Source: Leptolyngbya boryana PCC 6306 (GTDB lineage: Bacteria > Cyanobacteriota > Cyanobacteriia > Leptolyngbyales > Leptolyngbyaceae). Taken from it: 64,000 nucleotides of DNA. Under the pieces are notes generated by a model. That model saw only the letters and a program-made list of their open reading frames with translations, did no database searches and had not been told where the DNA came from. Location of the stretch: NCBI RefSeq assembly GCF_000353285.1, contig NZ_KB731324.1:2932577-2996576 (forward strand), given 5' to 3'. Within the stretch, counting starts at the first letter, position 1. Each line of letters opens with the position of its first letter. Below are positions 1 to 64,000 of this stretch, piece by piece. The translations under genes were made by a program, and so were the position numbers.

Positions 1-13
1 ACGGGAGGGGACT

Positions 14-1435
14 GTGGCTCACGATTATGATTTAGTGATTGTAGGCGCGGGCGTGGGTGGTCATGGAGCGGCGCTTCATGCCGTTGATTGTGGTCTGAAA
101 ACTGCGATCGTGGAAGCAGCAGATATGGGCGGGACTTGTGTGAATCGCGGCTGCATTCCCTCTAAAGCACTGCTTGCCGCATCAGGACGAGTGAGAGAAT
201 TGCAGCAGACAGACCATCTCAAGGCATTAGGCGTTGATGTGGGAGATGTTTCCTTTGACCGGGCTGCGATCGCGCAACATGCTCAGAATTTGGTCAATAA
301 ACAGCGTGAAGGCTTAATTGGGAGTCTGAAACGTCTGAATGTCGATGTGATTCAAGGTCATGCCAAAGTCGCAGGTGCGCAAAAATTGATTGTCTCCACC
401 CCAGAAGGTGAGAAAACGATTACGGCGGAGAATATTATTCTAGCTCCGGGGTCAATTCCATTTGTACCGCCCGGAGTGCAAGTGGACGGCAAAACTGTTT
501 TTACCAGCGATGATGCGATTAAGTTGGAATCATTGCCGCCTTGGATTGCGATCGTGGGAAGTGGGTACATCGGATTAGAATTCTCTGATGTTTATACGGC
601 ACTCGGTTGTGAAGTCACGATGATCGAAGGTCTGGATCAATTGATGCCAGGATTTGATCCAGATATTGCCAAGTTAGCGCAGCGGATTTTGATTACTCCC
701 CGCGATGTGGAAACGAAAGTTGGAGTGTTTGCCGCGAAAGTCACACCTGGATCGCCAGTGACGATCGAGCTAATTGACGCAAAAACGAAAGAACTCGTCG
801 ATGTGCTCGAAGTCGATGCTTGCTTGGTTGCAGCCGGGCGAGTGCCTGCCGCGAATGACATGGGCTTAGAATCAGTTGGAGTGGAACTCAATCGCGGGTT
901 TATTCCGGTGAATGACAAGATGCAAGTTTTGTCAGACGGCAAGCCTGTGCCGCATTTATGGGCAATTGGGGATGCGACTGGGAAAATGATGCTGGCTCAC
1001 GCGGCTTCTGCTCAAGGAATCATTGCCATCGAAAATATGTGCGGTCGAACCCGAGAGATTGATTATCGATCGATTCCGGCGGCAGCCTTTACGCATCCAG
1101 AAATCAGCTTTGTCGGATTAACTGAACCGCAGGCAAAAGACCTCGCGAAAGCGGAAGGATTTGAAGTTGCAGTGGCAAGAACCTACTTTAAGGGCAATGC
1201 GAAAGCGTTGGCTGAGGGTGAAGCTGAAGGAATTGCCAAGATCGTGTTTCGCAAAGATAACGGCGAACTTTTAGGGGTGCATATTATTGGAATACATGCG
1301 GCTGATTTGATTCAGGAAGCGGCGAATGCGATCGCAAAACGCGAATCGGTCAACACGTTGGCATTCTTGGTACATACCCATCCAACGTTGTCAGAAATTC
1401 TGGATGAGGCGTACAAGCGGGCAGCCGCACATTGA
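14..1435 (+). CDS. lpdA: Dihydrolipoyl dehydrogenase (E3)
   Basis: FAD/NAD flavoprotein that reoxidises lipoyl groups of 2-oxoacid dehydrogenases and/or the glycine cleavage system, in the cytosol. The 473-residue length is normal. Visible are the FAD dinucleotide fold (GAGVGG, residues 11-16), the redox disulfide in TCVNRGC (Cys42 and Cys47), a second nucleotide fold GSGYIG for NAD, and the C-terminal HTHP motif (His456, with Glu461 nearby) of the partner subunit's active site. The GTG start is set by GGGAGGGG just upstream at 3-10. trpC follows on the same strand after a 179-bp gap. Annotation is secure; the window edge hides the promoter. Confidence 0.96.
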
Positions 1436-1460
1436 TTGTGGCTTTATTCCAGTCAGTTTT

Positions 1461-1562
1461 AGCCTCCTAGATGCTCAACATTGGGGAACTTTGATTGAAA
1501 ACTTCTTGAAATTCGGGAAATCTTTCTTCTCAAAGTTCTTCAAATTGGGGATTTAGGAGGCT
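1461..1562. repeat. Nested inverted repeat between lpdA and trpC
   Basis: AGCCTCCTA at 1461-1469 is the exact reverse complement of TAGGAGGCT at 1554-1562, and GAACTTTGA at 1486-1494 pairs exactly with TCAAAGTTC at 1530-1538. The two stems are almost symmetrically nested (16 and 15 nt between them). The element could fold as a roughly 100-nt hairpin in the lpdA-trpC intergenic transcript or be a small palindromic repeat. No T-run follows, so it is not a textbook terminator. Confidence 0.6.
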
Positions 1563-1614
1563 CTTCAGAAAATTCTCAATTTGATCCAATCCTTTCCTAA
1601 CCTGAACCCACGCT

Positions 1615-2499
1615 ATGGAAATTCGTCGTCGTCCCCCGAACCCATCTATCGCTGTTGAAGAACTGCGCTATCAAATCAAAACACCCAACAGCGAACCTGC
1701 CAACATTCTTGAAGAAATCATTTGGCATAAGGAAACTGAAGTTGATCAACTTCGGGAAAAGCTGCCCCTCAGCGAACTGCAACGCAAACTCAAAGATGCC
1801 CCCGCTCCGAAAGACTTTCTCGCGGCTTTAAGAAACAACCCCAAGAAACCTGCGGTGATCGCCGAAGTAAAAAAAGCTTCTCCAAGCAAAGGTGTTATCC
1901 GTGAAGATTTCGATCCGGTTGCGATCGCAAAATCCTATCAATCCGGCGGCGCATCCTGTCTGTCTGTCCTCACCGACACTAAGTTTTTCCAGGGCAGCTT
2001 CCAATATCTCGCTCAAATCCGCGAAGTCGTTGATATCCCACTCTTGTGCAAGGATTTCATCATTTATCCCTATCAAATGCAGTGGGCAAGGCTGCATGGT
2101 GCAGATGCGGTTTTACTGATTGCAGCAGTGCTGTCAGATCAAGATTTGCAATATTTTCTCAAAATTGTGAAAGCGCTCGGTATGACCGCTCTAATTGAGG
2201 TGCATACCTTAGCCGAACTCGATCGCGTTCTCAATCTTGATGGAGCTACGCTGATTGGCATTAATAATCGCAACCTCAAAGACTTTTCAGTCGATTTGAA
2301 AACGACAGAAGACATTTTGCAAGCACGTCTGACGACTTTATCTGCAAGAAACATTACAGTAGTCAGCGAGTCAGGGCTTTACACGGCTGAAGACTTAGCG
2401 AGAGTCGGGAAAGCTGGCGCTTCAGCCGTTTTGATCGGGGAATCGTTAGTCAAACAGCCCGATCCGGGACAAGCTCTTGCACAGCTAATTCAAGATTGA
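1615..2499 (+). CDS. trpC: Indole-3-glycerol-phosphate synthase
   Basis: Tryptophan pathway enzyme that closes the indole ring on CdRP with loss of CO2 and water. The 294-residue protein has the cyanobacterial N-terminal extension ([10 protein letters not shown]) before a TIM barrel. Family motifs seen include [11 protein letters not shown] (catalytic lysines near residue 84-90), [27 protein letters not shown] and the phosphate-binding VLIGESLVK near the C-terminus. The ATG start keeps the conserved N-terminus. It follows lpdA on the same strand, an order I know from other cyanobacteria; co-transcription is possible but the intervening hairpin may separate them. Confidence 0.96.
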
Positions 2500-2624
2500 G
2501 TGATTTGGCGCTAGACTGCTCGCAGGTTAATTCTTTAGAGTGATCTCTTGAGTTCTGTGAGCTTAACCGTTTAGAGTCAGAAGAATGTCGCTCTTTTCTT
2601 ATTGTCCCTTCGTCACTTTAATTC

Positions 2625-2885
2625 ATGGAACCGATACCTCTTCCATCGCATATTCATTATGAGTTGCTGCTGCAACTGTTAGAGCGTCAAACCATGTTTG
2701 CCGTGGGATCGGGTCAGCGAGAGCAGGTGCAGCAATTAATTATTGCTCTGCGGAAAGCCTTATCCCAACAAAAGCATTTTGAAGGTGAGTTAGAACGCAA
2801 AAATATTCCGATCGAATATCGTTGGTCACTGAATCGTGTTGATCCCCCCGAAGTAGCAAAATTACCTGAGGAACCGAGAATCTGA
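2625..2885 (+). CDS. Small conserved cyanobacterial protein (DUF5340-like)
   Basis: An 86-residue soluble protein starting MEPIPLPSHIHYELLLQLLER. It is mostly helical in appearance, with no signal peptide, membrane segment or metal motif. The pattern resembles the short cyanobacterial DUF5340 family, recalled rather than searched. It lies 39 bp before a coiled-coil protein on the same strand, so the two may be co-transcribed. Function is not known. Confidence 0.75.
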   Translation: MEPIPLPSHIHYELLLQLLERQTMFAVGSGQREQVQQLIIALRKALSQQKHFEGELERKNIPIEYRWSLNRVDPPEVAKLPEEPRI

Positions 2886-2924
2886 AACTATAATAAATAG
2901 GCAAGGATTTGGGAGGAGCGATCC

Positions 2925-3884
2925 GTGTCGGAGTGCCCAGAGCAACTTAGTTTGATCCCAGAGGATTCTCCTCCCAGTTCGGTCACGCCAGAATTATTGC
3001 AGCTTCAAGATCAAGTTCAAACTCAACAGCGTCGCATTCGGGATTTAGAACTGGCGTTGGATCAGTCGATCGCAAGTTTAAGTGACTTGCGATCGCAGAT
3101 TGTCGATCAACGATTTCTGGAACGTCAATTGGCTTCGACTGAAGAAATCGCCAATGTTCAACAACAGGCAATTCACCATCTCAAGCTGCAATTTGCCCAA
3201 CAAAAAGCAGAACTTGAAGCCAAAGTCCAACAGGCACAGCAACGAGAGCGAGATTATCAAATTCTGTTAGATGCGGCAGAATTGGATGCGTTGAAAACGC
3301 AAATTCAAAGTGATGTAGGCGAACCTTCTGCACTGGGGCAACAAATTCAAGTACTGCAGGCTGATTTGCAACTGCGCCGCCAGCAGATTCAAGATTTGGA
3401 GGAGCAGAAACAATCTGCACAGATTCGGATTACGGAATTAGAAACTCAAGTTGAAACGCTCGAAGGGCGAATTGCTCGGCAGATGACGACGCAAGCGCTG
3501 ATGCAGCAGGTCTGTCAAGAACTGGAAGCCGATCGCGAACAAAGCCAGAGCCGAATGACAGAACTAGAGAGTCAAGCTGCCGAAATGCAGGAACAAATTC
3601 TTAGCCAAGCCCAACAGGCAAGCGAGTACGAAACGGCAGTTCAACATTGGAAAACGCGCTTTCAGGTCTTGCAGGATAAAGCGATCGCACTCAAACAACT
3701 ACTAGGCGATCAAGACCTTCCAACTGAAATTGTTGAACTACTAGCAACGATCGATACTTCTGCCCCACCGGATTTGAAATCTACAGCGCGATCGAATCCG
3801 TTCCATCAAGATCTCAAAATTGATATTCCTGAATTTCTGGTTCGCCGCCGCACTTACCGCAGTCGCAAATCAAAAGAAGCTTGA
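2925..3884 (+). CDS. Long coiled-coil protein
   Basis: A 319-residue protein that is almost entirely Gln/Glu-rich coiled coil from about residue 20 to 265, followed by a basic tail ending RRRTYRSRKSKEA. The GTG start is chosen because GGGAGGAG lies at 2911-2918 with ideal spacing. No enzymatic domain, signal peptide or membrane segment is visible. A structural or scaffold role is an inference from composition only. It ends just before a strong hairpin terminator. Confidence 0.85.
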   Translation: MSECPEQLSLIPEDSPPSSVTPELLQLQDQVQTQQRRIRDLELALDQSIASLSDLRSQIVDQRFLERQLASTEEIANVQQQAIHHLKLQFAQQKAELEAKVQQAQQRERDYQILLDAAELDALKTQIQSDVGEPSALGQQIQVLQADLQLRRQQIQDLEEQKQSAQIRITELETQVETLEGRIARQMTTQALMQQVCQELEADREQSQSRMTELESQAAEMQEQILSQAQQASEYETAVQHWKTRFQVLQDKAIALKQLLGDQDLPTEIVELLATIDTSAPPDLKSTARSNPFHQDLKIDIPEFLVRRRTYRSRKSKEA

Positions 3885-3915
3885 CGAAAAATCTAAAATT
3901 CTGAATCAAGACAAA

Positions 3916-3962
3916 CAAAAGCCCTTGAACGTCTGGCCGTGTTTCGACTTCAAGGGCTTTTG
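3916..3962. terminator. Bidirectional hairpin terminator
   Basis: CAAAAGCCCTTGAA (3916-3929) pairs perfectly over 14 bp with TTCAAGGGCTTTTG (3949-3962), with a 19-nt loop. The A- and T-rich flanks suit termination in both directions. It sits between the rightward coiled-coil gene and the leftward TPR gene, whose ends converge here. Confidence 0.85.
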
Positions 3963-4050
3963 CGATTTTGTAACTTACTCCTCACACGACTCTATATTGG
4001 CATACTTCTTCTAATCTGAGTTACTCCTTGTGACAGATTTAAAAGTGTTC

Positions 4051-4515
4051 TTAGCTTAATTTGGCGGTACATTCCAAAATTAGGCGCTGATTCTCGATCG
4101 CGTAAGGCTGAATTGCCAAAGCTTGCCGAAATGCGGCAATGGCATCTCGATAATCTCCGATCGCAGCGTAACAGAGTCCCAATCCATGCAGCGCTCCAAA
4201 ATGAATGGGATTGAGTTCGATCGCTTTTTCGCAATCGGCGATCGCTTTTCGATATTGCTGCTGCACGAAATACAATACAGCACGGCGATTCCACGCCTCA
4301 GCGAAATCGGGCTGATGTTCAATTAATTCACTCAAAATAGTTTCTGCCTCAAGTGCCTGCCCCGATTCCAGCAGCACTTGGGCGCGTTGGAGCGTTTGCA
4401 GTCCAGTCACACCCTTTTGAGCAAACCAAATCTGCCATAATGCCTGAGTTGCATCTGCTCGCACATCTTCGTTGGGATCTTTGAGCGCTTCTAGTAGAAC
4501 GTTAATGTCTTCCAT
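4051..4515 (-). CDS. TPR-repeat protein
   Basis: About 154 residues from the preferred ATG at 4515 (MEDINVLLEAL), which lies 10 bp after the stop of the upstream permease; the open frame runs back to 4569 but would overlap that gene. The N-terminus (LKDPNEDVRADATQALW) looks like one HEAT-type repeat. It is followed by about three TPR units (EAWNRRAVLYFVQQQYRKAI, GALHGLGLCYAAIGDYRDAI). Such proteins mediate protein-protein contacts; the partner is not evident. It probably belongs to the transcription unit of the two permease genes. Confidence 0.85.
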   Translation of the reverse strand: MEDINVLLEALKDPNEDVRADATQALWQIWFAQKGVTGLQTLQRAQVLLESGQALEAETILSELIEHQPDFAEAWNRRAVLYFVQQQYRKAIADCEKAIELNPIHFGALHGLGLCYAAIGDYRDAIAAFRQALAIQPYAIENQRLILECTAKLS

Positions 4516-4525
4516 AAACTGCAAA

Positions 4526-5365
4526 TTATCTCGATCGGGGATCAAATCCGTCGCGTAATCCATCTCCAAGTAAATTAAACGCTAACACGATGAGGGTAAT
4601 CGCGATCCCTGGAAAAATGGTTGTCCAAGGAGCAGTCCGTAAATAGCCATCTCGAAATGCATCCGCCAACATCGTGCCCAGTTCTGGAGTCGGCGGTGGC
4701 GCGCCCAATCCTAAAAATCCTAGTCCTGCTGCTTCTAAAGTTGCGGTTCCTAACGACAAAGAAGCTTGCACGATCATCGGCGCTAAACTGCCGGGCAAAA
4801 TGTGTCGCAAAATAATCTGCGGCGTTGTTGCTCCTAATGCTTTCGCTGCCTGCACGAATTCCTGCTCTCTCAACGACAGAACGACACTGCGAGTGAGCCG
4901 AATATATGTCGGAATTTGCACCACTCCAACCGCAAATATCACAGTCTGAAGACTTGGATTAACGGTGACAGTTACGATCGCGATCGCGAACAAAATCGAT
5001 GGAAATGCCAACAAAATATCGGTCATCCAGCTTAGAACTGCATCAATCCAACCCCGAAAATAACCTGCCAAGATACCCAAAGTTAAACCAATCAGAGCAC
5101 CAATTCCAACGGAGACGAGACTGATCAGCAATGAGGTTTGAATGCCATACCATACACCAGTCAGGAGGTCGCGCCCCAGTCCATCGGTTCCAAAAAGATG
5201 CGTCAGGCTTGGAGGGAGCAATCGGTCTTGGAAATTTCTGCTCGGACGATAAGGACGCAAAATCGGAGCAAGCAGCGCGATCGCAAAGAGAAACACGGTC
5301 AAACCCAGTCCAATTCTGCCCGACATGGATTGCCAGAATCGCCGTACCGATCTCAAATCATTCAT
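4526..5365 (-). CDS. ABC permease, DppC/OppC type
   Basis: Inner-membrane subunit of a dipeptide/oligopeptide/nickel-type ABC importer. The 279 residues show an N-terminal membrane segment (GLTVFLFAIALLAPIL), the OppC N-terminal consensus (HLFGTDGLGRDLLTGVWYG) and the EAA-loop (QAAKALGATTPQIILRHILP) that contacts the ATPase. Its start overlaps the stop of the DppB-type gene by 8 bp, indicating translational coupling. No substrate-binding protein or dedicated Dpp-type ATPase lies nearby, so the substrate cannot be named. Confidence 0.93.
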   Translation of the reverse strand: MNDLRSVRRFWQSMSGRIGLGLTVFLFAIALLAPILRPYRPSRNFQDRLLPPSLTHLFGTDGLGRDLLTGVWYGIQTSLLISLVSVGIGALIGLTLGILAGYFRGWIDAVLSWMTDILLAFPSILFAIAIVTVTVNPSLQTVIFAVGVVQIPTYIRLTRSVVLSLREQEFVQAAKALGATTPQIILRHILPGSLAPMIVQASLSLGTATLEAAGLGFLGLGAPPPTPELGTMLADAFRDGYLRTAPWTTIFPGIAITLIVLAFNLLGDGLRDGFDPRSR

Positions 5366-6362
5366 ACCGCACCCTCGGATCGACGATCGCGTAAGACAAA
5401 TCTACGAGCAGATTGATCAATACAAATACGATCGCAATAAACACAACGCCACCCTGTACGACGGGATAATCTCGCGCCAAAATTCCCTCGTAAATCCACG
5501 AGCCAATTCCTGACCAAGAGAAGATCGTCTCGGTCAAAATTGCGCCGCTTAATAGCGTTCCAAATTGCAGCCCGATCGTCGTATTGATTGGTAAGAGCGC
5601 ATTTTTTAACGCATGTCGCCAAATCACGATGCGATCGGGTAATCCTTTGGCTTTTGCGGTGCGAATGTAGTCTTGATTCAACACTTCGAGCATGGCACTG
5701 CGAGTAATTCTTGCCACGATCGCTAGTGGAATCGTACCTAATGTCAATGCAGGCAGAATCAAGTGCGTGATTACATCAATGAACGCCGCTGGATTGAGTT
5801 GCCAGATCGCATCGAGAACATAAAAACCTGTTATCGGTTGAAAATCAATGCCAACGCTGATCCTGCCAGCCGGCGGCAACCATCGCAATGTGACTGAGAA
5901 AAAATAAATCAGCAGCAATCCTAACCAATAGACTGGAAGGGAAACGCCGATTAGCGATCCTGCGATCGTCAATTGATCCTGCCAGCGATTTTTCTGAACC
6001 GCTGCGATGATTCCCGCTGGAATGCCGATCACGATCGCGATCAACATTGCTGCGATCGACAATTCAAAAGTCGCTGCCCATCTTGTCCGAATCTCGTCTA
6101 AGACTGGAATCCCAGTCAAAATGCTAGTGCCAAATTTCAACTGCAACAAATTTCCGACAAAGGTAAAATATTGCAAAAATAAGGGTTGATCTAGCCCAAG
6201 TTGAGTCGTTAAAGCTGCAATCTGTTCAGGAGTTGCGCGTTCTCCCGCTAAGACAACTGCGGGATTACCCGGAATGAACCGCAACAATAGAAACACTGCC
6301 AGCGTAATCCCCCATAGCACCGGGATTAGCCCCAAAAGCCGCTTGAGAATGTATTGCGACAT
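5358..6362 (-). CDS. ABC permease, DppB/OppB type
   Basis: Partner permease of the DppC-type gene. It has 334 residues with the canonical N-terminus (ILKRLLGLIPVLWGITLAVFLLLR cut here as ILKRLLGLIPVLW), about six membrane helices and the EAA loop (RTAKAKGLPDRIVIWRHALK). It is the first gene of a leftward group with the DppC-type permease and the TPR protein. Nothing in the sequence distinguishes peptide, nickel or other substrates. Confidence 0.93.
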   Translation of the reverse strand: MSQYILKRLLGLIPVLWGITLAVFLLLRFIPGNPAVVLAGERATPEQIAALTTQLGLDQPLFLQYFTFVGNLLQLKFGTSILTGIPVLDEIRTRWAATFELSIAAMLIAIVIGIPAGIIAAVQKNRWQDQLTIAGSLIGVSLPVYWLGLLLIYFFSVTLRWLPPAGRISVGIDFQPITGFYVLDAIWQLNPAAFIDVITHLILPALTLGTIPLAIVARITRSAMLEVLNQDYIRTAKAKGLPDRIVIWRHALKNALLPINTTIGLQFGTLLSGAILTETIFSWSGIGSWIYEGILARDYPVVQGGVVFIAIVFVLINLLVDLSYAIVDPRVRYE

Positions 6363-6392
6363 AACTTCTAAGAAAACCGCTCAGTCGCAACT

Positions 6393-6785
6393 TTACCGCA
6401 TCAATCGGGCGATCGTACTCAATAAAATTCTCGAATCATATGGCTTAGACAAATACACCTGAAATCCTGCTGACTCTGGATCGACTCGAATCGCTTCGAT
6501 CTCTTCGCCCGTCAATGCGATCGCGACTCTAGGGCGATCGACATACTGCCTGCGAATTGCCTCTAAGACTCTGGCTCCATTGCCATCTGGAAGACGAATA
6601 TTACTGACCAACACCTCTGGCTCTAAGCCGGATTTGATAGCTTGAATTCCCTCTTGTACGGAGCCGACAGCCGTGACGATTCCGCCCTGATATTCTAGAA
6701 GAACCGTCAACGCTGTCCGCGTTACCGCTTCATCTTCCACAATCAGAACCTGTAACGAATTTAAACTGGAACTCTGATTCACCAA
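6393..6785 (-). CDS. Receiver-like domain protein lacking the phospho-Asp
   Basis: A stand-alone 130-residue CheY-like fold: acidic pocket VEDE (Glu17, Asp18), conserved Thr92 in ALTGE and Lys114 in LSKPYD. At the phosphoacceptor position the protein reads LVSNIRLPDG, so Asn62 replaces the usual Asp; the codon is AAT on the minus strand. It would therefore not be phosphorylated in the standard way and probably works as a constitutive or ligand-set pseudo-receiver. It ends 30 bp before the permease gene and is transcribed in the same direction. Confidence 0.88.
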   Translation of the reverse strand: MVNQSSSLNSLQVLIVEDEAVTRTALTVLLEYQGGIVTAVGSVQEGIQAIKSGLEPEVLVSNIRLPDGNGARVLEAIRRQYVDRPRVAIALTGEEIEAIRVDPESAGFQVYLSKPYDSRILLSTIARLMR

Positions 6786-6908
6786 AATCCTTAAACTGAA
6801 GTCTACTAAACAACATTAATTTACAATGGTATTAAAATAATGTCCCTTAAGATAGACTGGGCACTTCAAGCTTTACGTAAGTTTTACTATCAAAGATAGA
6901 TATTTCCT

Positions 6909-7958
6909 ATGGCAACTGTACAGCTTGACGGGATTACTCGCCGCTTTAGCAAATCTGCCGCGATCGAAGACATCAGTTTTAAGATTCCCGATGGTGAATT
7001 TTGGGTGCTGGTTGGGCCGTCTGGCTGTGGGAAATCGACGATTTTAAGAACGATCGCAGGGTTGGAAACCGCGACTTCAGGAAATTTGTATATTGGCGAT
7101 CGCTTGGTGAATCAAGTCCCAGCACGTCAACGAGATGTCTCAATGGTGTTTCAAAATTACGCGCTTTACCCTCATATGAGCGTGGCAGAAAATATTGCGT
7201 TTGGGCTGAAGATGCGTCAGGTGGAGGCATCCACAATTCAAGCTCGAGTCGAAACGGTTGCCAGAATTTTAGAAATTAGCCATCTCCTCGATCGCAAACC
7301 AAGACAATTATCCGGTGGACAGCAGCAACGAGTCGCACTCGGTCGAGCGATCGCTCGTCAACCTCAAGTGTTTCTCTTAGATGAACCGCTTTCAAATCTG
7401 GATGCCCAATTGCGAGATGGGACTCGAACCGAATTAAAACAATTACATCAGCAAGTCGGAATTACCACAATTTACGTCACGCACGACCAAGTAGAAGCGA
7501 TGACACTGGCCGATCAGATTGTCGTGCTCGATCGAGGAAGAATTCAGCAGATTGGGACACCGCAGCAAATTTACGATCGTCCTGTCAATCGCATGGTTGC
7601 AACTTTTCTGGGAAGTCCTCCGATGAATCTCATTCCTGTGACGTTCACGGGAGCAGAGTTTCGCATCGGCAATCACGCCATTCCTGCTTCACTGAATGTA
7701 GTGCCAGGTCAATACGATTTGGGAATTCGCCCGGAACATATTGTGATCGATGCGGAAAATCCTTATTGTTTCGGTACTGTTAGCGTGATTGAGCCTTTAG
7801 GACGTGAGATTCTACTGCGAGTCATGCTGGAAGGACGAGCGTTGAATCTGCAAGCTTCTCCAGAATTGGATGTGAAAGTCGGCGATCGCTTACCGTTGCG
7901 ATTTGATCTCGATCGCATATTTTTATTCGAGCTAGCGTCTGGCAGCCGCATTTTATAA
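6909..7958 (+). CDS. ABC transporter ATP-binding protein (MalK/UgpC type)
   Basis: Cytosolic ATPase of a carbohydrate-type (CUT1) importer. In 349 residues: Walker A GPSGCGKST (about 36-44), Q-loop VFQNYALYPHM, signature LSGGQQQRVALGRAIA (about 134-147), Walker B FLLDEP (about 155-160), H-loop VTHDQ, and a C-terminal TOBE/regulatory domain containing LGIRPEH. The length and tail match MalK, UgpC or GgtA. No sugar permease or binding protein is adjacent, so it may serve several transporters. It is divergent from the receiver-like gene. Confidence 0.93.
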   Translation: MATVQLDGITRRFSKSAAIEDISFKIPDGEFWVLVGPSGCGKSTILRTIAGLETATSGNLYIGDRLVNQVPARQRDVSMVFQNYALYPHMSVAENIAFGLKMRQVEASTIQARVETVARILEISHLLDRKPRQLSGGQQQRVALGRAIARQPQVFLLDEPLSNLDAQLRDGTRTELKQLHQQVGITTIYVTHDQVEAMTLADQIVVLDRGRIQQIGTPQQIYDRPVNRMVATFLGSPPMNLIPVTFTGAEFRIGNHAIPASLNVVPGQYDLGIRPEHIVIDAENPYCFGTVSVIEPLGREILLRVMLEGRALNLQASPELDVKVGDRLPLRFDLDRIFLFELASGSRIL

Positions 7959-8119
7959 AATTATCCTTACTTTGCTGGTATTGAGAAAAGTACGGTTTGA
8001 CAACTATAGACTTTGCTCAATTGCTCCTGATAGAATCCCTCATGTTCGGAAACTTACTCTTCTCTTTACTCCGATCCCTGCCTTCGGTATGCTCACAACA
8101 GTAGAGACGGTAAGTATTT

Positions 8120-8584
8120 ATGCGGCATCCCCTGTTGAAATCGGTGCGAGAATTCATGAAAGATGACAATTTTCTCGGACTTCTGGGGCGTGTCGAGACA
8201 TGGGTCTCGAAGATCCTCTCGATTATGATGCTGCTGGTGATTTTTCTAGCAGTCTTTCAATTAGGAACTTTCTTGTTTATTAAACTTTCTTCGCCTTTTC
8301 CAAGCGAAGAATCAGGAAAAATCTTATTCACAACATTTGGTCTATTTCTAAACGTTTTGATCGCGTTTGAGATTTTAGAAAACATTACTGCCTACCTGAA
8401 AAAACATGTGATTCAAGTAGAGTTAGTAATTGTCACTTCCTTAATCGCAGTCGCTCGAAAAATTATCATTCTCGATTTAGAGAAAACGGCTGGGCTTGAT
8501 CTCATTGCTTTGGCTACAGCAATTTTTGCGCTATCTATTAGTTATTGGATTGTGCGAAATGTTGCTCCGAAAAGTAATCACTAA
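8120..8584 (+). CDS. PsiE-family membrane protein
   Basis: A 154-residue protein with about four hydrophobic helices and the phosphate-starvation-inducible PsiE pattern (LGRVETWVSKILSIMMLLV near the N-terminus, HVIQVELVIVTSLIAVARKI in the middle). The biochemical role of PsiE proteins is unknown. The first ATG is used; an internal ATG at 8156 (MKDDNFLG) is an alternative. It is followed after 11 bp by the nitrate-reductase-associated gene, so the two may be co-transcribed. Confidence 0.8.
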   Translation: MRHPLLKSVREFMKDDNFLGLLGRVETWVSKILSIMMLLVIFLAVFQLGTFLFIKLSSPFPSEESGKILFTTFGLFLNVLIAFEILENITAYLKKHVIQVELVIVTSLIAVARKIIILDLEKTAGLDLIALATAIFALSISYWIVRNVAPKSNH

Positions 8585-8595
8585 AGGCAAATTTT

Positions 8596-9048
8596 ATGAG
8601 TCTTTTCTTTCAGTTTGAAACTGATTTTGTCGATTCGCTGCGCTGCATTCCGATGATTGTGCGCTTCAAGTTGGATACATGCGGAGTCAAATTGAAATTA
8701 CATCAGTGGAACAAGTTTACTGAAGCCGATCGCTATCAAACGATCGAGACTCCATGCAGTTCTGAGTCTGAGATTCGCACCTATCACGATCTCTTGCATC
8801 AGCTCGTTGAACAGCGCACTGGAGAAACTGCGACCGATTTAGCAATCGATCCGAATTCACAGTGGAATGACGCCAATACAATTCCTGAGAGTGTGACGCA
8901 GAAGGCTAAAGAAGTAGGAGTTACGATCGCTCAATCCCAATGGGCAGAACTGGCTCCGATTCAGCGCTTTGTTTTGATTAAATTGAGTCGCTCAAGTCAC
9001 GAAAATGCGAACTTCTTGCCTGCGGTGAAGGAATTCAACCTGGGCTAA
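8596..9048 (+). CDS. narM: Nitrate reductase-associated protein (NarM family)
   Basis: A 150-residue protein matching the cyanobacterial nitrate-reductase-associated family in its N-terminal block (FQFETDFVDSLRCIPMIVR and FKLDTCGVKLKL). In Synechococcus NarM is needed for active assimilatory nitrate reductase. Cysteines at about 17, 29 and 54 are visible. No narB, nirA or transporter gene is in the window, so the usual partners lie elsewhere. It ends convergently with a glycosyltransferase gene, overlapping it by 4 bp. Family call by recall; the gene symbol is moderately certain. Confidence 0.8.
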   Translation: MSLFFQFETDFVDSLRCIPMIVRFKLDTCGVKLKLHQWNKFTEADRYQTIETPCSSESEIRTYHDLLHQLVEQRTGETATDLAIDPNSQWNDANTIPESVTQKAKEVGVTIAQSQWAELAPIQRFVLIKLSRSSHENANFLPAVKEFNLG

Positions 9049-10112
9049 CGACACAATTCGAGCAACTCGCGCACGGCTTTCTCGGAAGTAAATTGTTCAG
9101 AAATATATTGATGCGCTAGCTCGCCTCGCTCTAAAGCTTGACTGGGATTGTCTAAACAAGTCTGCATATGCTGAGCTAAAGTCTTGTAATCTTCACGCTC
9201 GAAGAGCAAATTTGACTCTCCTGCCATCTCGGGTAAACCTCCGACTCTTGCAACGATCGAGCAAGTCCGTACACTCGAAGCTTCTAGAGCTACATATCCA
9301 GCGGGTTCTTGCCAGCGAGAAGGCGCAATTAATGCCAACGACGATCGCACAATTTCTAACACTTCTTTGCCAGAGCGACGACCTAAGAATTCAACCCGAT
9401 CTTGAATTTGCAACTCTTTGACCAATTCTGTCAATCGCTCTAAATCCTGACCACTGCCAATAATGTTGACTTTGAAATTCTCAGCTTCGATCAGCTTGGT
9501 GGCTCTGAGCAAGAGATCAACGCCTTTATCAGGACTGAGGCGACCGACATACGTAAATGTGTAAGGCTGGTCGAGATCTGTCAGGGTTTTCTTGTCTGAT
9601 GCAGACGCGATCGGATAATTTAACGCCTCAACTTTCCAAGGAAAACTATGGGATTCTGCTAAAAACTGGCTACAGGCAGCATGTCGATCGCTTAAAAGCG
9701 CTGTCCCCAAACGAGTTGCTAATCTTGCCCATTTTACAAAAGTATGCAACTTCCATTTCAGGGGATAATTTGACTTCGGCAAAGTCTGAATCAGTTCAAA
9801 CTTGAATCGTTGCCAAAAAGTCATTTTTTCGTAATGAAAATGAGTCGAAATATAGAATAAATAATGATATTTAATAACGATTTTTTTACCCAATAACTTA
9901 CAGAGTAATGCGAATCCTAAGTGATTAGAATTCATATGCACAACATCTGCCCAAAAAATCTCTGAAATCCAGGAGATAATCGATTCTGTCTGGGTTGACA
10001 GCACTTTTGTTTCTACCCCGTTAGCATTTAGACCGGGTACGATTGCATCAATATAAGTGACAACGCCTGCAATCTCATCGGGGCGATGTGTATGTTGGAT
10101 TAAGAGTTTCAT
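9045..10112 (-). CDS. Glycosyltransferase family 4
   Basis: A 355-residue GT-B fold glycosyltransferase. The N-terminal domain has a cell-surface-sugar type acceptor fold; the C-terminal donor domain begins near residue 185 (FTYVGRLSPDKGVDLLL). The nucleotide-sugar site is at PSRWQEPAGYVALEA, with the E-x7-E pattern of GT4. Its ATG overlaps the stop of the HpsE-like gene by 4 bp, so both are translated from one leftward message, probably for extracellular polysaccharide. Confidence 0.9.
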   Translation of the reverse strand: MKLLIQHTHRPDEIAGVVTYIDAIVPGLNANGVETKVLSTQTESIISWISEIFWADVVHMNSNHLGFALLCKLLGKKIVIKYHYLFYISTHFHYEKMTFWQRFKFELIQTLPKSNYPLKWKLHTFVKWARLATRLGTALLSDRHAACSQFLAESHSFPWKVEALNYPIASASDKKTLTDLDQPYTFTYVGRLSPDKGVDLLLRATKLIEAENFKVNIIGSGQDLERLTELVKELQIQDRVEFLGRRSGKEVLEIVRSSLALIAPSRWQEPAGYVALEASSVRTCSIVARVGGLPEMAGESNLLFEREDYKTLAQHMQTCLDNPSQALERGELAHQYISEQFTSEKAVRELLELCR

Positions 10113-11017
10113 TCTTTTAAGTTCAAGCGTCTCAAATAGAATGGACTGACCAAACTACTAAGTAACAATTGCTGTTCACAAACGACTTCTAAATTCTGCG
10201 ATCGCCCGAATTTTACCCAATGAGTCATCAGCTTTCTCAAATCATTCAGCAAATAAATCGGCGTGATCAATGGACGTTGCCAAGCCTGCCAGCGAGTCAT
10301 GCGAATCTGATGCCGAGCCAGTCCTACGCCTTTAATTAACTTCAATAAGTACGATTTCTCAGTTCGCCATTTGGGGATCTGATGATAAAGGTGCATTTCG
10401 GGGTTGTACCAGATTTCATGTCCTGAATTCTGAATGTGCAAAATGGCTTCAATATCTTCACTTGCCAGCATTGTTGCTGTTGTTCGTCCGACTAAGACCA
10501 ATTTCTCGGGCATATGATCGAGCCAAACTTGCCGCCGCACCACTAATCCTGCTCCAGGAGGTAAAACTCGATCGTATCGATGTGGCTTCGACCCGCGTTC
10601 TACGATCGCTAAATAAGGCGCAATTTTTCCAATTCCACTGGGTGGCTCAACTTCGTACTCTGGATGAATCTGTCCCCCAAATGCACCAATCTCTGGATGT
10701 GTCTGCGTGAATTGGTAAGCCTGCGCGACCCAGTTTTCATCGGGTACTGTATCGTCATCAATAAAAGCGATCCATTGTCCTTGTGCTTCTTTGACCGCTC
10801 TCGATCGCGCAAAAGCCGTTCCTTGCTGCGCCTCAAACACATATCGCACTTTTGGATAAGCTTCGACCACCTGTTTTGTGTGATCTTGACTGTTGTTATC
10901 AATGACCAGAACTTCCCAAGTAATCGACTCTGTGTGAACTTGCGATCGCACTCCGTCTAAAACTTGTCCAATTCGTCCTGCACCGTTGTAAGTACAGATC
11001 ACAACACTCAGATCCAT
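10109..11017 (-). CDS. Family 2 glycosyltransferase, HpsE-like
   Basis: A 302-residue inverting GT-A enzyme: N-terminal VVICTYNGAGRIGQVL, VIDNNSQD, metal/nucleotide motif FIDDDTVPDENW, and downstream GGQIHPEYEVEPP, LPPGAGLVVRR and SEDIEAILHIQ. This set matches the hormogonium polysaccharide glycosyltransferase HpsE as I recall it; hps genes make the slime used for gliding in filamentous cyanobacteria. Only the adjacent GT4 gene is present here, not the rest of an hps locus, so the hpsE symbol is withheld. Confidence 0.88.
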   Translation of the reverse strand: MDLSVVICTYNGAGRIGQVLDGVRSQVHTESITWEVLVIDNNSQDHTKQVVEAYPKVRYVFEAQQGTAFARSRAVKEAQGQWIAFIDDDTVPDENWVAQAYQFTQTHPEIGAFGGQIHPEYEVEPPSGIGKIAPYLAIVERGSKPHRYDRVLPPGAGLVVRRQVWLDHMPEKLVLVGRTTATMLASEDIEAILHIQNSGHEIWYNPEMHLYHQIPKWRTEKSYLLKLIKGVGLARHQIRMTRWQAWQRPLITPIYLLNDLRKLMTHWVKFGRSQNLEVVCEQQLLLSSLVSPFYLRRLNLKE

Positions 11018-11065
11018 GCTGCTTAACCTCGATCGTTTGCCCTCAGTATGGACAAGCTTGATCGA

Positions 11066-11605
11066 TTAATTGCGCCATTTCACAGAGCATCCGACGGGAT
11101 CAGTTGAAGTGGGTGAAATGGGTTGATGGTTGAGCAGTGCTGCAATCGCATTTTTCAAATATTGATGCTGAACCGCTTCAGGGGTTTGAGCATTATCATC
11201 GATCGCGCCTGCGTAGCAGACAATGCCTTGCTTGTTGAGCAGATACACCTGCGGAGTTTTTACAGCTTTGAAGGCATGAGCGACATCTTGATTCATATCC
11301 CGCAGATACAAAAAATTAAGTTGATGCGCTGTTGCAAAGGATTGCATCTTTTCGTAGCTATCTTCGGGAAATTGATCCGAATCGTTGGGATTGATGCCGA
11401 TCAAGGTTACACCTTGAGGTTTAAGCTCAGTTTGAAGTTGTTTGAGCCGATCGAGATACAGTTTCACATACGGGCAGTGATTGCACATGATCACCACCAC
11501 GATCGCCTGGTGCTGTTCAAGGTAACGGGCTAAATGATGAATCGCTCCATCTGTACCGGGGAGTTCAAAGTCGGGTGCATATTTGCCGATAAGTGGACTG
11601 TCCAT
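11066..11605 (-). CDS. Thioredoxin-fold redoxin
   Basis: A 179-residue AhpC/TSA-type redoxin without a signal peptide. The active site is MCNHCPYVK, a CxxC pair with His inside, following APDFELPGTDG and preceding GINPNDSDQFPEDSYEKM. Such proteins act as cytosolic thiol reductases or peroxidases; the substrate is unknown. The C-terminus carries an extra Cys (DPVGCSVKW). Single gene on the minus strand, divergent from the alpha/beta hydrolase. Confidence 0.88.
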   Translation of the reverse strand: MDSPLIGKYAPDFELPGTDGAIHHLARYLEQHQAIVVVIMCNHCPYVKLYLDRLKQLQTELKPQGVTLIGINPNDSDQFPEDSYEKMQSFATAHQLNFLYLRDMNQDVAHAFKAVKTPQVYLLNKQGIVCYAGAIDDNAQTPEAVQHQYLKNAIAALLNHQPISPTSTDPVGCSVKWRN

Positions 11606-11753
11606 AGTGCTTTGGAGTGTAACAACTGAGACGTTTTGCCCTCTTAGTTATAGACCAGCTTTCTGCAAAATCCGACATTTGCGGAAATTTGGCGACCCCG
11701 AATGTCCAAAAAATCGTTACAGTTTGTAAAGAGGCATTTTGGGAACAGGGAAA

Positions 11754-12641
11754 ATGGTGACGGCTCCGACAGTTGCGATCGAATACAAAACCTGGAACTG
11801 GCAAGGATTTGAAATTGCCTATCAAACTCAAGGAAGTGAGGGAACGCCTGTTGTCTTGGTGCATGGATTTGGGGCTTCTTTTTTTCACTGGCGCAAGAAC
11901 ATTCCCGAGCTTGCAAAAAACTGTCGCGTTTATGCGATCGACTTGATTGGGTTCGGCAAATCTGCAAAACCTAAACCCCTTGAAGAAATCGAATATACCT
12001 TTGAAACTTGGGGCAACCAGATTGCTGATTTCTGTCGTGAAATTGTTGGAGAGCCTGCAGTTTTAGTCGGGAATTCCATCGGCTGTATTGTGGTCATGCA
12101 GGCTGCAGTCGATCATCCCGAAATTGCGCGATCGCTAGCGTTGCTCAACTGTTCACTACGGCTTTTACATGAACGATATCGAGCAACCCAACCCTGGGTA
12201 AAACGAATTGGAGCGCCAATTTTACAGAAAGTTTTGAAAAATCAAGCCTTCGGAGAATGGTTTTTCAAGCAAGTTGCCAAGCCAAAAGCGGTCAGAAATA
12301 TTTTGCTCAAGGCTTATGCGCGATCGGAAGCTGTGACTGATGAATTAGTTGAACTGTTGCTCGGTGCAGCGAGCGATGAAGGCGCTGCTGCTGTTTTCGT
12401 TGCGTTTACCGGATATTCCACAGGGCCTTTGCCTGAAGATCTGTTTCCAAAATTGCCGTGTCGCGCGATCGTGCTGTGGGGTGAGAAAGACCCTTGGGAA
12501 CCGATCAAGTTAGCCCGCAAATTTGCAGAATATCCCCAGGTGAAAGAATTTATCGAACTTCCAAATGTTGGGCACTGTCCCCAAGATGAAGCGCCGGAAC
12601 TGGTCAATCCGATCTTGCAGCGATGGATTGACCAATCTTGA
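11754..12641 (+). CDS. Alpha/beta-fold hydrolase
   Basis: About 295 residues from the ATG at 11754; a TTG at 11739 is an in-frame alternative with a GAGG nearby. Family motifs are VLVHGFGASFFHWRKNIPEL (oxyanion HG), nucleophile elbow GNSIG, acid in LWGEKDPW and catalytic His in NVGHCPQDE. This is the chloroplast/cyanobacterial hydrolase group with unknown substrate. Its stop lies 1 bp from the stop of the convergent aldolase gene. Confidence 0.9.
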   Translation: MVTAPTVAIEYKTWNWQGFEIAYQTQGSEGTPVVLVHGFGASFFHWRKNIPELAKNCRVYAIDLIGFGKSAKPKPLEEIEYTFETWGNQIADFCREIVGEPAVLVGNSIGCIVVMQAAVDHPEIARSLALLNCSLRLLHERYRATQPWVKRIGAPILQKVLKNQAFGEWFFKQVAKPKAVRNILLKAYARSEAVTDELVELLLGAASDEGAAAVFVAFTGYSTGPLPEDLFPKLPCRAIVLWGEKDPWEPIKLARKFAEYPQVKEFIELPNVGHCPQDEAPELVNPILQRWIDQS

Positions 12642-12642
12642 T

Positions 12643-13725
12643 TTAAGCGATCGTAATTTCAGGCGAGAGATAAACATCTTGAATTGCATGGAACAATTTC
12701 ACGCCTTCGTCAAAGGGGCGTTGGAATGTCTTGCGTCCAGAGATCAATCCAGTTCCGCCTGCTCGCTTGTTAATCACAGCAGTCCGAATCGCTTCTGCAA
12801 AATCATTTTTACCCGAAGCACCGCCCGAATTAATCAATCCTGCTCGACCTGAATAACAGTTGAGCACCTGATAGCGCGTTAAATCGATCGGGTGATCCGT
12901 TGTCAGTTCGCTATATACTTTTGGATCAATTTTGCCATAACTTTCCCCGGTCGCTTTCGCAACTGCAGCATAGCCGACGTTGATTTCTGGCAGTTTTTGC
13001 TTAATGATGTCAGCTTCGATCGTGACTCCCAAATGATTCGCCTGTCCAGTCAAATCTGCTGCGAGATGATAGTCTTTATCCTGCTTAAATGCACTGTTGC
13101 GCAGATAGCACCAAAGAATCGTTGCCATGCCATATTCATGCGCTAACGCAAACGCTTGACTCACTTCTTGAATCTGTCGAGTTGAATTTTCAGACCCAAA
13201 GTAAATCGTTGCCCCAACTGCAACCGCTCCCAAGTTCCAAGCCTGTTCAACAGATGCAAACATGATTTGGTCGTACTGATTGGGAACAGTGAGTAGCTCA
13301 TTGTGATTGAGCTTGAGAATGAAGGGGATTTTGTGCGCATATTTCCGTGAAACGCTGCCGAGTACGCCAAGCGTTGTTGCAACTGCATTACATCCCCCTT
13401 CGATCGCGAGTTTGATAATATTTTCACTATCAAAGTAGATCGGATTCGGGGCAAACGAAGCTCCGGCTGAATGTTCAATTCCTTGATCAACAGGCAAAAT
13501 CGAAATATAACCTGTATTTGCTAACCTTCCAAATGAATAAAGCTGGCGCAAACTCCGAAGCACTTGGGGAGAGCGATCGCTTTGAACAAAAACGCGATCG
13601 AGAAAATCGGGACCCGGCAAATGCAATAAATCCTTAGAAACTTTGGCTTGATAGGTGAGTAAATCTTCTCCTTCATCTCCTAGCCAAGATGTTACCGACT
13701 GAGGCGCAGAGAGTGTAGCGGTCAT
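12643..13725 (-). CDS. fda: Class I fructose-bisphosphate aldolase
   Basis: Schiff-base (DhnA/FbaB-type) aldolase interconverting fructose-1,6-bisphosphate with DHAP and glyceraldehyde-3-phosphate in glycolysis and the Calvin cycle. From the ATG at 13725, preceded by AGGAAA, it has 360 residues; the open frame extends to 13773 but without conservation. Recognised blocks are [34 protein letters not shown] and the phosphate site [12 protein letters not shown]. The sequence resembles the cyanobacterial class I enzyme (Synechocystis Fda), distinct from the zinc class II enzyme. Confidence 0.93.
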
Positions 13726-13802
13726 CGCAGTTTCCTCAATACTGTTCCCTCTCAATCTAACGTTTTGTTCCAAAATGAATTTATGTCTGGAAGGGGATTT
13801 TT

Positions 13803-14186
13803 ATGCGCATCCAAAAAGCGTGGGTTACGATCGCAGCCTCACAATTCGATCGGTCTGTCAACTTTTATCAGCAACTTTTTCAGCAAGAGCCGCAGATTTT
13901 CACGCCTGAAAAATATGCAGAATTTGAAGCATTTGGTATCCGGCTCGGCATTTATCGCCCAACGGTTGAGGAATCGCCAGAGAAAGCGCCGATTACCTTA
14001 TTTCCAGCCGTAAGTTTGTGTGTGCAGATTGAAAAGTTGGAAGAGGCGATCGCTTTACTCGATCGCATTGATGCGTTTATCAGTGAGATTCGCACGGTGT
14101 CTCATGGACGCGAAGCCTATGCCTATGATCCTGACGGCAATCGCATTATTTTGTACGAACCCAATTCGAGCGGAGATAATAGATAG
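13803..14186 (+). CDS. VOC-family (glyoxalase-like) protein
   Basis: A 127-residue single-module vicinal-oxygen-chelate fold: RIQKAWVTIAASQFDRSVNFYQQLF at the N-terminus (first half) and AYAYDPDGNRIILYEP at the C-terminus, the usual end of a glyoxalase/bleomycin-resistance module. GGAAGGGG lies before the ATG. Substrate is unknown. It is divergent from the aldolase gene, sharing a 77-bp intergenic region. Confidence 0.85.
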   Translation: MRIQKAWVTIAASQFDRSVNFYQQLFQQEPQIFTPEKYAEFEAFGIRLGIYRPTVEESPEKAPITLFPAVSLCVQIEKLEEAIALLDRIDAFISEIRTVSHGREAYAYDPDGNRIILYEPNSSGDNR

Positions 14187-14283
14187 ATGCTCCTTCAACG
14201 ATCTTGCTGGATTTTGAATTCACGATCGGAGAGAATTAGAGCTTTCAAGAGCGAATCTCCCTCAATTGCAAACAAAAAGCAAA

Positions 14284-14309
14284 CAAAAAAATGAGGGCGA
14301 ACTGCCCCC
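14284..14309 (-). terminator. Rho-independent terminator after psaC
   Basis: Read on the minus strand, GGGGGC (14304-14309) pairs with GCCCTC (14293-14298) around a 5-nt loop, followed by a T-rich tract (14284-14291) and further T-rich repeats. Position 65 bp past the psaC stop fits a terminator for that highly expressed gene. Confidence 0.8.
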
Positions 14310-14373
14310 ATAACTTTGAACCCACATAAATGAAAAATGATTGCTGTATGAAGTTTTGCTTAATAAGACAAAC

Positions 14374-14637
<264 letters not shown>

Positions 14638-14667
14638 TTAGTGCTTATGATTTGGCATCATCTGTAG

Positions 14668-14706
14668 TTCTAGGATGAAGCGATACTAGACCGCTTCATC
14701 CTAGAA
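14668..14706. terminator. 15-bp hairpin between hetR and psaC
   Basis: TTCTAGGATGAAGCG (14668-14682) pairs perfectly with CGCTTCATCCTAGAA (14692-14706) around a 9-nt loop. It lies 83 bp past the hetR stop and 49 bp before the psaC start. There is no T-run on either side, so it may end hetR transcription factor-dependently, stabilise an RNA end, or lie in the psaC leader. Confidence 0.55.
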
Positions 14707-14788
14707 TCATTGCCTAGTTTACTCTGGGGAGTTGACGCTATCTTTCAGACAGTTGCAAAAGTTTAAATTGCGTAATAGTCTAAACTGC

Positions 14789-16047
<1,259 letters not shown>

Positions 16048-16239
16048 TTAGATGAGAAAGTTCATCTGTTCGAGTTGGGTTTCGATCCGTCCGCTGCCCC
16101 GATGGGCAAGTGTGTGTGGAATCAGTTGAGGGGCGTTTAACTGAGAGGCGGCGGGGAAGAAACGCTCGGTGGTGTAAGAACCGATAGCAACTGCTCCAAT
16201 GAGCCAGCTAAAGAGTGCAACCAAAGTTTGAGCGCGCAT
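16048..16239 (-). CDS. patX: PatX-like RGSGR-peptide precursor upstream of hetR
   Basis: A 63-residue protein with an N-terminal hydrophobic segment (LVALFSWLIGAVAIGSY, residues 6-22) resembling a signal peptide or anchor. Residues 46-51 read HRGSGR (codons at 16087-16104). RGSGR is the PatS-type pentapeptide that binds HetR. Small exported proteins with HRG(S/T)GR encoded just upstream of hetR are known as PatX in filamentous cyanobacteria. GAGGA precedes the ATG and a terminator follows the gene. A 12-residue tail (IETQLEQMNFLI) follows the motif. Location, size, anchor and motif all agree; processing is inferred. Confidence 0.9.
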   Translation of the reverse strand: MRAQTLVALFSWLIGAVAIGSYTTERFFPAASQLNAPQLIPHTLAHRGSGRIETQLEQMNFLI

Positions 16240-16334
16240 ATTTTACGTCCTCAGTGTTGATACCCCTTTCTTCACAATTTTGGGCATCACATCAGGACAA
16301 AAAATGCCTGAAAACTCAAATTCGGTAGTCGCAC

Positions 16335-18149
16335 CTACTTGACAAACGCTTCAGGGTAGTGTTGATTATCCGTATTCAGCGCTTCTACTAAAATCCAATT
16401 TCCAGACTGATTAAATTTACCTAAACCACTCAGTGATTGTCCGGTCTGAATTTTCTGTAGTTGAGCGTTGACTTCGGGATCTACTGTGACGATCAGCCAT
16501 TCAGTCTGGGATGGTTCTGTAGATTTTAATGTATAGTCTTGTACTCCTTTGCGGTGGAAAATTCCATTGAATGGTTTAGCTTGGTCGCTAGGTGCTTGAA
16601 TGCTTTTACTGGCGGGACATTCACCGTTTGTCGGATAACTTTCTGGATGGTCGAGATAGTATTGCTGCCAGACGAGCCATTCTGGGTGTTTAGGTGACAA
16701 ATTGAACAGAGGAAAAATTGCAGCGGGCGCGATCGCATCGGTGAGTAAGGCGAGTTGCAGCGATCGCACATCTAAATGACGGGGATGACAGATTTGTTCG
16801 ATGCAAAGAGCGGCTGCCATACCTGCGGCTTGCCCAATTCCTAAAACGAGCGGTTGAAGCCGAGTTGCGCCGTTGGCGATGTGGGTGACGGAGATGTTTT
16901 TCTCACAGACTAGAAAATTGTCGATTTCCTTCGGAATCAAGCAGGTGTAAGGAATCGTGAAGGGGGTTCCTGTCCAACGCCCGCCCCAGCGGATGGATTT
17001 TGATTTTAATGGAATGTCGCCGCTCGGATAGTGGTGGTCGTTGGCGTAGTTGCCAATGGCGATCGCTTGGCAGAAATTTTCGGCGTATTCACAGCCGATC
17101 GCATCGACTTGGTAGGGGAGTGGGGCAACTTGTCCTTTGGGAAGCAGATCTTGTTCGCGCAGGGTGGTGATACCGATGAGACGGCGGCTTTCTCGATAAT
17201 AGGGATGCAGAGCAAAGGCAGTGCCATTCGGAAAGGTGTTTTCGGCGAGTCCGTATCTGCGCCCTAATTTGGTTTGGATAAAGTGGGCGAAAGCTAGAGA
17301 GTGGGCTTTTGCTTCTTCATGGAATTCGAGGCGAGTTGAGCGATCGAGTAGCCGATTGGGATTCTCACCGTAGTCGTTGCCAGAGATGGGCCAGTTGATC
17401 ATGAAGCGATCACCGGGAAGCCGTCCGTAATTCAAAAATGCTTCAGCGCCATAGTTTTGCCAAGCTTTCTCGAATAAGTCGGGATTGTAATGTTCAGGTT
17501 TGGGAATTTCTGGTGCTTCTGCTTCACCAAAATCTTGCATCACAACGACCCAGGTTGGGGCTTGAACGGGGTAGGTTTGAGTCAGCTCGTTGGATTCAGG
17601 CGGGGCGCTTGGCTCGTTGAATTCGGATTGCAGTTCCCAACCCCAGCGATGAGGAATGTTGCCCAGGGCTAAAAGATCGCCGAGTTCGGTGGCATCGATC
17701 GTAATTTTTGCCTCGACTCTGACGGTTTGGAATTCGACTCCGAGAATGCGTGTGGCTTCGCCGATACCGCAAGGGTCGTTTTCTTGCAAAACGGCGGTGG
17801 GAATTTCTCCGGCGATCCACTGCAAATTCGGTAAAGCCTTGACCCAATCGGCAAAGATTTCGGCTCCGATTCGGGGTTCGTAGGTGAAGAAACTGACCCA
17901 AGCGTTGTCGAGTCCTCCGGGTTGTCGGCGTTCTAATTCGCGCAGGAATGCACCCCAGATTCCGGTTTGAAAGGCTGCGAGTTCGTTGCCATCTGGGGCG
18001 GTTACGCCTGCGCTGGTGAGCATTCCGCCGAGCCACTCAAATTCACTGACGAGAATTGTTTTTGCACCGCGTCGGGCGGCTTGGATGGCTGCGGCTGTTC
18101 CGCCGGTTCCGCCTCCGACAACCAATACATCCGCGATCAGTTCTTGCAT
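16335..18149 (-). CDS. FAD-dependent oxidoreductase (PF12831-like)
   Basis: A 604-residue flavoprotein. The N-terminal ADVLVVGGGTGGTAAAIQAARRGAKT cut as VVGGGTGGTAAAIQAARRG is the FAD dinucleotide fold, followed by EWLGGMLTSAGVTAPDG, typical of the FAD_oxidored family, and ATELGDLLALG and GATRLQPLVLGIGQAAGMAAAL further on. The C-terminal about 120 residues form an extra domain seen in this family. No Tat or Sec signal. Substrate is unknown, and neighbours give no hint. Confidence 0.88.
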   Translation of the reverse strand: MQELIADVLVVGGGTGGTAAAIQAARRGAKTILVSEFEWLGGMLTSAGVTAPDGNELAAFQTGIWGAFLRELERRQPGGLDNAWVSFFTYEPRIGAEIFADWVKALPNLQWIAGEIPTAVLQENDPCGIGEATRILGVEFQTVRVEAKITIDATELGDLLALGNIPHRWGWELQSEFNEPSAPPESNELTQTYPVQAPTWVVVMQDFGEAEAPEIPKPEHYNPDLFEKAWQNYGAEAFLNYGRLPGDRFMINWPISGNDYGENPNRLLDRSTRLEFHEEAKAHSLAFAHFIQTKLGRRYGLAENTFPNGTAFALHPYYRESRRLIGITTLREQDLLPKGQVAPLPYQVDAIGCEYAENFCQAIAIGNYANDHHYPSGDIPLKSKSIRWGGRWTGTPFTIPYTCLIPKEIDNFLVCEKNISVTHIANGATRLQPLVLGIGQAAGMAAALCIEQICHPRHLDVRSLQLALLTDAIAPAAIFPLFNLSPKHPEWLVWQQYYLDHPESYPTNGECPASKSIQAPSDQAKPFNGIFHRKGVQDYTLKSTEPSQTEWLIVTVDPEVNAQLQKIQTGQSLSGLGKFNQSGNWILVEALNTDNQHYPEAFVK

Positions 18150-18225
18150 CGTTTTTTGAGCTAAAAAATCCTTTCAATCATCTAAGTGAATGAGGATTTC
18201 AGCAAGGTCTTTTAAAGTGCGATTT

Positions 18226-18849
18226 TTAAGACGTTGCAAGAAGCATTACATCTTGTCTCTCCGCTGCTTCAAGATAAAGATCTCTCCAGTAGCCGAAGAA
18301 TCTTGCTGTATAGTTATCCCAACGCATCCCTTGATTTGAATCCTGCCAGCTTTCAGGAACATCAAATATTCGCTCTGGCGGAATGTCACGAAGAAGGTTT
18401 GCTCCCGTTTGAACAGTTTGAGCAGAAAGAAATCTAAAGTCGCTGGAAGAGAGCAGGTGCGGATCAAATAGCGCAGAACCGGAATAGAGAAGACTAGTAA
18501 CAAGCTCGGATTCAGCACCTTGAGATGCGTTTAGGAATTGAATGAGGGCTGCCTTAATCTGACGCGATATATAACTTTCAAGCATTACATATTCAGGTAT
18601 GGGGTTCTGCATGTATGCTTCAAACTGCTTCATGATGTGAAGCGTTACATCTGGTGTAACAAAGATATCTGGAAAATCTTCAACTAAGAATTCAATCTCT
18701 TCCTCAAGGTCTTCAGGATCTAAATCGAGCAAAGTGAAGTGACAACTGAAAGATTTTTCTGCAAGAACATAAGTCGCCTTGTCTTGGCACAATAGCTGAT
18801 AAAGTTCACTTTCCAGAGACATCGGGAAGTAATAAGTTGAGGAACTCAT
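18226..18849 (-). CDS. Unrecognised 207-residue protein
   Basis: I do not recognise the family. The protein is acidic in its first third (LDLDPEDLEEEIEFLVEDFPD), helical in the middle (MLESYISRQIKAALIQFLN), and has an aromatic C-terminal stretch (WDNYTARFFGYWRDLYLEAAERQ). No signal peptide, membrane helix or metal motif. The gene is flanked by an FAD oxidoreductase and a repeat-containing spacer and seems monocistronic. Confidence 0.7.
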   Translation of the reverse strand: MSSSTYYFPMSLESELYQLLCQDKATYVLAEKSFSCHFTLLDLDPEDLEEEIEFLVEDFPDIFVTPDVTLHIMKQFEAYMQNPIPEYVMLESYISRQIKAALIQFLNASQGAESELVTSLLYSGSALFDPHLLSSSDFRFLSAQTVQTGANLLRDIPPERIFDVPESWQDSNQGMRWDNYTARFFGYWRDLYLEAAERQDVMLLATS

Positions 18850-18932
18850 ACGTTGATTCGATTAGTATAAAAATACTATAAACGATCGCGCTGAAACCGC
18901 TTGTAATTTTGAATTTTTCGGTTGGCTTAGGT

Positions 18933-19055
18933 TTCGACTTCGCTCAATCCGCGAGGATTCTGCATCTGTTGTAGGAATCTCCTCTCAAATCGAAAAATCC
19001 CTCGTTGAGCGGAGTCGAATCGAGCCACCTAACAATCGAACCGAGCTACCTAACA
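18933..19055. repeat. Inverted repeat plus direct repeat cluster
   Basis: TTCGACTTCGCTCAA (18933-18947) and TTGAGCGGAGTCGAA (19005-19019) form a 15-bp inverted repeat with one mismatch. Immediately after it CGAGCCACCTAACA (19021-19034) and CGAGCTACCTAACA (19042-19055) form a 14-bp direct repeat with one mismatch and a 21-bp period, the second copy running into the stop of the next gene. The inverted arms look like a dispersed cyanobacterial intergenic palindrome; no transposase is present. Confidence 0.65.
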
Positions 19056-19727
19056 GTAAGGCGTAACATCCTCGCCGCATTCGTCTGCAAGATATGAGAG
19101 TGCGCGGAATCGTAAACCGACCAACTGTTCATACAGCGGATTCAACTTGCACATGGGTGGAATATGCACAATCTTGTGCCCGAATAGCTTTACGTCTCGC
19201 TCAAAGGGGCATTGGGCGGGAATGAGTTTGCAGAGAAAATGTGCAACCTTTGGATCGTGAACTTGGAAGCCGTCGAGCCACGATCGTACAGGCTGCAACA
19301 CATCAAGATGCAGTTCAGGATGCGGCTGGAGCGCTTGAGTTTCGGCATGTCGATCGCATAAAGTCAGCCGCAGATTTTCTAGAATCTCAGTTCCAGTATT
19401 CAAGGTCTGACAGAATTGTTCTAAGATTTCGTCTTCGCTGGATGTGTAGACTCCATCTGCGAGGGCAACCATCACTGCGGTTCTGAGAAAATTCTCGGCA
19501 AGCTGAGCGTCAGGGGCAAAGTGCGATCGCAGTTCTTCATTCGAGATCGGTTGAAACGATCGCTCTGTTTCTTCCTGGGTTAAGGCATGTTCAGTCAGAG
19601 AAGCAATTAACTGTTGCTCCGCTTCATCGAACTTATCATCTGCCCAAGCCAAAGTGAGAAGACCACGTAACCAAATGGAAATTTGGGCGTCAGTGTAGGT
19701 CGGTCGTACAGGGGTTGAAGAATTCAT
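19050..19727 (-). CDS. Mo-dependent nitrogenase C-terminal-domain protein
   Basis: A 225-residue protein. The N-terminal half is a TerB-like helical region (LAWADDKFDEAEQQLIASL and VALADGVYTSSEDEILEQF). The C-terminal half carries the conserved block of the Mo-nitro_C family: VRSWLDGFQVHDPKVAHFLC, IPAQCPFERDV, IPPMCKLNPLYEQLVGLRFR and YLADECGED. Four cysteines in that block could bind metal or a cluster. The name comes from a fusion with nitrogenase parts; no nif gene is nearby and the stand-alone form is widespread in cyanobacteria. Function unknown. Confidence 0.85.
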   Translation of the reverse strand: MNSSTPVRPTYTDAQISIWLRGLLTLAWADDKFDEAEQQLIASLTEHALTQEETERSFQPISNEELRSHFAPDAQLAENFLRTAVMVALADGVYTSSEDEILEQFCQTLNTGTEILENLRLTLCDRHAETQALQPHPELHLDVLQPVRSWLDGFQVHDPKVAHFLCKLIPAQCPFERDVKLFGHKIVHIPPMCKLNPLYEQLVGLRFRALSYLADECGEDVTPYC

Positions 19728-19831
19728 CGTGAGTTTTTCATGCTTCCAAAATAAATGTAGCTCAAGGTTTCCCGGTCAGACGCTCAAGCTAGCTGTAAAC
19801 TGAAAAAGCGAAATGTGGAGAAAGATTTCCT

Positions 19832-20200
19832 GTGAGTTTTCAAGAATTTGCATTGTTTCTGATGTCGATCGTGGCAGGTGTTGCAGGTCAGTTTTTTCTC
19901 AAATCAGGAGCATTAAAACTGGGGCAACTCACTTCTAATAATGCCGTGAGTCATGTTCTCAGTATTGCCACAACGCCTGAATTGGTGATTGGACTAGGAT
20001 GCTATGGAGCGGGTGCAATCTTATACATTTTGCTGCTGACTCGTGTTCCTCTCAGTATTTTGGCTCCGGCAGTTGCATTGCAATATGTATTTTCGGTGCT
20101 GCTCGGGAAATTCGTCTTTAATGAGCAGATTCCGGTGATCCGACTGTTTGGATTAGCGTTTATTATCTGCGGTGTTGTGATGCTGATGGCAAAAAAGTAA
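19832..20200 (+). CDS. Small four-helix DMT/EamA-type membrane protein
   Basis: A 122-residue protein from a GTG start with four predicted membrane helices and the drug/metabolite-transporter half-repeat pattern (VAGQFFLKSGALKLG at the front, LAPAVALQYVFSVLLGKFVFNE and LFGLAFIICGVVMLM at the end). Similar to ArnE/SMR-sized proteins, which act as dimers, for instance to move undecaprenyl-linked sugars. Its stop directly abuts the stop of the convergent polysaccharide cluster. Confidence 0.82.
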   Translation: MSFQEFALFLMSIVAGVAGQFFLKSGALKLGQLTSNNAVSHVLSIATTPELVIGLGCYGAGAILYILLLTRVPLSILAPAVALQYVFSVLLGKFVFNEQIPVIRLFGLAFIICGVVMLMAKK

Positions 20201-21259
20201 TTAGAGATAGCGTTTGAGAATTTCGGCGGTTTGGTTCGCAGTAGTTTGCCAGCTAAAAGATTGAGCGCGATCGAGTCCTTTTTCTCTCAGTTGGGTTCGG
20301 AGGCTTGAATCTTGGACGATCGCATTCATCGCATCGAAAATTTCAGATTCACGGTAAGGATTGACTAAAATCGTCGCATCGCCTGCCACTTCAGGAATTG
20401 AGGACAGATTAGAAGTAATGACGGGAGTTCCACATGCCATTGCTTCGAGTACAGGTAAGCCGAAACCTTCCCACAGACTGGTAAAAACAAGCGCAGTGGC
20501 TTGATTGATCAATGCAGGTAATTCTGCATAGGAAACATAACTCAAGAATTTAATGCGATCGCGAATTCCCAAGCTTTCAGCCTGTTGTTGTAACTGAGGG
20601 GTAAATCTTGGATCGGGTGAGCCTGCGATCCAGAATTCATAATCTTTAGGAAGTCGAGAAAAAGCGCTGAGTGCTCGACCAATATTTTTATAAGGGTCAT
20701 GTCGCCCGACGTAGAGAAAGTAATTTTTAGTGGGTAAATCTAGAAATCTGAAGTGCTGATTGTCGTAAGCAAGTGGAATGACTGTGATTTTATTCGATGG
20801 GATTTTGTAGAACTCGATCGCATCATTTGCCGTCGATTCTGAATCGCTCAAAATATGCTGAGCTTGGGCAAGAACATGGGGAATATAGAATCGATAATAT
20901 TGAGTGAGTGGTGATGTGAAACGCGGAAATCGAAGCGGAATAAAATCGTGTAATGTCACGATATAGCGACATTTTGTAAAGATTGGAGCTTCAGGAATTG
21001 GAGAGAAAATGAGATTACTCTGAAGCTGATGATAGATTTTAGGTAATTCAAATTGCGTCCATTTCAATCGATTGAAATGCCCTTTTGTCCCTTGATCCGG
21101 TGTGAGTTGATCTGAAATCGGATAACACTGGTAAGGAGGGATATTTTGTCCAGATAATAAAACTGGATCAAGCGCGCTTAAACCAGGTAGTAAATTTTTT
21201 GCATAGACAGTGTGACCTGTCGGTTTTGAAGCTAAAAATGCAAGATTGACTAATATCAC
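20201..21259 (-). CDS. Glycosyltransferase family 4
   Basis: A 352-residue retaining GT-B enzyme from a GTG start. Acceptor domain motif VTLHDFIPLRFP; donor domain from about residue 180 (FLYVGRHDPYKNIGRALSAF); nucleotide-sugar site SLWEGFGLPVLEAMACGTPVITSN cut as WEGFGLPVLEAMACGTPVI. Last gene of the leftward polysaccharide cluster, 10 bp after the next GT4 gene. The specific sugar cannot be told; mannose/GDP-mannose-type GT4 is plausible because gmd is in the operon. Confidence 0.92.
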   Translation of the reverse strand: MILVNLAFLASKPTGHTVYAKNLLPGLSALDPVLLSGQNIPPYQCYPISDQLTPDQGTKGHFNRLKWTQFELPKIYHQLQSNLIFSPIPEAPIFTKCRYIVTLHDFIPLRFPRFTSPLTQYYRFYIPHVLAQAQHILSDSESTANDAIEFYKIPSNKITVIPLAYDNQHFRFLDLPTKNYFLYVGRHDPYKNIGRALSAFSRLPKDYEFWIAGSPDPRFTPQLQQQAESLGIRDRIKFLSYVSYAELPALINQATALVFTSLWEGFGLPVLEAMACGTPVITSNLSSIPEVAGDATILVNPYRESEIFDAMNAIVQDSSLRTQLREKGLDRAQSFSWQTTANQTAEILKRYL

Positions 21260-21269
21260 AGAACTAAGA

Positions 21270-22388
21270 TCACAGAATTGATCGATAAGCTTTCAATGTT
21301 TCTTGAGCCGTATTTTCCCAAGAATATAATTTAGCTTGTTCTTTGCCCTTTTGAATCAAATTCTCGCGTAAAGTGCGATCGCGAATGACGTTCAAAATCG
21401 CTTCTCCTAAATCTTCGATCGCATTTGGCTCAATCAATAGTGCCGCATCGCCCGCAATTTCTGGCAGAGATGAGACATTCGTTGTCACAACAGGTGCACC
21501 TAACGTCATTGCTTCTAATACAGGCATTCCGAACCCTTCGTAGTGCGAGGGATACACAAATACATCTGCATTTCGGTAAAACTGCATGACTTGAGCGTCG
21601 GGAAGATAATCGAGATGCTGAATTTCACTTTGATACGGCGATCGCGCAATTTGATCAAAAATAGGTTCGTATAACCAACCTTTTTGACCGATTAGAACTA
21701 ATTGATGCTCAATTTTATAATTTCGCTTTAGATATTCAAATGCAGAAATCAGCGATCGAATATTTTTTCTCGGTTCGATCGTACTGACAAATAAAATATA
21801 AGGTTTCGGAAACGAGAATTCAGGAATCGGCTGATCAACTTGATAACGACTGGCTAAATGAGTCACCCAAACTCGATCTGGATCAACCTTGAGATACTCA
21901 ACGATATCGCGTTTAGAACTATGCGAGATGGTCAAAATTAAATCTGTCCAACGCAGGCATTTTTTTAACCGTTCTGTATAAGCGCTAACCGTTGAATTCG
22001 TAAATTCAGGATACTTGATAAACGTCAAATCATAGATCGTAATGACTCGACGACTTTTCCGAGTTGGAAAAACAGTATAGTTCGTTCCATGCACAATATC
22101 AGCTTGCTGGAAACAGGCTTCTAAGCCATTAGAAAATAAGAAGGGAAAGTCAATAATTAAATTCGACAATCTTACCGGAAGTGGAAATAGATTAAGACGC
22201 GAATAAGCTCGTAAATAATCAGGAAATGCGAAATCTCCCTTGAGCCATTTCTTGAGTCCGGGCTGATAGATGAGTTCTAAATCTGGAGAATCTTGCGATC
22301 GCATCAGCCCTTGAATCAAGTTTGAGACATAAAACCCGATTCCACTCGGTTTCGGCATCCAAGGGGTGACATCGATCGCAATTTTCAT
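21270..22388 (-). CDS. Glycosyltransferase family 4
   Basis: A 372-residue GT-B enzyme: N-terminal IDVTPWMPKPSGIGFYVSNL, middle RVITIYDLTFIKYPEFT, donor-site FVYPSHYEGFGMPVLEAM and SSLPEIAGDAALLI. It looks like a mannosyltransferase-type GT4. The ATG overlaps the stop of gmd by 4 bp, so the two are translationally coupled. It resembles the neighbouring GT4 protein in the same region and the pair may be an old duplication. Confidence 0.93.
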   Translation of the reverse strand: MKIAIDVTPWMPKPSGIGFYVSNLIQGLMRSQDSPDLELIYQPGLKKWLKGDFAFPDYLRAYSRLNLFPLPVRLSNLIIDFPFLFSNGLEACFQQADIVHGTNYTVFPTRKSRRVITIYDLTFIKYPEFTNSTVSAYTERLKKCLRWTDLILTISHSSKRDIVEYLKVDPDRVWVTHLASRYQVDQPIPEFSFPKPYILFVSTIEPRKNIRSLISAFEYLKRNYKIEHQLVLIGQKGWLYEPIFDQIARSPYQSEIQHLDYLPDAQVMQFYRNADVFVYPSHYEGFGMPVLEAMTLGAPVVTTNVSSLPEIAGDAALLIEPNAIEDLGEAILNVIRDRTLRENLIQKGKEQAKLYSWENTAQETLKAYRSIL

Positions 22389-23350
22389 TGGGCTTCGCTC
22401 AATTCCTTCAAGTCGTGATCAACCATTAACTCGACCAACTGCTTAAACGGATATTGCGGCTCCCAATTTAGCTGTCTGCGGATTTTATCGATCGAGCCAA
22501 CGAGCTGCACGGCTTCATCCGGTCGATAAAAATTCGGATCGACTGAGACATACTCCTCCCAATTCAATCCCACACAGTCGAAAGCAGTCTGCACTAACTC
22601 TCGAACGGAGTGCGTTTCACCGCTGGCAATGATGTAATCATCGGGTTGCTCTTGTTGCAACATCATCCACATTGCCCGCACGGCATCTTTCGCATAACAC
22701 CAATCCCGCTTCGCGTCTAAGTTTCCAAGCTTCAACTCTTTGGCTAAACCCATTTTGATCAAGGCTGCCCCACGAGTGATCTTACGAAAGACGAACTCTG
22801 TGCCTCGACGCGGAGACTCATGCGTGTAGGTCACCCCACAACAGCTATAGAGTCCATACTGCTGGCGATAATTGATCGTCATCCAATGCGCGTAAGCTTT
22901 TGCGACTCCGTAAGGATTTCGAGGTCGAAAGGCGGTTCGTTCGGTTTGAGGCGACTCATCGGGTTGTCCGAACACTTCACTACTAGATGCTTGGTAAAAC
23001 CTGGCATCTGATTTACAGCGACGAATCGATTCGAGTAACCGTGAAACGCCTAGAGCAGTATATTCTGCGGTCAAAGCGGGCTGTGTCCAAGACAGCGGCA
23101 CATAACTTTGAGATGCCAGATTATAAATTTCGTCGGGTTGGGCGTAGGAAACGGCATCCATTAACGAACATTGATCCAGTAGGTCACCGGATAAAATCTC
23201 GACGGTTCCTGATAAATGGCTAATGCGATCGGCATTGCCCGAACTCGATCGACGAACTAACCCAAAGACTTGATAGCCCTGCTCTAGCAAAAGTTCTGCG
23301 AGATACGATCCGTCTTGTCCGGTCAGTCCGGTAATGAGTGCTTTTTTCAC
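22385..23350 (-). CDS. gmd: GDP-mannose 4,6-dehydratase
   Basis: Short-chain-dehydrogenase-type enzyme converting GDP-mannose to GDP-4-keto-6-deoxymannose, precursor of GDP-fucose, rhamnose or related sugars. In 321 residues from a GTG start: NADP fold GLTGQDGSYLAELL (8-21), ASSSEVFGQ (catalytic Ser/Glu), YGVAK (catalytic Tyr and Lys), HESPRRGTEFVFRKITRG and LGNLDAKRDWCYAKD. A little shorter than the E. coli enzyme but typical in cyanobacterial clusters. No GDP-fucose synthase or reductase follows, so the final sugar is unresolved. Confidence 0.93.
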   Translation of the reverse strand: MKKALITGLTGQDGSYLAELLLEQGYQVFGLVRRSSSGNADRISHLSGTVEILSGDLLDQCSLMDAVSYAQPDEIYNLASQSYVPLSWTQPALTAEYTALGVSRLLESIRRCKSDARFYQASSSEVFGQPDESPQTERTAFRPRNPYGVAKAYAHWMTINYRQQYGLYSCCGVTYTHESPRRGTEFVFRKITRGAALIKMGLAKELKLGNLDAKRDWCYAKDAVRAMWMMLQQEQPDDYIIASGETHSVRELVQTAFDCVGLNWEEYVSVDPNFYRPDEAVQLVGSIDKIRRQLNWEPQYPFKQLVELMVDHDLKELSEAQ

Positions 23351-23383
23351 GATGATCTTGCTCGATTTAAGCTGATGAACGTT

Positions 23384-25762
23384 TTACCTGAATGTTGCAG
23401 AAGCAGCCATAAAATTGTCGGCAATGACTCGCCAATCATACTGCTGCTGCACTCGCGTTCTGGCGGCTTCGATTCGGGTCAGTTGAATCGTTGAAGACTC
23501 TGATCGCACTTGCGCGATCGCGCTTGCAAACTGGTCAACTTCTGCGACGATGCAGTGTTTGCCATGTTCCACGCCCAATCCTCGGATTCCGGTTGGAGTC
23601 GAAATGACTGGGATGCCTGCCGCAAAGTACTCTAACATCTTTAGGTTTGTCCCTGAACCAAAGGTGACTGGATTGAGTGCGACATCGGCAATCTCTAAAA
23701 CGATCGCTTTTGTCTCTTCCTCTACTTCTCCTAAAAATCCCACATTCTCCGGGCGTTTTTTATCTTGAAATGCCCAACCTACACTTCCAACAATTAGAAA
23801 ATTGATATCAGGCAGTGATGGAGCAAGATTCAAAATGGTTTCAACGGCTTTGAGGTTTGGATCGTGCCAACTTCCCAAGAAAAAAGCAGTAAAGTTATTA
23901 GAAATTCCTAACTTTTCTTTCATCGATCGCCGTTTTTCTTGAGAAATATATGCGATCGCTTCAGTGTCTACTCCGTTTGGAACCTCAATCATTTTATTGA
24001 GATCAATACCGTAAATTTGATTGAGCAAATTCGCATCATTTTGCGAACAAGTCATGATCAATTGACTCGCGTTACAGCATTCTAATTCGACTTTTTTAAT
24101 CGATTCTAAGAGCTTCCGACTGACCGCATTATCCGGGAGGATTTTCGCTTTCAAATCGACTTCAACGTCTTGGGCTTCATACCAAATCGGTTTATCCGTA
24201 ATCGATCGAATGGCGGGATAGAGGTAAGGATGACAAGCAATGACGAAATCTGAAGATGCGATCGACGTTTTTAATGCTTCAAGATATTCCGGAGTCAAAT
24301 GAATCAAATCCGGCATAACGATATCGGTAATTGGAACTCTAGTTTCCTTTTCGATTTCTTGTTCTTTTTGCTGATGTTCTGCCGATTTAGGGATACGAAT
24401 TTCGTAAACATGTTCGGCAATCTCACCTGCAAACGGAACCTGATCGAATCCGGTGACTGAAACAAATTCGATATCGAAATATTTGGCAAGATGTTTGTAT
24501 AAATGGAAAACGCGGCTTTGTCCGCCTCCGCGTGGAGGAAAGACTGAAAATGTAACCGCGATCGTAATTTTTTGGCGAGATTTACTCATTCCATTGCTCA
24601 TCGTCTTTAAGGGAGGTTCGCTTAACAAACGAGTGACCGTATTTTCCCAAGTAATTGTCTCAACCAGTTTTCGACCTGTGAGTCCCATTTGCTTGGCTTC
24701 TGTACGATGCTGATAAAAATAATCTATTCGTTCAGCAAGTGCAGCAGGTTCGGGTAAAACAGAAAATCCGGTTTCTCCATTAATGACAAACTCGTTCGGA
24801 CCACCCGCATCGATTGTGGTTAAAACAGGTTTTCCACTCATCATGGCTTCAATCACGACTAAGCCATAATCTTCGTCATAAGGAAGATACGGAACTGCGA
24901 TCGCATTGGCATACAGCCCAATTACATCTTCGTCATTGACGAATCCAAGAAATTCGATGCGATCGTCGTCTCCAGCTAACTCTTTTAACCGTTTTTCATC
25001 CGGTCCAGTTCCTGCAATTTTAAGCTGAACTTTTGACTTTACAAAGCGCATGGCTTCGACGAGTAGGCGAATTCTTTTTGCACTGTCTAAACGGCTAATT
25101 GTGAAAAAATAATCGCTACTTCCCTGCTCAAATCTTCTCAGGCTTGAAGGTGGATAAATTACATCGATCGCACTGCCACGTGGAAAATAATTCTTTCGAT
25201 TTGCGACATTATGAGAGATAGCAGTGTATTTCTTAATGGCTTTGGGATCTAAAGCAATTCCATCAAAATAGTGAATCAATTCTCGAACAAAAGCGCCAGG
25301 AAAATGGGCGGCTTCTTCGGGTAATTTCCCACTAGATTCTAACTGTTTAAGCTGTAAAAAAATCTCTGGTAAATCGCCACGTTTTCCTTGTTGAATTCGT
25401 TTTTGAAGACGAGAAAGGGTTGGATGATTTGTCGTAAATCGCTCCGGTAAACCTGTCAAATGATAGGCATCATATAAGCCTCGCAATCGGTGTAGCATAT
25501 AGCAAACATGATTCGGATGCTTGACCATCCAAGCCGGATATTTGCCGGAAATGACCAAATCAAAATGGCGCAAATCTAGCTCAGAAAATTGCTGATAACT
25601 ATCAATCAACTCTGAAAAGTTCTGCTCTGGGCTGGGCAGTTTGATCAACTCAGCCTGATGCGATGTATTTTGATTGATTTCTTCTTGTAATCCCCACCAG
25701 AGTTTCTCGGCTCCACCAATACAAAATGGAACAGGACTGGGTGCAACGATCGCGATATGCAT
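23384..25762 (-). CDS. Fused double GT4 glycosyltransferase
   Basis: A 792-residue protein with two complete GT-B units. Unit 1 (about 1-385): IAIVAPSPVPFCIGGAEKLWWGL, FFTISRLDSAKRIRLLVEAM, VPYLPYDEDYGLVVIEAM. A linker (PPLKTMSNGMSKSRQK, about 386-401) leads to unit 2 (about 402-792): VTFSVFPPRGGGQSRVFHLYK, FFLGSWHDPNLKAVETIL, and the donor site LNPVTFGSGTNLKMLEYFAAG. Each unit has its own nucleotide-sugar site, so it could add two successive sugars. It begins 11 bp after the methyltransferase gene. Confidence 0.9.
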   Translation of the reverse strand: MHIAIVAPSPVPFCIGGAEKLWWGLQEEINQNTSHQAELIKLPSPEQNFSELIDSYQQFSELDLRHFDLVISGKYPAWMVKHPNHVCYMLHRLRGLYDAYHLTGLPERFTTNHPTLSRLQKRIQQGKRGDLPEIFLQLKQLESSGKLPEEAAHFPGAFVRELIHYFDGIALDPKAIKKYTAISHNVANRKNYFPRGSAIDVIYPPSSLRRFEQGSSDYFFTISRLDSAKRIRLLVEAMRFVKSKVQLKIAGTGPDEKRLKELAGDDDRIEFLGFVNDEDVIGLYANAIAVPYLPYDEDYGLVVIEAMMSGKPVLTTIDAGGPNEFVINGETGFSVLPEPAALAERIDYFYQHRTEAKQMGLTGRKLVETITWENTVTRLLSEPPLKTMSNGMSKSRQKITIAVTFSVFPPRGGGQSRVFHLYKHLAKYFDIEFVSVTGFDQVPFAGEIAEHVYEIRIPKSAEHQQKEQEIEKETRVPITDIVMPDLIHLTPEYLEALKTSIASSDFVIACHPYLYPAIRSITDKPIWYEAQDVEVDLKAKILPDNAVSRKLLESIKKVELECCNASQLIMTCSQNDANLLNQIYGIDLNKMIEVPNGVDTEAIAYISQEKRRSMKEKLGISNNFTAFFLGSWHDPNLKAVETILNLAPSLPDINFLIVGSVGWAFQDKKRPENVGFLGEVEEETKAIVLEIADVALNPVTFGSGTNLKMLEYFAAGIPVISTPTGIRGLGVEHGKHCIVAEVDQFASAIAQVRSESSTIQLTRIEAARTRVQQQYDWRVIADNFMAASATFR

Positions 25763-25773
25763 AAAATGAAAAT

Positions 25774-26703
25774 TTAGAGACGAGTCGCAGTAAACGCAAA
25801 CCGAGCATAGATCGAAGAATCGATCTCTTGTGCATTGCTCAAGTAGAAGAACTGGAACTTAAGTTTGTCTTGAGTCGGGCGAATGATTCTCTGCATAAAA
25901 GACTGAGGGCTATAAAAACGCCCGTGCCGATTTCCCCATCCTTCAGCGCAGTAAATGGTTGCAGTCTGATCAAACGGGACACCCGCAGGAACGCTAACCG
26001 TTGGATCAGTTTGAGTTGCTTCTTGATTAAAGACATAGAATGGCACAACGCAAACTGTTCCGCCTGGTTTTAAAACCCTCGCCAGTTCTTGAAACAGACC
26101 TGTATCTGCATCTTCTTCAAAATGCTCTAAAGAACAAGTGAGTGCTGCTTTTGTGATGAATCCATCGGGAATCGGCATATTACAAGCATTGCCGCCAATC
26201 TGATCGCCGTTAATTCCGTCAGGATACATAATGTCTTGACTGTAAGTTTTTGCTCCTGATAAACGCCGAAAAATTTCTGGGACAGGAGAATGTTCGCTGG
26301 CTAAATCGACAAAAACATCTTCTGAATTTAAACCTAATAATGAATAGCAAATATAGTGTTCTAATGTTTTCTCAGGCTGATTTCCTCGATAGTATTCAGA
26401 ATAGCGTTTTGAGTATTCTGCGCTCTTGCAATACTCCTGATAAAGGCTAGGCTCGATTGAGAATTCATTAAATTCAATTCCAACTTGTTTGCCGAGTTCG
26501 ATAATATTGGAGACGACTTCTGGGCGAGTATTCTCGATCGCATGATCAACCACAGAGCGTCCGCTGCGCCGAAGCTGTTCTACCCCTGTAGCAAAATCGA
26601 ACTGAGCGACGTCTGGACGATAGATGTAGGGAGTTGGGCTTGTTTTGGTCGGTTTTCGATTGAGATTCTGAATCGAGTTCAATAAGCCTTTCAGAGAAAT
26701 CAT
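25774..26703 (-). CDS. SAM-dependent methyltransferase
   Basis: About 309 residues from the ATG at 26703, which has GGAG at good spacing; an ATG at 26724 is in frame. The Rossmann core is somewhat divergent: VFVDLASEHSPVPEIFRRL for motif I, ALTCSLEHFEEDADTGLFQEL and ARVLKPGGTVCVVPFYV for motifs II-III, typical of Methyltransf_11. Located among glycosyltransferases it probably methylates a sugar, lipid carrier or glycan end; this is inferred from context. Confidence 0.83.
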   Translation of the reverse strand: MISLKGLLNSIQNLNRKPTKTSPTPYIYRPDVAQFDFATGVEQLRRSGRSVVDHAIENTRPEVVSNIIELGKQVGIEFNEFSIEPSLYQEYCKSAEYSKRYSEYYRGNQPEKTLEHYICYSLLGLNSEDVFVDLASEHSPVPEIFRRLSGAKTYSQDIMYPDGINGDQIGGNACNMPIPDGFITKAALTCSLEHFEEDADTGLFQELARVLKPGGTVCVVPFYVFNQEATQTDPTVSVPAGVPFDQTATIYCAEGWGNRHGRFYSPQSFMQRIIRPTQDKLKFQFFYLSNAQEIDSSIYARFAFTATRL

Positions 26704-26727
26704 TACATTTACTCCACACAACAAGTT

Positions 26728-27771
26728 TCAACATCCTAATATCTTTTGCACAACATTAGCCCATGAAATGTCGAGTGCATTGTAGCGATCGTATCCTGCT
26801 GATCCCATTTCTTTCGCGATCGCTTGCTGTTCATAGAGATGATCAATCTTTTCGGCGATCTCCGTTGGATCAGCTTCTGTAATCCATCCGGTCTGCCCAT
26901 TTACAACAAATTCAACGGGTTCACCCGAATCTTTGCAGGTAATCACAGGCTTGCGAGAGAGCATTGCTTCTAAGGTGACGTAACCGTAATCCTCGTTATA
27001 AGGCGCAAAAAAAACACCTAAACAATGTGCGTAATAACTGAGTTTCTCATTGTCGCTGAGCCGACCGAGCAGGCGGACTTTCTGATGGAGTCCAAATTGA
27101 TCAATCAAACCTTGCAGATAAGGGTACTGACCGCCTTCGCCACCCATTAAGGCAACCACAGGCGATCGCACAAATCGCATGGCTTGAATCAGCAAATCCT
27201 GCCGTTTCAGAGTTTCTAATCGGCTCGGAAAGAAAATATAAGGTTCGGCAGGCGCGGTGTAAAACTGTTCTGCAAATTGGGGCGGATGATAGAGCGGGAT
27301 AGAAGCGATTTGATTGAATTTTTGCAATCGCTTGGACACGGTTTTCGCGATCGTAAAAACGCCTCGAAATGTACTCAGGGCTTTCGTATCTTGTTCTGTA
27401 ATTTCTTGTTTTAACTGTTTGCCTTCTGCACTGCGAGAAAATTCTGCTGTAAATTCAGTGTCCCATAGGTCATAAACACTGCGATGTTGATGTAAAAGCC
27501 AGCCCACTTTATTCGGATGCTGCAAATAGAATGCCGGAAATTTGAGACAGATCACACGATCGCATTGATAGCCATTCAAATTCTCAAAATTCTCAGATGC
27601 CCAAAGTTTCATACTTCGCTGAATTTCTGAGACAGGCGAAAATCGAAATGGCATCGCAATGATTTCAACCGAGTGTCCGGCTGCTTGCAGTGCATTTGCT
27701 AATCCGTCGGCTAAAATCTCCGCTCCGCCTCGAATAAAGGGAACTTGAACAGTGGCGATCGCAATTCTCAT
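26728..27771 (-). CDS. Glycosyltransferase family 4
   Basis: A 347-residue GT-B enzyme closely resembling unit 1 of the double GT4 gene: VQVPFIRGGAEILADGLANAL, YIFFPSRLETLKRQDLLIQAM and FFAPYNEDYGYVTLEAMLSRKPVI cut as YNEDYGYVTLEAMLSRKPVI. The same NEDYG/DEDYG donor-site variant occurs in both, suggesting duplication. Its ATG overlaps the stop of the preceding coiled-coil gene by 4 bp. Confidence 0.92.
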   Translation of the reverse strand: MRIAIATVQVPFIRGGAEILADGLANALQAAGHSVEIIAMPFRFSPVSEIQRSMKLWASENFENLNGYQCDRVICLKFPAFYLQHPNKVGWLLHQHRSVYDLWDTEFTAEFSRSAEGKQLKQEITEQDTKALSTFRGVFTIAKTVSKRLQKFNQIASIPLYHPPQFAEQFYTAPAEPYIFFPSRLETLKRQDLLIQAMRFVRSPVVALMGGEGGQYPYLQGLIDQFGLHQKVRLLGRLSDNEKLSYYAHCLGVFFAPYNEDYGYVTLEAMLSRKPVITCKDSGEPVEFVVNGQTGWITEADPTEIAEKIDHLYEQQAIAKEMGSAGYDRYNALDISWANVVQKILGC

Positions 27772-28181
27772 TCTTTTTCCTCGATCGCATCTAATCGAGC
27801 TTGCAAATCGCTAATTTCTGCCTGCAACTCTGAAACTTTTTTCACTAGGCTTTGATTCAGTAATAAAGTTTCTCGCAAAGCTTGATTGAGAGAGAAATTA
27901 ACCGCTCGCTGTTCCTTGAAGAGAAAACTGTAAGTTTTCAAAGCGGCTTTCCCAAATCCTCTACCCAAGCTCCAGGGGAATCGTTTTAATTTGGCAGGTA
28001 AGTCGGTTCTAATTTGAGATTTTGCGCTGGCAGCATTCAAAAGTGCTTCGATATTGCTCGATCGAATTCGATTTGCCGCATCTATATTTGCAGGAGGTTG
28101 ATATTGAGAAACGGTTTGTCTCTGGGCTGCTTCTTGCCGAATTTTATCGATCAGAGTGTCAATATTTACGGGGTCACTCAT
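27768..28181 (-). CDS. Small coiled-coil protein of the polysaccharide cluster
   Basis: A 137-residue protein with AAGGAG before its ATG. It has an N-terminal acidic/basic segment (NIDTLIDKIRQEAAQRQ), a middle basic part with KLKRFPWSLGRGFGKAALKT, and a C-terminal heptad region (SLVKKVSELQAEISDLQARLD). No catalytic motif. It lies between a GT8-like and a GT4 gene with which it is translationally coupled; a scaffold or chain-length role is an inference from context. Confidence 0.8.
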   Translation of the reverse strand: MSDPVNIDTLIDKIRQEAAQRQTVSQYQPPANIDAANRIRSSNIEALLNAASAKSQIRTDLPAKLKRFPWSLGRGFGKAALKTYSFLFKEQRAVNFSLNQALRETLLLNQSLVKKVSELQAEISDLQARLDAIEEKE

Positions 28182-28188
28182 GTTAGAT

Positions 28189-29541
28189 TCACTCCTTTTT
28201 TTGCTCTAATAACTTCACTTCAGGTTGACCCAATCGCTGTTTGATTTTCCACCAAACATTTCTCGCTTTCCAAAAAATGCTGTTCTCCATTTCTGAGATT
28301 GTTTGATGCGATCGCGCAATTTCTGCGTCTGCTTGCTGGCGAAACTGTGTAAATTCATCAACAGTTTGTTCTAGCGAAGATTGTGTCTGCTGAAGCGAAA
28401 GTTGTGTTTGCTGAAGTGTTAAATGAGTTTGATGATTCTGCTGCTGAAGTTCAACGAGTTGCTGATAAACTCCATAGAGTTCTTCTCGCAAAAAATGAGT
28501 GGAATCAAGCGTGTACCTTTTTGCCTGAAAGTATTCAGAATTCTCGAACGGTGCTGAGATTGCAATCCCTTGTTTTAGCTCATCATAGTAGCCGCGTCGA
28601 ACTGCTTGGGTGATCGGAGTTCCGTCATTGAATTTGCTAAAAGTATAAGGAAACTGCCGCGTTTTCTCATAGCTATTCTTCAATAATTTGTCTCGATAAA
28701 TATCTGCTAACTCTGCCCAAGGCGAAGTAATTTCTTCGGGATAAAGAGACGTATTTTTAGAAACAAAATGAGGACGATCAATATCCCATCCACTAAAGTG
28801 TAGAAACAGGAGAGGTTGACCGTTCACAAGTACATTTCCTTGCATGTCTCGCTCAAATGTCTTTTCATAGAAATTCCAATGACCAATATTGGTTCCTGGA
28901 TGCTTTAAGAATTTGAAATCCGAGAAATAAAGCACGGCAAGATTCAGCCATAACTGGTCTGCGGCAAGTCCTCTCGGATCTCCGATCGCACAATCTAAAA
29001 AACAGTAATGAATTAATCTGTCCTTCCACCATTGGATAAATTGTCGGGTTTGCTCGGTTCTTCGCAATCCCATAAATCCACCGTTATTGATGCCATGAAC
29101 TAAGAAGTTAATCTCATGGTCAGCCTGCTCTAATGGGACAGGTCGGCTACAGTGTGGACTAAAGATTAATGATGTTTCAGAAAGTTCTTGAAAGATTGGC
29201 TCTAGAGAATCACAAATTAAAATATCGCAATCGATAAACAGCCAGCTTTCAGCCGTTGTATGTTCCAGAATGTATTCATGCAACAATCCCCGTAGCGCAC
29301 AGCAAAACTCTAAGGGAGTGTAATAGAAACTCATCTGAGCGATCGCATCTTGCTCGGGCAGATCTTCTAAGTAAATTAGCTCAAAAGGCTCCGTTTCTGG
29401 TTGAAAATAATCCTCAACCCGATCGGCAAGCAAAACATATAATTTTGCTTCTGGATTATGCTCGGTTAACGTTTCAGCTAAGGTTCGAGCATATGCCAAA
29501 TAGCTCTTCGTGACGACAGTGCAAACAATTCTTTCAGGCAT
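28189..29541 (-). CDS. GT8-like glycosyltransferase with C-terminal coiled coil
   Basis: About 450 residues from the ATG at 29541 (a TTG three codons earlier is the open-frame start). The N-terminal GT-A domain shows IVCTVVTKSYLAYARTLAETL and the metal-binding DCDI (DxD) within ESWLFIDCDILICDSL, then HGINNGGFMGLRR. After about residue 345 comes a Gln-rich coiled coil (QQTQLSLQQTQSSLEQT) and a tail NSIFWKARNVWWKIKQRLG. The same type of tail ends the next gene, a methyltransferase. Confidence 0.87.
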   Translation of the reverse strand: MPERIVCTVVTKSYLAYARTLAETLTEHNPEAKLYVLLADRVEDYFQPETEPFELIYLEDLPEQDAIAQMSFYYTPLEFCCALRGLLHEYILEHTTAESWLFIDCDILICDSLEPIFQELSETSLIFSPHCSRPVPLEQADHEINFLVHGINNGGFMGLRRTEQTRQFIQWWKDRLIHYCFLDCAIGDPRGLAADQLWLNLAVLYFSDFKFLKHPGTNIGHWNFYEKTFERDMQGNVLVNGQPLLFLHFSGWDIDRPHFVSKNTSLYPEEITSPWAELADIYRDKLLKNSYEKTRQFPYTFSKFNDGTPITQAVRRGYYDELKQGIAISAPFENSEYFQAKRYTLDSTHFLREELYGVYQQLVELQQQNHQTHLTLQQTQLSLQQTQSSLEQTVDEFTQFRQQADAEIARSHQTISEMENSIFWKARNVWWKIKQRLGQPEVKLLEQKKE

Positions 29542-29557
29542 ATTCTTCAACGCTCAA

Positions 29558-30556
29558 CTATTCTTGAGTTGGCAATCCCAATTTTCGCTTGAGTTGGAAC
29601 CAAGTTGCTCGTAACTTCCAGAATTTACTACTTTCCATTGCTTGAATTCGAGTCTGTGCAGCGGCGGCAAGTTGATTGACACGATCGAGTTCAAGTCGGG
29701 TTTGCTGAAGCTCTTGATTGAGCTGGTTAACCTGGTCTGATTGCGGTAACGTTTCAGTTAGAAGTCGCATCAAAAACTGAAATGCACTCTGCGAAATACT
29801 GGTTTGATTTTGCAACTGTGATTCATCTACATTCACGATCGCTAAATATCCATCAGCATTCTCGATCGCAGAAAGATTTTCTAAATACTCACGCTCAAAG
29901 AAATCCTTCGGCAGAGGGTTCTGATAACTCTCAAATCTCACGCCTTTTAATGCAGGTGAAATCGGCTTAACAATATGACTCGAAACGCTGTAGTGCTGCC
30001 CTAAAAATACCGCTTCACCAAACGTGCTCAACACCAATTCTCGAAACTCAGGAAATCGGAACTTATGCAAATGAAACTCACTGATCCAAGGCGCAACGCG
30101 ATAATCATTTGGACAAGACAAAAACAGTTGTCCATCTGGTTTCAGTAAGCGTCTGAGTTCAACTACAAACTTTCGCGGATTCGGCAAATGCTCGATCGTT
30201 TCAAAGGAAACAATCACATCGAACGAAGCATCTTCTAATTGCCGCACATAATGAGCATCGGACTGAATAAACGTTGCATTCGGATGCGCGTGAAACTTAG
30301 ATGCAAAATTCACTGCCGACTGATCCACATCGACCCCAACAACTTCTAAAGCGCCTTGCTGAGCGATAAACTGTGTCCCATACCCCGTTCCACAAGAGAT
30401 ATCTAACACCCGTTTTCCAACGACAAAGGGTGCAACATACGCATAGCGAATCATATGATCCACATTTGCAAGCGAAGTATCTGTTCCTGTCTCGTACACT
30501 GGCATATGCCGTTCGCTAGTCGGTGTGTAATCGGCAACTGGGTCAGATGAGATCAT
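29558..30556 (-). CDS. SAM-dependent methyltransferase with C-terminal coiled coil
   Basis: About 332 residues from the ATG at 30556; a TTG at 30571 is in frame. Class I fold: VGKRVLDISCGTGYGTQFIA (motif I), VEVVGVDVDQ-type motif II (EVVGVDVDQSAVNFA), FDVIVSFETIEHLPNPRKFV and LRRLLKPDGQLFLSCPN, i.e. Methyltransf_11 or _23. The last 60 residues form a coiled coil ending ESSKFWKLRATWFQLKRKLG, similar to the end of the GT8-like protein. First gene of the polysaccharide operon on the minus strand. Confidence 0.9.
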   Translation of the reverse strand: MISSDPVADYTPTSERHMPVYETGTDTSLANVDHMIRYAYVAPFVVGKRVLDISCGTGYGTQFIAQQGALEVVGVDVDQSAVNFASKFHAHPNATFIQSDAHYVRQLEDASFDVIVSFETIEHLPNPRKFVVELRRLLKPDGQLFLSCPNDYRVAPWISEFHLHKFRFPEFRELVLSTFGEAVFLGQHYSVSSHIVKPISPALKGVRFESYQNPLPKDFFEREYLENLSAIENADGYLAIVNVDESQLQNQTSISQSAFQFLMRLLTETLPQSDQVNQLNQELQQTRLELDRVNQLAAAAQTRIQAMESSKFWKLRATWFQLKRKLGLPTQE

Positions 30557-30709
30557 GGGCTTCGCTGTCAAAAGAATCGAAGATAGTATACCAAACTGAT
30601 TGAATCTCCAACGGGAAAGTGGTTCCCGCGAATTCTCGATCGTCAGATAGATTTCAGCAAACCGCGCAAATCACTATGATGCTTAGCGTTGTTCGCGCTA
30701 AAACGGTAC

Positions 30710-31450
30710 ATGATCGTTAATCCGACTCAAAACGGCTGGCAAATTATTTATCATCGGGCACATGCGCTCCTTGCTGCACAGATTGCAGGGCAGTGGTGCA
30801 GAAAAGATGCTCCTCCTCGGCTGTATGAAACTGTTGCTGCGATTTCTCATCATGACGATCTAGAGCGCGAATGGGATGAGAACAATCTGAATAAAGCGGG
30901 TGCACCAAAAGATTTTACTCAAGATAGCGAGCAAGAAACCGACTATGACAGCTTGCGGCGACATCTTGAAGGTTCGTTGTATCGCGGGCGCTGGGTGGCA
31001 CTTTTAACGTCGATGCATTTGCTGCGATTGAATTCTGCAAAACGAGGAACCTCGCCGAAAGCAGATGCTTTCCTGGATGAACAGATCGAAAATCAGAAAC
31101 GCTGGCGCAAAGATTTAGAAATCTCTGAAACAGATGCGACGCAAGCGTATGACTTTCTGCAATGGTGCGATCGCTGTTCGCTCATTCTCTGCCAGCAAGA
31201 ACTCCCCGCCGATGAACGCTGGCTCGAAATCAGCAAAGCTCATGATGAGCAACGCTATGACATCAAGCAATTAGAAAACGGATTAGTCACTGTCAATCCT
31301 TGGTGCTTTCAAGACGATCAATTTACGGTAAATGTCGAAGCCGTCACCCTTTCAGAGGTCAAATTCAAAGACAACAAGAGTCTGACAAAAGCACTGCAAT
31401 CTGCACCCCGTAAAGTTTTGGAATGGACGTTTGTCAAAGATGCCGCCTGA
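30710..31450 (+). CDS. DUF3891 protein
   Basis: About 246 residues from the ATG at 30710 (open frame begins at a TTG at 30689). It has conserved-looking blocks IIYHRAHALLAAQIAGQW, VAAISHHDDLEREWDE, and WCDRCSLILCQQELPADERW, matching DUF3891 by recall. His-rich and Asp-rich motifs (SHHDD) suggest an HD-like metal site, which is inference. Overlaps the next gene by 11 bp. Confidence 0.8.
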   Translation: MIVNPTQNGWQIIYHRAHALLAAQIAGQWCRKDAPPRLYETVAAISHHDDLEREWDENNLNKAGAPKDFTQDSEQETDYDSLRRHLEGSLYRGRWVALLTSMHLLRLNSAKRGTSPKADAFLDEQIENQKRWRKDLEISETDATQAYDFLQWCDRCSLILCQQELPADERWLEISKAHDEQRYDIKQLENGLVTVNPWCFQDDQFTVNVEAVTLSEVKFKDNKSLTKALQSAPRKVLEWTFVKDAA

Positions 31451-31958
31451 AATTGATCAATTACTGAGTCAAGGTGATTTGTCTGAGTTAATGCGAGCGA
31501 TCGCAGAGTATTTCAATTGCGATCGCTGTTTTTTCTACCTTCGCAATCCCCAAACTCGTCTCGGTCGCGTTCCGTTTTGTTGGACACGCAATTCACAAAT
31601 TCCTATCGTCTACGATGAAGATTGGAAACCCGAGCCGCAGTCTTTACCGGATGAAGATCCAATGTTTGCGGCAGCACTAGCGACGAAACCTTCTATTTTT
31701 GTCGAAGATGTACAAACGGCGAGTGCTGATGTTTTGAATGCAAAATTTGAGCGAGAGAACTTTGGACATCGGGCATTAATCCATGGTCATGTTTGCTATG
31801 ACAATCAGTTGTGGGGAGTTTTGCAGCCTTGCATAATGGATCAGCCCCGACCTTGGACAGCAGCAGAACGGGGAATCTTTACAGAAATTATTCAACGGAT
31901 CACCCCAATTGCTGTTGCATACATCAAACAGCAAAGCGAATATCCCCCAGAAGAATGA
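31440..31958 (+). CDS. GAF-domain protein
   Basis: A 172-residue protein from the ATG at 31440, which overlaps the DUF3891 stop. A single GAF fold: IAEYFNCDRCFFYLRNPQ, then FVEDVQTASADV, GHRALIHGHVCYDNQLWGVL and PWTAAERGIFTEIIQRITPIAVAYI. Cys residues at about 25, 28 and 112 are visible but the phytochrome/CBCR chromophore Cys-His pair is not clear. Likely a small sensory module, perhaps acting with the kinase gene that follows after 60 bp. Confidence 0.83.
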   Translation: MPPEIDQLLSQGDLSELMRAIAEYFNCDRCFFYLRNPQTRLGRVPFCWTRNSQIPIVYDEDWKPEPQSLPDEDPMFAAALATKPSIFVEDVQTASADVLNAKFERENFGHRALIHGHVCYDNQLWGVLQPCIMDQPRPWTAAERGIFTEIIQRITPIAVAYIKQQSEYPPEE

Positions 31959-32018
31959 GGTAGAACGTGACAAAAGTAGTGTTTAGTACTTAGGAACACT
32001 AAACGCTCATCTTTGTCG

Positions 32019-33137
32019 ATGTCTGGGATGAATCATACTCCTTTTAGCCGAACGCGGACGATCGATCGCATTCTTGTGGTTGACGATACGCTTGATAACT
32101 GTTTACTAATTCAGGCGATCTTGCAGGATGAAGGCTATCAAGTTGAACTCGCAGATAGCGGCAAGGAGGCTTTGCGAATTATTGAACAATCTCCCCCTGA
32201 TCTAATTCTGCTCGATGTGATGATGCCAGAAATGGATGGATATGAGGTGACACGCCGAATTCGGGCAAATTCTGCATTGCCATTTATTCCCATTCTCCTC
32301 ACAACCGCTTACGATCAGCCGAGTGTCGCTCAGGGATTAGATACCGGAGCAGACGATTTTATCCGCAAGCCTGTTCACTTTGACGAATTGCTGGCGCGAG
32401 TCAGAGCACTCCTGCGGCTGAAGCATAGCGTTGATGAGCGAGATCAGATTGCCCGACAAAGAGAAGATTTTGTGTCTCGCCTGACCCATGATTTGAGAAC
32501 GCCGTTAGTCGCTGCCGATCGCATGTTGAATCTGATGGCACAGGGCGCATTAGGCGATCTGTCTGATGATGTGCAAGATGCAATTGCAACGATGATTCGC
32601 AGCAATTCTAATTTGCTGACGATGGTCAATACTTTGTTAGAGGTGTATCGCTACGAGGCAGGTCGCAAGACGCTAATTTTCTCTCCGGTGAATCTACTTG
32701 AACTGGCTCAAGAAGTGATTCAGGAGCTTTCACCTTTAGCGATCGACAAACAATTAGCGCTGAAGCTCGAAGCAGAAGCATCAGAAGAATATATTGCAAA
32801 AGGCGATCGCTTAGAACTGTACCGAGTTTTAACGAATTTGATTGGCAATGCGATCAAGTTTACGGATGAAGGTTCGGTCACTGTTCGCTTGATCAAAGTA
32901 GATACAGGGCTTGTACCTGCGATCAAAATTGAGGTGCAAGATACAGGAGCAGGCATCTCAGACAGCGATCGCGCTACGCTCTTTGAAAGTTTTATCCCTG
33001 GCAAACATAAGAAATCTGGCAGCGGATTAGGATTACACCTGACGCGACGGATTGTAGAAGCGCACAATGGCAGAATTAATGTCATGACTGAACCCGATCA
33101 GGGCAGTACGTTTACGGTTTATTTGCCGACGCATTGA
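32019..33137 (+). CDS. Receiver-histidine kinase hybrid
   Basis: About 372 residues. N-terminal receiver domain (RILVVDDTLDNCLL, phospho-Asp in LILLDVMMPEMDGYE, LLTTAYD, FIRKPVHFDELL), then HisKA with H-box SRLTHDLRTPLVAADR and a HATPase with N-box LIGNAIKFTDEGS, G1 DTGAGISDSD and G2 SGLGLHLTRRIVEAH. No membrane segment, so cytosolic. The receiver-before-kinase order is common in cyanobacterial hybrid kinases that read input from another kinase. The ATG at 32019 is preferred over a TTG at 32013. The GAF gene upstream could supply the signal. Confidence 0.93.
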   Translation: MSGMNHTPFSRTRTIDRILVVDDTLDNCLLIQAILQDEGYQVELADSGKEALRIIEQSPPDLILLDVMMPEMDGYEVTRRIRANSALPFIPILLTTAYDQPSVAQGLDTGADDFIRKPVHFDELLARVRALLRLKHSVDERDQIARQREDFVSRLTHDLRTPLVAADRMLNLMAQGALGDLSDDVQDAIATMIRSNSNLLTMVNTLLEVYRYEAGRKTLIFSPVNLLELAQEVIQELSPLAIDKQLALKLEAEASEEYIAKGDRLELYRVLTNLIGNAIKFTDEGSVTVRLIKVDTGLVPAIKIEVQDTGAGISDSDRATLFESFIPGKHKKSGSGLGLHLTRRIVEAHNGRINVMTEPDQGSTFTVYLPTH

Positions 33138-33167
33138 AGATGGATCGAACTTTCAGAAGATGGCAGA

Positions 33168-33947
33168 TTGGGCAGAATTTCATTCAATAATGGTAAGAAG
33201 TCGTTTGAGGACTGCCCAGGTTTGATATCAGGTTTGAATCCCCTTCAAGTTTCCCAATTCATGCTGATGAGTATGGGAATTCGGATGTATTCGTATCATT
33301 CCGAGCGAGTTCCCCGAAATAGTGCAGTACTCGTCGTGAGTAATCATCGCAGTGTCATGGATGCACTGGTGTTGATGAGTGCGATCGAGCGTCCGATCCG
33401 ATTTGCTTGCCATCACTATATGGGACAAGTTCCTGTGATGCGTGAGGTGGTAAAGCAGTTGGGATGTTTTCCGTTAGAAAGTGATCAGCATCGGCAAGCC
33501 AGTTTTTTCCACCAAGCGATCGGTTTACTAAAGTCCCAAGAAGCTGTGGGAATTTTTCCAGAAGGAACGTCACCGATGGTGCAACCGCCTCAGCCGCCTG
33601 AGATGGGAAAATTTCACCGCGGGTTTGCACATCTCGCCTTGAAAGCTCCGATCGAGGAATTAGCAATCTTACCCGTTGCGATCGCGCCTGAGAAAGAGAC
33701 GATTAATTCTGCGATCCCATTAAGAGTCTTAAGCTTTTTCGATCCCACCGAGCCGCTATTTGACCAAGATGGCTGGCATCCGCTAGTTTTGTATCAGACT
33801 GTAAATGTCATGATTGGGCATCCGATTTGGATGACCCCGACTCATCGGGCTGATTATCAAGGTCGGTTTGCCCGGAAAGCTGTGGTTGAATTAGTCGATC
33901 GTGCCCAAACTGAAATTAAATCCTTATTAGACCAAGGCTGTCCTTAG
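33168..33947 (+). CDS. Lysophospholipid acyltransferase (PlsC family)
   Basis: A 259-residue glycerophosphate acyltransferase-type protein. The catalytic HX4D motif is NHRSVMD and the glycerophosphate site is IFPEGTSP. The frame begins at a TTG at 33168; an ATG at 33261 would remove the region before LSMGIRM-type sequence that seems part of the fold, so the TTG is kept with reservation. It is followed after 6 bp by an alpha/beta hydrolase gene, probably co-transcribed. Confidence 0.85.
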   Translation: MGRISFNNGKKSFEDCPGLISGLNPLQVSQFMLMSMGIRMYSYHSERVPRNSAVLVVSNHRSVMDALVLMSAIERPIRFACHHYMGQVPVMREVVKQLGCFPLESDQHRQASFFHQAIGLLKSQEAVGIFPEGTSPMVQPPQPPEMGKFHRGFAHLALKAPIEELAILPVAIAPEKETINSAIPLRVLSFFDPTEPLFDQDGWHPLVLYQTVNVMIGHPIWMTPTHRADYQGRFARKAVVELVDRAQTEIKSLLDQGCP

Positions 33948-33953
33948 ATTCTC

Positions 33954-34733
33954 ATGCTGCATAGCTCTCCTTGTTTTCTGACCCCCAAAGCGCTACGACC
34001 TCAGTTCCCACTGTTTGTCTTTTTGCCCGGAATGGACGGAACAGGGCAATTGTTACGAGCGCAGACGGCAGGGTTGGAAGCAAGGTTTGATGTGCGCTGT
34101 TTGGCGATTCCGCCTGATGATTTGACGAATTGGGAAGATTTAGCGCAGCGGGTCGTGGATTTGGTCAAAGGTGAGATGATCGCGCCCCGATCAGTTTATT
34201 TGTGTGGAGAATCCTTTGGCGGCTGTTTGGCGATGAAGGTGATTGAGCGTGCGCCGGAGTTGTTCGATCGCTTGATTTTGGTCAATCCTGCGTCGTCGTT
34301 TAATCGCAGACCTTGGATTGGCTGGGGCGCACAGATAAGTCAGCATTTGCCGGAGGTAGCATACCATTGGTCTTCGGTGTCGTTGCTGCCTTTGTTGGCA
34401 GCGTTTCAACGAATTTCATCCGTTGATCGCCAAGCCTTGATTGAAGCAGTGCGATCGGTTCCGCAACCGACCTCGGTTTGGCGAATGAATTTATTGCAGG
34501 GGTTTGAAGTGCCGAGTGAGGCTTTGCGATCGGTGAACATCTCAACCTTGATTTTGGCGAGTGCGAAGGATCGGTTATTGCCGTCGTTGACGGAGGCTTA
34601 TCGGTTGAAGGCGAATCTTCAGAAGGCTGAGGTTGTTGTGCTGCCGGAGAGTGGGCATACCTGTCTGTTAGAGGCAGATGTGAATTTGTATCAGATTCTG
34701 GAACAGTATGGATTTTTGCAGGAAGTCGCTTAG
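33954..34733 (+). CDS. Alpha/beta hydrolase, plant phytyl-ester-synthase-like
   Basis: A 259-residue hydrolase fold: LFVFLPGMDGTGQLLRAQ (oxyanion region), nucleophile GESFGG, acid in ILASAKDRLLPS and His in PESGHTCLLE. The GMDGTG opening and overall pattern are like the hydrolase half of plant phytyl ester synthases, whose other half is an acyltransferase; here the acyltransferase is the separate gene just upstream. A role in fatty acid phytyl ester or lipid remodelling is an inference. Confidence 0.85.
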   Translation: MLHSSPCFLTPKALRPQFPLFVFLPGMDGTGQLLRAQTAGLEARFDVRCLAIPPDDLTNWEDLAQRVVDLVKGEMIAPRSVYLCGESFGGCLAMKVIERAPELFDRLILVNPASSFNRRPWIGWGAQISQHLPEVAYHWSSVSLLPLLAAFQRISSVDRQALIEAVRSVPQPTSVWRMNLLQGFEVPSEALRSVNISTLILASAKDRLLPSLTEAYRLKANLQKAEVVVLPESGHTCLLEADVNLYQILEQYGFLQEVA

Positions 34734-34741
34734 ATTATGTA

Positions 34742-34780
34742 AGGTGATAGGCAACCAGTTTGATAAGTTGCCCATCACCT
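34742..34780. terminator. Hairpin between convergent genes
   Basis: AGGTGAT-A-GGCAA (34742-34754) pairs with TTGCC-C-ATCACCT (34768-34780), a 12-bp stem with one internal A-C mismatch and a 13-nt loop. It lies 8 bp past the hydrolase stop and 37 bp from the stop of the convergent amidase gene. No U-run, so terminator function is probable but not certain. Confidence 0.55.
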
Positions 34781-34816
34781 GTGCCTCGCTAGTTTCATTT
34801 CACGCCTATTATTGCG

Positions 34817-35635
34817 TTAGGCAATTCCTAACTCAGTTCGCGTCTTAATACCAGCAATGCCATCACTTTTGAGTCCAGCGGAACGCTGGAACGCTTTTAC
34901 GGCAGCTTCTGTATTTTCACCAAAGGCACCATCGATCGCACCTGGGTTAAATCCCTTGTCTAGGAGTCGCTTTTGCAACTTGATTACTTCGGCTCCGGTT
35001 GAGCCAAACTTCAAATCTACAAGCTGAGAACTATTCTTCAGTTCTTCCTCTGTAAATTTTAAGCCCAACTGATCTGCAACTTGTTTCCTTAACTGTGGCA
35101 ATTGATTGTAAAGCCAGTTCCCTGGACAATCCGTATTGCTGAAATCTCGGTGTCCTTTAATATTGAGTGGGCTAATATTACAAGAACTACACAGCGATGC
35201 ACATAGTTCTACAAGGCTCTCCCATTGTTTCTCACCCATTTGAAAGGTCATGAAATTTCCTTCATTCTCAATTCCTGGAGATTGATTCCCATTGGCTAAT
35301 TTGCCTTGATCTTGTGCAGCATGGGCAGATTGAACACAAAACCCTTGCTCTACAGCATCCAGTGAACCATGCCGACCTTCTAGAATAAATCCGCCAGTGG
35401 TATTCAAGAAGTTATGCCCTGAGTCTGACCAGGACTGCTTCATGTGACCGTTTTGGATATTTCTTGCAAACTGCTTTGCTCCTTCGATCGTTCCTTTTGA
35501 TGGATCATTGGGAGGGTTCTGATTGTCGGTGTGATGAACGATGACATAGTTAGGAACCGTTCTTTTGAAGGGAGCGTTTTTGGGTTCTGCGGCTCCCCAT
35601 TCAGATGTGGTAATGACTTTTGCGGTGAATGGCAT
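34817..35635 (-). CDS. N-acetylmuramoyl-L-alanine amidase with PG-binding domain
   Basis: A 272-residue type-2 amidase / PGRP fold: VPNYVIVHHTDNQ (zinc His), SGHNFL, and NIKGHRDFSNTDCPGNWLY (second zinc His and the Cys ligand). A C-terminal peptidoglycan-binding domain follows (about 205-270: LKFGSTGAEVIKLQKRLLDKGF, IDGAFGENTEAAVKAFQ). AGGAG precedes the ATG. No signal peptide. It cuts the bond between MurNAc and the stem peptide. Third gene of a leftward cluster of three wall hydrolases. Confidence 0.92.
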   Translation of the reverse strand: MPFTAKVITTSEWGAAEPKNAPFKRTVPNYVIVHHTDNQNPPNDPSKGTIEGAKQFARNIQNGHMKQSWSDSGHNFLNTTGGFILEGRHGSLDAVEQGFCVQSAHAAQDQGKLANGNQSPGIENEGNFMTFQMGEKQWESLVELCASLCSSCNISPLNIKGHRDFSNTDCPGNWLYNQLPQLRKQVADQLGLKFTEEELKNSSQLVDLKFGSTGAEVIKLQKRLLDKGFNPGAIDGAFGENTEAAVKAFQRSAGLKSDGIAGIKTRTELGIA

Positions 35636-35667
35636 AAATAACTCCTAATTCGTTGAGTTAATGGAGA

Positions 35668-36531
35668 TCAAAGCGCCTGAAGATAAGCGTTAGCAATTTT
35701 TTCAATGTGATCTGCTAGATCCATTCCATTAATAATTCTTCTGGCATTCAAGAAATTATCTCCAATGAAGTCACTCAAACTTAGTTCCGTGAAACTACCA
35801 TCCCGCATTCCTCGGACTAAAATTAGGGCGGCAACATCAGGAGAAGCTGCTTTTTCTGGCTGATTGACGAGATCGATACCTAGCTTCTCTTTCCATTTCG
35901 CATAGTTCACTCGCCCAGTGATTTGGACAAACCCTCTGCCTTTAAATCGAGGTCCGTCTCCAGGCTCGGTATTGCCTAAATCCCCTCGACCTTCATAAGC
36001 CCATCCATCTGCGATTTCCATCATGTACCGTCCAAAATGGGATTCATGTTCGGCAGTCGCAAACACATAGGCAATCTGTCTCGGATCGGTCACGCCATCA
36101 TTGAGGCATTGATTCAGAATCAATGGTAAATTTCTTCGGGCAAAAGAACGAATTGGAGAAGGAGTCCGTGCAATCTCTAAAATCTCATCCACACTGCGAA
36201 ACCCAGATGGCATGACCGCAGGATTAAAGTCACGGCTGACCATCCTGATCTCATCTGGGTCAACTTTCATTAATTCTGCCCATGTATTCTGATCAACCAC
36301 TCCAGTCATCTGTAGTCCTTGTGGGACAAAGGGACTGCCGGGAGGACGCATTCGTTGAAACTGCTCAACGGCTGCCTGAGTGGTGGAACCAAATAATCCA
36401 TCGATTTTTGCGTCTTTGGGTAACACTCCCCAGTCTCTTAAACGTCGTTGCAAAACCTCGACATCATCTACTAAATGAGGTGTATCGATAATGCCATCAT
36501 TGAGTTTTAACTCAACTCTTTCAATTCCCAT
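35668..36531 (-). CDS. PG-binding domain plus GH19-like lytic domain
   Basis: 287 residues. N-terminal peptidoglycan-binding domain (about 22-90: VEVLQRRLRDWGVLPKDAK, IDGLFGSTTQAAVEQFQ), then a lysozyme-like GH19 domain with FATAEHESHFGRYMME (catalytic Glu in EHES), GRGDLGNTEPGDGPRFKGRG and FVQITGRVNYAKW. It would cleave the glycan strand. No signal peptide. Located 32 bp upstream of the amidase gene with a similar domain make-up. Confidence 0.88.
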   Translation of the reverse strand: MGIERVELKLNDGIIDTPHLVDDVEVLQRRLRDWGVLPKDAKIDGLFGSTTQAAVEQFQRMRPPGSPFVPQGLQMTGVVDQNTWAELMKVDPDEIRMVSRDFNPAVMPSGFRSVDEILEIARTPSPIRSFARRNLPLILNQCLNDGVTDPRQIAYVFATAEHESHFGRYMMEIADGWAYEGRGDLGNTEPGDGPRFKGRGFVQITGRVNYAKWKEKLGIDLVNQPEKAASPDVAALILVRGMRDGSFTELSLSDFIGDNFLNARRIINGMDLADHIEKIANAYLQAL

Positions 36532-36589
36532 ATTGCTTTCTCCAACCGGAATGGTGCTGTTTTTGCCATTACATGAATGATGTGAAAAT

Positions 36590-37432
36590 TTAGGCTGGGA
36601 GCTTTAACGATCGACGGGTTTGCGGACCGACTTGTCCATCAACGGACAATCCTTCCTTTTTCTGGAAGATTTCGATCGCAAGTTTCGTTGCCGCATCATA
36701 AATGCCAGTGACCTGATCCGTTTGCAGGAAACCTAAAGCCAATAAAGCCTGTTGCACTTTTCGGACATCTTCTCCTTCCATCGGAGGTGTCAGGAGTTTG
36801 AGAATTCTGGCGCGAGAGAAACCGCCTGCGGGCGATCGATCTAACCGCGATGCGGTCAAAGGTCCATACTGACCATCTAGCCAGTCGGGAGGATGAAGTT
36901 GATCATCAGGATTCTGTTTATTCCAAAGAATCTGGAACGCTTTGACTCCAATATCCCCGATATCATCTCGAACGCCGCCACCAATATAGGTAAAATGGAC
37001 TTCATCACCATCACCAAACCATTCCCATCCTTCTGCTTCCAAAGCATCTCTCCATTCCATCCAATCTGGAGTGTCAATGGCAAAGCCATCCTCGTGGTTA
37101 CTTCTTCCAGGTTTGGCGGCAATGCTTACAGCCCTTGTCCCCTGCCAGCTAAACAAAAGATGTTGTTGTACAACGGTTCGATAGGCAGAGGTCAATCTAA
37201 GAGTTTTTCCACGTCTACGAATTGCACGTCGTAGCGCATCCTTTGCCTTCGGTTGCAAGAAGAAGTTAACTGTTGCCTCATCACCCGATACGTCTAAATC
37301 ATCAAAGCTGACCAGAACATTCGGAATGAGTAGGTTTATCTCATCAATAATTTGCAGGCTCAAGCCTTTTACAGCACGGGTGCTGAAAGTGCCATCTGCA
37401 CGAGTTTCGACCACCTCTCTAACGATTGGCAT
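36590..37432 (-). CDS. M15 (VanY-type) peptidase with PG-binding domain
   Basis: About 280 residues from the ATG at 37432, which has AAGGAG upstream; the open frame to 37507 is not supported. The M15 fold shows LRLTSAYRTVVQQHLLF, SNHEDGFAIDTPD (zinc His and Asp) and DEVHFTYIG (second His). A C-terminal PG-binding domain follows (about 215-280: DVRKVQQALLALGFL, YDAATKLAIEIFQK). It would cut peptide bonds of the stem peptides. First gene of the three-hydrolase cluster; no signal peptide. Confidence 0.87.
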   Translation of the reverse strand: MPIVREVVETRADGTFSTRAVKGLSLQIIDEINLLIPNVLVSFDDLDVSGDEATVNFFLQPKAKDALRRAIRRRGKTLRLTSAYRTVVQQHLLFSWQGTRAVSIAAKPGRSNHEDGFAIDTPDWMEWRDALEAEGWEWFGDGDEVHFTYIGGGVRDDIGDIGVKAFQILWNKQNPDDQLHPPDWLDGQYGPLTASRLDRSPAGGFSRARILKLLTPPMEGEDVRKVQQALLALGFLQTDQVTGIYDAATKLAIEIFQKKEGLSVDGQVGPQTRRSLKLPA

Positions 37433-37887
37433 GGATGTTCTCCTTATTAGTTCAACTGACTTTTGGAAAGATAAAGTTTGAGAATTCACGATGAAGACAG
37501 CCCCCAATGCTTTAAGGCACTTGTCTTACTACTAGTCCTCACTGGCGTGTTATCTCTATCAAACCTATCTGTTGCGATCACGTCTTGTCAGTCGGAAGCA
37601 GGTCGGGTAAAAGTCGGATAAAGGTTGGGTAAAGAAACAGTAGATTTACGGAGCAATCAAATAAAATTCTATGGGAAACTGAAAAAATACTGAGAAACGA
37701 ACGGAAAGCAAGCGATCGATATGGATTCCTTTCTTATGGGGAAGGTCCTGGCTTTCAGCTTGTATCAAATCAGGGTGCATTCCCAAGCAAGTCACCGATT
37801 CACTAAGTCTCGTCCATCTGGACTATCGAATAACCCCTATCGCTCCGTCAGCTTACCAATTCACCTGTATCGACAAGGATTGAAGGG
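37433..37887. promoter_or_regulatory. Divergent intergenic region before the NB-ARC gene
   Basis: 455 bp without a gene between the leftward M15 peptidase and the rightward NB-ARC gene. Apart from the 11-bp repeat array at 37590-37633 I see no coding remnant, tRNA or strong hairpin. It must hold both promoters. Confidence 0.5.
37590..37633. repeat. Four 11-bp direct repeats (operator-like array)
   Basis: Four consecutive 11-mers: AGTCGGAAGCA, GGTCGGGTAAA, AGTCGGATAAA, GGTTGGGTAAA, in exact 11-bp register. On the opposite strand the last three read as CTTTACCC, CTTTATCC, TTTTACCC separated by 3 nt, the geometry of cyanobacterial Pho boxes and of other OmpR/PhoB-family sites (8-mers with 3-nt spacers), though only 6 of 8 positions of the Pho consensus match. 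It lies 158 bp upstream of the M15 peptidase start. Confidence 0.6.
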
Positions 37888-39180
37888 ATGACTGCTGAAG
37901 AAGGATTGGAACTTTTAGAACAGATTTTAGCGCCAACCTCATTAAATAAAGTACAGAGCCTTGTTTTTAAGCACGCTTGGGAGGATCGATCGTATAAACA
38001 AATCGCGGATGAATTTGACTACACCTTGGGATACATCAAAGATACGGGCTGTGAATTGTGGCAACTGCTGTCAACCGTCTTCGGGCAAAAGGTGACTCGA
38101 CGCAATTTTCAGACGATTCTCAAGAACTGGGTTCAAACTGGAACCCCAACACGCAACCTTGAAAAAGATGTTCAAATTTCCGAATTCACCCTGCACGATC
38201 GTATCGACTGGGGAGAAGTCATTGATGTTTCTCGGTTCTACAATCGCATCATAGAGTTAGCTACCCTGAAACAGTGGATTCAGCACGATCGCTGTCGATT
38301 GATTGCCATTCTGGGAATAGGTGGTGTGGGCAAAACAGCCCTGTCGGTCAAGCTAGCGGAACAGGCTCAGGACGATTTTGAATTCGTGGTTTGGCGAAGT
38401 CTACGTCATGCACCTTCCCTACCAGATTTACTTGCCGACTTGATTCCGTTTCTGTCTCAGCAGCAGACAGTAAAACTTCCAGAAGTCTTGGATGCCCAGA
38501 TCTCTTGCTTGATGAGATATCTGCGCCAGCGGCGATGCTTACTGGTGCTCGACAACGTAGAATCTATCCTGCAAAGTGGTGAGCGCAGTGGACGCTATTG
38601 CCAAGGTTATGAAGCGTATGGTCAGTTGATCGCCCGAGTGAGTGATGAACGGCACCAGAGTTGTTTGGTGTTGACCAGTCGAGAAAAACCAGCAGAAGTG
38701 AGCATTCGAGAGGGAGACATACTGCCTGCACGATCGCTACAACTTACCGGATTAAAAGCTTCCGAAGCTCAGAAGATTCTGGATGAGAAAGGATTGCATG
38801 AGTCAAATGCCTATTGCCGTCAGTTGATTGAGTACTATAGTGGCAATCCGTTAGCGTTGAAGATTGCTGCTGCCACCATTCGATCCCTGTTCAATGGGGA
38901 TGTGAAGGCTTTCTTGAATCAGGGAATCATCGCTTTTGGAGATATTAATGAGTTGTTTTATCAGCAGTTTGATCGTCTGTCTCAGCTCGAACAGCAGGTG
39001 ATGTATTGGCTTGCAATTTCTAGAAAATGGCTCATGCTAGAGGAATTGCAAGAAGGTATTATACCAAAAACCTCACGGAGAGAGCTATTGGAAGCTGTGG
39101 CATCGCTGCAAGCCCGATCGCTGATTGAGACCAGTACTGCGGGATTTTCTCAGCAACCTGTGGTGATGGAATGCTGGCAT
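37888..39180 (+). pseudogene. Truncated vMAP-HTH / NB-ARC protein gene
   Basis: The frame runs to 39321 (477 codons). The N-terminal 80 residues match the vWA-MoxR-associated HTH domain (LNKVQSLVFKHAWEDRSYKQI). The NB-ARC ATPase follows (about 110-400) with P-loop ILGIGGVGKTALS, RCLLVLDNVESIL and CLVLTSREKP. The family continues after FSQQPVVME with a helical spacer and usually WD40 repeats. Here the sequence changes abruptly at about 39170-39180, and the rest is antisense to the convergent LD-carboxypeptidase gene. The protein has therefore lost its C-terminal sensor. The ATPase part is intact, so a short product could still be made. Confidence 0.82.
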
Positions 39181-40058
39181 AGTATGCCTCGATCACTATC
39201 TAATTCCACTGGAATTCCGACCGGAAGTGCTGCATTCTCGCCGTCATGTCCGAACGGTAAGCCTGAAACGATCGGAATTCCTAGATCCGAGAGTCGATCG
39301 CGTAAAACCTCTTCAACTTGAAAGCTGGGAATATTGGCAGGCGGATCGCACTGGCTGAATCGTCCGATCGCAATTCCCCGAATTTTTGCCAAAGCACCGC
39401 AGGTTCGCCAATGCGTTAACATGCGATCGATCCGATACGGGGCTTCTGTGACATCTTCGATCGCTAAAATTACGTCGGTTAAATCGGGTTGCCAAGGTGT
39501 AAACAGTAAATGGGTTGCAACGGTGAGATTTGCAGGAAGTAACAAGCCTGATGCTTTGCCCATGCCCCAACCGTTTCCTTGCAGCATCGGCAAAGCTCGA
39601 CCTTCAACCCAATCAAACAATCGGGCTTGTGACCAATCGGGTTCAGATGCGATCGTCGTCAACAAAGGTGCATGAACGCCAGAAATACCTTGTTCTGCAT
39701 ACGCCCAGAGCAAACTTGTAATATCTGAAAAGCCGATCAGCCATTTCGGCTCAACCGATGGAAACGACCATTTTTCAAGTAATCTTGCACCGCCCCAACC
39801 ACCGCGCGCGCAGAGAATGCCGCGACAGTTCGGATCTTGAAGCGCGGTTTCCAGTTGAATGCGGCGATGTTTATCGGTTCCAGCGAGATAGCCATAGCGA
39901 TCGTCAAATCCGGGAGTCAATTCAACTCGATAGCCTCTTTGTCGCCAGACTTTTACCCCTTGCTGAAATGCCGTCAATTCGCGCAAGGCTCCGCTTGGGG
40001 CAATCACCCGCAATAAGTCACCCGATCGAAGTGGAGCCGGAATCTGACAGCGTTTCAT
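39150..40058 (-). CDS. ldcA: LD-carboxypeptidase (S66 family)
   Basis: Removes the terminal D-Ala from tetrapeptides during murein recycling. In 302 residues: LRVIAPSGALRE, CARGGWGGARLLE, nucleophile Ser in GFSDITSLLWAY, and the C-terminal GLPFGHDGENAALPVGIPVELD. The last about 9 residues (CQHSITTGC) are encoded by the antisense of the NB-ARC fragment, so the original C-terminus was replaced or slightly altered at the same junction. The catalytic core is complete, so it is probably active. Confidence 0.9.
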   Translation of the reverse strand: MKRCQIPAPLRSGDLLRVIAPSGALRELTAFQQGVKVWRQRGYRVELTPGFDDRYGYLAGTDKHRRIQLETALQDPNCRGILCARGGWGGARLLEKWSFPSVEPKWLIGFSDITSLLWAYAEQGISGVHAPLLTTIASEPDWSQARLFDWVEGRALPMLQGNGWGMGKASGLLLPANLTVATHLLFTPWQPDLTDVILAIEDVTEAPYRIDRMLTHWRTCGALAKIRGIAIGRFSQCDPPANIPSFQVEEVLRDRLSDLGIPIVSGLPFGHDGENAALPVGIPVELDSDRGILCQHSITTGC

Positions 40059-40109
40059 AGAAGTATCCGTAAGATGCGTTTTGGCTGCGCTTAAAGCTTA
40101 AGCTCCAGG

Positions 40110-41195
40110 CTAAGCACAACCGAAACTCGAATTTCGGGATTGTACAATGCGATCGAGCCAAATTTCTAAGCGATTTCCCATCGCGCTCAAAGAATACTCC
40201 AGTTCGGCATCCTGCCGACACATTGCGCGATCGATGTGGTCGAGTTTTGCGATCGCGCTGACTAATCCCTCAATGCTATCGGGTTCAACTAACCAGCCTG
40301 TTTTACCATCTTTGACAATTTCAGCAGGCCCACCGCGACGATAAGCAATCACCGGAACACCACACGCTAGCGCTTCAATCGCAACATTGCCAAATGCCTC
40401 AACCCAACGCGGAGTCATCAACAAAGCTTGTGATTCTCCTAAAGCTTTTTGTAAGTCTTGTGTTGGAAGAAACCCGCAGTACTCGATCGCAGCATCGGGA
40501 TAGTTTGCTTGAATGCTTTGCCAATAAGATTCGTCTTGAATCACGCCCCAAATTTTTAAGGGGATTCTCGCTTTTTCTATCGCTGCGACGGCATCTTCTA
40601 AGCCTTTCTCCGGCGCGATTCGACCCACCCAAGCTAATTGATGTTTCGGAGTTGGATTGAACTGATATTGAGTCAGATCAAAGCCGTTTTTCAAATTGAA
40701 ACAGGCATCTTTGAAGCGAAAGGTTTCGGCTTGAGCAAGGCTATGAACGGCGATCGTGGTTGGAAAGCTGGATGCAACCTGTTCAATGATGTGATCCATT
40801 GCATCGGTGAGTGACCCCATGCTCACTAAATGCGCGATCGCACAATCGAAAAAGGGCGTGAGATAGAACGGCAACCAATCATAGGCAAAGTTGATGATCA
40901 CGTCATAGTCGCTTTGATTGTGACGCGCATAGTCCCACATCTTGCCCAACACTGAATTAGGAGGCAACGTTACTAAGGCATCTCGACCTTGAGATTGAGC
41001 AGTAATTTGCAGATGACCGGGAATCTGAATCAGCGGAATGTCTTCTAAGGCAGAACCTTCGGGTGCAACGACCGTGACAGAATGATTCAGAGCAATCAGC
41101 GATCGCGCAATATTTGTCAGTGTTAATTCAACTCCGCCTCCTAAACCAGAACCGATCGCACCAACGGGTGTTGAGAGTAATAAGAGTCGAGCCAC
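40110..41195 (-). CDS. Glycosyltransferase family 4
   Basis: About 361 residues from the probable GTG start at 41195 (ARLLLLSTPVGAIGSGLGGG); the open frame extends to an ATG at 41252, but that segment looks non-conserved. Motifs: GGGVELTLTNIARSL, LAWVGRIAPEKGLEDAVAAI, and donor site TPRWVEAFGNVAIEALACG with PVIAYRRGGPAEIV. Probably a sucrose-phosphate/hexosyl-type GT4; acceptor unknown. It is followed by ldcA in the same direction after a 51-bp gap. Confidence 0.88.
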   Translation of the reverse strand: MARLLLLSTPVGAIGSGLGGGVELTLTNIARSLIALNHSVTVVAPEGSALEDIPLIQIPGHLQITAQSQGRDALVTLPPNSVLGKMWDYARHNQSDYDVIINFAYDWLPFYLTPFFDCAIAHLVSMGSLTDAMDHIIEQVASSFPTTIAVHSLAQAETFRFKDACFNLKNGFDLTQYQFNPTPKHQLAWVGRIAPEKGLEDAVAAIEKARIPLKIWGVIQDESYWQSIQANYPDAAIEYCGFLPTQDLQKALGESQALLMTPRWVEAFGNVAIEALACGVPVIAYRRGGPAEIVKDGKTGWLVEPDSIEGLVSAIAKLDHIDRAMCRQDAELEYSLSAMGNRLEIWLDRIVQSRNSSFGCA

Positions 41196-41315
41196 AAAAT
41201 GTCTTGATGAACAGCTAATTGATCTTAGAAGATAACGTTGACCGCGATCCAAGAAAGGTAATTGCCATAATTTAGTCAGGCTTTAAATCAAGCACCGCCG
41301 CATGAGTCATGTGCA

Positions 41316-41356
41316 ACCCAAAAAATCCCAGAGAAAATTCAGGGATAGCTTTGGGT
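41316..41356. other. Two-part hairpin upstream of the kinase gene
   Basis: ACCCAAA (41316-41322) pairs with TTTGGGT (41350-41356), and ATCCC (41325-41329) with GGGAT (41342-41346), with a small internal loop and a 12-nt apical loop. It lies in the divergent intergenic region 104 bp before the kinase start. It could be part of the kinase leader; no terminator-type U-run. Confidence 0.45.
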
Positions 41357-41459
41357 CAACTTGATTCCTATTCTTAGGCGATCGAAAAACCGCCTCGCTT
41401 ACTCCGATCAATTTAAGATCCAGTGATACAGTTGATCAGCATCATTTCCTGACCTCGTT

Positions 41460-42989
41460 ATGAGCCTACCGTTTCCTGATGGCACGATCGTTCAAAACCG
41501 TTACCGAATTCAACGCATGTTGGGTCAGGGTGGCTTTGGTCGCACTTACCTAGCAGAAGATACGAATCGTTTCAACGAAACTTGTGTTCTAAAGGAATTT
41601 GAACCTGCCTCACAAGGTTCAAAACATGCCCAGAAAGCGGAAGAACTCTTTACTCGCGAAGCTAAGGTTCTCCATCAACTGCATCATCCTCAGATTCCGC
41701 AGTTCCGCGAACTGTTTCAGATCAAAACGCAGAATCGGGAATTGTTTTTCTTAGTTCAAGATTACGTCGCAGGCAAAACCTATGAGCAATTGCTAAACGA
41801 TCGCCGAAATCGCGGCATGACTTTCAGCGAATCGGAAGCGGTTCAACTCTTGCAACAGCTTCTACCCGTTTTAGACTACATTCATCGATCGGGCATTGTG
41901 CATCGTGATATTTCTCCAGATAACATCATTCTGCGAGATCTCGATCAAAAGCCTGTCTTAATCGATTTTGGTGTCGTCAAAGCGGCAGCAACTCAAGCAG
42001 TACATTCCGGGCAAACCTTAGTCGGTAAACCTGGCTATGCTCCCATCGAACAGCTTCATAAAGGCAGCGCGGATTCGAGTAGTGATTTGTATGCGTTGGC
42101 TGTGACGATCATTGTTCTGCTGACGGGACGCGAAGCCCAATCGCTGTTCGATTCGATGAATATGACCTGTCAGTGGAAGCAATACACGAACGCTTCGCCC
42201 GCGTTCGCGCAGGTGATCGATCGCATGTTGAGTAATCGCCCTCGCGATCGCTATCCTGCTGCTCAAGAAGTGATGGAAGCGCTGTCCAGAGTTTCATCTG
42301 GTTCTATGGTTCTAACCCATGCGCCTGTTCCTATCCCGCCGCCGATCCCTCCTAACTCAACCCATTCAACTCATCAAGGAACAGTTGCGCTGGCAGGCAA
42401 AAGGCATCGCCGTTCAACGGTTGCGAACTCAACGACTACTGGAACTTATCCGCGTCCTTGGTTTGAATCTGCATTTGATGTGCCACTTGCGTTATTCCAC
42501 GGGGCTTACAAACTGCTGAAGTGGATGTTTCGAGCGATGTTTGGCATCGTGCGATTGACGATGTTCGGTATGACTAAATTAGTCGTACGAGTGCTGCTTT
42601 GGATTTTAGCGATCGTCAGCTTCATCTGGCTTGTGCCGCAAGTCTTTCCGTATGTTGCTAAATCGGTTCCTGATTTTAGTAAAGCCGTTCCTGACTTTAG
42701 TAAAGCCGTTCCTGACTTTAGTAAAGTTCTGCCAAAACCAACGAGTGTGCAAGCGATCGACTACGAAGCGGAATGTCGAAAGTTGGGCATTGATTACAAC
42801 GACTTCATTGCTCAAGTCAACGATGAGTTTTACCGTAAGTTTCCCGCGCGACGAGGCAAGCCGCTTACTCAATCACAAGCTGATGAGAAGTTTCGGAGCG
42901 AATGGCATCGAATTGCTCAGAATCTTCTGAGTGAGAAGTCAGGCGATCTCAAATCTCAGCGCAAAGTGGCTGAAGATTCTAATTTTTAA
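41460..42989 (+). CDS. Membrane-anchored Ser/Thr protein kinase
   Basis: 509 residues. Kinase domain about 15-285: Gly loop LGQGGFGRTYLAE, Lys in CVLKEFEP, catalytic loop HRDISPDNI (about 149-157; Ser in place of the usual Lys, as in many cyanobacterial kinases), DFGVVK, GYAPIEQ and LTGREAQSLF. A Pro/Ser-rich linker with a basic patch follows, then a membrane helix (about 377-397) and three VPDFSKA repeats. A 70-residue C-terminal domain ends the protein. Type SPK; the substrate is unknown. Confidence 0.92.
   Translation: MSLPFPDGTIVQNRYRIQRMLGQGGFGRTYLAEDTNRFNETCVLKEFEPASQGSKHAQKAEELFTREAKVLHQLHHPQIPQFRELFQIKTQNRELFFLVQDYVAGKTYEQLLNDRRNRGMTFSESEAVQLLQQLLPVLDYIHRSGIVHRDISPDNIILRDLDQKPVLIDFGVVKAAATQAVHSGQTLVGKPGYAPIEQLHKGSADSSSDLYALAVTIIVLLTGREAQSLFDSMNMTCQWKQYTNASPAFAQVIDRMLSNRPRDRYPAAQEVMEALSRVSSGSMVLTHAPVPIPPPIPPNSTHSTHQGTVALAGKRHRRSTVANSTTTGTYPRPWFESAFDVPLALFHGAYKLLKWMFRAMFGIVRLTMFGMTKLVVRVLLWILAIVSFIWLVPQVFPYVAKSVPDFSKAVPDFSKAVPDFSKVLPKPTSVQAIDYEAECRKLGIDYNDFIAQVNDEFYRKFPARRGKPLTQSQADEKFRSEWHRIAQNLLSEKSGDLKSQRKVAEDSNF
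42666..42728 (+). repeat. Three 21-bp tandem repeats inside the kinase gene
   Basis: Three copies of the 21-mer GTTCCTGAYTTTAGTAAAGCC lie at 42666-42686, 42687-42707 and 42708-42728, nearly identical, encoding VPDFSKA three times just after the membrane helix. The near-identity at DNA level suggests recent, length-variable duplication. Confidence 0.9.
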
Positions 42990-43067
42990 ATCTCTCTACG
43001 GGTTACGGGTTGAGCAGAGCCAAAACTCAACCCCAATCAAGCAGACTAAAGCACGTTCTCTAAACAG

Positions 43068-43724
43068 TCAAAGCTCCCAATTTGCTAAAGCCTGACTCAA
43101 TACAGTTTGAATCCGCTCTTCTACCTCGTCCTCGCTCCCACTCGCGTCAATTCTCAACACCCGATCGCGATCCCGTTCAGCTAAAGCTGCAAATCCCGCT
43201 CTAACCCGATGATGAAAATCGAGACTCGCCTGCTCAATCCGGTCAGGTTTTCCGGTTCCAGAAGCATCGCGTTGTCCCCGTTTCTGCATCCGTTCTAGAC
43301 CTGCTTCCACCTCGATATCTAACCAAAGCGTCAAATCGCTCTGCAAGCCCCCAGTGGCAATCTGATTGAGCTGATCAATCAGTTCAAAATCCAACTCTCT
43401 TCCATAGCCTTGATAAGCGATCGTCGAATCCGTATAGCGATCGCACAAAATCCAATGTCCCTGTTCTAAGTGCGGGCGCAAAAAACCTTCCACATGTTGC
43501 GCACGGTCGGCAGCATACAGTAATAATTCTGTGCGATCATAAATTTCTTCTTCTCCGTGTAGCAATAGTTGTCGGATTTCTGTTCCGAGCTGTGTTCCTC
43601 CTGGCTCACGAGTTGTCATCACTTCGCTCCCCAACTGCGTCGTCAGCCATTGGCGCGATCGCTGCAACTGCGTCGTTTTTCCACAGCCTTCAATCCCTTC
43701 AAAGACAATTAATTTACCGTCCAT
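43068..43724 (-). CDS. tmk: Thymidylate kinase
   Basis: Phosphorylates dTMP to dTDP. Start taken at the ATG at 43724, giving 218 residues of normal length; the open frame upstream to 43973 has no similarity. P-loop FEGIEGCGKTTQ (8-19), TREPGGTQLGTEIR, DRYTDSTIAYQGYGR and the LID segment KRGQRDAS-type sequence are present. Cytosolic; single gene. Confidence 0.95.
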   Translation of the reverse strand: MDGKLIVFEGIEGCGKTTQLQRSRQWLTTQLGSEVMTTREPGGTQLGTEIRQLLLHGEEEIYDRTELLLYAADRAQHVEGFLRPHLEQGHWILCDRYTDSTIAYQGYGRELDFELIDQLNQIATGGLQSDLTLWLDIEVEAGLERMQKRGQRDASGTGKPDRIEQASLDFHHRVRAGFAALAERDRDRVLRIDASGSEDEVEERIQTVLSQALANWEL

Positions 43725-44011
43725 TTGTTTCGATCGCTTTTCTCTTCGACATTTTAGAGTATTGCAAAACTCGAACTTTTCTATTTGATCCTGGCAAATT
43801 AAACCACTTTTAGAGGAATTCGGTATAAAGGGAATGATGACAGATTGACAGAAACACGACAAACTGGAAAACACCTTCGCTGCCTGAGCCATCCTCTTAG
43901 TCCGGAAGCCAGGATTAAAATTTAAGAACACTTCCCTAGACCGGGGTATCGTTTTAGCGTAGGTTGGAAACATAAAGTGAAGATTCGCTTGTCACAAGAT
44001 TGGGGTTTGAT

Positions 44012-44359
44012 ATGGCTCGATACACCTGTCTATTCACTGTTGGAGTCCCAATGCAGCAGCTCCAGCCGCTGTTGAATCAGACGTTGAAATCCTGCAATCT
44101 GGATGTGATTTACGCGACTGAGGATTATTTGATGGCGCGTGAAATCCCCGGAAATGTGGCATTCCCAAAACTAGTCACTGTTGAAGTGCTGATCGACAAA
44201 ACGACTGCGACCGAGAAAGAAACTCGCCTCAATTTCGTGATCAAAAACGAGGAGTTACCGCTCCAGCTCGAGAATCACTGCCGCAAAATGTTTAATTTGG
44301 TCAATCAAACGATTACCGAGAATCAGGGGTGGAATTTGATTGAGACGGTGACGGGGTGA
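44012..44359 (+). CDS. Conserved small cyanobacterial protein
   Basis: 115 residues from the ATG at 44012; a TTG four codons earlier opens the frame. It starts MARYTCLFTVGVPMQQLQPL. It is a soluble alpha/beta-looking protein with no known motif; the family is not known to me by name. It is followed by a strong terminator and divergent from tmk, so it is probably monocistronic. Confidence 0.75.
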   Translation: MARYTCLFTVGVPMQQLQPLLNQTLKSCNLDVIYATEDYLMAREIPGNVAFPKLVTVEVLIDKTTATEKETRLNFVIKNEELPLQLENHCRKMFNLVNQTITENQGWNLIETVTG

Positions 44360-44372
44360 TTGGTTGGGGGAT

Positions 44373-44416
44373 CAAAAAAAACGCCCTAGCAACATAAATC
44401 TGCCAGGGCATTTTTT
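44373..44416. terminator. Bidirectional terminator
   Basis: GCCCTaGCA (44382-44390) pairs with TGCcAGGGC (44400-44408), stem of eight pairs plus one mismatch and a 9-nt loop. It is followed by TTTTTT (44410-44415) on the plus strand and preceded by eight A residues (44373-44380), which are Ts for the minus strand. It serves the small rightward gene and the convergent FHA gene. Confidence 0.88.
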
Positions 44417-44433
44417 ATATCAAAAGATAAAAC

Positions 44434-44859
44434 TCAATCATCCTCTGGATCACCCACCATATTCGGGCTAATTAACGTAATATCAAACTCATCTGGTGGA
44501 ACTGTCAAAACGGCATCCCGCTTGAGCAGATAGTAAATCGCACGAACTTGAGGACCAAACACAATTTCGTCCTGGTTGCGAAGATCACACTGTTGCAGTT
44601 TCCGACCATTGATTAGTAAGCCATTCGCGCTGGGCTTACCTTTGAGATTGCCATCAACGATTCGATAATAGTGAGTCCCATCTTCATTTGGCAATTGAAG
44701 TAAAGTCGCATGACGGCGAGAGACAAACTGAGACACCAAGCGAATGTCACACTTGGCATCGCGTCCGATCGAGTAAACAGGAGCATCTAACACAAACTCC
44801 CGGCGACCTTTATCGTCTTCGATAATTATCAGGTGGTTTTGATGCGGTTCTGAAGGCAT
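44434..44859 (-). CDS. FHA-domain protein
   Basis: A 141-residue single FHA domain: LDAPVYSIGRDAKCDIRLVS, FVSRRHATLLQL, NGLLINGRKLQQCDLRNQDEI. It has the phosphothreonine-binding Arg (IGRD), Ser (SRRH) and Asn (ANG). It probably docks onto phosphoproteins; the Ser/Thr kinase gene is 1.5 kb away but not in the same unit. The last 30 residues are acidic. Confidence 0.9.
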   Translation of the reverse strand: MPSEPHQNHLIIIEDDKGRREFVLDAPVYSIGRDAKCDIRLVSQFVSRRHATLLQLPNEDGTHYYRIVDGNLKGKPSANGLLINGRKLQQCDLRNQDEIVFGPQVRAIYYLLKRDAVLTVPPDEFDITLISPNMVGDPEDD

Positions 44860-45071
44860 TGATATTCAGCTTGAAAGGGTGGGCGAATAGAAAGGGGATC
44901 AGCCTAAGATGGACTTAGGATAGACCGAGCTTGATCGGATCAACACAGTACGAGTACCGACATTTCTCGAGATAACTTGCTGCGGGATTTCATTGTAATA
45001 AATAAAACATGGTCGGAGCAAATTTGATCGAAATGATCCTGGCTCTCATTGATCAGCCCTACTTTAGCTGA

Positions 45072-47366
45072 TCATTCCGAAAATGACGATTTTGTAAATC
45101 CTCGTAATAATAGAGAATTCGTAACGACGCTGACTGAACTCAGTGCCATCAATGCCCCTGCAGCAGCCGGACTGAGTAAGAGTCCAAAGCTAGGAAGCAA
45201 TGCACCTGCTGCGATCGGAATTCCCAACAAGTTATAACCAAATGCCCAAAACAAGTTTTGCTGAATTTTAGTAAAAGTGGCACGACTGAGCCGAATCGAT
45301 TCCACAACATCCGTCAGTCGATCGCGCATTAAAACAATACCTGCTGTTTCGATCGCGACTTCTGTGCCGGATTGGAGCGCAATTCCGACATCTGCTTGTG
45401 CCAGTGCGGGCGCATCGTTAATTCCGTCTCCGACCATCGCGACTTGATGCTGGTTCGCTTGCAGTTGTGCGATCGCGGCTGCTTTCTCTTCGGGCGGAAT
45501 TTCAGCCAGAATTTCAGTAATTCCGAGTTCAGATGCGATCGCGCTTGCGGTTTCTTTACGATCTCCGGTCAGCATCAGAATTTTGAGATTCAATTTCTTC
45601 AGCGCTTGAATTGTTGATTTTGCATCTGATCTCAGAGCATCGGACACAGCAATAATGCCAATCAGCTTATCAGTCGCAACATAGACGATCGTTTTTCCAG
45701 AGGCGGCGAGTTGATTCGCTTGCTCGATCGCTGATGCAGAAATTTCGATCTGATTTTTCTCCATCCATTGTGCAGTTCCGAGAAAAGCAGGCTGCTGATC
45801 AACCGTTGCTGATACTCCAAATCCAGGCAGGGTATAGAAATCTTCAGCAGGGAGCAGGGGTAAATCGGTAGCGGCTTGCTGGATTGCAGCAGCTAAAGGG
45901 TGACGGGTTCCGCGTTCGACCGCTGCTGCAATTTGGAGCACTTGGTTGTTCTCGAATTCAATCACGTCTGTGACGACTGGCTGACCTGTAGTTAGCGTTC
46001 CAGTTTTATCAAAGACGATCGTATCGAGGGAATGTACTCGCTCTAAAACGTCTCCTCCTCGAATCAATAAGCCTCGCTCAGCGCCAATACCTGATCCGAC
46101 GAGAATCGCAGTCGGTGTCGCCAGTCCGAGCGCACAAGGACAAGCGATCGCGAGTTTAACACTCAACAACATCGGAGACGGATGTGACATCATTCCCATG
46201 CTATGAGAATGCTCCATCCCAATTGTCCAAGCTCCGGCGTTTGACCAGAGTTTTGTGCCGATAAATTCCCAAAACAGAAAGGTCAGCAGCGCGATCGACA
46301 TGACACCGTAAGTGAAATATCCTGCGATCGTATCTGCGAGTTTCTGAATCGGAGCTTTCCGCGCTTGGGCTGTTTCGACGAATTCGAGGATTCTTGCCAA
46401 GGTCGTTTCTTTCCCGACTCGCGTGACTTGTAGCGCGATCGCGCCGGATTGGTTCATGGTTCCAGCGGTTACAAAATCGCCGACTTGTTTTTGTACCGGA
46501 ACGGATTCCCCAGTCAACATCGATTCATCGATCGTCGTTTCACCCTTCACAATCTCGCCATCAACGGGGATCTGCTCACTGGGTAAAACTTGGAGCCAAT
46601 CTCCGGGACGAAGATGCGCAACCGGAATTTCGATCGCGCTTTGATGCGTGTCTTGTTTGCCGATTAATCTTGCGGATTTGGGCTGCAATGCGGCGAGCGA
46701 TTGCAGCGCGATCGCCGCTTGTCCACGGGCGCGTTGTTCGAGCGTGCGTCCTAACAAAATAAATCCGACTAACATCACAGGCTCATCAAAAAAGCACTCC
46801 CATCCGAGTTGTGGGACGATCAAGGCAATAAAGCTAGCTGTAAATGCAGTCAGTGCGCCCAAACTAACGAGTGTATTCATGTTGGGGACATTGCGGCGTA
46901 GTCCCTGCCAGCCCTCTACAATCATCGATCGTCCTGGAAAGCTCAAAGCTGCGATCGCGAGTCCGCAGTGAACCCAAACATCGCTGAGCAAAGGAATTCC
47001 CAAATGCCCGATCGTCGAGAAAATCAGCAACAGAATCGCGATCGCTAAATTGGTCGTCTGCTGTTTTTGTTCGAGTTGCCGACGCTCGGCTAAATCTTCT
47101 GCACGGGTTGAATCTTCAGACGTGCGAGGCTGACTTGGAAATCCAGCTTCTGTCAAAGTTGCAGCAAGATGGTCAGGATCAACTGAGCGATCGCATTCCA
47201 CGGTTGCGAGTTCAGTCACCAAATTGACTGTGGCAGATTTGACTCCGGGTTGTTGGATTAATTGTTTTTCAACGGCTCGAACGCATCCGGCGCATTTCAT
47301 GCCAGTGATATCGATCGTGACAGTTTCAGTTGATTCGAGAGTAGGTGATAAGAGAGCTTCAGACAC
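45072..47366 (-). CDS. ctaA: Copper-type P1B-ATPase (CtaA/PacS type)
   Basis: 764 residues from a GTG start. N-terminal metal-binding domain with GMKCAGC, eight membrane helices, actuator TGES (in MLTGESVPVQ), CPC motif in AIACPCALGLATPT, phosphorylation site DKTGTLTTG, HP in RHPLAAA, and the hinge GDGINDAPAL. GMKCAGCVRAVEKQL is what I recall for cyanobacterial CtaA (plasma-membrane copper import); PacS usually has a CAAC motif. A His/Met-rich loop (GMEHSHSMGMMSH) before the CPC helix could bind metal. Copper specificity is strong; CtaA versus PacS less so. Confidence 0.9.
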   Translation of the reverse strand: MSEALLSPTLESTETVTIDITGMKCAGCVRAVEKQLIQQPGVKSATVNLVTELATVECDRSVDPDHLAATLTEAGFPSQPRTSEDSTRAEDLAERRQLEQKQQTTNLAIAILLLIFSTIGHLGIPLLSDVWVHCGLAIAALSFPGRSMIVEGWQGLRRNVPNMNTLVSLGALTAFTASFIALIVPQLGWECFFDEPVMLVGFILLGRTLEQRARGQAAIALQSLAALQPKSARLIGKQDTHQSAIEIPVAHLRPGDWLQVLPSEQIPVDGEIVKGETTIDESMLTGESVPVQKQVGDFVTAGTMNQSGAIALQVTRVGKETTLARILEFVETAQARKAPIQKLADTIAGYFTYGVMSIALLTFLFWEFIGTKLWSNAGAWTIGMEHSHSMGMMSHPSPMLLSVKLAIACPCALGLATPTAILVGSGIGAERGLLIRGGDVLERVHSLDTIVFDKTGTLTTGQPVVTDVIEFENNQVLQIAAAVERGTRHPLAAAIQQAATDLPLLPAEDFYTLPGFGVSATVDQQPAFLGTAQWMEKNQIEISASAIEQANQLAASGKTIVYVATDKLIGIIAVSDALRSDAKSTIQALKKLNLKILMLTGDRKETASAIASELGITEILAEIPPEEKAAAIAQLQANQHQVAMVGDGINDAPALAQADVGIALQSGTEVAIETAGIVLMRDRLTDVVESIRLSRATFTKIQQNLFWAFGYNLLGIPIAAGALLPSFGLLLSPAAAGALMALSSVSVVTNSLLLRGFTKSSFSE

Positions 47367-47433
47367 AATTCAGCGCTCCGGAAAACTTCTTTCTTGAGCG
47401 TAGAAGAGTTTGACTAAATTGTGGAGAGTTTTT

Positions 47434-47619
47434 CTAATCTTTCAAGGTATCGCGCCGAAACCAGAGGAAGTAAATGACTAAACCAATCTGCACCGGAACG
47501 AGCGCGAGATAATTTTTCAGAATTGGATTGATATCCAGCGAGGAAAAGGCATTGAAATATCCCATTCCTAACAGGGCACAGAGAAAGTACAGCGAGGGTT
47601 TGGGCAGTTTTTGCAGCAT
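47434..47619 (-). CDS. Small two-helix membrane protein
   Basis: A 61-residue protein with two hydrophobic segments (LYFLCALLGMGYFNAF and NYLALVPVQIGLVIYFLWF) and a basic C-terminus RRDTLKD. No known motif. Looks like a real small gene because it lies in the same direction between the TM2 gene and the copper ATPase gene; function unknown. Confidence 0.6.
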   Translation of the reverse strand: MLQKLPKPSLYFLCALLGMGYFNAFSSLDINPILKNYLALVPVQIGLVIYFLWFRRDTLKD

Positions 47620-47654
47620 TAGGGCGATCGCTCGAAGTTGGGAGAGACTAACGA

Positions 47655-47683
47655 AACTCCGAGTTTTTCAAAAACTCGGAGTT
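47655..47683. terminator. Hairpin after the TM2 gene
   Basis: AACTCCGAGTTTTT (47655-47668) and AAAAACTCGGAGTT (47670-47683) form a perfect inverted repeat with a 1-nt centre; the T and A runs make a loop of a few bases. It lies between the TM2 gene stop and the next start and is a likely terminator for the TM2 gene on the minus strand. Confidence 0.65.
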
Positions 47684-47714
47684 CTCACATTACGTAAAAC
47701 TTTTAGCGGTTTGA

Positions 47715-47993
47715 CTAAAACCAGCCTTTTTTGTTCTGAACGTAGGTTGCAACAAAGTCCTCGTCGGATTTAGTCAAATAGATGATCCCTTCAACCAATC
47801 CAACAATCCCTGTCAAACCGCAGGTCGGAAGGCAGGCAATGAGCATAATAATGCCTTCAGTTGTATATCCCAAAACAAACTTGTGAACACCAAGTCCACC
47901 TAATAAGATGCCGCAAATTCCTGCTGCAACTTTCTTGTTCGCGTCGCTCGAAGACCCACTCGTCATATGTTTAAAGTCCTTATCGAAACTCAT
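47715..47993 (-). CDS. TM2-domain membrane protein
   Basis: 92 residues: hydrophilic N-terminus, then the TM2 motif (KKVAAGICGILLGGLGVHKF, with GVHKFVLG) and a second helix (LTGIVGLVEGIIYLT). Two short helices joined by the Cys-containing turn ACLPTCGL. TM2 proteins are small membrane proteins of unknown role. Single gene. Confidence 0.85.
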   Translation of the reverse strand: MSFDKDFKHMTSGSSSDANKKVAAGICGILLGGLGVHKFVLGYTTEGIIMLIACLPTCGLTGIVGLVEGIIYLTKSDEDFVATYVQNKKGWF

Positions 47994-48053
47994 CTAATAC
48001 GACCGCAGTGTACCCTAGCTTTATCAATTCCAAACACAAAATTTACACTTGTT

Positions 48054-49562
48054 CTAAGTAGATGTACTGCCTAATAAGAACAAAGTTAACAGGGTTCCAC
48101 TATTCCAGAGTGCATGGAGTAGCACTGATGCCATCAAATTTTGAGTACGGGTATAAACGAATCCCAGAATAATTCCTAACACGGTCAACGGTGCAACTTC
48201 GGACAAACTGAGATGCACGATCGCGAAAATTAACCCACTCAACACGATCGCTTGCCAAGTTGTGAAATATCGCGTCAATGAAGGCAGTAAAAATCCTCGG
48301 AAAAATGTCTCCTCAAACAAAGGAGCTAAAATCGCTGCGGTAATGAAAAACAGCGTAATTGCGATTCCGTCTTGACCTTCGAGTGCGATCGACAATAAAG
48401 GATTACTTCCTCCGCGCCCTTGCCAAATCTTTTCATTGACCCAAGAAACTCCCACCAGTAACGGATACGCCGCAACATAGCCTCCAACTCCCCACAGCAG
48501 CCATTTGCCCTTCAAGCTGAAGCGAAACCAATTGTCTTCTAACGATAAGAACCGTTTAATCGAGGCATAGAGCACGCCTAAACCGCCCGCAGCTAGACAA
48601 ACATAAGTAATCAGCGCGAGAACTGCGCGATCGCGAACTGTAAACATCGTCGGATCAATCTGAAACGCCGATTTCGCCACTGCAAGTCCTGTCGGCAGAA
48701 GAATCTGCCCAATCAAAATTTGACCAACAGCAAAAAATCCAACGACTAAAACCTGCCAAGTGATTTCATAATCCCAAGGCACCGTCCATTTGATCAGATT
48801 TGTGCCGACTAAAAGCGACTGTTTGCGCTGAAGCAGCCATTGACCTGCTAGAAAGAGCAGCAAGCCAAATCCAAGAACCATAGCAATGGTTGGAATCGCA
48901 TTCGCAGTGACCCATTTCGTGAGGGCTGACTGAGACTCGACTTGTTCGAGCGATCGCAATTCATTCAAAGCAGTTTCTCGTTGCTCTAAGGTGTAGAGCT
49001 TTTCTAGGGCGCGGTTGCGAAACCAGCCGTTGAGATTTTGTTTCAGAATAGATTCTGCTTGCGGTGGTAACGAATTTTGCCAAAGGGCGGTGAGGGTAGT
49101 CGCCGTCGATCGTAATTCGCTGCTTTTCTTGGTTTGTGATCCCGTTGTCTTCAGCGTTGCCCAACTTTTCAGTGCGGCTTCTACTTGGTTTTGCTGCGTT
49201 TGAAGAATACCAATTCTAATATCTAATTCATCTCTAAGGGTTTGCTGTTTTGCAAGCTCTACCTTGATCGGATCGGTTGCAGAATCTTCCTCAATTTGAG
49301 ACTGAGCAGACACGATGGCTTTCTCAACCGACGATCGTGTGTCTTGATAGGCTTTCAATGCTGTTTTTTGCGGCGTTCGATCCGTTAAAACGGGCGTGGT
49401 TTGGTTGCCTCGATATTCCGCTGCCTCTAGAAGTAAATCATTCTGGGCTAGCTCTAAGCGGCTTTGAAACTGAGGCTGACTCCAACTTCCAATCAGATCG
49501 AACGTAATTGCTGCGATCGCAACGAACGTTAAACCCCACAATAAAATCCGCTTCGCTGTCAT
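48054..49562 (-). CDS. CPBP-family intramembrane protease with long N-terminal region
   Basis: 502 residues. One N-terminal helix (LLWGLTFVAIAAITFDLIG), a predominantly helical extracytoplasmic part of about 180 residues rich in Gln and Ser (about 30-215), then about seven membrane helices with the CPBP/ABI motifs FEETFFRGFLLPSL (EExxxR, near 418) and IVHLSLSE, and HALWNSG. It probably processes membrane proteins. The large N-terminal region is unlike a minimal CPBP protein and is shared by cyanobacterial homologues as far as I recall. Confidence 0.88.
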   Translation of the reverse strand: MTAKRILLWGLTFVAIAAITFDLIGSWSQPQFQSRLELAQNDLLLEAAEYRGNQTTPVLTDRTPQKTALKAYQDTRSSVEKAIVSAQSQIEEDSATDPIKVELAKQQTLRDELDIRIGILQTQQNQVEAALKSWATLKTTGSQTKKSSELRSTATTLTALWQNSLPPQAESILKQNLNGWFRNRALEKLYTLEQRETALNELRSLEQVESQSALTKWVTANAIPTIAMVLGFGLLLFLAGQWLLQRKQSLLVGTNLIKWTVPWDYEITWQVLVVGFFAVGQILIGQILLPTGLAVAKSAFQIDPTMFTVRDRAVLALITYVCLAAGGLGVLYASIKRFLSLEDNWFRFSLKGKWLLWGVGGYVAAYPLLVGVSWVNEKIWQGRGGSNPLLSIALEGQDGIAITLFFITAAILAPLFEETFFRGFLLPSLTRYFTTWQAIVLSGLIFAIVHLSLSEVAPLTVLGIILGFVYTRTQNLMASVLLHALWNSGTLLTLFLLGSTST

Positions 49563-49616
49563 AAAGTTCTCCTAGTGCCCTTAGCTATTTTAGAGAACCG
49601 CGACGGAACTGAAGAT

Positions 49617-49688
49617 CATTTCAGGAGGTCATTCATGCAGCAGTCTGGACTGGCATGAACGCTGAAAAAATTAGGATCGCCTGAAATG
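49617..49688 (+). promoter_or_regulatory. Structured leader element before the YraQ/TIGR03943 pair
   Basis: Outer inverted repeat CATTTCAGG (49617-49625) with CCTGAAATG (49680-49688) encloses an inner one TTCATGC (49632-49638) with GCATGAA (49653-49659); the inner loop has CAGTC-TG-GACTG symmetry (49641-49652). It ends 115 bp before the permease start. It does not match a riboswitch I know. It may be an operator for a metal regulator or a cis RNA. Confidence 0.5.
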
Positions 49689-49803
49689 CTGATTCGATTT
49701 GGTGAAAAAGGCATGTAGATTGTTTTTTCTCTATCCGTTTACTTTCATCGCTTTCCGGTTCCCTGCTATGATCCCCTCTAATCTCCTCACAAGTCCTGAC
49801 TGA

Positions 49804-50808
49804 ATGGCTCAAATCAACAGTGCATTCACGCTCTTTATGAGTTTGATGGTCGAGGCAATGCCCTTTTTGCTACTTGGGGTGCTGTTCTCTGGCTTGCTGC
49901 AATTTTTTATCGATGAGCGAAAGCTTGTGGCGATTTTACCCAAAAACGCTTTTCTGGGTGCATTTGTCGGTAGCTGTATTGGATTTCTCTTTCCGGTCTG
50001 TGAATGCGGTAATGTGCCTGTGGCTCGACGGCTTTTGTTACAAGGTGCGCCGACTTCGGTCGCGATCGGGTTTCTCTTAGCCGCGCCGACGATTAATCCG
50101 ATCGTATTTTGGGCAACTTGGACCGCTTTTCGTGATCAGCCCGAAGTCGTTTTCTTTCGTATCCTATTTTCGCTGATTATTGCGACCGTAATCGGCTGGG
50201 TTTTTAGTGTGCAAAAAGATGTCCGCCCTTTGCTGCAGTCGGGTGTTGCCGCTTACATGAATCGCAAGTTAGAAGCCTCGTCTTCAGCGTCGCCATTATT
50301 ACAATCTGGCACTTATTTCCTAGGACAGTCGAATAAACCTCTGATCACTGACCCGCTCGAATATCAAGCGATGCTCAGTAACAAAACCGAGAAACCTGCA
50401 AATTATCGGTTTCACCTGTTGCTCGATAACACGATTCAAGAGATGCGCGAGTTGGGTGGAGTCTTGGTTTTAGGTAGTGCGATCGCGGCAATTCTCCAAG
50501 TCTTCGTCCCGCGTGACTTTATTCTGGGATTGGGTCAAGATAATGTGACTTCTATTCTCGCAATGTTGCTGCTGGCAGCAGTGGTTTCGATTTGCTCGAC
50601 TGTGGACTCGTTTTTTGCGTTGTCATTTGCTTCGACTTTTACCACAGGTTCACTGGTCGCTTTTCTGGTATTTGGTCCGATGATCGATCTCAAAGGTGTG
50701 GGATTGATGCTATCGGTATTTAAGCCGAGGGCAATTCTGTATATCTTTGGATTGGCGGGTCTGTTGACGTTTCTGTTCTGTTTATTTGTGAATTTGTATA
50801 TCAGCTAA
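49804..50808 (+). CDS. YraQ/DUF318-type permease
   Basis: A 334-residue membrane protein with about eight helices. The conserved signature is FPVCECGNVPVARRLLLQ (Cys pair near residues 62-64) and APTINPIVFWATW, later CSTVDSFFALSFAST. Homologous to the ArsP/YraQ family, some members of which export organoarsenicals; here the substrate is unknown. Its stop overlaps the ATG of the next gene by 1 bp. The partner is a TIGR03943 protein, the usual pairing. Confidence 0.9.
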   Translation: MAQINSAFTLFMSLMVEAMPFLLLGVLFSGLLQFFIDERKLVAILPKNAFLGAFVGSCIGFLFPVCECGNVPVARRLLLQGAPTSVAIGFLLAAPTINPIVFWATWTAFRDQPEVVFFRILFSLIIATVIGWVFSVQKDVRPLLQSGVAAYMNRKLEASSSASPLLQSGTYFLGQSNKPLITDPLEYQAMLSNKTEKPANYRFHLLLDNTIQEMRELGGVLVLGSAIAAILQVFVPRDFILGLGQDNVTSILAMLLLAAVVSICSTVDSFFALSFASTFTTGSLVAFLVFGPMIDLKGVGLMLSVFKPRAILYIFGLAGLLTFLFCLFVNLYIS

Positions 50809-51575
50809 TGATGTCTAGAATTCCTTGGCGAGTGTTGACTCCGTGGTTAAATTTGATGGCGATCGCGGCTTGGGGATTTGCCATTCTCAAGTTTTGGCTG
50901 ACGGAACAGTTATTTCTGCTCATCCATCCGAATTACAATATTTTGACGATTTCGGCTGGATTTGGACTGCTGTTTGTTGCTGGGATAAAAGGCTTTTACC
51001 TTTGGCGAGCACGGCGAGAACCGCAACTTGTGCAACCTGATCTGCCTCATGCGACGTTCTTTCCGCCTGCATTCAGCAGTGCACTGCTGTTAATCGTTGC
51101 GATCGCAGGATTGGTGATTACGCCTCGTCCGTTTGCAAGTCAGACGGCAATCGATCGGGGGGTGAATGATTCGATTACGCTGACTCGTGTCAGACCGCAG
51201 ACGTTTCAAGCTTCGGCGCGAACTGAAGATAAGAGTTTAATTGATTGGATTCGCACGCTTCAGGTGTATCCCGAACCGGATGCTTATACCGGACAAAAAG
51301 CGAAATTGCAGGGCTTTGTGGTGACGACTCCAGAACTTTCAGAGCAGTATTTCTTACTGACTCGTTTTGTCATTACTTGCTGTGCAGCAGATGTGTATCC
51401 CGTGAGATTGCCTGTGAAATTAACCAGCGGCAAGAATTCAGATTACAAAGTCGATTCTTGGCTCGAAGTCGAAGGGCAAATGATCACAGAAACGATCGCA
51501 GATAAGCGCCAATTAGTCGTTCAAGCCAGTTCGATCAAACCGATTCCCGAACCGAAGAATCCCTACGATTATTAG
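50808..51575 (+). CDS. TIGR03943-family membrane protein
   Basis: 255 residues with two N-terminal helices and one near 90, then an extracytoplasmic domain containing RFVITCCAADVYPVRLPV (CCAAD motif, probable metal ligands) and an OB-like end. The family is nearly always encoded after a YraQ permease, as here. Metal-related function is suggested by the Cys pairs and pairing but is not demonstrated. Confidence 0.88.
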   Translation: MMSRIPWRVLTPWLNLMAIAAWGFAILKFWLTEQLFLLIHPNYNILTISAGFGLLFVAGIKGFYLWRARREPQLVQPDLPHATFFPPAFSSALLLIVAIAGLVITPRPFASQTAIDRGVNDSITLTRVRPQTFQASARTEDKSLIDWIRTLQVYPEPDAYTGQKAKLQGFVVTTPELSEQYFLLTRFVITCCAADVYPVRLPVKLTSGKNSDYKVDSWLEVEGQMITETIADKRQLVVQASSIKPIPEPKNPYDY

Positions 51576-52053
51576 ATTATTCGTTTATAACTGCTATGCT
51601 CATCTGGACACTTCAGCACTTCCCGATGCTTCACTCACTTAGTCCGAAAATCCTTGGGTCAAATATGCAGGAGCTTTTTGAACAATCTTATCCTGTGAAA
51701 GTTATGGAGCAGATGAATGCTGACTGGCAAGGCAAGGATGATCGCGATTTGTTTCAGATCCTAAATCTCTAGATCGAGGATTAGAGTTGATTATAAAGCT
51801 TGATATCTATGCAGTTCCACAAATTTAGGGCTTCGTAAGATTGAGTAGTCTCTCTTGAGTGATCGCAACTTCTTCACCCGTGAAGAACTTAAGCTGTTTT
51901 GTTCTTGGTTGGCCGATTCATAAATTATAGGAAATTCCTTGAGATCTTGACAGTTAGGCTTATGTGCCTGTGGCTTATTAATTTAGCCGAATCGGTTCTC
52001 CCATCTCAGTTTTTTCTTCGTTAAACTGATGTGTGAATTGTCACGCAAGCGCT
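51576..52053. other. Gene-poor region before the TIR gene
   Basis: 478 bp. It contains one short frame (51596-51772, 58 codons, MLIWTLQHFPMLHSLSPKIL onwards) with no recognised relatives and no clear RBS. Nothing else was recognised. It lies inside a stretch free of CGATCG sites. Confidence 0.4.
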
Positions 52054-54438
52054 ATGACTGACAAGCCAATTAAAGTTTTCATTTCCTACTCACATCGAGA
52101 TGAGGAGCTTATACATCAACTACTGAAGCACCTGAGCAATTTACACCGTCAAGGTCTAGTCTCGGAGTGGCACGCTCGTATGATTACGCCAGGAAGTGAG
52201 TGGAGTCGAGAGATTGATGCTTCATTGAGTTCAGCCGACATTATTCTGCTAATGGTGAGTTCAGATTTCTTAGCATCTGATTATTGCTGGGGCATTGAGA
52301 TAGAGAAAGCGTTACAGCGGCATGAATCAGGAGAGGCATGTGTGATCCCTGTGATACTGCGTCATGCGAATTGGCAAGGTGCACCGTTTGCACAGCTTCA
52401 GGCATTACCGAAGAATGCAAGACCGATTACGAGTTGGTCAAATCAAGATGATGCATTCTTTGATGTAATACAAGGAATTCGCATAACAATCAAAACGCTT
52501 CTACAAGCCAGAAAATCTCAAAGCATGTCTGATTCTCAAAGGATGTTTGCACGAGATTCTGCTGATACGCATCTTTTAATTGACCAAGCAGATGGTACTC
52601 CCTTAGCAGAAAACTCTAGAAGACTTTTAGAGACGAGATTGACTAAGTTACATGCAGAGTGGAGTACAGAAATCGAAAAAGTAGGAGCACTACGTCAATC
52701 TCGAGCTATTGAGACGAATGTACTTATGAAGTTTCAATTAGAAAAAAGAATTCAAGCGGAACAAAAAAAGTTAGAACGCTTGGAGAGCCAGTTATCTGAA
52801 ATTGAACAAATTCTCTCTTCGTCAGAAGAGAAGAGTGTTACGACAGAGCAATATCTTGAGATTCCAAGACAAATGGAACAACAATTTCAGCAAGAAACTG
52901 AAGAGAAGGGCAAACCTTCGAACTCTGAAATACTACCAACTATTACTCCAAACCCTACCGTGTACCGATTAGGTGAAGTTTTCAAGGCTTCGGGTGTCCC
53001 CACGGTTACATTTGTTGAGCCTGAACGATTTTCTGAAATCAAACTTGTTCTAACGCAGTCTAGTGCTGGAATTGTTCTTGAAGGGGCATCAGGTATAGGA
53101 AAAACAACGGCGTTACGAAAGGCTCTCGACCAAGTTGATTTCTCATCAGAACCCAAATTTTTAAGCGCCCGAAATCCTGACCATGTTAACCAAATTAAAG
53201 GAATAAGAAGATGGCATCAGGGGCTTGTTGTAATTGATGATTTACACCGCCTTGATGCAAATACATGCTTGTTAATTTCAGATTATTTGAAGTATTTAGC
53301 TGACAATGAATTTATTGATAGACAACTGGTAGTTATAGGTATTCCTGAAACGGCGAAGCGGCTAATTAACTTTTCATTCGATCTTGCCTTGCGCGTCAAA
53401 AGATTTCCATTAGGCAGGGTGGGAGATAAAACAATCGAAAACATGATTAAAAAAGGTGAAGATGCCCTAAATATTGTATTTTCTCAAAAGCTAGAAATCA
53501 TTGCAAAAGCTAATGGAAGTCTTAATGTAGCCCAACTACTCTGTTATTATATAGCTCTGTTAGCGGGAATTGAAACAACGCAGTCAACCACTCAGATCAT
53601 CACTTCTGATCTGGATGAATCCCTTTCCCGCGTTATGGAGGACATAGAACCTAAATTTAATGATCCAGTTCGTCAGTTTGTATTGTTGGGAGGACATAAT
53701 GACTCCACTTCCGTAACAATTCTAGAAGAGTTAGCAGCTAATGATAATGGGGTTCTATCACTGCATCAGTTAAGGGATTCTCGTCTTAGTCTAGAGAAGG
53801 CGATTGGCAATTTCTTAGCTTTGAACTATCTACCAAATCTATACAAAAAATCTCCTCATATCAGCAAATTTATATGTTTTAATCAGGACGATATGACTCT
53901 TGTAATTGATGATCCTCAGCTAACTTTCTATCTCCGTCAACTTTCTACAGATGGACTAATACAAATGGCTAATAAGATTCGATCTTCAGCTCGTGATAAA
54001 GTCTTTGTAAGTTATAGCCATAGTGATGAAGCTAAACTAGACTTTCTTGGTCGTCTTCTCACTCATTTAAAGCCGCTAGAAAGAGAGGGACTTATTGATA
54101 TATGGAGTGACAGAAAAATCAAGGCTGGCTCATATTGGAAACAGGAGATAGAGCAGGCTTTAGGCTCAGCTAAAATCGCGTTACTTCTTGTTAGTGCGAA
54201 CTTTCTTGCTTCAGACTTCATTGTAAGTAATGAGTTGCCTCCACTGCTGGCTGCTGCTAGTGATGAAGGCACAGTTATAATTCCTGTTATTCTTAGCCCT
54301 TGTAGATTACCAAAAAATATTTCTGAAATTCAATCTGCTAATTCCCCTTCAAAGGCTCTAACATCAATGAATTACAATGAGCAAGAGGAAGTATTTGCAA
54401 CACTTGTAGAAATCATCGAGGGATACTTGGGACTATAG
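52054..54438 (+). CDS. TIR-ATPase-TIR (double-TIR STAND-like) protein
   Basis: 794 residues from the ATG at 52054 (a GTG at 52033 is in frame). N-terminal TIR about 5-150: KVFISYSHRDEELIHQLLKH, then FLASDYCWGIEIEKAL with the NADase Glu82. Then a coiled coil (about 200-285) and a P-loop ATPase: Walker A GASGIGKTT (344-352), Walker B LVVIDDLH (about 391-398), and a helical region to about 600. A second TIR occupies about 650-794: KVFVSYSHSDEAKLDFLGRL and FLASDFIVSNEL with Glu727. Most like bacterial antiphage TIR-STAND proteins; two TIRs in one chain is unusual. AT-rich, without CGATCG. Confidence 0.9.
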   Translation: MTDKPIKVFISYSHRDEELIHQLLKHLSNLHRQGLVSEWHARMITPGSEWSREIDASLSSADIILLMVSSDFLASDYCWGIEIEKALQRHESGEACVIPVILRHANWQGAPFAQLQALPKNARPITSWSNQDDAFFDVIQGIRITIKTLLQARKSQSMSDSQRMFARDSADTHLLIDQADGTPLAENSRRLLETRLTKLHAEWSTEIEKVGALRQSRAIETNVLMKFQLEKRIQAEQKKLERLESQLSEIEQILSSSEEKSVTTEQYLEIPRQMEQQFQQETEEKGKPSNSEILPTITPNPTVYRLGEVFKASGVPTVTFVEPERFSEIKLVLTQSSAGIVLEGASGIGKTTALRKALDQVDFSSEPKFLSARNPDHVNQIKGIRRWHQGLVVIDDLHRLDANTCLLISDYLKYLADNEFIDRQLVVIGIPETAKRLINFSFDLALRVKRFPLGRVGDKTIENMIKKGEDALNIVFSQKLEIIAKANGSLNVAQLLCYYIALLAGIETTQSTTQIITSDLDESLSRVMEDIEPKFNDPVRQFVLLGGHNDSTSVTILEELAANDNGVLSLHQLRDSRLSLEKAIGNFLALNYLPNLYKKSPHISKFICFNQDDMTLVIDDPQLTFYLRQLSTDGLIQMANKIRSSARDKVFVSYSHSDEAKLDFLGRLLTHLKPLEREGLIDIWSDRKIKAGSYWKQEIEQALGSAKIALLLVSANFLASDFIVSNELPPLLAAASDEGTVIIPVILSPCRLPKNISEIQSANSPSKALTSMNYNEQEEVFATLVEIIEGYLGL

Positions 54439-54598
54439 TGAACTTATCTAGAATTTTTGCTTGCTAGGGAAAGCGACAGGCGATCACTGATTTCTAAAAA
54501 GTCACTTGTCTCCATCAGCAATAAGGCAATTCAGAAAACCATCAAAAGGCTTTGGATCGTACTCAAAGAACTTCAATCATAGGGTCTAAGGACTGTCA
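54439..54598. other. Intergenic sequence after the TIR gene
   Basis: No gene, clear terminator or HicA-like remnant was recognised on either strand here; several short frames are interrupted by stops. Together with 54599-54936 it forms about 500 bp without an intact gene. Confidence 0.4.
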
Positions 54599-54841
54599 TT
54601 AAGTAACCTCAGGAGTTTCTAGATTAATGTCAATGTCGGTGATCGGCAGAATGCAGTGCTGATGATGTAAGCCCAGAACAATCCCATCCTCCAAGGTGTT
54701 TTGCAATTCTTCTTGATATTGGCTCAAGATTTCTACATTCGCCCATACGCCTTTGAATTTTGGAATACTGCCGTAAAATGTGCCGTCTTCTAAGATGTTG
54801 TATCCGGCTTGTTTAAGCGTCGATCAAATATATTCAGTCAA
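54599..54841 (-). pseudogene. HicB-like antitoxin pseudogene
   Basis: The minus strand reads TTG ACT GAA TAT ATT then TGA (54824-54826), then about 70 sense codons giving STLKQAGYNILEDGTFYGSI, PKFKGVWANVEILSQYQEEL and EDGIVLGLHHQHCIL to a stop at 54599. This matches small HicB/UPF0150-type antitoxins, which typically start M-T-E-Y-I-Q and continue EDGTFYGEIPGFQGVWA. The in-frame TGA at codon 6 and the absence of a HicA gene make it a remnant. It could still initiate at a downstream codon, but no ATG is present. Confidence 0.75.
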
Positions 54842-54936
54842 CCTAAGCTGAACACAAATGATAAAACTTGTGTTGTAACTCTCTGGTTTGCCGACCTTAA
54901 AACTTTGAGAAATGTGATGAATAGCAGTTATCGACA

Positions 54937-55437
54937 TCAATGCACCCCTGCAATTTGAGCAAACACTGATCGCCAGCTTCCTCCTAACCACCATTCGCCA
55001 ATCACACACACGACGACTCCGAGCAGTGATCCCGCAATCACTTGCACAGGCGTATGTCCAAGCAATTCTTTCAGGCGGTCTTCATTGAAATGATGGTCGC
55101 CTGTAAAAAATTCATCCATGATTTGATTGAGAATTTTCGCCTGTTTTCCAGCCGCCTGTCTTACACCCTGCGAATCGTACATGACCACAAACGCCACGAT
55201 CGTTGCGATCGCAAATTGCGTACTACTCCAGCCATCGACCATGCCCACACCCGTTGCCAACGCTGTAACTAAAGCCGAATGCGAACTGGGCATTCCACCG
55301 GTTTCGACTAACACCCGAAAATTGACTTTGTGATTGACAATCAGTTCGATCACGAGCTTAGTGGCTTGAGCAATCAAACAGGCAACGAGCGCTAAGAGCA
55401 GCACTTCGTTATCCAAAATTCCAGCAAAGTCCTGCAT
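54937..55437 (-). CDS. Divergent PAP2 (DUF212) membrane protein
   Basis: 166 residues with about four helices and the divergent PAP2 motifs: ETGGMPSSHSALVTALATG (in place of the canonical PSGH), YDSQGVRQAAGKQAK and LKELLGHTPVQVIAGSLLG. Acid-phosphatase-like proteins with unknown lipid substrates. It lies 29 bp downstream of crtE, the order folD-crtE-DUF212 being familiar in cyanobacteria. Confidence 0.93.
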   Translation of the reverse strand: MQDFAGILDNEVLLLALVACLIAQATKLVIELIVNHKVNFRVLVETGGMPSSHSALVTALATGVGMVDGWSSTQFAIATIVAFVVMYDSQGVRQAAGKQAKILNQIMDEFFTGDHHFNEDRLKELLGHTPVQVIAGSLLGVVVCVIGEWWLGGSWRSVFAQIAGVH

Positions 55438-55466
55438 ACGGTGGGGGGATAGAGGGATAGGTAGAG

Positions 55467-56390
55467 TTAGTTTTTGCGGGCAGTGATGTAATCAGCGATC
55501 GCCATAAGTGGCAGCGCTTGTTCACCAAATCCAGCGACCTCAGCTTTCGCCTGCTCAATGAGTTGTTGAGCCTGACGTTTCGATTCTTCCATGCCTAAGA
55601 GGCGGGGGTAAGTCGCTTTCTCAACATTCGCATCTTTGCCGATGCTCTTACCCAATTCTTCTTGAGTCGAAGTGATATCGAGTAAGTCATCAACAATCTG
55701 GAACGCTAATCCGATCGCTTGAGAGTAACGGCTGAGACGTTGCAGATCAGACTCCGACCCGCCTGCCAAAATACCGCCACTGACGACGGAGGCTTCAAGC
55801 AATGCCGCCGTCTTGTGCGTGTGAATAAAGTTCAGTGTATCAAGGGTAATGTCTTTTACGCCTTCGCATTCGAGATCGACCACTTGACCGCCAACGAGTC
55901 CAGCCGCACCCGCCGCACGACCCAGGCGAGAAATCACTTTTAATAAGCGATCGGCGCTGACATTGCGAGTTTCTTCCACAATGTGCTCAAAGGCATAGGC
56001 AAGTAATCCGTCACCCGCTAGAATCGCAACCGCTTCTCCATAAAATTTGTGATTGGTGAGTTTGCCGCGACGGTAATCGTCGTTGTCCATCGCAGGCAAA
56101 TCGTCGTGAATCAGCGACATCGTGTGGATCATCTCCAGCGCGCAGGCAGTCGGAATAGACATCTCTGGTGTGCCATTAAACAGATCACAGGCAGCGAGAC
56201 AGAGGACAGGACGCAGCCGTTTTCCCCCTGCGAAGAGGGAATAGCGCATCGCTTCATAAATCTTATCGGGATAGACGACGGGAAAGGCTCGATCGAGAGC
56301 AGCTTCAACTTGTTGCTGTTTTACTGATAAATAGCCCTTTAAATCGAATTGCGCTGCTTGATTCGATTGAGTTGTCCCGGTCGCGACCAT
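55467..56390 (-). CDS. crtE: Geranylgeranyl diphosphate synthase
   Basis: Makes GGPP for carotenoids, phytyl chains and quinones. 307 residues: [16 protein letters not shown], first Asp-rich motif [20 protein letters not shown], and second [18 protein letters not shown]. Good AGGAGGAT site upstream of the ATG. Same direction as folD (48 bp after it) and DUF212. Confidence 0.96.
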
Positions 56391-56438
56391 TCCCGTATCC
56401 TCCTAAGCCTAAATTCGTGATGTCAATTTGAAGTTGCT

Positions 56439-57317
56439 TTATTTTTGGAAGCGCTGTTGATAGCTCCATACTGTATTGTGCAACAACATGGTGACAGTCA
56501 TCGCACCTACTCCACCTGGAACAGGAGTAAGATATTCCGCCACGGATTGTACCGCATTAAAGTCTACATCTCCGACAAGTCGGCTTTTTCCTGTGGTTTC
56601 ATCAGTGATGCGGTTGATCCCGACATCCACGACGATCGCGCCCGGTTTGACCATGTCTGCCGTGATTAAGTTGGGACGACCGACTGCGGCAACGAGAATG
56701 TCAGCGCTGCGAGTGACTTCTGCGAGATTCGGAGTGCGAGAATGCGCGATCGTGACAGTGGCATTGGCATCGAGCAGCATCAATGCGATCGGTTTACCTA
56801 CGAGAATGCTGCGCCCGACGACAACTGCTGTTTTGCCTGCGGGATCAAGGTTATAGGCTTCTAAAAGCCGCATCACTCCGTAAGGGGTGCAACTTCTCAA
56901 TCCTGGCTCTGTTCTCACCAACCGCCCTAAATTCATCGGATGCAAGCCATCAGCATCTTTGTCTGGATGAATCTGATTGAGCAGGGCGACGCTATCGAGA
57001 TGATCGGGGAGTGGGAGTTGAACGAGAATGCCGTCTACTCGATCGTCTGCGTTGAGTTGTGCAATCATGTCCGCAACTTCGGCTTGGGTGGCTTCGTTAG
57101 GAAAATGTTTTCCAAATGAAGCGATCCCTACTGCAGCACAGGCTTTTTCTTTGTTACGCACGTAAGCGGCACTGGCGGGATTATCTCCGACCATCAGCAC
57201 AGCTAAACCGGGAGGACGACCATATTGGGGAGTCAAAGACTGAACTTGTGTAGCGAGTTCAGTCTGCATTTTTTGAGCAAGGGCTTTTCCGTCGAGGAGT
57301 TGCGCGATCGAAGACAT
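56439..57317 (-). CDS. folD: Methylenetetrahydrofolate dehydrogenase / cyclohydrolase
   Basis: Bifunctional one-carbon enzyme, 292 residues. Catalytic region [18 protein letters not shown] (conserved Tyr and Lys), [22 protein letters not shown], and NADP fold [17 protein letters not shown], with the C-terminal [19 protein letters not shown]. All key residues look present. First gene of the leftward folD-crtE-DUF212 group. Confidence 0.97.
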
Positions 57318-57584
57318 ACGTGAAGACGTGAAAAAAGTTGACTAAAAACTAAAAAGATCGGACAAAATGTGAGACGTAACATCTCAGGTTGATAAAGGTT
57401 TGATTTGAACTTCCCGATGATGAGGAAGCTTTTTGCATTGGATAGATAGTGACTTTACATTAGTTTCGCAGATTCACGCATTCTTGGGTGAATTGAGTTT
57501 TTGCGGGGAAGGTTGCTCTCGAAGTGAAATGACGAGTCGGTAGGGTGCTATCGCGTAGTTTTCTCAGGAAAGGGCGGGTGACTT

Positions 57585-57956
57585 ATGGGTTTCTCACGGA
57601 TTGGAGTTGTGCTGTTGTGTGTGAGTGCAATCGGGTGTACGACTTCGCCAGATTTGCCGTCTACGTCAAATAACGTGTTATCGGTGCTTGAGCCTGGAGA
57701 GCAGGTAAAAGCGAATCAGGTGAGTCAGAAACGCGATCGCGTGGTGCAAGTACAGGGTCAAATTAAGGCGCAGGCTCCGCTCATGGGCGGACAGCGAGCG
57801 TATGAGGTGCAGGATGAGACGGGCAGTGTTTGGGTGGTGAGCGATCGAACTGTGCCTGCAACCGGAAGCCGGGTGAGTGTGCAAGGTAGGGTGAAGTTTC
57901 AGAAGATCGAGATTGGGGGGAAGGATCAGAGTTCGGTTTATATTGAGCAGCAGTAG
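57585..57956 (+). CDS. Lipoprotein with OB-fold-like domain
   Basis: 123 residues with a signal peptide and lipobox (VLLCVSAIGC, Cys18), so anchored after cleavage. The mature part has an OB-like pattern (VVQVQGQIKAQAPLMGG, YEVQDETGSVWVVSD, RVSVQGRVKFQKIEI), similar to small NirD/BOF-type periplasmic proteins. Function unknown. Hairpin 57962-57988 follows. Confidence 0.8.
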   Translation: MGFSRIGVVLLCVSAIGCTTSPDLPSTSNNVLSVLEPGEQVKANQVSQKRDRVVQVQGQIKAQAPLMGGQRAYEVQDETGSVWVVSDRTVPATGSRVSVQGRVKFQKIEIGGKDQSSVYIEQQ

Positions 57957-57961
57957 AGAGG

Positions 57962-57988
57962 GTGGGGAGTCTATTCCCTACTCCCCAC
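57962..57988 (+). terminator. Hairpin after the lipoprotein gene
   Basis: GTGGGGAGT (57962-57970) pairs with ACTCCCCAC (57980-57988), a 9-bp GC-rich stem with a 9-nt loop, 6 bp past the stop. There is no T-run, so it is a probable but weakly supported terminator between convergent genes. Confidence 0.6.
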
Positions 57989-58000
57989 TCCTCACGTTCA

Positions 58001-58600
58001 TCAAAACCTGCCACTATACCGTTCCTCTTTCCAGGGATCGCCCCGATGGTGATACCCATTGCGTTCCCAGAATCCGAGATCTTCTTTCGGAAGAAACTCT
58101 AGACCATTAATCCATTTAGCGCTTTTCCAGGCATATAAATGGGGAACAACGGTACGCATCGGGCCGCCATGATCTGCGGGTAAGGGTTCGCCAAATAAGG
58201 TGTGAGCGAAGAAATTTTCTTCGCGGACGAAATCATCGATCGAAATATTTGTGGTGTAGCCTCCGTAGCAGTGTTCCATGATATGCACTGCTTTGGGATC
58301 AACCTCGATCGCATTCATAAAATCTGTGACTTTTACGCCAACCCACTTCACATCGAGTTTTGACCAAGTGGTGACACAGTGAAAATCTGCCGTAAATTCA
58401 CTTTGCGGCAGTGCCATAAAATCATCCCAAGAAAAAGTCTTTTCTTTTGCCAATCCCCAGACTCGAAACTGCCAGTCTGCACGATCGACAATTGGGGTCT
58501 CTCCATAAGTCAAGACGGGAAATCCTGAAGCGAGTCTTTGACCTGGAGGAACGCGATCGCCATGTTCGCTGCCTGGTTTTTTGAAATACTTACCTATCAT
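58001..58600 (-). CDS. Sulfite-oxidase-like molybdopterin protein
   Basis: 199 residues of the SUOX/YedY molybdopterin fold: VPPGQRLASGFPVLTYG, WQFRVWGLAKEKTFSWDDFM, FHCVTTWSKLDVKWVGV with the Mo-ligand Cys, EHCYGGYTTNISIDD, LPADHGGPMRTVVPHLYAWKS and GLEFLPKEDLGFWERNGYH. The short cytosolic form without Tat signal or dimerisation domain. Substrate unknown; not necessarily sulfite. Confidence 0.92.
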   Translation of the reverse strand: MIGKYFKKPGSEHGDRVPPGQRLASGFPVLTYGETPIVDRADWQFRVWGLAKEKTFSWDDFMALPQSEFTADFHCVTTWSKLDVKWVGVKVTDFMNAIEVDPKAVHIMEHCYGGYTTNISIDDFVREENFFAHTLFGEPLPADHGGPMRTVVPHLYAWKSAKWINGLEFLPKEDLGFWERNGYHHRGDPWKEERYSGRF

Positions 58601-58687
58601 GATTCTGACTCCTAATCATTACCCTAAATCATAGGATCAGAATCAGAAATGCGTGACTCTTCATTGCGTCGGAATCACGCATTCTCG

Positions 58688-58861
58688 TTATTCTTCGTCA
58701 GTTTCTTCGTCAGTTGGATAGACGAAGCCTTTCGCACGTCCGGTCAAAATTGACTTGCCGAGGGACAAAGCGCGTTGTGCTTGCAGGTTTGCTTTACGTT
58801 TCCAGGTTGCTTTGCGCTGGTCACGCTTTGCACTTGAGGTTTTCTTCTTAGGTTGTGCCAT
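58688..58861 (-). CDS. rpmF: 50S ribosomal protein L32
   Basis: 57 residues, short enough to be missed by length-filtered gene calls. Translation begins [20 protein letters not shown], continues [19 protein letters not shown] and [18 protein letters not shown] and ends at TAA. The N-terminal [17 protein letters not shown] is the bL32 signature; the zinc cysteines are absent (C-minus form), as usual in cyanobacteria. Located between the sulfite-oxidase-like and DUF3352 genes, all leftward. Confidence 0.95.
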
Positions 58862-58948
58862 GATCGGCTCGGAGTTTAAACAGCCTTCCTATTCTACGGC
58901 AGGATCGCAATTTCCGGAGTCGATCGACTCCAGAAATTTGCATCCACT

Positions 58949-60556
58949 CTATTTCGCTGGTTTCAATGCCAGGACGGCTTCAACTTGGCTGGTGGTTCGG
59001 TCAATTTGGCTAGTCGTACTGCCGATGCTGCGCACGGACTCCAAGAAGGCGCGGGCTTCCGGGTCGAGTTGGGCGGCTTGGGTTCCCTGAGTGAACTTAG
59101 TCATCAAGGCGGTCATTTTCTCGACATCCATGTAGAAATAACCCGTATTCTGCTTTGGCAAAGCCGCCATCACGCTTTTGAAGCCATCGCTGCTTTCGAG
59201 TGCCGGATTCGCTTGGCTTGAGAAAGAAGAAACGAGCGGTTCACCCGTGGCAATAAATAGCGTATCGTCGTTGATCCAGCCATGTCCTAACAGCGCACCT
59301 TGAGGAGTTTGCCACTCGGTGACTTTTTTGCCATTTACATCGCGTTGCGCGATCGACAAAGATTGGTTTTTCGCCAAAGTATCCAACTTGCCTAAAGTCG
59401 ATTCGGCAGTTTTGCGATCGCTGGTTTGAAATACAAGGGCTTGACCAAATCCCAAATCCGCCATCATGCCTTGGTTCATCGGCATCAGTCCGATCGCGAA
59501 GTCGCCGGTCATCCAACCAAAAATGTCTTTGTCGAGGTCAAGCCCGATCATCTGACTGCTGCCTCGCATCAAATCGACGATTCTTTTAGCCTCCTCATTG
59601 TTTTGTGACTGCTCGGTCACTTGATTCCAGTAAGAATTGAGATTCGAGCCAGAGATTAAAGCAAACGTGTCAGCGGGGAAAAGAGCCGCGGCTTTTCCTG
59701 CCGAAGGTTTGAAGTCGATCGCGATTTTGGGATCAACTTTGACTTCTCCTTTGAAGCGCAATCCGACATCGGCGATGCTGAGTGTGCCTGTTACCGATTG
59801 CAGACTTTTTAGAGATTCGATCGCTGTCGCATCCATTTTGGGATCAGCGCTCATTGCTTTCGCGATCGCAGGAATAGGCATATAAACACGGGCAATCACT
59901 GCTTCTCCAGCGTCTGGTTGAGCGAGTTGCGTTGCCGTTTCGGGATTGGTTGCGAAAGAGGGGTTGCCTTTGGTTGCCTCGATTGATTGCTCAATGCCAG
60001 CGCGATTGCTTGCGATGACAAGGTAAGCGTCGTTGAGAACAGCGGTGTAGTAAGGTGTTTTACTCTTCTCCGGCAAGGTTTCAAAGATTTTGACTCCTTG
60101 GTATTCGGTTTCGGTGGTTTTGGCTTTGGAGTCGCTCTTCACTTTGTTGGCGAAACTCAAGGCACTCATTTTGTCTTTGATGCCGATCACGGCAACGACT
60201 TCGGCGTCTTCTCGCTTGCTGCTGGGCATGACGGCAATCATCATGTTGCCCATCCAAGGTTTGATATCCTTGTCGAAATCAAGCTTGGCATCGCTCATCA
60301 TGTCTTGCTGCATTTTTTGCAGGTTTTGTTCGATCGCTTTTTGAGCGGCGGGCGTACCGAACTTTTTCAGCTTTTCCCAAGTCTTCTCATCGGTTGAAAC
60401 GAAGGTCGCCATGTACGCTTCATCGGGAAGCACTTTGGCGATCGCTAAAGGTGTGGTTTTATCAGAAGATGTGCGATTGAGAAAAAAGAAGCCTGCAGCA
60501 CCCCCCACGAGAGCGACTACAGCCAGACCAGGTAGAATGAGCTTTTTTAAAGCCAT
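58949..60556 (-). CDS. DUF3352 protein
   Basis: 535 residues: N-terminal membrane anchor (LILPGLAVVALVGGAAGFFFL), then a large extracytoplasmic part: LPDEAYMATFVSTDEKTWEK, AFALISGSNLNSYWNQ-type repeats, and FGWMTGDFAIGLMPMNQG. It matches the DUF3352 family of cyanobacteria and plant-related bacteria, whose role is not known. AGGAACG lies before the ATG. Confidence 0.88.
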   Translation of the reverse strand: MALKKLILPGLAVVALVGGAAGFFFLNRTSSDKTTPLAIAKVLPDEAYMATFVSTDEKTWEKLKKFGTPAAQKAIEQNLQKMQQDMMSDAKLDFDKDIKPWMGNMMIAVMPSSKREDAEVVAVIGIKDKMSALSFANKVKSDSKAKTTETEYQGVKIFETLPEKSKTPYYTAVLNDAYLVIASNRAGIEQSIEATKGNPSFATNPETATQLAQPDAGEAVIARVYMPIPAIAKAMSADPKMDATAIESLKSLQSVTGTLSIADVGLRFKGEVKVDPKIAIDFKPSAGKAAALFPADTFALISGSNLNSYWNQVTEQSQNNEEAKRIVDLMRGSSQMIGLDLDKDIFGWMTGDFAIGLMPMNQGMMADLGFGQALVFQTSDRKTAESTLGKLDTLAKNQSLSIAQRDVNGKKVTEWQTPQGALLGHGWINDDTLFIATGEPLVSSFSSQANPALESSDGFKSVMAALPKQNTGYFYMDVEKMTALMTKFTQGTQAAQLDPEARAFLESVRSIGSTTSQIDRTTSQVEAVLALKPAK

Positions 60557-60677
60557 GAGCGTTCCTCAAAATTGTTATCGCTACGGTGAACTTCACCTCA
60601 GTTTGGGATGAATCCGGGCGGGCAAAATGATGTCGAGGTGAATCCTTTTAGAATTCCCGCTCACCGAAGCAATCAAC

Positions 60678-62303
60678 TTATTTCAGGCTGGCGGCAAGTT
60701 TCTGCCACTCTGCGAGCATGGCTGGATTAGAAGGTTGACCCTTTGCAATCATCACAACGCCGTCTTCGACTTGCAATACGCCATATTGTTTTTCATTCAC
60801 GAGTTTTTCAAGCAGCGGCAGCGTTTTCGTGAGGTAGAACTGGCTGTCTTTGAAGGCTTTGCTGTATTCTTTGAGCTGCCACAAATCCGCGATCGCGTAT
60901 TCGAGTTGTACTTTCTGATTGCGATCGTCATAAATTTCGATCAGGGGTAATCGCACGATCGCGCGTCGAGTCGAAAGCTGTGGAATTAAGTGCGTTGTCG
61001 TCGTCACGCTGGCATCTTTTGGAACATTGCGAATCACGTTGTAAATATGACCTGCATGTTCCCATTGGCGGGTTAGGGGAACAAACACCCAAGGACGAAA
61101 CGAATCGGGAATCATGAACGAAAAAGTTCGATGGGGATTGCCGCTCAGCATGAACAGTACAGACAGAATCATGGCAACTTTCCACCAGCGGCGAAACTTG
61201 GGTGTGAATTTCTGAGGATTGCGTGACCACCAGAGAATTGCACCGTAAAACACACCTGGAACGACTGCAACTGCGTAGCGAATGTTGACTGCTAAAGCAG
61301 TCACCCCAGATTGTGCAAACAGTGAGATCAAAGGAAAGCCTGAGACTGTCCAAGCGGCTCCTGAGACAGCAGGAACAAATGCTAATGAGAGCCATTGACT
61401 TGCCAGATAGTTAATTCGGCGATCGACCGGGGTGAATAAACTTTCTGCAAGTTCAGCGGGATGGGTGATCATTCCCCATAAAACTTGTAATGTCGTTGGA
61501 TTGTCGCTATTTACAAACTGCCTGAAGCGAGCCGCTAAATAGAGTCGAGAGACATCAGTTGAAAATCTCGGCTGTACAAAGTTAGTGACAAAAGCAACAT
61601 AGCTAAAACTGAGAATGCAGAGTGCTAAACCAATCCAGGGATGCCGACGGCTCAGTAAGAGATACACTCCAATCCCGAAGAGAATAATGCCTGCTTCTTC
61701 GCGAACGCCTAAGACTAGAACAACACAGATCCAGAACCAGACCCATTGCTTTTTTTCTAATGCGAGTAATGTCCCAAAAGCAAACAGTGGAATTTGACAG
61801 TGTTCGTAGAAGTTTGCGATCGTAGAACCTGCAACTGCGATCGCGCTGTAGTAACTTGCAGTAATCCAAACAGATAGCTGCGGTGCAAGGTAATGTCGTG
61901 CCAACGCATAAAGCATTAAGCCACCCACAGTCATTAAAGCAACTTGCAAAAAGCTCAAGGTCAGAGGGTGAGGAAAGAGCGCATATAAGGGCAACCAGAG
62001 TAGAAAATCTAAAACAAGATGCTGTCCTAAATGGACAAAAGATACGGTTGGAGTAACGCCATCTTGAATCGTAGCAACGGAATTTCCAGAGGTGAGTGAA
62101 CTCTCAAACCAACGCCCGTGCAGGTTATTCCAGAAGACTTGGTTGAAAAGTCCTTGGTCGTAAGAGGTATAGAACGTGAAATAGCGATTGATTGAGATGA
62201 TCAATGTGATGGTAAAAAAGACGATCGCGCAATACCAGGCGCGACGCAAGCCAACTTGATCTTGACTGGGCACGATCGCTTTTAATGCTGTAGAGAAGTT
62301 CAT
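60678..62303 (-). CDS. DUF2079 polytopic membrane protein
   Basis: About 541 residues from the ATG at 62303; a GTG at 62318 is in frame. About ten helices with the DUF2079 signature NRYFTFYTSYDQGLFNQVFW near the N-terminus and LGQHLVLDFLLWLPLYALFP, in the fold of GT-C type glycosyltransferases. A soluble C-terminal part (TTTTHLIPQLSTRRAIVRLP) follows. Probably transfers a sugar from a lipid carrier; not shown. Confidence 0.85.
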   Translation of the reverse strand: MNFSTALKAIVPSQDQVGLRRAWYCAIVFFTITLIISINRYFTFYTSYDQGLFNQVFWNNLHGRWFESSLTSGNSVATIQDGVTPTVSFVHLGQHLVLDFLLWLPLYALFPHPLTLSFLQVALMTVGGLMLYALARHYLAPQLSVWITASYYSAIAVAGSTIANFYEHCQIPLFAFGTLLALEKKQWVWFWICVVLVLGVREEAGIILFGIGVYLLLSRRHPWIGLALCILSFSYVAFVTNFVQPRFSTDVSRLYLAARFRQFVNSDNPTTLQVLWGMITHPAELAESLFTPVDRRINYLASQWLSLAFVPAVSGAAWTVSGFPLISLFAQSGVTALAVNIRYAVAVVPGVFYGAILWWSRNPQKFTPKFRRWWKVAMILSVLFMLSGNPHRTFSFMIPDSFRPWVFVPLTRQWEHAGHIYNVIRNVPKDASVTTTTHLIPQLSTRRAIVRLPLIEIYDDRNQKVQLEYAIADLWQLKEYSKAFKDSQFYLTKTLPLLEKLVNEKQYGVLQVEDGVVMIAKGQPSNPAMLAEWQKLAASLK

Positions 62304-62404
62304 CACGTTCAAACACACTTGAGATCAGGAAAAACTATAGCATTCCGAAGTCTCAAACACCTTTTGATATAATCAACGCACGGTCTGATAAGAGGCAGCA
62401 GAAC

Positions 62405-62995
62405 ATGACTCAGGCGAAACTGCGATTCTCTAGCTTTGAGGAATATTTTGCAGCGGGCGATGATCTCGAACTCGAAGGACGCTACGAATTGATCGATGGA
62501 GAACTCGTCCAAGTGCCACCCGAATCAGAAGAGAATAACTTCTTCGCTTTGAATTTGCGAGATTTATTCGCTGCGCTCCTCCCTCGTCGATGGGTTCGCA
62601 TTCATCAGTGTGAGATTCAAGTCCCTGTTTTAGAAAAAAAGGATGCTGCAAATCGGTATCCGGATGTTGTCATTTTGCGCCCAGAACATATCGCGCTTAC
62701 GAAAACTCGGTTAACGATAAAAGCAGATATGCCACCTCCACAGTTAGTCGCAGAAGTGATCAGTCCGGGAAGTCAAAACCGCGATCGAGATTTCAACAGA
62801 AAACGCGCCCAGTATGCTGAGCGCGGAATTCCTGAATATTGGATTCTTGATCCTCAAACTCGTTCGATTACGGTTCTAGAATTGCGCGATCGCGACTACG
62901 TTACGTTCGGCATTTTTGCAAATCATGAACTCATTTTCTCTCCCACTTTTCCCAATCTCGACTTTACTGCTGCTCAAGTTTTTAGCGAGGAGTAG
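62405..62995 (+). CDS. Uma2-family (DUF820) putative nuclease
   Basis: 196 residues of the PD-(D/E)XK-like Uma2 family, highly amplified in cyanobacteria: FSSFEEYFAAGDDLELEGRY, YELIDGELVQVPPESEENN, RYPDVVILRP (catalytic Asp), LVAEVISPGSQNRDRDFN (Glu) and KRAQYAERGIPEYWILDP (Lys). Possible -10 TATAAT at 62368-62373. Its end overlaps the convergent transporter gene by 14 bp. Confidence 0.9.
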   Translation: MTQAKLRFSSFEEYFAAGDDLELEGRYELIDGELVQVPPESEENNFFALNLRDLFAALLPRRWVRIHQCEIQVPVLEKKDAANRYPDVVILRPEHIALTKTRLTIKADMPPPQLVAEVISPGSQNRDRDFNRKRAQYAERGIPEYWILDPQTRSITVLELRDRDYVTFGIFANHELIFSPTFPNLDFTAAQVFSEE

Positions 62996-64000
62996 AACTC
63001 GGTTGTGGCGATTTTGTAGGTTTCGGAGAAACTTTCACCGACTGTGGAGTTGCCGGAACTGGCAAAACGCTTGGCTGTGGACTAGGGGCGACAATCGGAG
63101 CCTTCTCGCCTAGAATGCCCGCGCCTCCCGTATCAAATACACCTGCGACACAGGCAATCATCATTGTGGCTAATGTGCCGACAAATAGTGCTTTCCAGCC
63201 CAATTCAGAAATGTCTTTGCGGCGAGAAGGAATGAGAGCGATTGTTCCACCCACAAAAATTCCCACGGATGCTAAGTGAGCAAATCCTGAGAGCGCATAG
63301 CTGACAATTAGAACGGCTCGATCGCTGATCGGATTTTCGGGTCTTGCTGCTGCTGCTGCTAATGCTTGATAAGGCGGAATTGCGGTTTCGAGCAAACGCC
63401 GACCAATGATGACCGAAGATTCCCAAAGCTCATTCCACTCTAATGAAACCCCAGTCAGGAGCGTAAATGGCAAGAAGATCACCCCTGCAATATTTGCCAG
63501 TGTCACGACTTGGAAAGTACTGCCAATTGGACCCGGTATCGTGGCTAATCCAGCAAAGATTTGATTGATCAATGAGACTAAACCCAGAATCAAGATCAAC
63601 ACCGCCGCGATCGACACCGCCATTTTTACCCCATCCAATGAGCCGATGATCGCTGCATCTAAAGGGCTAGCTTTCTCGATCGGTTCAGCTAGAGCGACCT
63701 CTTCGAGCATTTCTCCGTCTTCTGCCAACCATTTCTTCTCTTCTTTGGGAATTCCACCCATCGTCAAAGGCTTTTCAGTTTCTGGCACCAGAATCTTTGA
63801 CAGTACAAAGCAAGCTGGAATCGCAATAATCGAGGCAGAAACCAAGTGCCCCAAAATATTGGGAAACACAGGACGTAAGAAACTGACATAGATGGCTAAG
63901 GTCGAGGAAGCAGCCGTCCCAAAACAGCACGCCAAAATGGCACAGAGTTCACTGCGGGTCATTTTGGGTAAGTAAGGCTTAACGACGATCGCGGCTTCAA
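62982..64000 (-). CDS. Concentrative nucleoside transporter (partial)
   Basis: The frame is open to the window edge: before the ATG at 63962 the codons EAAIVVKPYLPK are in frame, matching the CNT motif TEA(P)-x-x-RPYL. The gene therefore starts outside the window. The visible part has LTGVSLEW-type membrane helices, VLTLANIAGVIFLPFTLLTG-like sequence (VTLANIAGVIFLPFTLLTG), SYALSGFAHLASVGIFVGG, and a proline-rich C-terminal tail of about 50 residues (PSPQPSVLPVPATPQSVKVS). Imports nucleosides with sodium or protons; the tail is unusual. Confidence 0.85.
   Translation of the reverse strand, partial: EAAIVVKPYLPKMTRSELCAILACCFGTAASSTLAIYVSFLRPVFPNILGHLVSASIIAIPACFVLSKILVPETEKPLTMGGIPKEEKKWLAEDGEMLEEVALAEPIEKASPLDAAIIGSLDGVKMAVSIAAVLILILGLVSLINQIFAGLATIPGPIGSTFQVVTLANIAGVIFLPFTLLTGVSLEWNELWESSVIIGRRLLETAIPPYQALAAAAARPENPISDRAVLIVSYALSGFAHLASVGIFVGGTIALIPSRRKDISELGWKALFVGTLATMMIACVAGVFDTGGAGILGEKAPIVAPSPQPSVLPVPATPQSVKVSPKPTKSPQPSSTPR

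Follow-up and report, generated by a model that had tools for sequence, protein, structure and literature searches.

A conserved FWK tail behind a coiled coil on unrelated glycan enzymes of Leptolyngbya boryana and other cyanobacteria, and its possible role as a portable anchor

The window analysed here, a stretch of 64,000 nucleotides from Leptolyngbya boryana PCC 6306, carries a glycan operon whose genes and features are listed in Table 1. The methyltransferase MT1 comprises 337 aa when read from the TTG at 30571 (longest ORF) and 332 aa when read from the in-frame ATG at 30556. Its structural model matched methyltransferases in Foldseek, and no kinase family was found among its family matches. 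The neighbouring transferase is named GT8-like only, because no recognised GT8 sequence family matched: there was no Pfam family at E ≤ 1e-3, and the match to NCBIfam NF045582 (E = 9.6e-4) reached 18.8 bits with a cut-off of 250. The motif D107-x-D109 (DxD) is present in all four aligned sequences, and the best Foldseek matches of its low-confidence model (mean pLDDT 57.6) were to glycogenin (E = 2e-4). By analogy with WbdA, the double GT4 protein GT4GT4 is a candidate polymerase.

Table 1. Genes and protein features of the glycan operon in the window (positions are those of the window)
Feature	Position	Strand	Basis
MT1, class I SAM methyltransferase with C-terminal coil and FWK tail	29558..30571	-	ORF; Methyltransf_11 E = 2.8e-23; AlphaFold2 mean pLDDT 72.4
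MT1 coiled-coil helix, residues 250-313	29633..29824	-	AlphaFold2 secondary structure (pLDDT 54-60 in first half)
MT1 FWK tail, residues 315-332, SKFWKLRATWFQLKRKLG	29576..29629	-	DNA pattern, genome searches, profile, AlphaFold2
GT8-like glycosyltransferase with C-terminal coil and FWK tail, 453 aa	28189..29550	-	ORF; Foldseek glycogenin
GT8-like protein coiled-coil helix, residues 351-422	28285..28500	-	AlphaFold2, low confidence
GT8-like protein FWK tail, residues 424-441, SIFWKARNVWWKIKQRLG	28228..28281	-	DNA pattern, genome searches, profile, AlphaFold2
137-aa coiled-coil protein	27768..28181	-	ORF; middle part resembles N-terminus of a methyltransferase elsewhere
GT4 glycosyltransferase	26728..27771	-	Glycos_transf_1; synteny
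Second methyltransferase, without FWK tail	25774..26724	-	Methyltransf_11 E = 5.9e-6
Double GT4 glycosyltransferase (GT4GT4)	23384..25762	-	two GT4 stretches; putative polymerase
GDP-mannose 4,6-dehydratase	22385..23350	-	GDP_Man_Dehyd E = 6.6e-120
Two more GT4 glycosyltransferases, operon end	20201..22388	-	Glycos_transf_1; synteny

Both MT1 and the GT8-like enzyme end in a common tail, S-x-F-W-K-x-R-x-x-W, that follows a coiled coil, as the first-pass annotation had read from the sequence. In a six-frame search of the whole L. boryana genome each tail retrieved the other (E = 7.3e-5, 43%, and E = 3.5e-5, 46%), and both found a third tail (E = 5.3e-9 and 7.2e-4), which belongs to a TylF-type methyltransferase at C1:3607448. 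The FWK-R-W DNA pattern occurs at four places in 7.26 Mb, three of which are the tails of these enzymes. The fourth, in a frame of ∼20 codons, is attributed to chance, as is a further match (E = 2.1) in a 434-aa ORF of a different kind, unlike the tailed enzymes. Chance similarity among the tails themselves is ruled out by the reciprocal genome matches, the profile counts and the residue-conservation control described below. A phage origin was set aside, since a search of a phage collection gave no match.

A profile search of 63 cyanobacterial stretches (2154 ORFs) identified 114 tails. Ninety-nine of them lie no more than 20 residues from the C-terminus, one of these in a frame truncated at a contig end (126 of 160 in a second set of 76 named loci, partly overlapping the first), and 14 are followed by 264 to 805 residues. 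A contig scan for the tail matched 350 stretches and confirmed 317; the best 80 of these 317 gave 76 distinct loci, all of them cyanobacterial by title. Plasmids searched with the FWK query returned two records, one from Nostoc (E = 1e-3) and one from Streptomyces at chance level (E = 10). The host enzymes fall into 28 greedy clusters. Thirty tailed proteins, at least one from each cluster, were scanned and gave methyltransferase, TylF, FkbM, sulfotransferase, GT2, GT4, radical-SAM and Capsule_synth families, with some matches below the curated cut-off and five proteins matching none. The proposal of a common module on unrelated catalytic domains was borne out for several methyltransferase families, sulfotransferases, GT2, GT4 and GT8-like transferases and a radical-SAM protein. 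Where a family could be named, the hosts were nearly always glycan-type enzymes, the radical-SAM protein being unclear in this respect. The tail was neither missing from homologous clusters nor scattered at random among unrelated proteins. Relatives of MT1 collected by the catalytic domain only (E ≤ 1e-20) carried it in 11 of 12 cases, the twelfth being cut by a contig end, and among ten close GT8 relatives an FWK-type tail is present in nine, in one case on a separate frame. A literature search by motif strings and topics in titles and abstract starts found no description of the FWK tail and no paper on SWR-type tail strings, but most subscription papers fall outside its coverage, so that absence from the literature is unproven.

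In the AlphaFold2 model, MT1 ends in a helix of 64 residues that breaks off at Ser-Ser and is followed by a second, separate helix of 15 residues; confidence in this single-chain prediction is higher for the tail (pLDDT 81-86) than for the first half of the coil. The same layout of coil, break and end helix was obtained with low confidence for the GT8-like protein. The coil is indeed rich in Gln (18% at positions -30 to -4 of 232 distinct tails). The description of the tail as amphipathic and basic held in part: it is strongly basic, with a mean net charge of 5.6 (223 tails), but its hydrophobic moment (0.30) is close to that of shuffled tails (0.28), and a plain amphipathic membrane helix is therefore not supported. 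FtsA-type membrane-targeting helices are likewise short, basic, Trp-containing and C-terminal.

Among the 232 distinct tails, W3 is kept in 232, R6 in 230, S0 in 228, F2 in 226 and W9 in 223, and R6 is never replaced by Lys. Since 230-232 of the 232 tails remained detectable when altered at the conserved places, this near-invariance is not a search effect. It bears on the idea that the tail has no specific function and owes its spread to domain shuffling and gene fusion. A fusion of the order MT-coil-tail-GT2-GT2 does exist (L073), and the tail of one TylF relative (L050) has decayed, but the residues of the tail stay nearly invariant while the coil ahead of it drifts (0.4-1.5 bits per column at -30 to -7, up to 5.9 in the tail), and we find a neutral relic hardly credible. 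The strict residue identity, above all R6 never being Lys, suits a defined pocket better than a bilayer.

The likeness between tails of non-homologous enzymes is the same within a locus (0.536) as between loci (0.531, p = 0.90), which speaks against locus-specific docking codes. The tails thus carry no locus signature, and this points to a partner common to all of them. Such a code would be unnecessary if every tail fitted every other, so that the tails might simply bundle together through heterotypic coiled coils with an aromatic cap and hold a mixed pathway complex without membrane contact. The hydrophobic positions 2, 5, 9, 12 and 16 of the tail keep heptad spacing, shifted by one relative to the coil, and 27 of 88 tail clusters hold two to six tails within steps of 15 kb. 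However, the other 61 clusters contain a single tail, and coils of one locus differ in length only marginally less than shuffled ones (p = 0.048, a rough proxy); we regard pure protein docking as unlikely. Equal coil length within a locus, being marginal with this crude proxy, was not used further.

The first-pass annotation had named the 137-residue coiled-coil protein as a possible docking partner of both enzymes. In the window, as in five relatives (L068, L094, L088, L045, L100), its gene comes right after that of the GT8-like enzyme, but full-length homologues were found in just six of the 63 stretches (tails are present in 62) and in one of 76 other loci. The protein is too rare for a tail that is spread far more widely. 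The relatives L044 and L047 share the operon but have a protein of 497-498 aa at this position. The one in L044, where it was scanned, is a GT4 enzyme; the resemblance to the 137-residue protein covers the first ∼30 residues only (E = 0.016 in L044, by eye in L047). An IDVDELM-type N-terminal peptide of the proteins resembling the 137-residue protein and of the GT4 proteins matched three times at E < 0.001 in 97 genomes, each time at these loci. The HMM of the 137-residue protein also matched L157:8535-9989 (E = 2.7e-19), where Methyltransf_23 is found. We regard docking of both enzymes to this protein as highly improbable.

In five relatives the operon begins with Wzm-Wzt and a third tailed enzyme, in the order Wzm-Wzt-TylF-...-GT8 with both TylF and GT8 tailed, and MT1 adjoins the tailed TylF and Wzm-Wzt in L044, L047 and L045. 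In L. boryana itself the Wzm-Wzt-TylF part lies 645 kb from the operon part in the window, with the TylF gene directly after a CBM-bearing Wzt (Wzt_C E = 1.1e-23 at C1:3608309). GT4GT4 is present in the window's operon part and in L068 and L094. A Wzt_C gene lies within 10 kb of 29 of the 88 tail clusters (within 2.5 kb of 18), compared with 12 of 143 tail-less FkbM genes drawn from the 150 best matches listed (Fisher p = 4.6e-6, clusters being compared with genes). The tail might accordingly bind Wzt/Wzm and pass the finished chain to the exporter, a role to which the position of the TylF gene would also be suited. Yet 59 of the 88 clusters have no Wzt_C inside 10 kb, 11 of 59 tail-bearing genomes have no Wzt_C match at all, and 32 of 61 stretches, several of them cut by contig ends, have no Wzt-type ATPase, while the tails show no sign of their locus. 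Wzt as the sole partner was lowered for this reason, and we rate binding to the exporter as very unlikely. Since so many clusters and genomes are without Wzt_C, WbdD-like termination cannot be the role of the tail everywhere.

WbdD-type chain terminators are marked by a trimeric coil, a C-terminal amphipathic helix and a methyl or methylphosphate cap. Like MT1, WbdD (E. coli O8/O9a, Klebsiella O5/O3), a chain terminator with a coiled-coil ruler, combines an N-terminal methyltransferase, a coiled coil and a non-catalytic C-terminal part, which begins with a similar S-x-x-W-[KR]. In the cyanobacterial relatives as in the O8-type locus, the gene stands beside Wzm/Wzt and a large GT4-type protein. 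For WbdD, two papers describe the coil, a membrane-associated C-terminus and recruitment of the polymerase (PMC11231755; PMC5082667). Proteobacterial glycan enzymes have a similar tail at the same place, including the methyltransferase in the WbdD position of an O8-type locus; this O8-type protein represents WbdD in the C-terminal comparison. Profiles of the FWK and WbdD-type tails matched at E = 2.1e-5 with the end of the coil included, but from the hinge onward only at a non-significant E = 0.033, which 5 of 40 permuted profiles also reached. From these profiles the two tails are likely, though not securely, kin. The link to the WbdD/WbdA idea that had been suggested for the locus found support in the order Wzm-Wzt-tailed enzyme of the relatives (with GT4GT4 next in two), in the O8-type tail and, weakly, in the GT8 relative G029, whose WbdD-like C-terminus shows a weak likeness to the O8-type protein (E = 0.001, coil included). 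The differences are clear: here the tail is present on several different enzymes of one operon, the hinge Ser is 23 residues (MT1) or 30 residues (GT8-like) from the end compared with 118 in the O8-type protein, and the tail reads F-W-K-L-R-x-x-W in place of S-W-R-I-T-x-P-L-R. K. pneumoniae O7 ORF6 and O12 WbbB are single polypeptides with a terminator, a coil and polymerase GTs, and ORF6 has the MT-coil-GT2-GT2 layout of L073 (PMC11231755), where the FWK tail sits between coil and GT2. In contrast to these proteins, no kinase family was matched in L073.

Alongside the observed presence, position, conservation, host range and operon context of the tail, we propose by analogy with WbdD that the FWK coil and tail form a portable C-terminal anchor by which several enzymes at once would have their catalytic heads fixed at the membrane or at a polymerase; we consider this moderately probable. 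The tailed enzymes would be cytoplasmic and would build, decorate or finish lipid-linked cyanobacterial surface glycans. Behind the catalytic head, the Gln-rich coil would serve oligomerisation and spacing and thereby multiply the tail, and a Ser-Ser hinge would lead to the short basic helix with its two near-invariant Trp. The tail would dock to one partner common to all these cells, most likely the inner-membrane surface, the site of polymerase action and of polyprenyl-linked chain growth, and the heads would be kept at a set distance as in WbdD. In L. boryana the TylF-type methyltransferase, MT1 and the GT8-like transferase would have one type of anchor, may use one site at the growing chain end jointly or in competition, and would act before export by Wzm/Wzt.

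A more specific version, which we judge unlikely, is that the FWK helix reads the common carrier and binds the diphosphate/headgroup region of polyprenyl-linked glycans. The model for this is the ruler helix of Campylobacter jejuni PglH, a basic and aromatic element by which this glycosyltransferase is attached to the membrane; it also contacts the lipid-linked glycan at its pyrophosphate (PMC5792488). The ruler helix belongs to the catalytic domain, whereas the FWK tail follows a coil as a C-terminal tag. The invariant Arg6 and a basic residue 13 would be set between the aromatic stripes F2/W9 and W3/F10, and the coil length of each enzyme would set its reach along the chain. If this were true, a single tag would suffice for any enzyme of any pathway, which would account for the locus-independent tails, the glycan-enzyme hosts and the occurrence with and without Wzt.

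The genetics of cyanobacterial surface glycans is poorly understood. As a marker, the tail alone would be enough to find assembly enzymes, even those that match no recognised family, and it ties together detached parts of a pathway, as with the distant exporter here. By this analogy, whole sets of enzymes may work on the WbdD principle of a rod-mounted catalytic head at the membrane, and their tails differ between cyanobacteria and proteobacteria.

The methyltransferase MT1 and the GT8-like transferase of the window share a tag near their C-termini, S-x-F-W-K-x-R-x-x-W behind a Gln-rich coiled coil (FWK tail), which reads SKFWKLRATWFQLKRKLG in MT1 and SIFWKARNVWWKIKQRLG in the GT8-like enzyme. 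This common tail, proposed in the first-pass annotation, is real: in a six-frame search of the own genome the MT1 and GT8-like tails matched each other (E=7.3e-5 and 3.5e-5, respectively), and both queries found a third copy, located at the C-terminus of a methyltransferase of the TylF type (E=3.9e-35 for TylF). The latter is encoded directly after a Wzm/Wzt-like exporter (contig C1, 3.607 Mb) with a Wzt_C domain (E=1.1e-23).

A 33-residue tail query gave 136 matches in 59 of 97 related genomes (E<=0.01). An iterated profile, seeded with the three own tails, was applied to 2154 ORFs of 63 stretches, namely 61 of up to 20 kb fetched around the best, not all, tail matches, stretch L013 and the window. 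It detected 114 tails on 113 ORFs in 62 of the stretches. Most tails (99 of 114) stop no more than 20 residues before the C-terminus, with one of these in a frame truncated by a contig end, while 14 are followed by 264 to 805 residues and one, 72 residues from the end, is the first of two tandem tails (L072). Fusion proteins have the order methyltransferase, coil, tail, GT2, GT2 (L073) or sulfotransferase, tail, GT4 (L067). A pattern scan of an 84,980-species collection matched 350 stretches, 317 of which were confirmed; the best 80 of these represent 76 distinct loci, all cyanobacterial by title. This second set, which shares some genomes with the first, contains 153 tailed ORFs; 126 of their 160 tails have no more than 20 residues behind them.

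With the tail and the preceding 60 residues masked, the tailed proteins of the 63 stretches fell into 28 greedy clusters. Pfam analysis of 30 tailed proteins, at least one per cluster, yielded Methyltransf_11/23, TylF, FkbM (Methyltransf_21), Methyltransf_24, Sulfotransfer_3, Glycos_transf_1, Glycos_transf_2, Radical_SAM and Capsule_synth, with some scores short of the curated threshold. No family was matched by five of the 30, and one had only a coiled-coil-type match. Judged from these assignments, the named families, radical-SAM apart, fit glycan assembly or decoration. Since tail-less homologues exist for TylF (four distant relatives stop after the catalytic domain), GT8 (short frames in most remote relatives) and FkbM (no tail within 2.5 kb for 143 of the 150 matches listed), the tail is a module.

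Numbered from the hinge Ser as 0, the 232 distinct tails retain W3 in 232, R6 in 230, S0 in 228, F2 in 226, W9 in 223, K1 in 221 and K13 in 192 cases, with Arg at position 13 in 33 more; in the coil ahead only heptad L/I/M positions are kept. After a single-position change in each tail, a repeated search still recovered 230 to 232 of the 232, so the search did not enforce the near-invariance. A search by catalytic domain only gives the same picture: MT1 relatives (E<=1e-20) occur in 12 genomes, 11 tailed and one truncated by a contig end. Among 10 close GT8 relatives found in this way, eight have an FWK-type tail as closed ORFs, the ninth (genome G016) has it on a separate overlapping frame, and the tenth (G029, L189) has a different C-terminus. 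One TylF relative (L050) carries a decayed tail, NKFSLQAAWLKLKKRIGL, and those in L069 and L100 are longer proteins without a tail.

Since relatives have a single operon, the nine-gene run of the window corresponds to its rear, and the exporter plus the third tailed enzyme to its front. The glycan operon of the own genome is split in two. A similar arrangement appears in G004, where the tailed TylF gene follows Wzm-Wzt on one contig (L093) and MT1 (90% identical, truncated by the contig end) lies on a different one, next to the gene that also flanks MT1 in the window.

Coordinates and gene orders (t, tailed gene; MT2, second methyltransferase; GT4GT4, double GT4; GMD, GDP-mannose 4,6-dehydratase)
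Feature	Location	Description
Window run	window 30571 down to 20201 (-)	MT1, GT8-like, cc137, GT4, MT2, GT4GT4, GMD, GT4, GT4 (family matches)
MT1	window 29558-30571 (-)	tailed methyltransferase
GT8-like	window 28189-29550 (-)	tailed transferase
cc137	window 27768-28181 (-)	137-aa coiled-coil protein
Detached front part	G000 (own genome):C1 about 3607439-3609999 (L012)	Wzm-Wzt and TylF(t); 645 kb from window run
Relative	L068	Wzm-Wzt-TylF(t)-another tailed methyltransferase(t)-GT8(t)-cc137-GT4-MT2-GT4GT4-GMD-GT4-GT4
Relative	L094	as L068, minus second tailed methyltransferase, plus one extra gene
Relatives	L044 and L047	Wzm-Wzt-TylF(t)-MT1(t)-GT8(t)-two other genes-GMD-GT4-GT4
Relative	L045	Wzm-Wzt-TylF(t)-another tailed gene(t)-MT1(t)-GT8(t)-cc137-like-...-GMD-GT4-GT4
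Tandem tails	L072:13224-14531 (+)	radical-SAM protein, two FWK tails at C-terminus
GT8 relative of G016	L100:9300-11345 (-)	289-aa catalytic frame and overlapping 248-aa coil/tail frame; frameshift or real split
Decayed tail	L050:7501-8331 (+)	TylF relative, W3 and R6 lost, beside MT1 relative with intact tail
TIR protein	window 52033-54438 (+)	801 aa, TIR domain at both ends, putative NTPase region in between (AAA_22, under its cut-off)

Elsewhere in the window, the TIR protein has a ThsB-type PADLOC match (E=6.2e-76) and is a possible anti-phage defence protein.

AlphaFold2 predicted for MT1 (20 sequences, mean pLDDT 72.4) two helices, 250-313 (pLDDT 54-60 in the first half) and 316-330 (pLDDT 81-86), with a break at Ser314-Ser315 between them. 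The unreliable GT8-like model (4 sequences, mean pLDDT 57.6) has helices 351-422 and 425-439 separated by a break; glycogenins were its best Foldseek matches (E=2e-4), which, for a low-confidence model, is consistent with the GT8-like label. The tail had been described as amphipathic and basic. It is basic, with an average net charge of +5.6 and an average hydrophobicity of 0.52, but its hydrophobic moment (0.30) about equals that of shuffled tails (0.28), which does not support an amphipathic character. The HELIQUEST threshold for lipid binding, D>1.34, is reached by 211 of 223 tail pieces versus 1 of 223 coil pieces, owing to the charge. Drawn as a helical wheel, the tail would place R6 and the basic position 13 between the aromatic stripes F2/W9 and W3/F10.

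A partner encoded at the locus should leave a local tail signature, while one common to all cells should leave none. Tails of non-homologous enzymes were as alike within stretches (0.536, 140 pairs) as between them (0.531, 23,242 pairs; p=0.90). The suggestion that cc137 is the docking partner is not supported: full-length homologues occur in 6 of the 63 stretches and in 1 of the 76 loci, and the latter set adds one partial match, in fusion with a methyltransferase. cc137 begins with VNIDTLIDKIRQEAAQR, which is similar to the IDVDELM-type N-termini seen in cc137-like proteins and in a 497-498-aa protein of relatives; its central portion is similar to the N-terminal end of the L157 methyltransferase. 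Tails favour exporter loci, since 29 of 88 tail clusters have a Wzt_C gene at 10 kb or less, versus 12 of 143 tail-less FkbM genes from the 150 matches listed (Fisher p=4.6e-6, clusters against genes). The other 59 clusters have none within 10 kb; a Wzt-type ATPase was not found in 32 of the 61 fetched stretches, some of them short, nor a Wzt_C match in 11 of 59 tailed genomes. As partner we would favour first a membrane surface or the polymerase; the boldest proposal would be the polyprenyl-diphosphate carrier.

A second tail form, S-x-S-W-[KR]-x-T-x-P-L-R (PLR), occurs on a cyanobacterial neighbour gene (L162), with the variant S-x-S-M-R-I-T-A-P-L-R on the GT8 relative of G029. A PLR-form query matched one of the 97 cyanobacterial genomes and 40 plasmid records, most of the latter with weak scores (E=0.01 to 9). 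The annotations of 29 records name a methyltransferase, FkbM, sulfotransferase, glycosyltransferase, RgpF-like or pyruvyl transferase; five are hypothetical proteins, one is a Hint-domain protein, and five have no feature. In these records proteobacterial glycan enzymes of many families carry the PLR tail, parallel to the cyanobacterial FWK tail. The motif was present by pattern in 15 of 16 plasmid stretches fetched (a looser form in L219), in six of the 15 with the protein end within 11 residues. One PLR-tailed protein, from Enterobacter roggenkampii, is a methyltransferase whose gene is flanked by O8-family wzm/wzt on one side and by that of a 1213-aa GT4-type protein on the other. We read it as an O8-type WbdD because of this WbdD position and because O8 WbdD is, in an excerpt of PMC3482155, a simple methyltransferase. 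The G029 protein aligns with the Enterobacter protein in its C-terminal part, coil included (E=0.001, 25% over 181), and both finish in [LM]T-x-x-A-x-S-[VI]-Y-x-ELK.

FWK and PLR tails occupy the same place and have the same S-x-x-W-[KR]-hydrophobic start. Their profiles align with E=2.1e-5 (0 of 40 permuted profiles as high) only if the last coil residues are included; from position -3 E is 0.0023 (2 of 40 reach the score) and from the hinge onward 0.033 (5 of 40). Common descent is likely, though not secured by these alignments, and the FWK tail probably has a sister in the first part of the WbdD C-terminal region. The WbdA/WbdD comparison of the first-pass annotation pointed in the right direction. 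For WbdD itself, a coil, a C-terminus associated with the membrane and recruitment of the polymerase are described (excerpts of PMC11231755 and PMC5082667). Klebsiella O7 ORF6 combines methyltransferase, kinase, coil, GT2 and GT2 in one chain, and its authors noted cyanobacterial orthologues of the N-terminal part (excerpt of PMC11231755).

As far as our searches show, one tag on many enzymes, with several per pathway, is new, as are near-invariant tag residues together with no local code. The FWK tail is a widespread feature of cyanobacterial glycan enzymes, for which it would act as an anchor.
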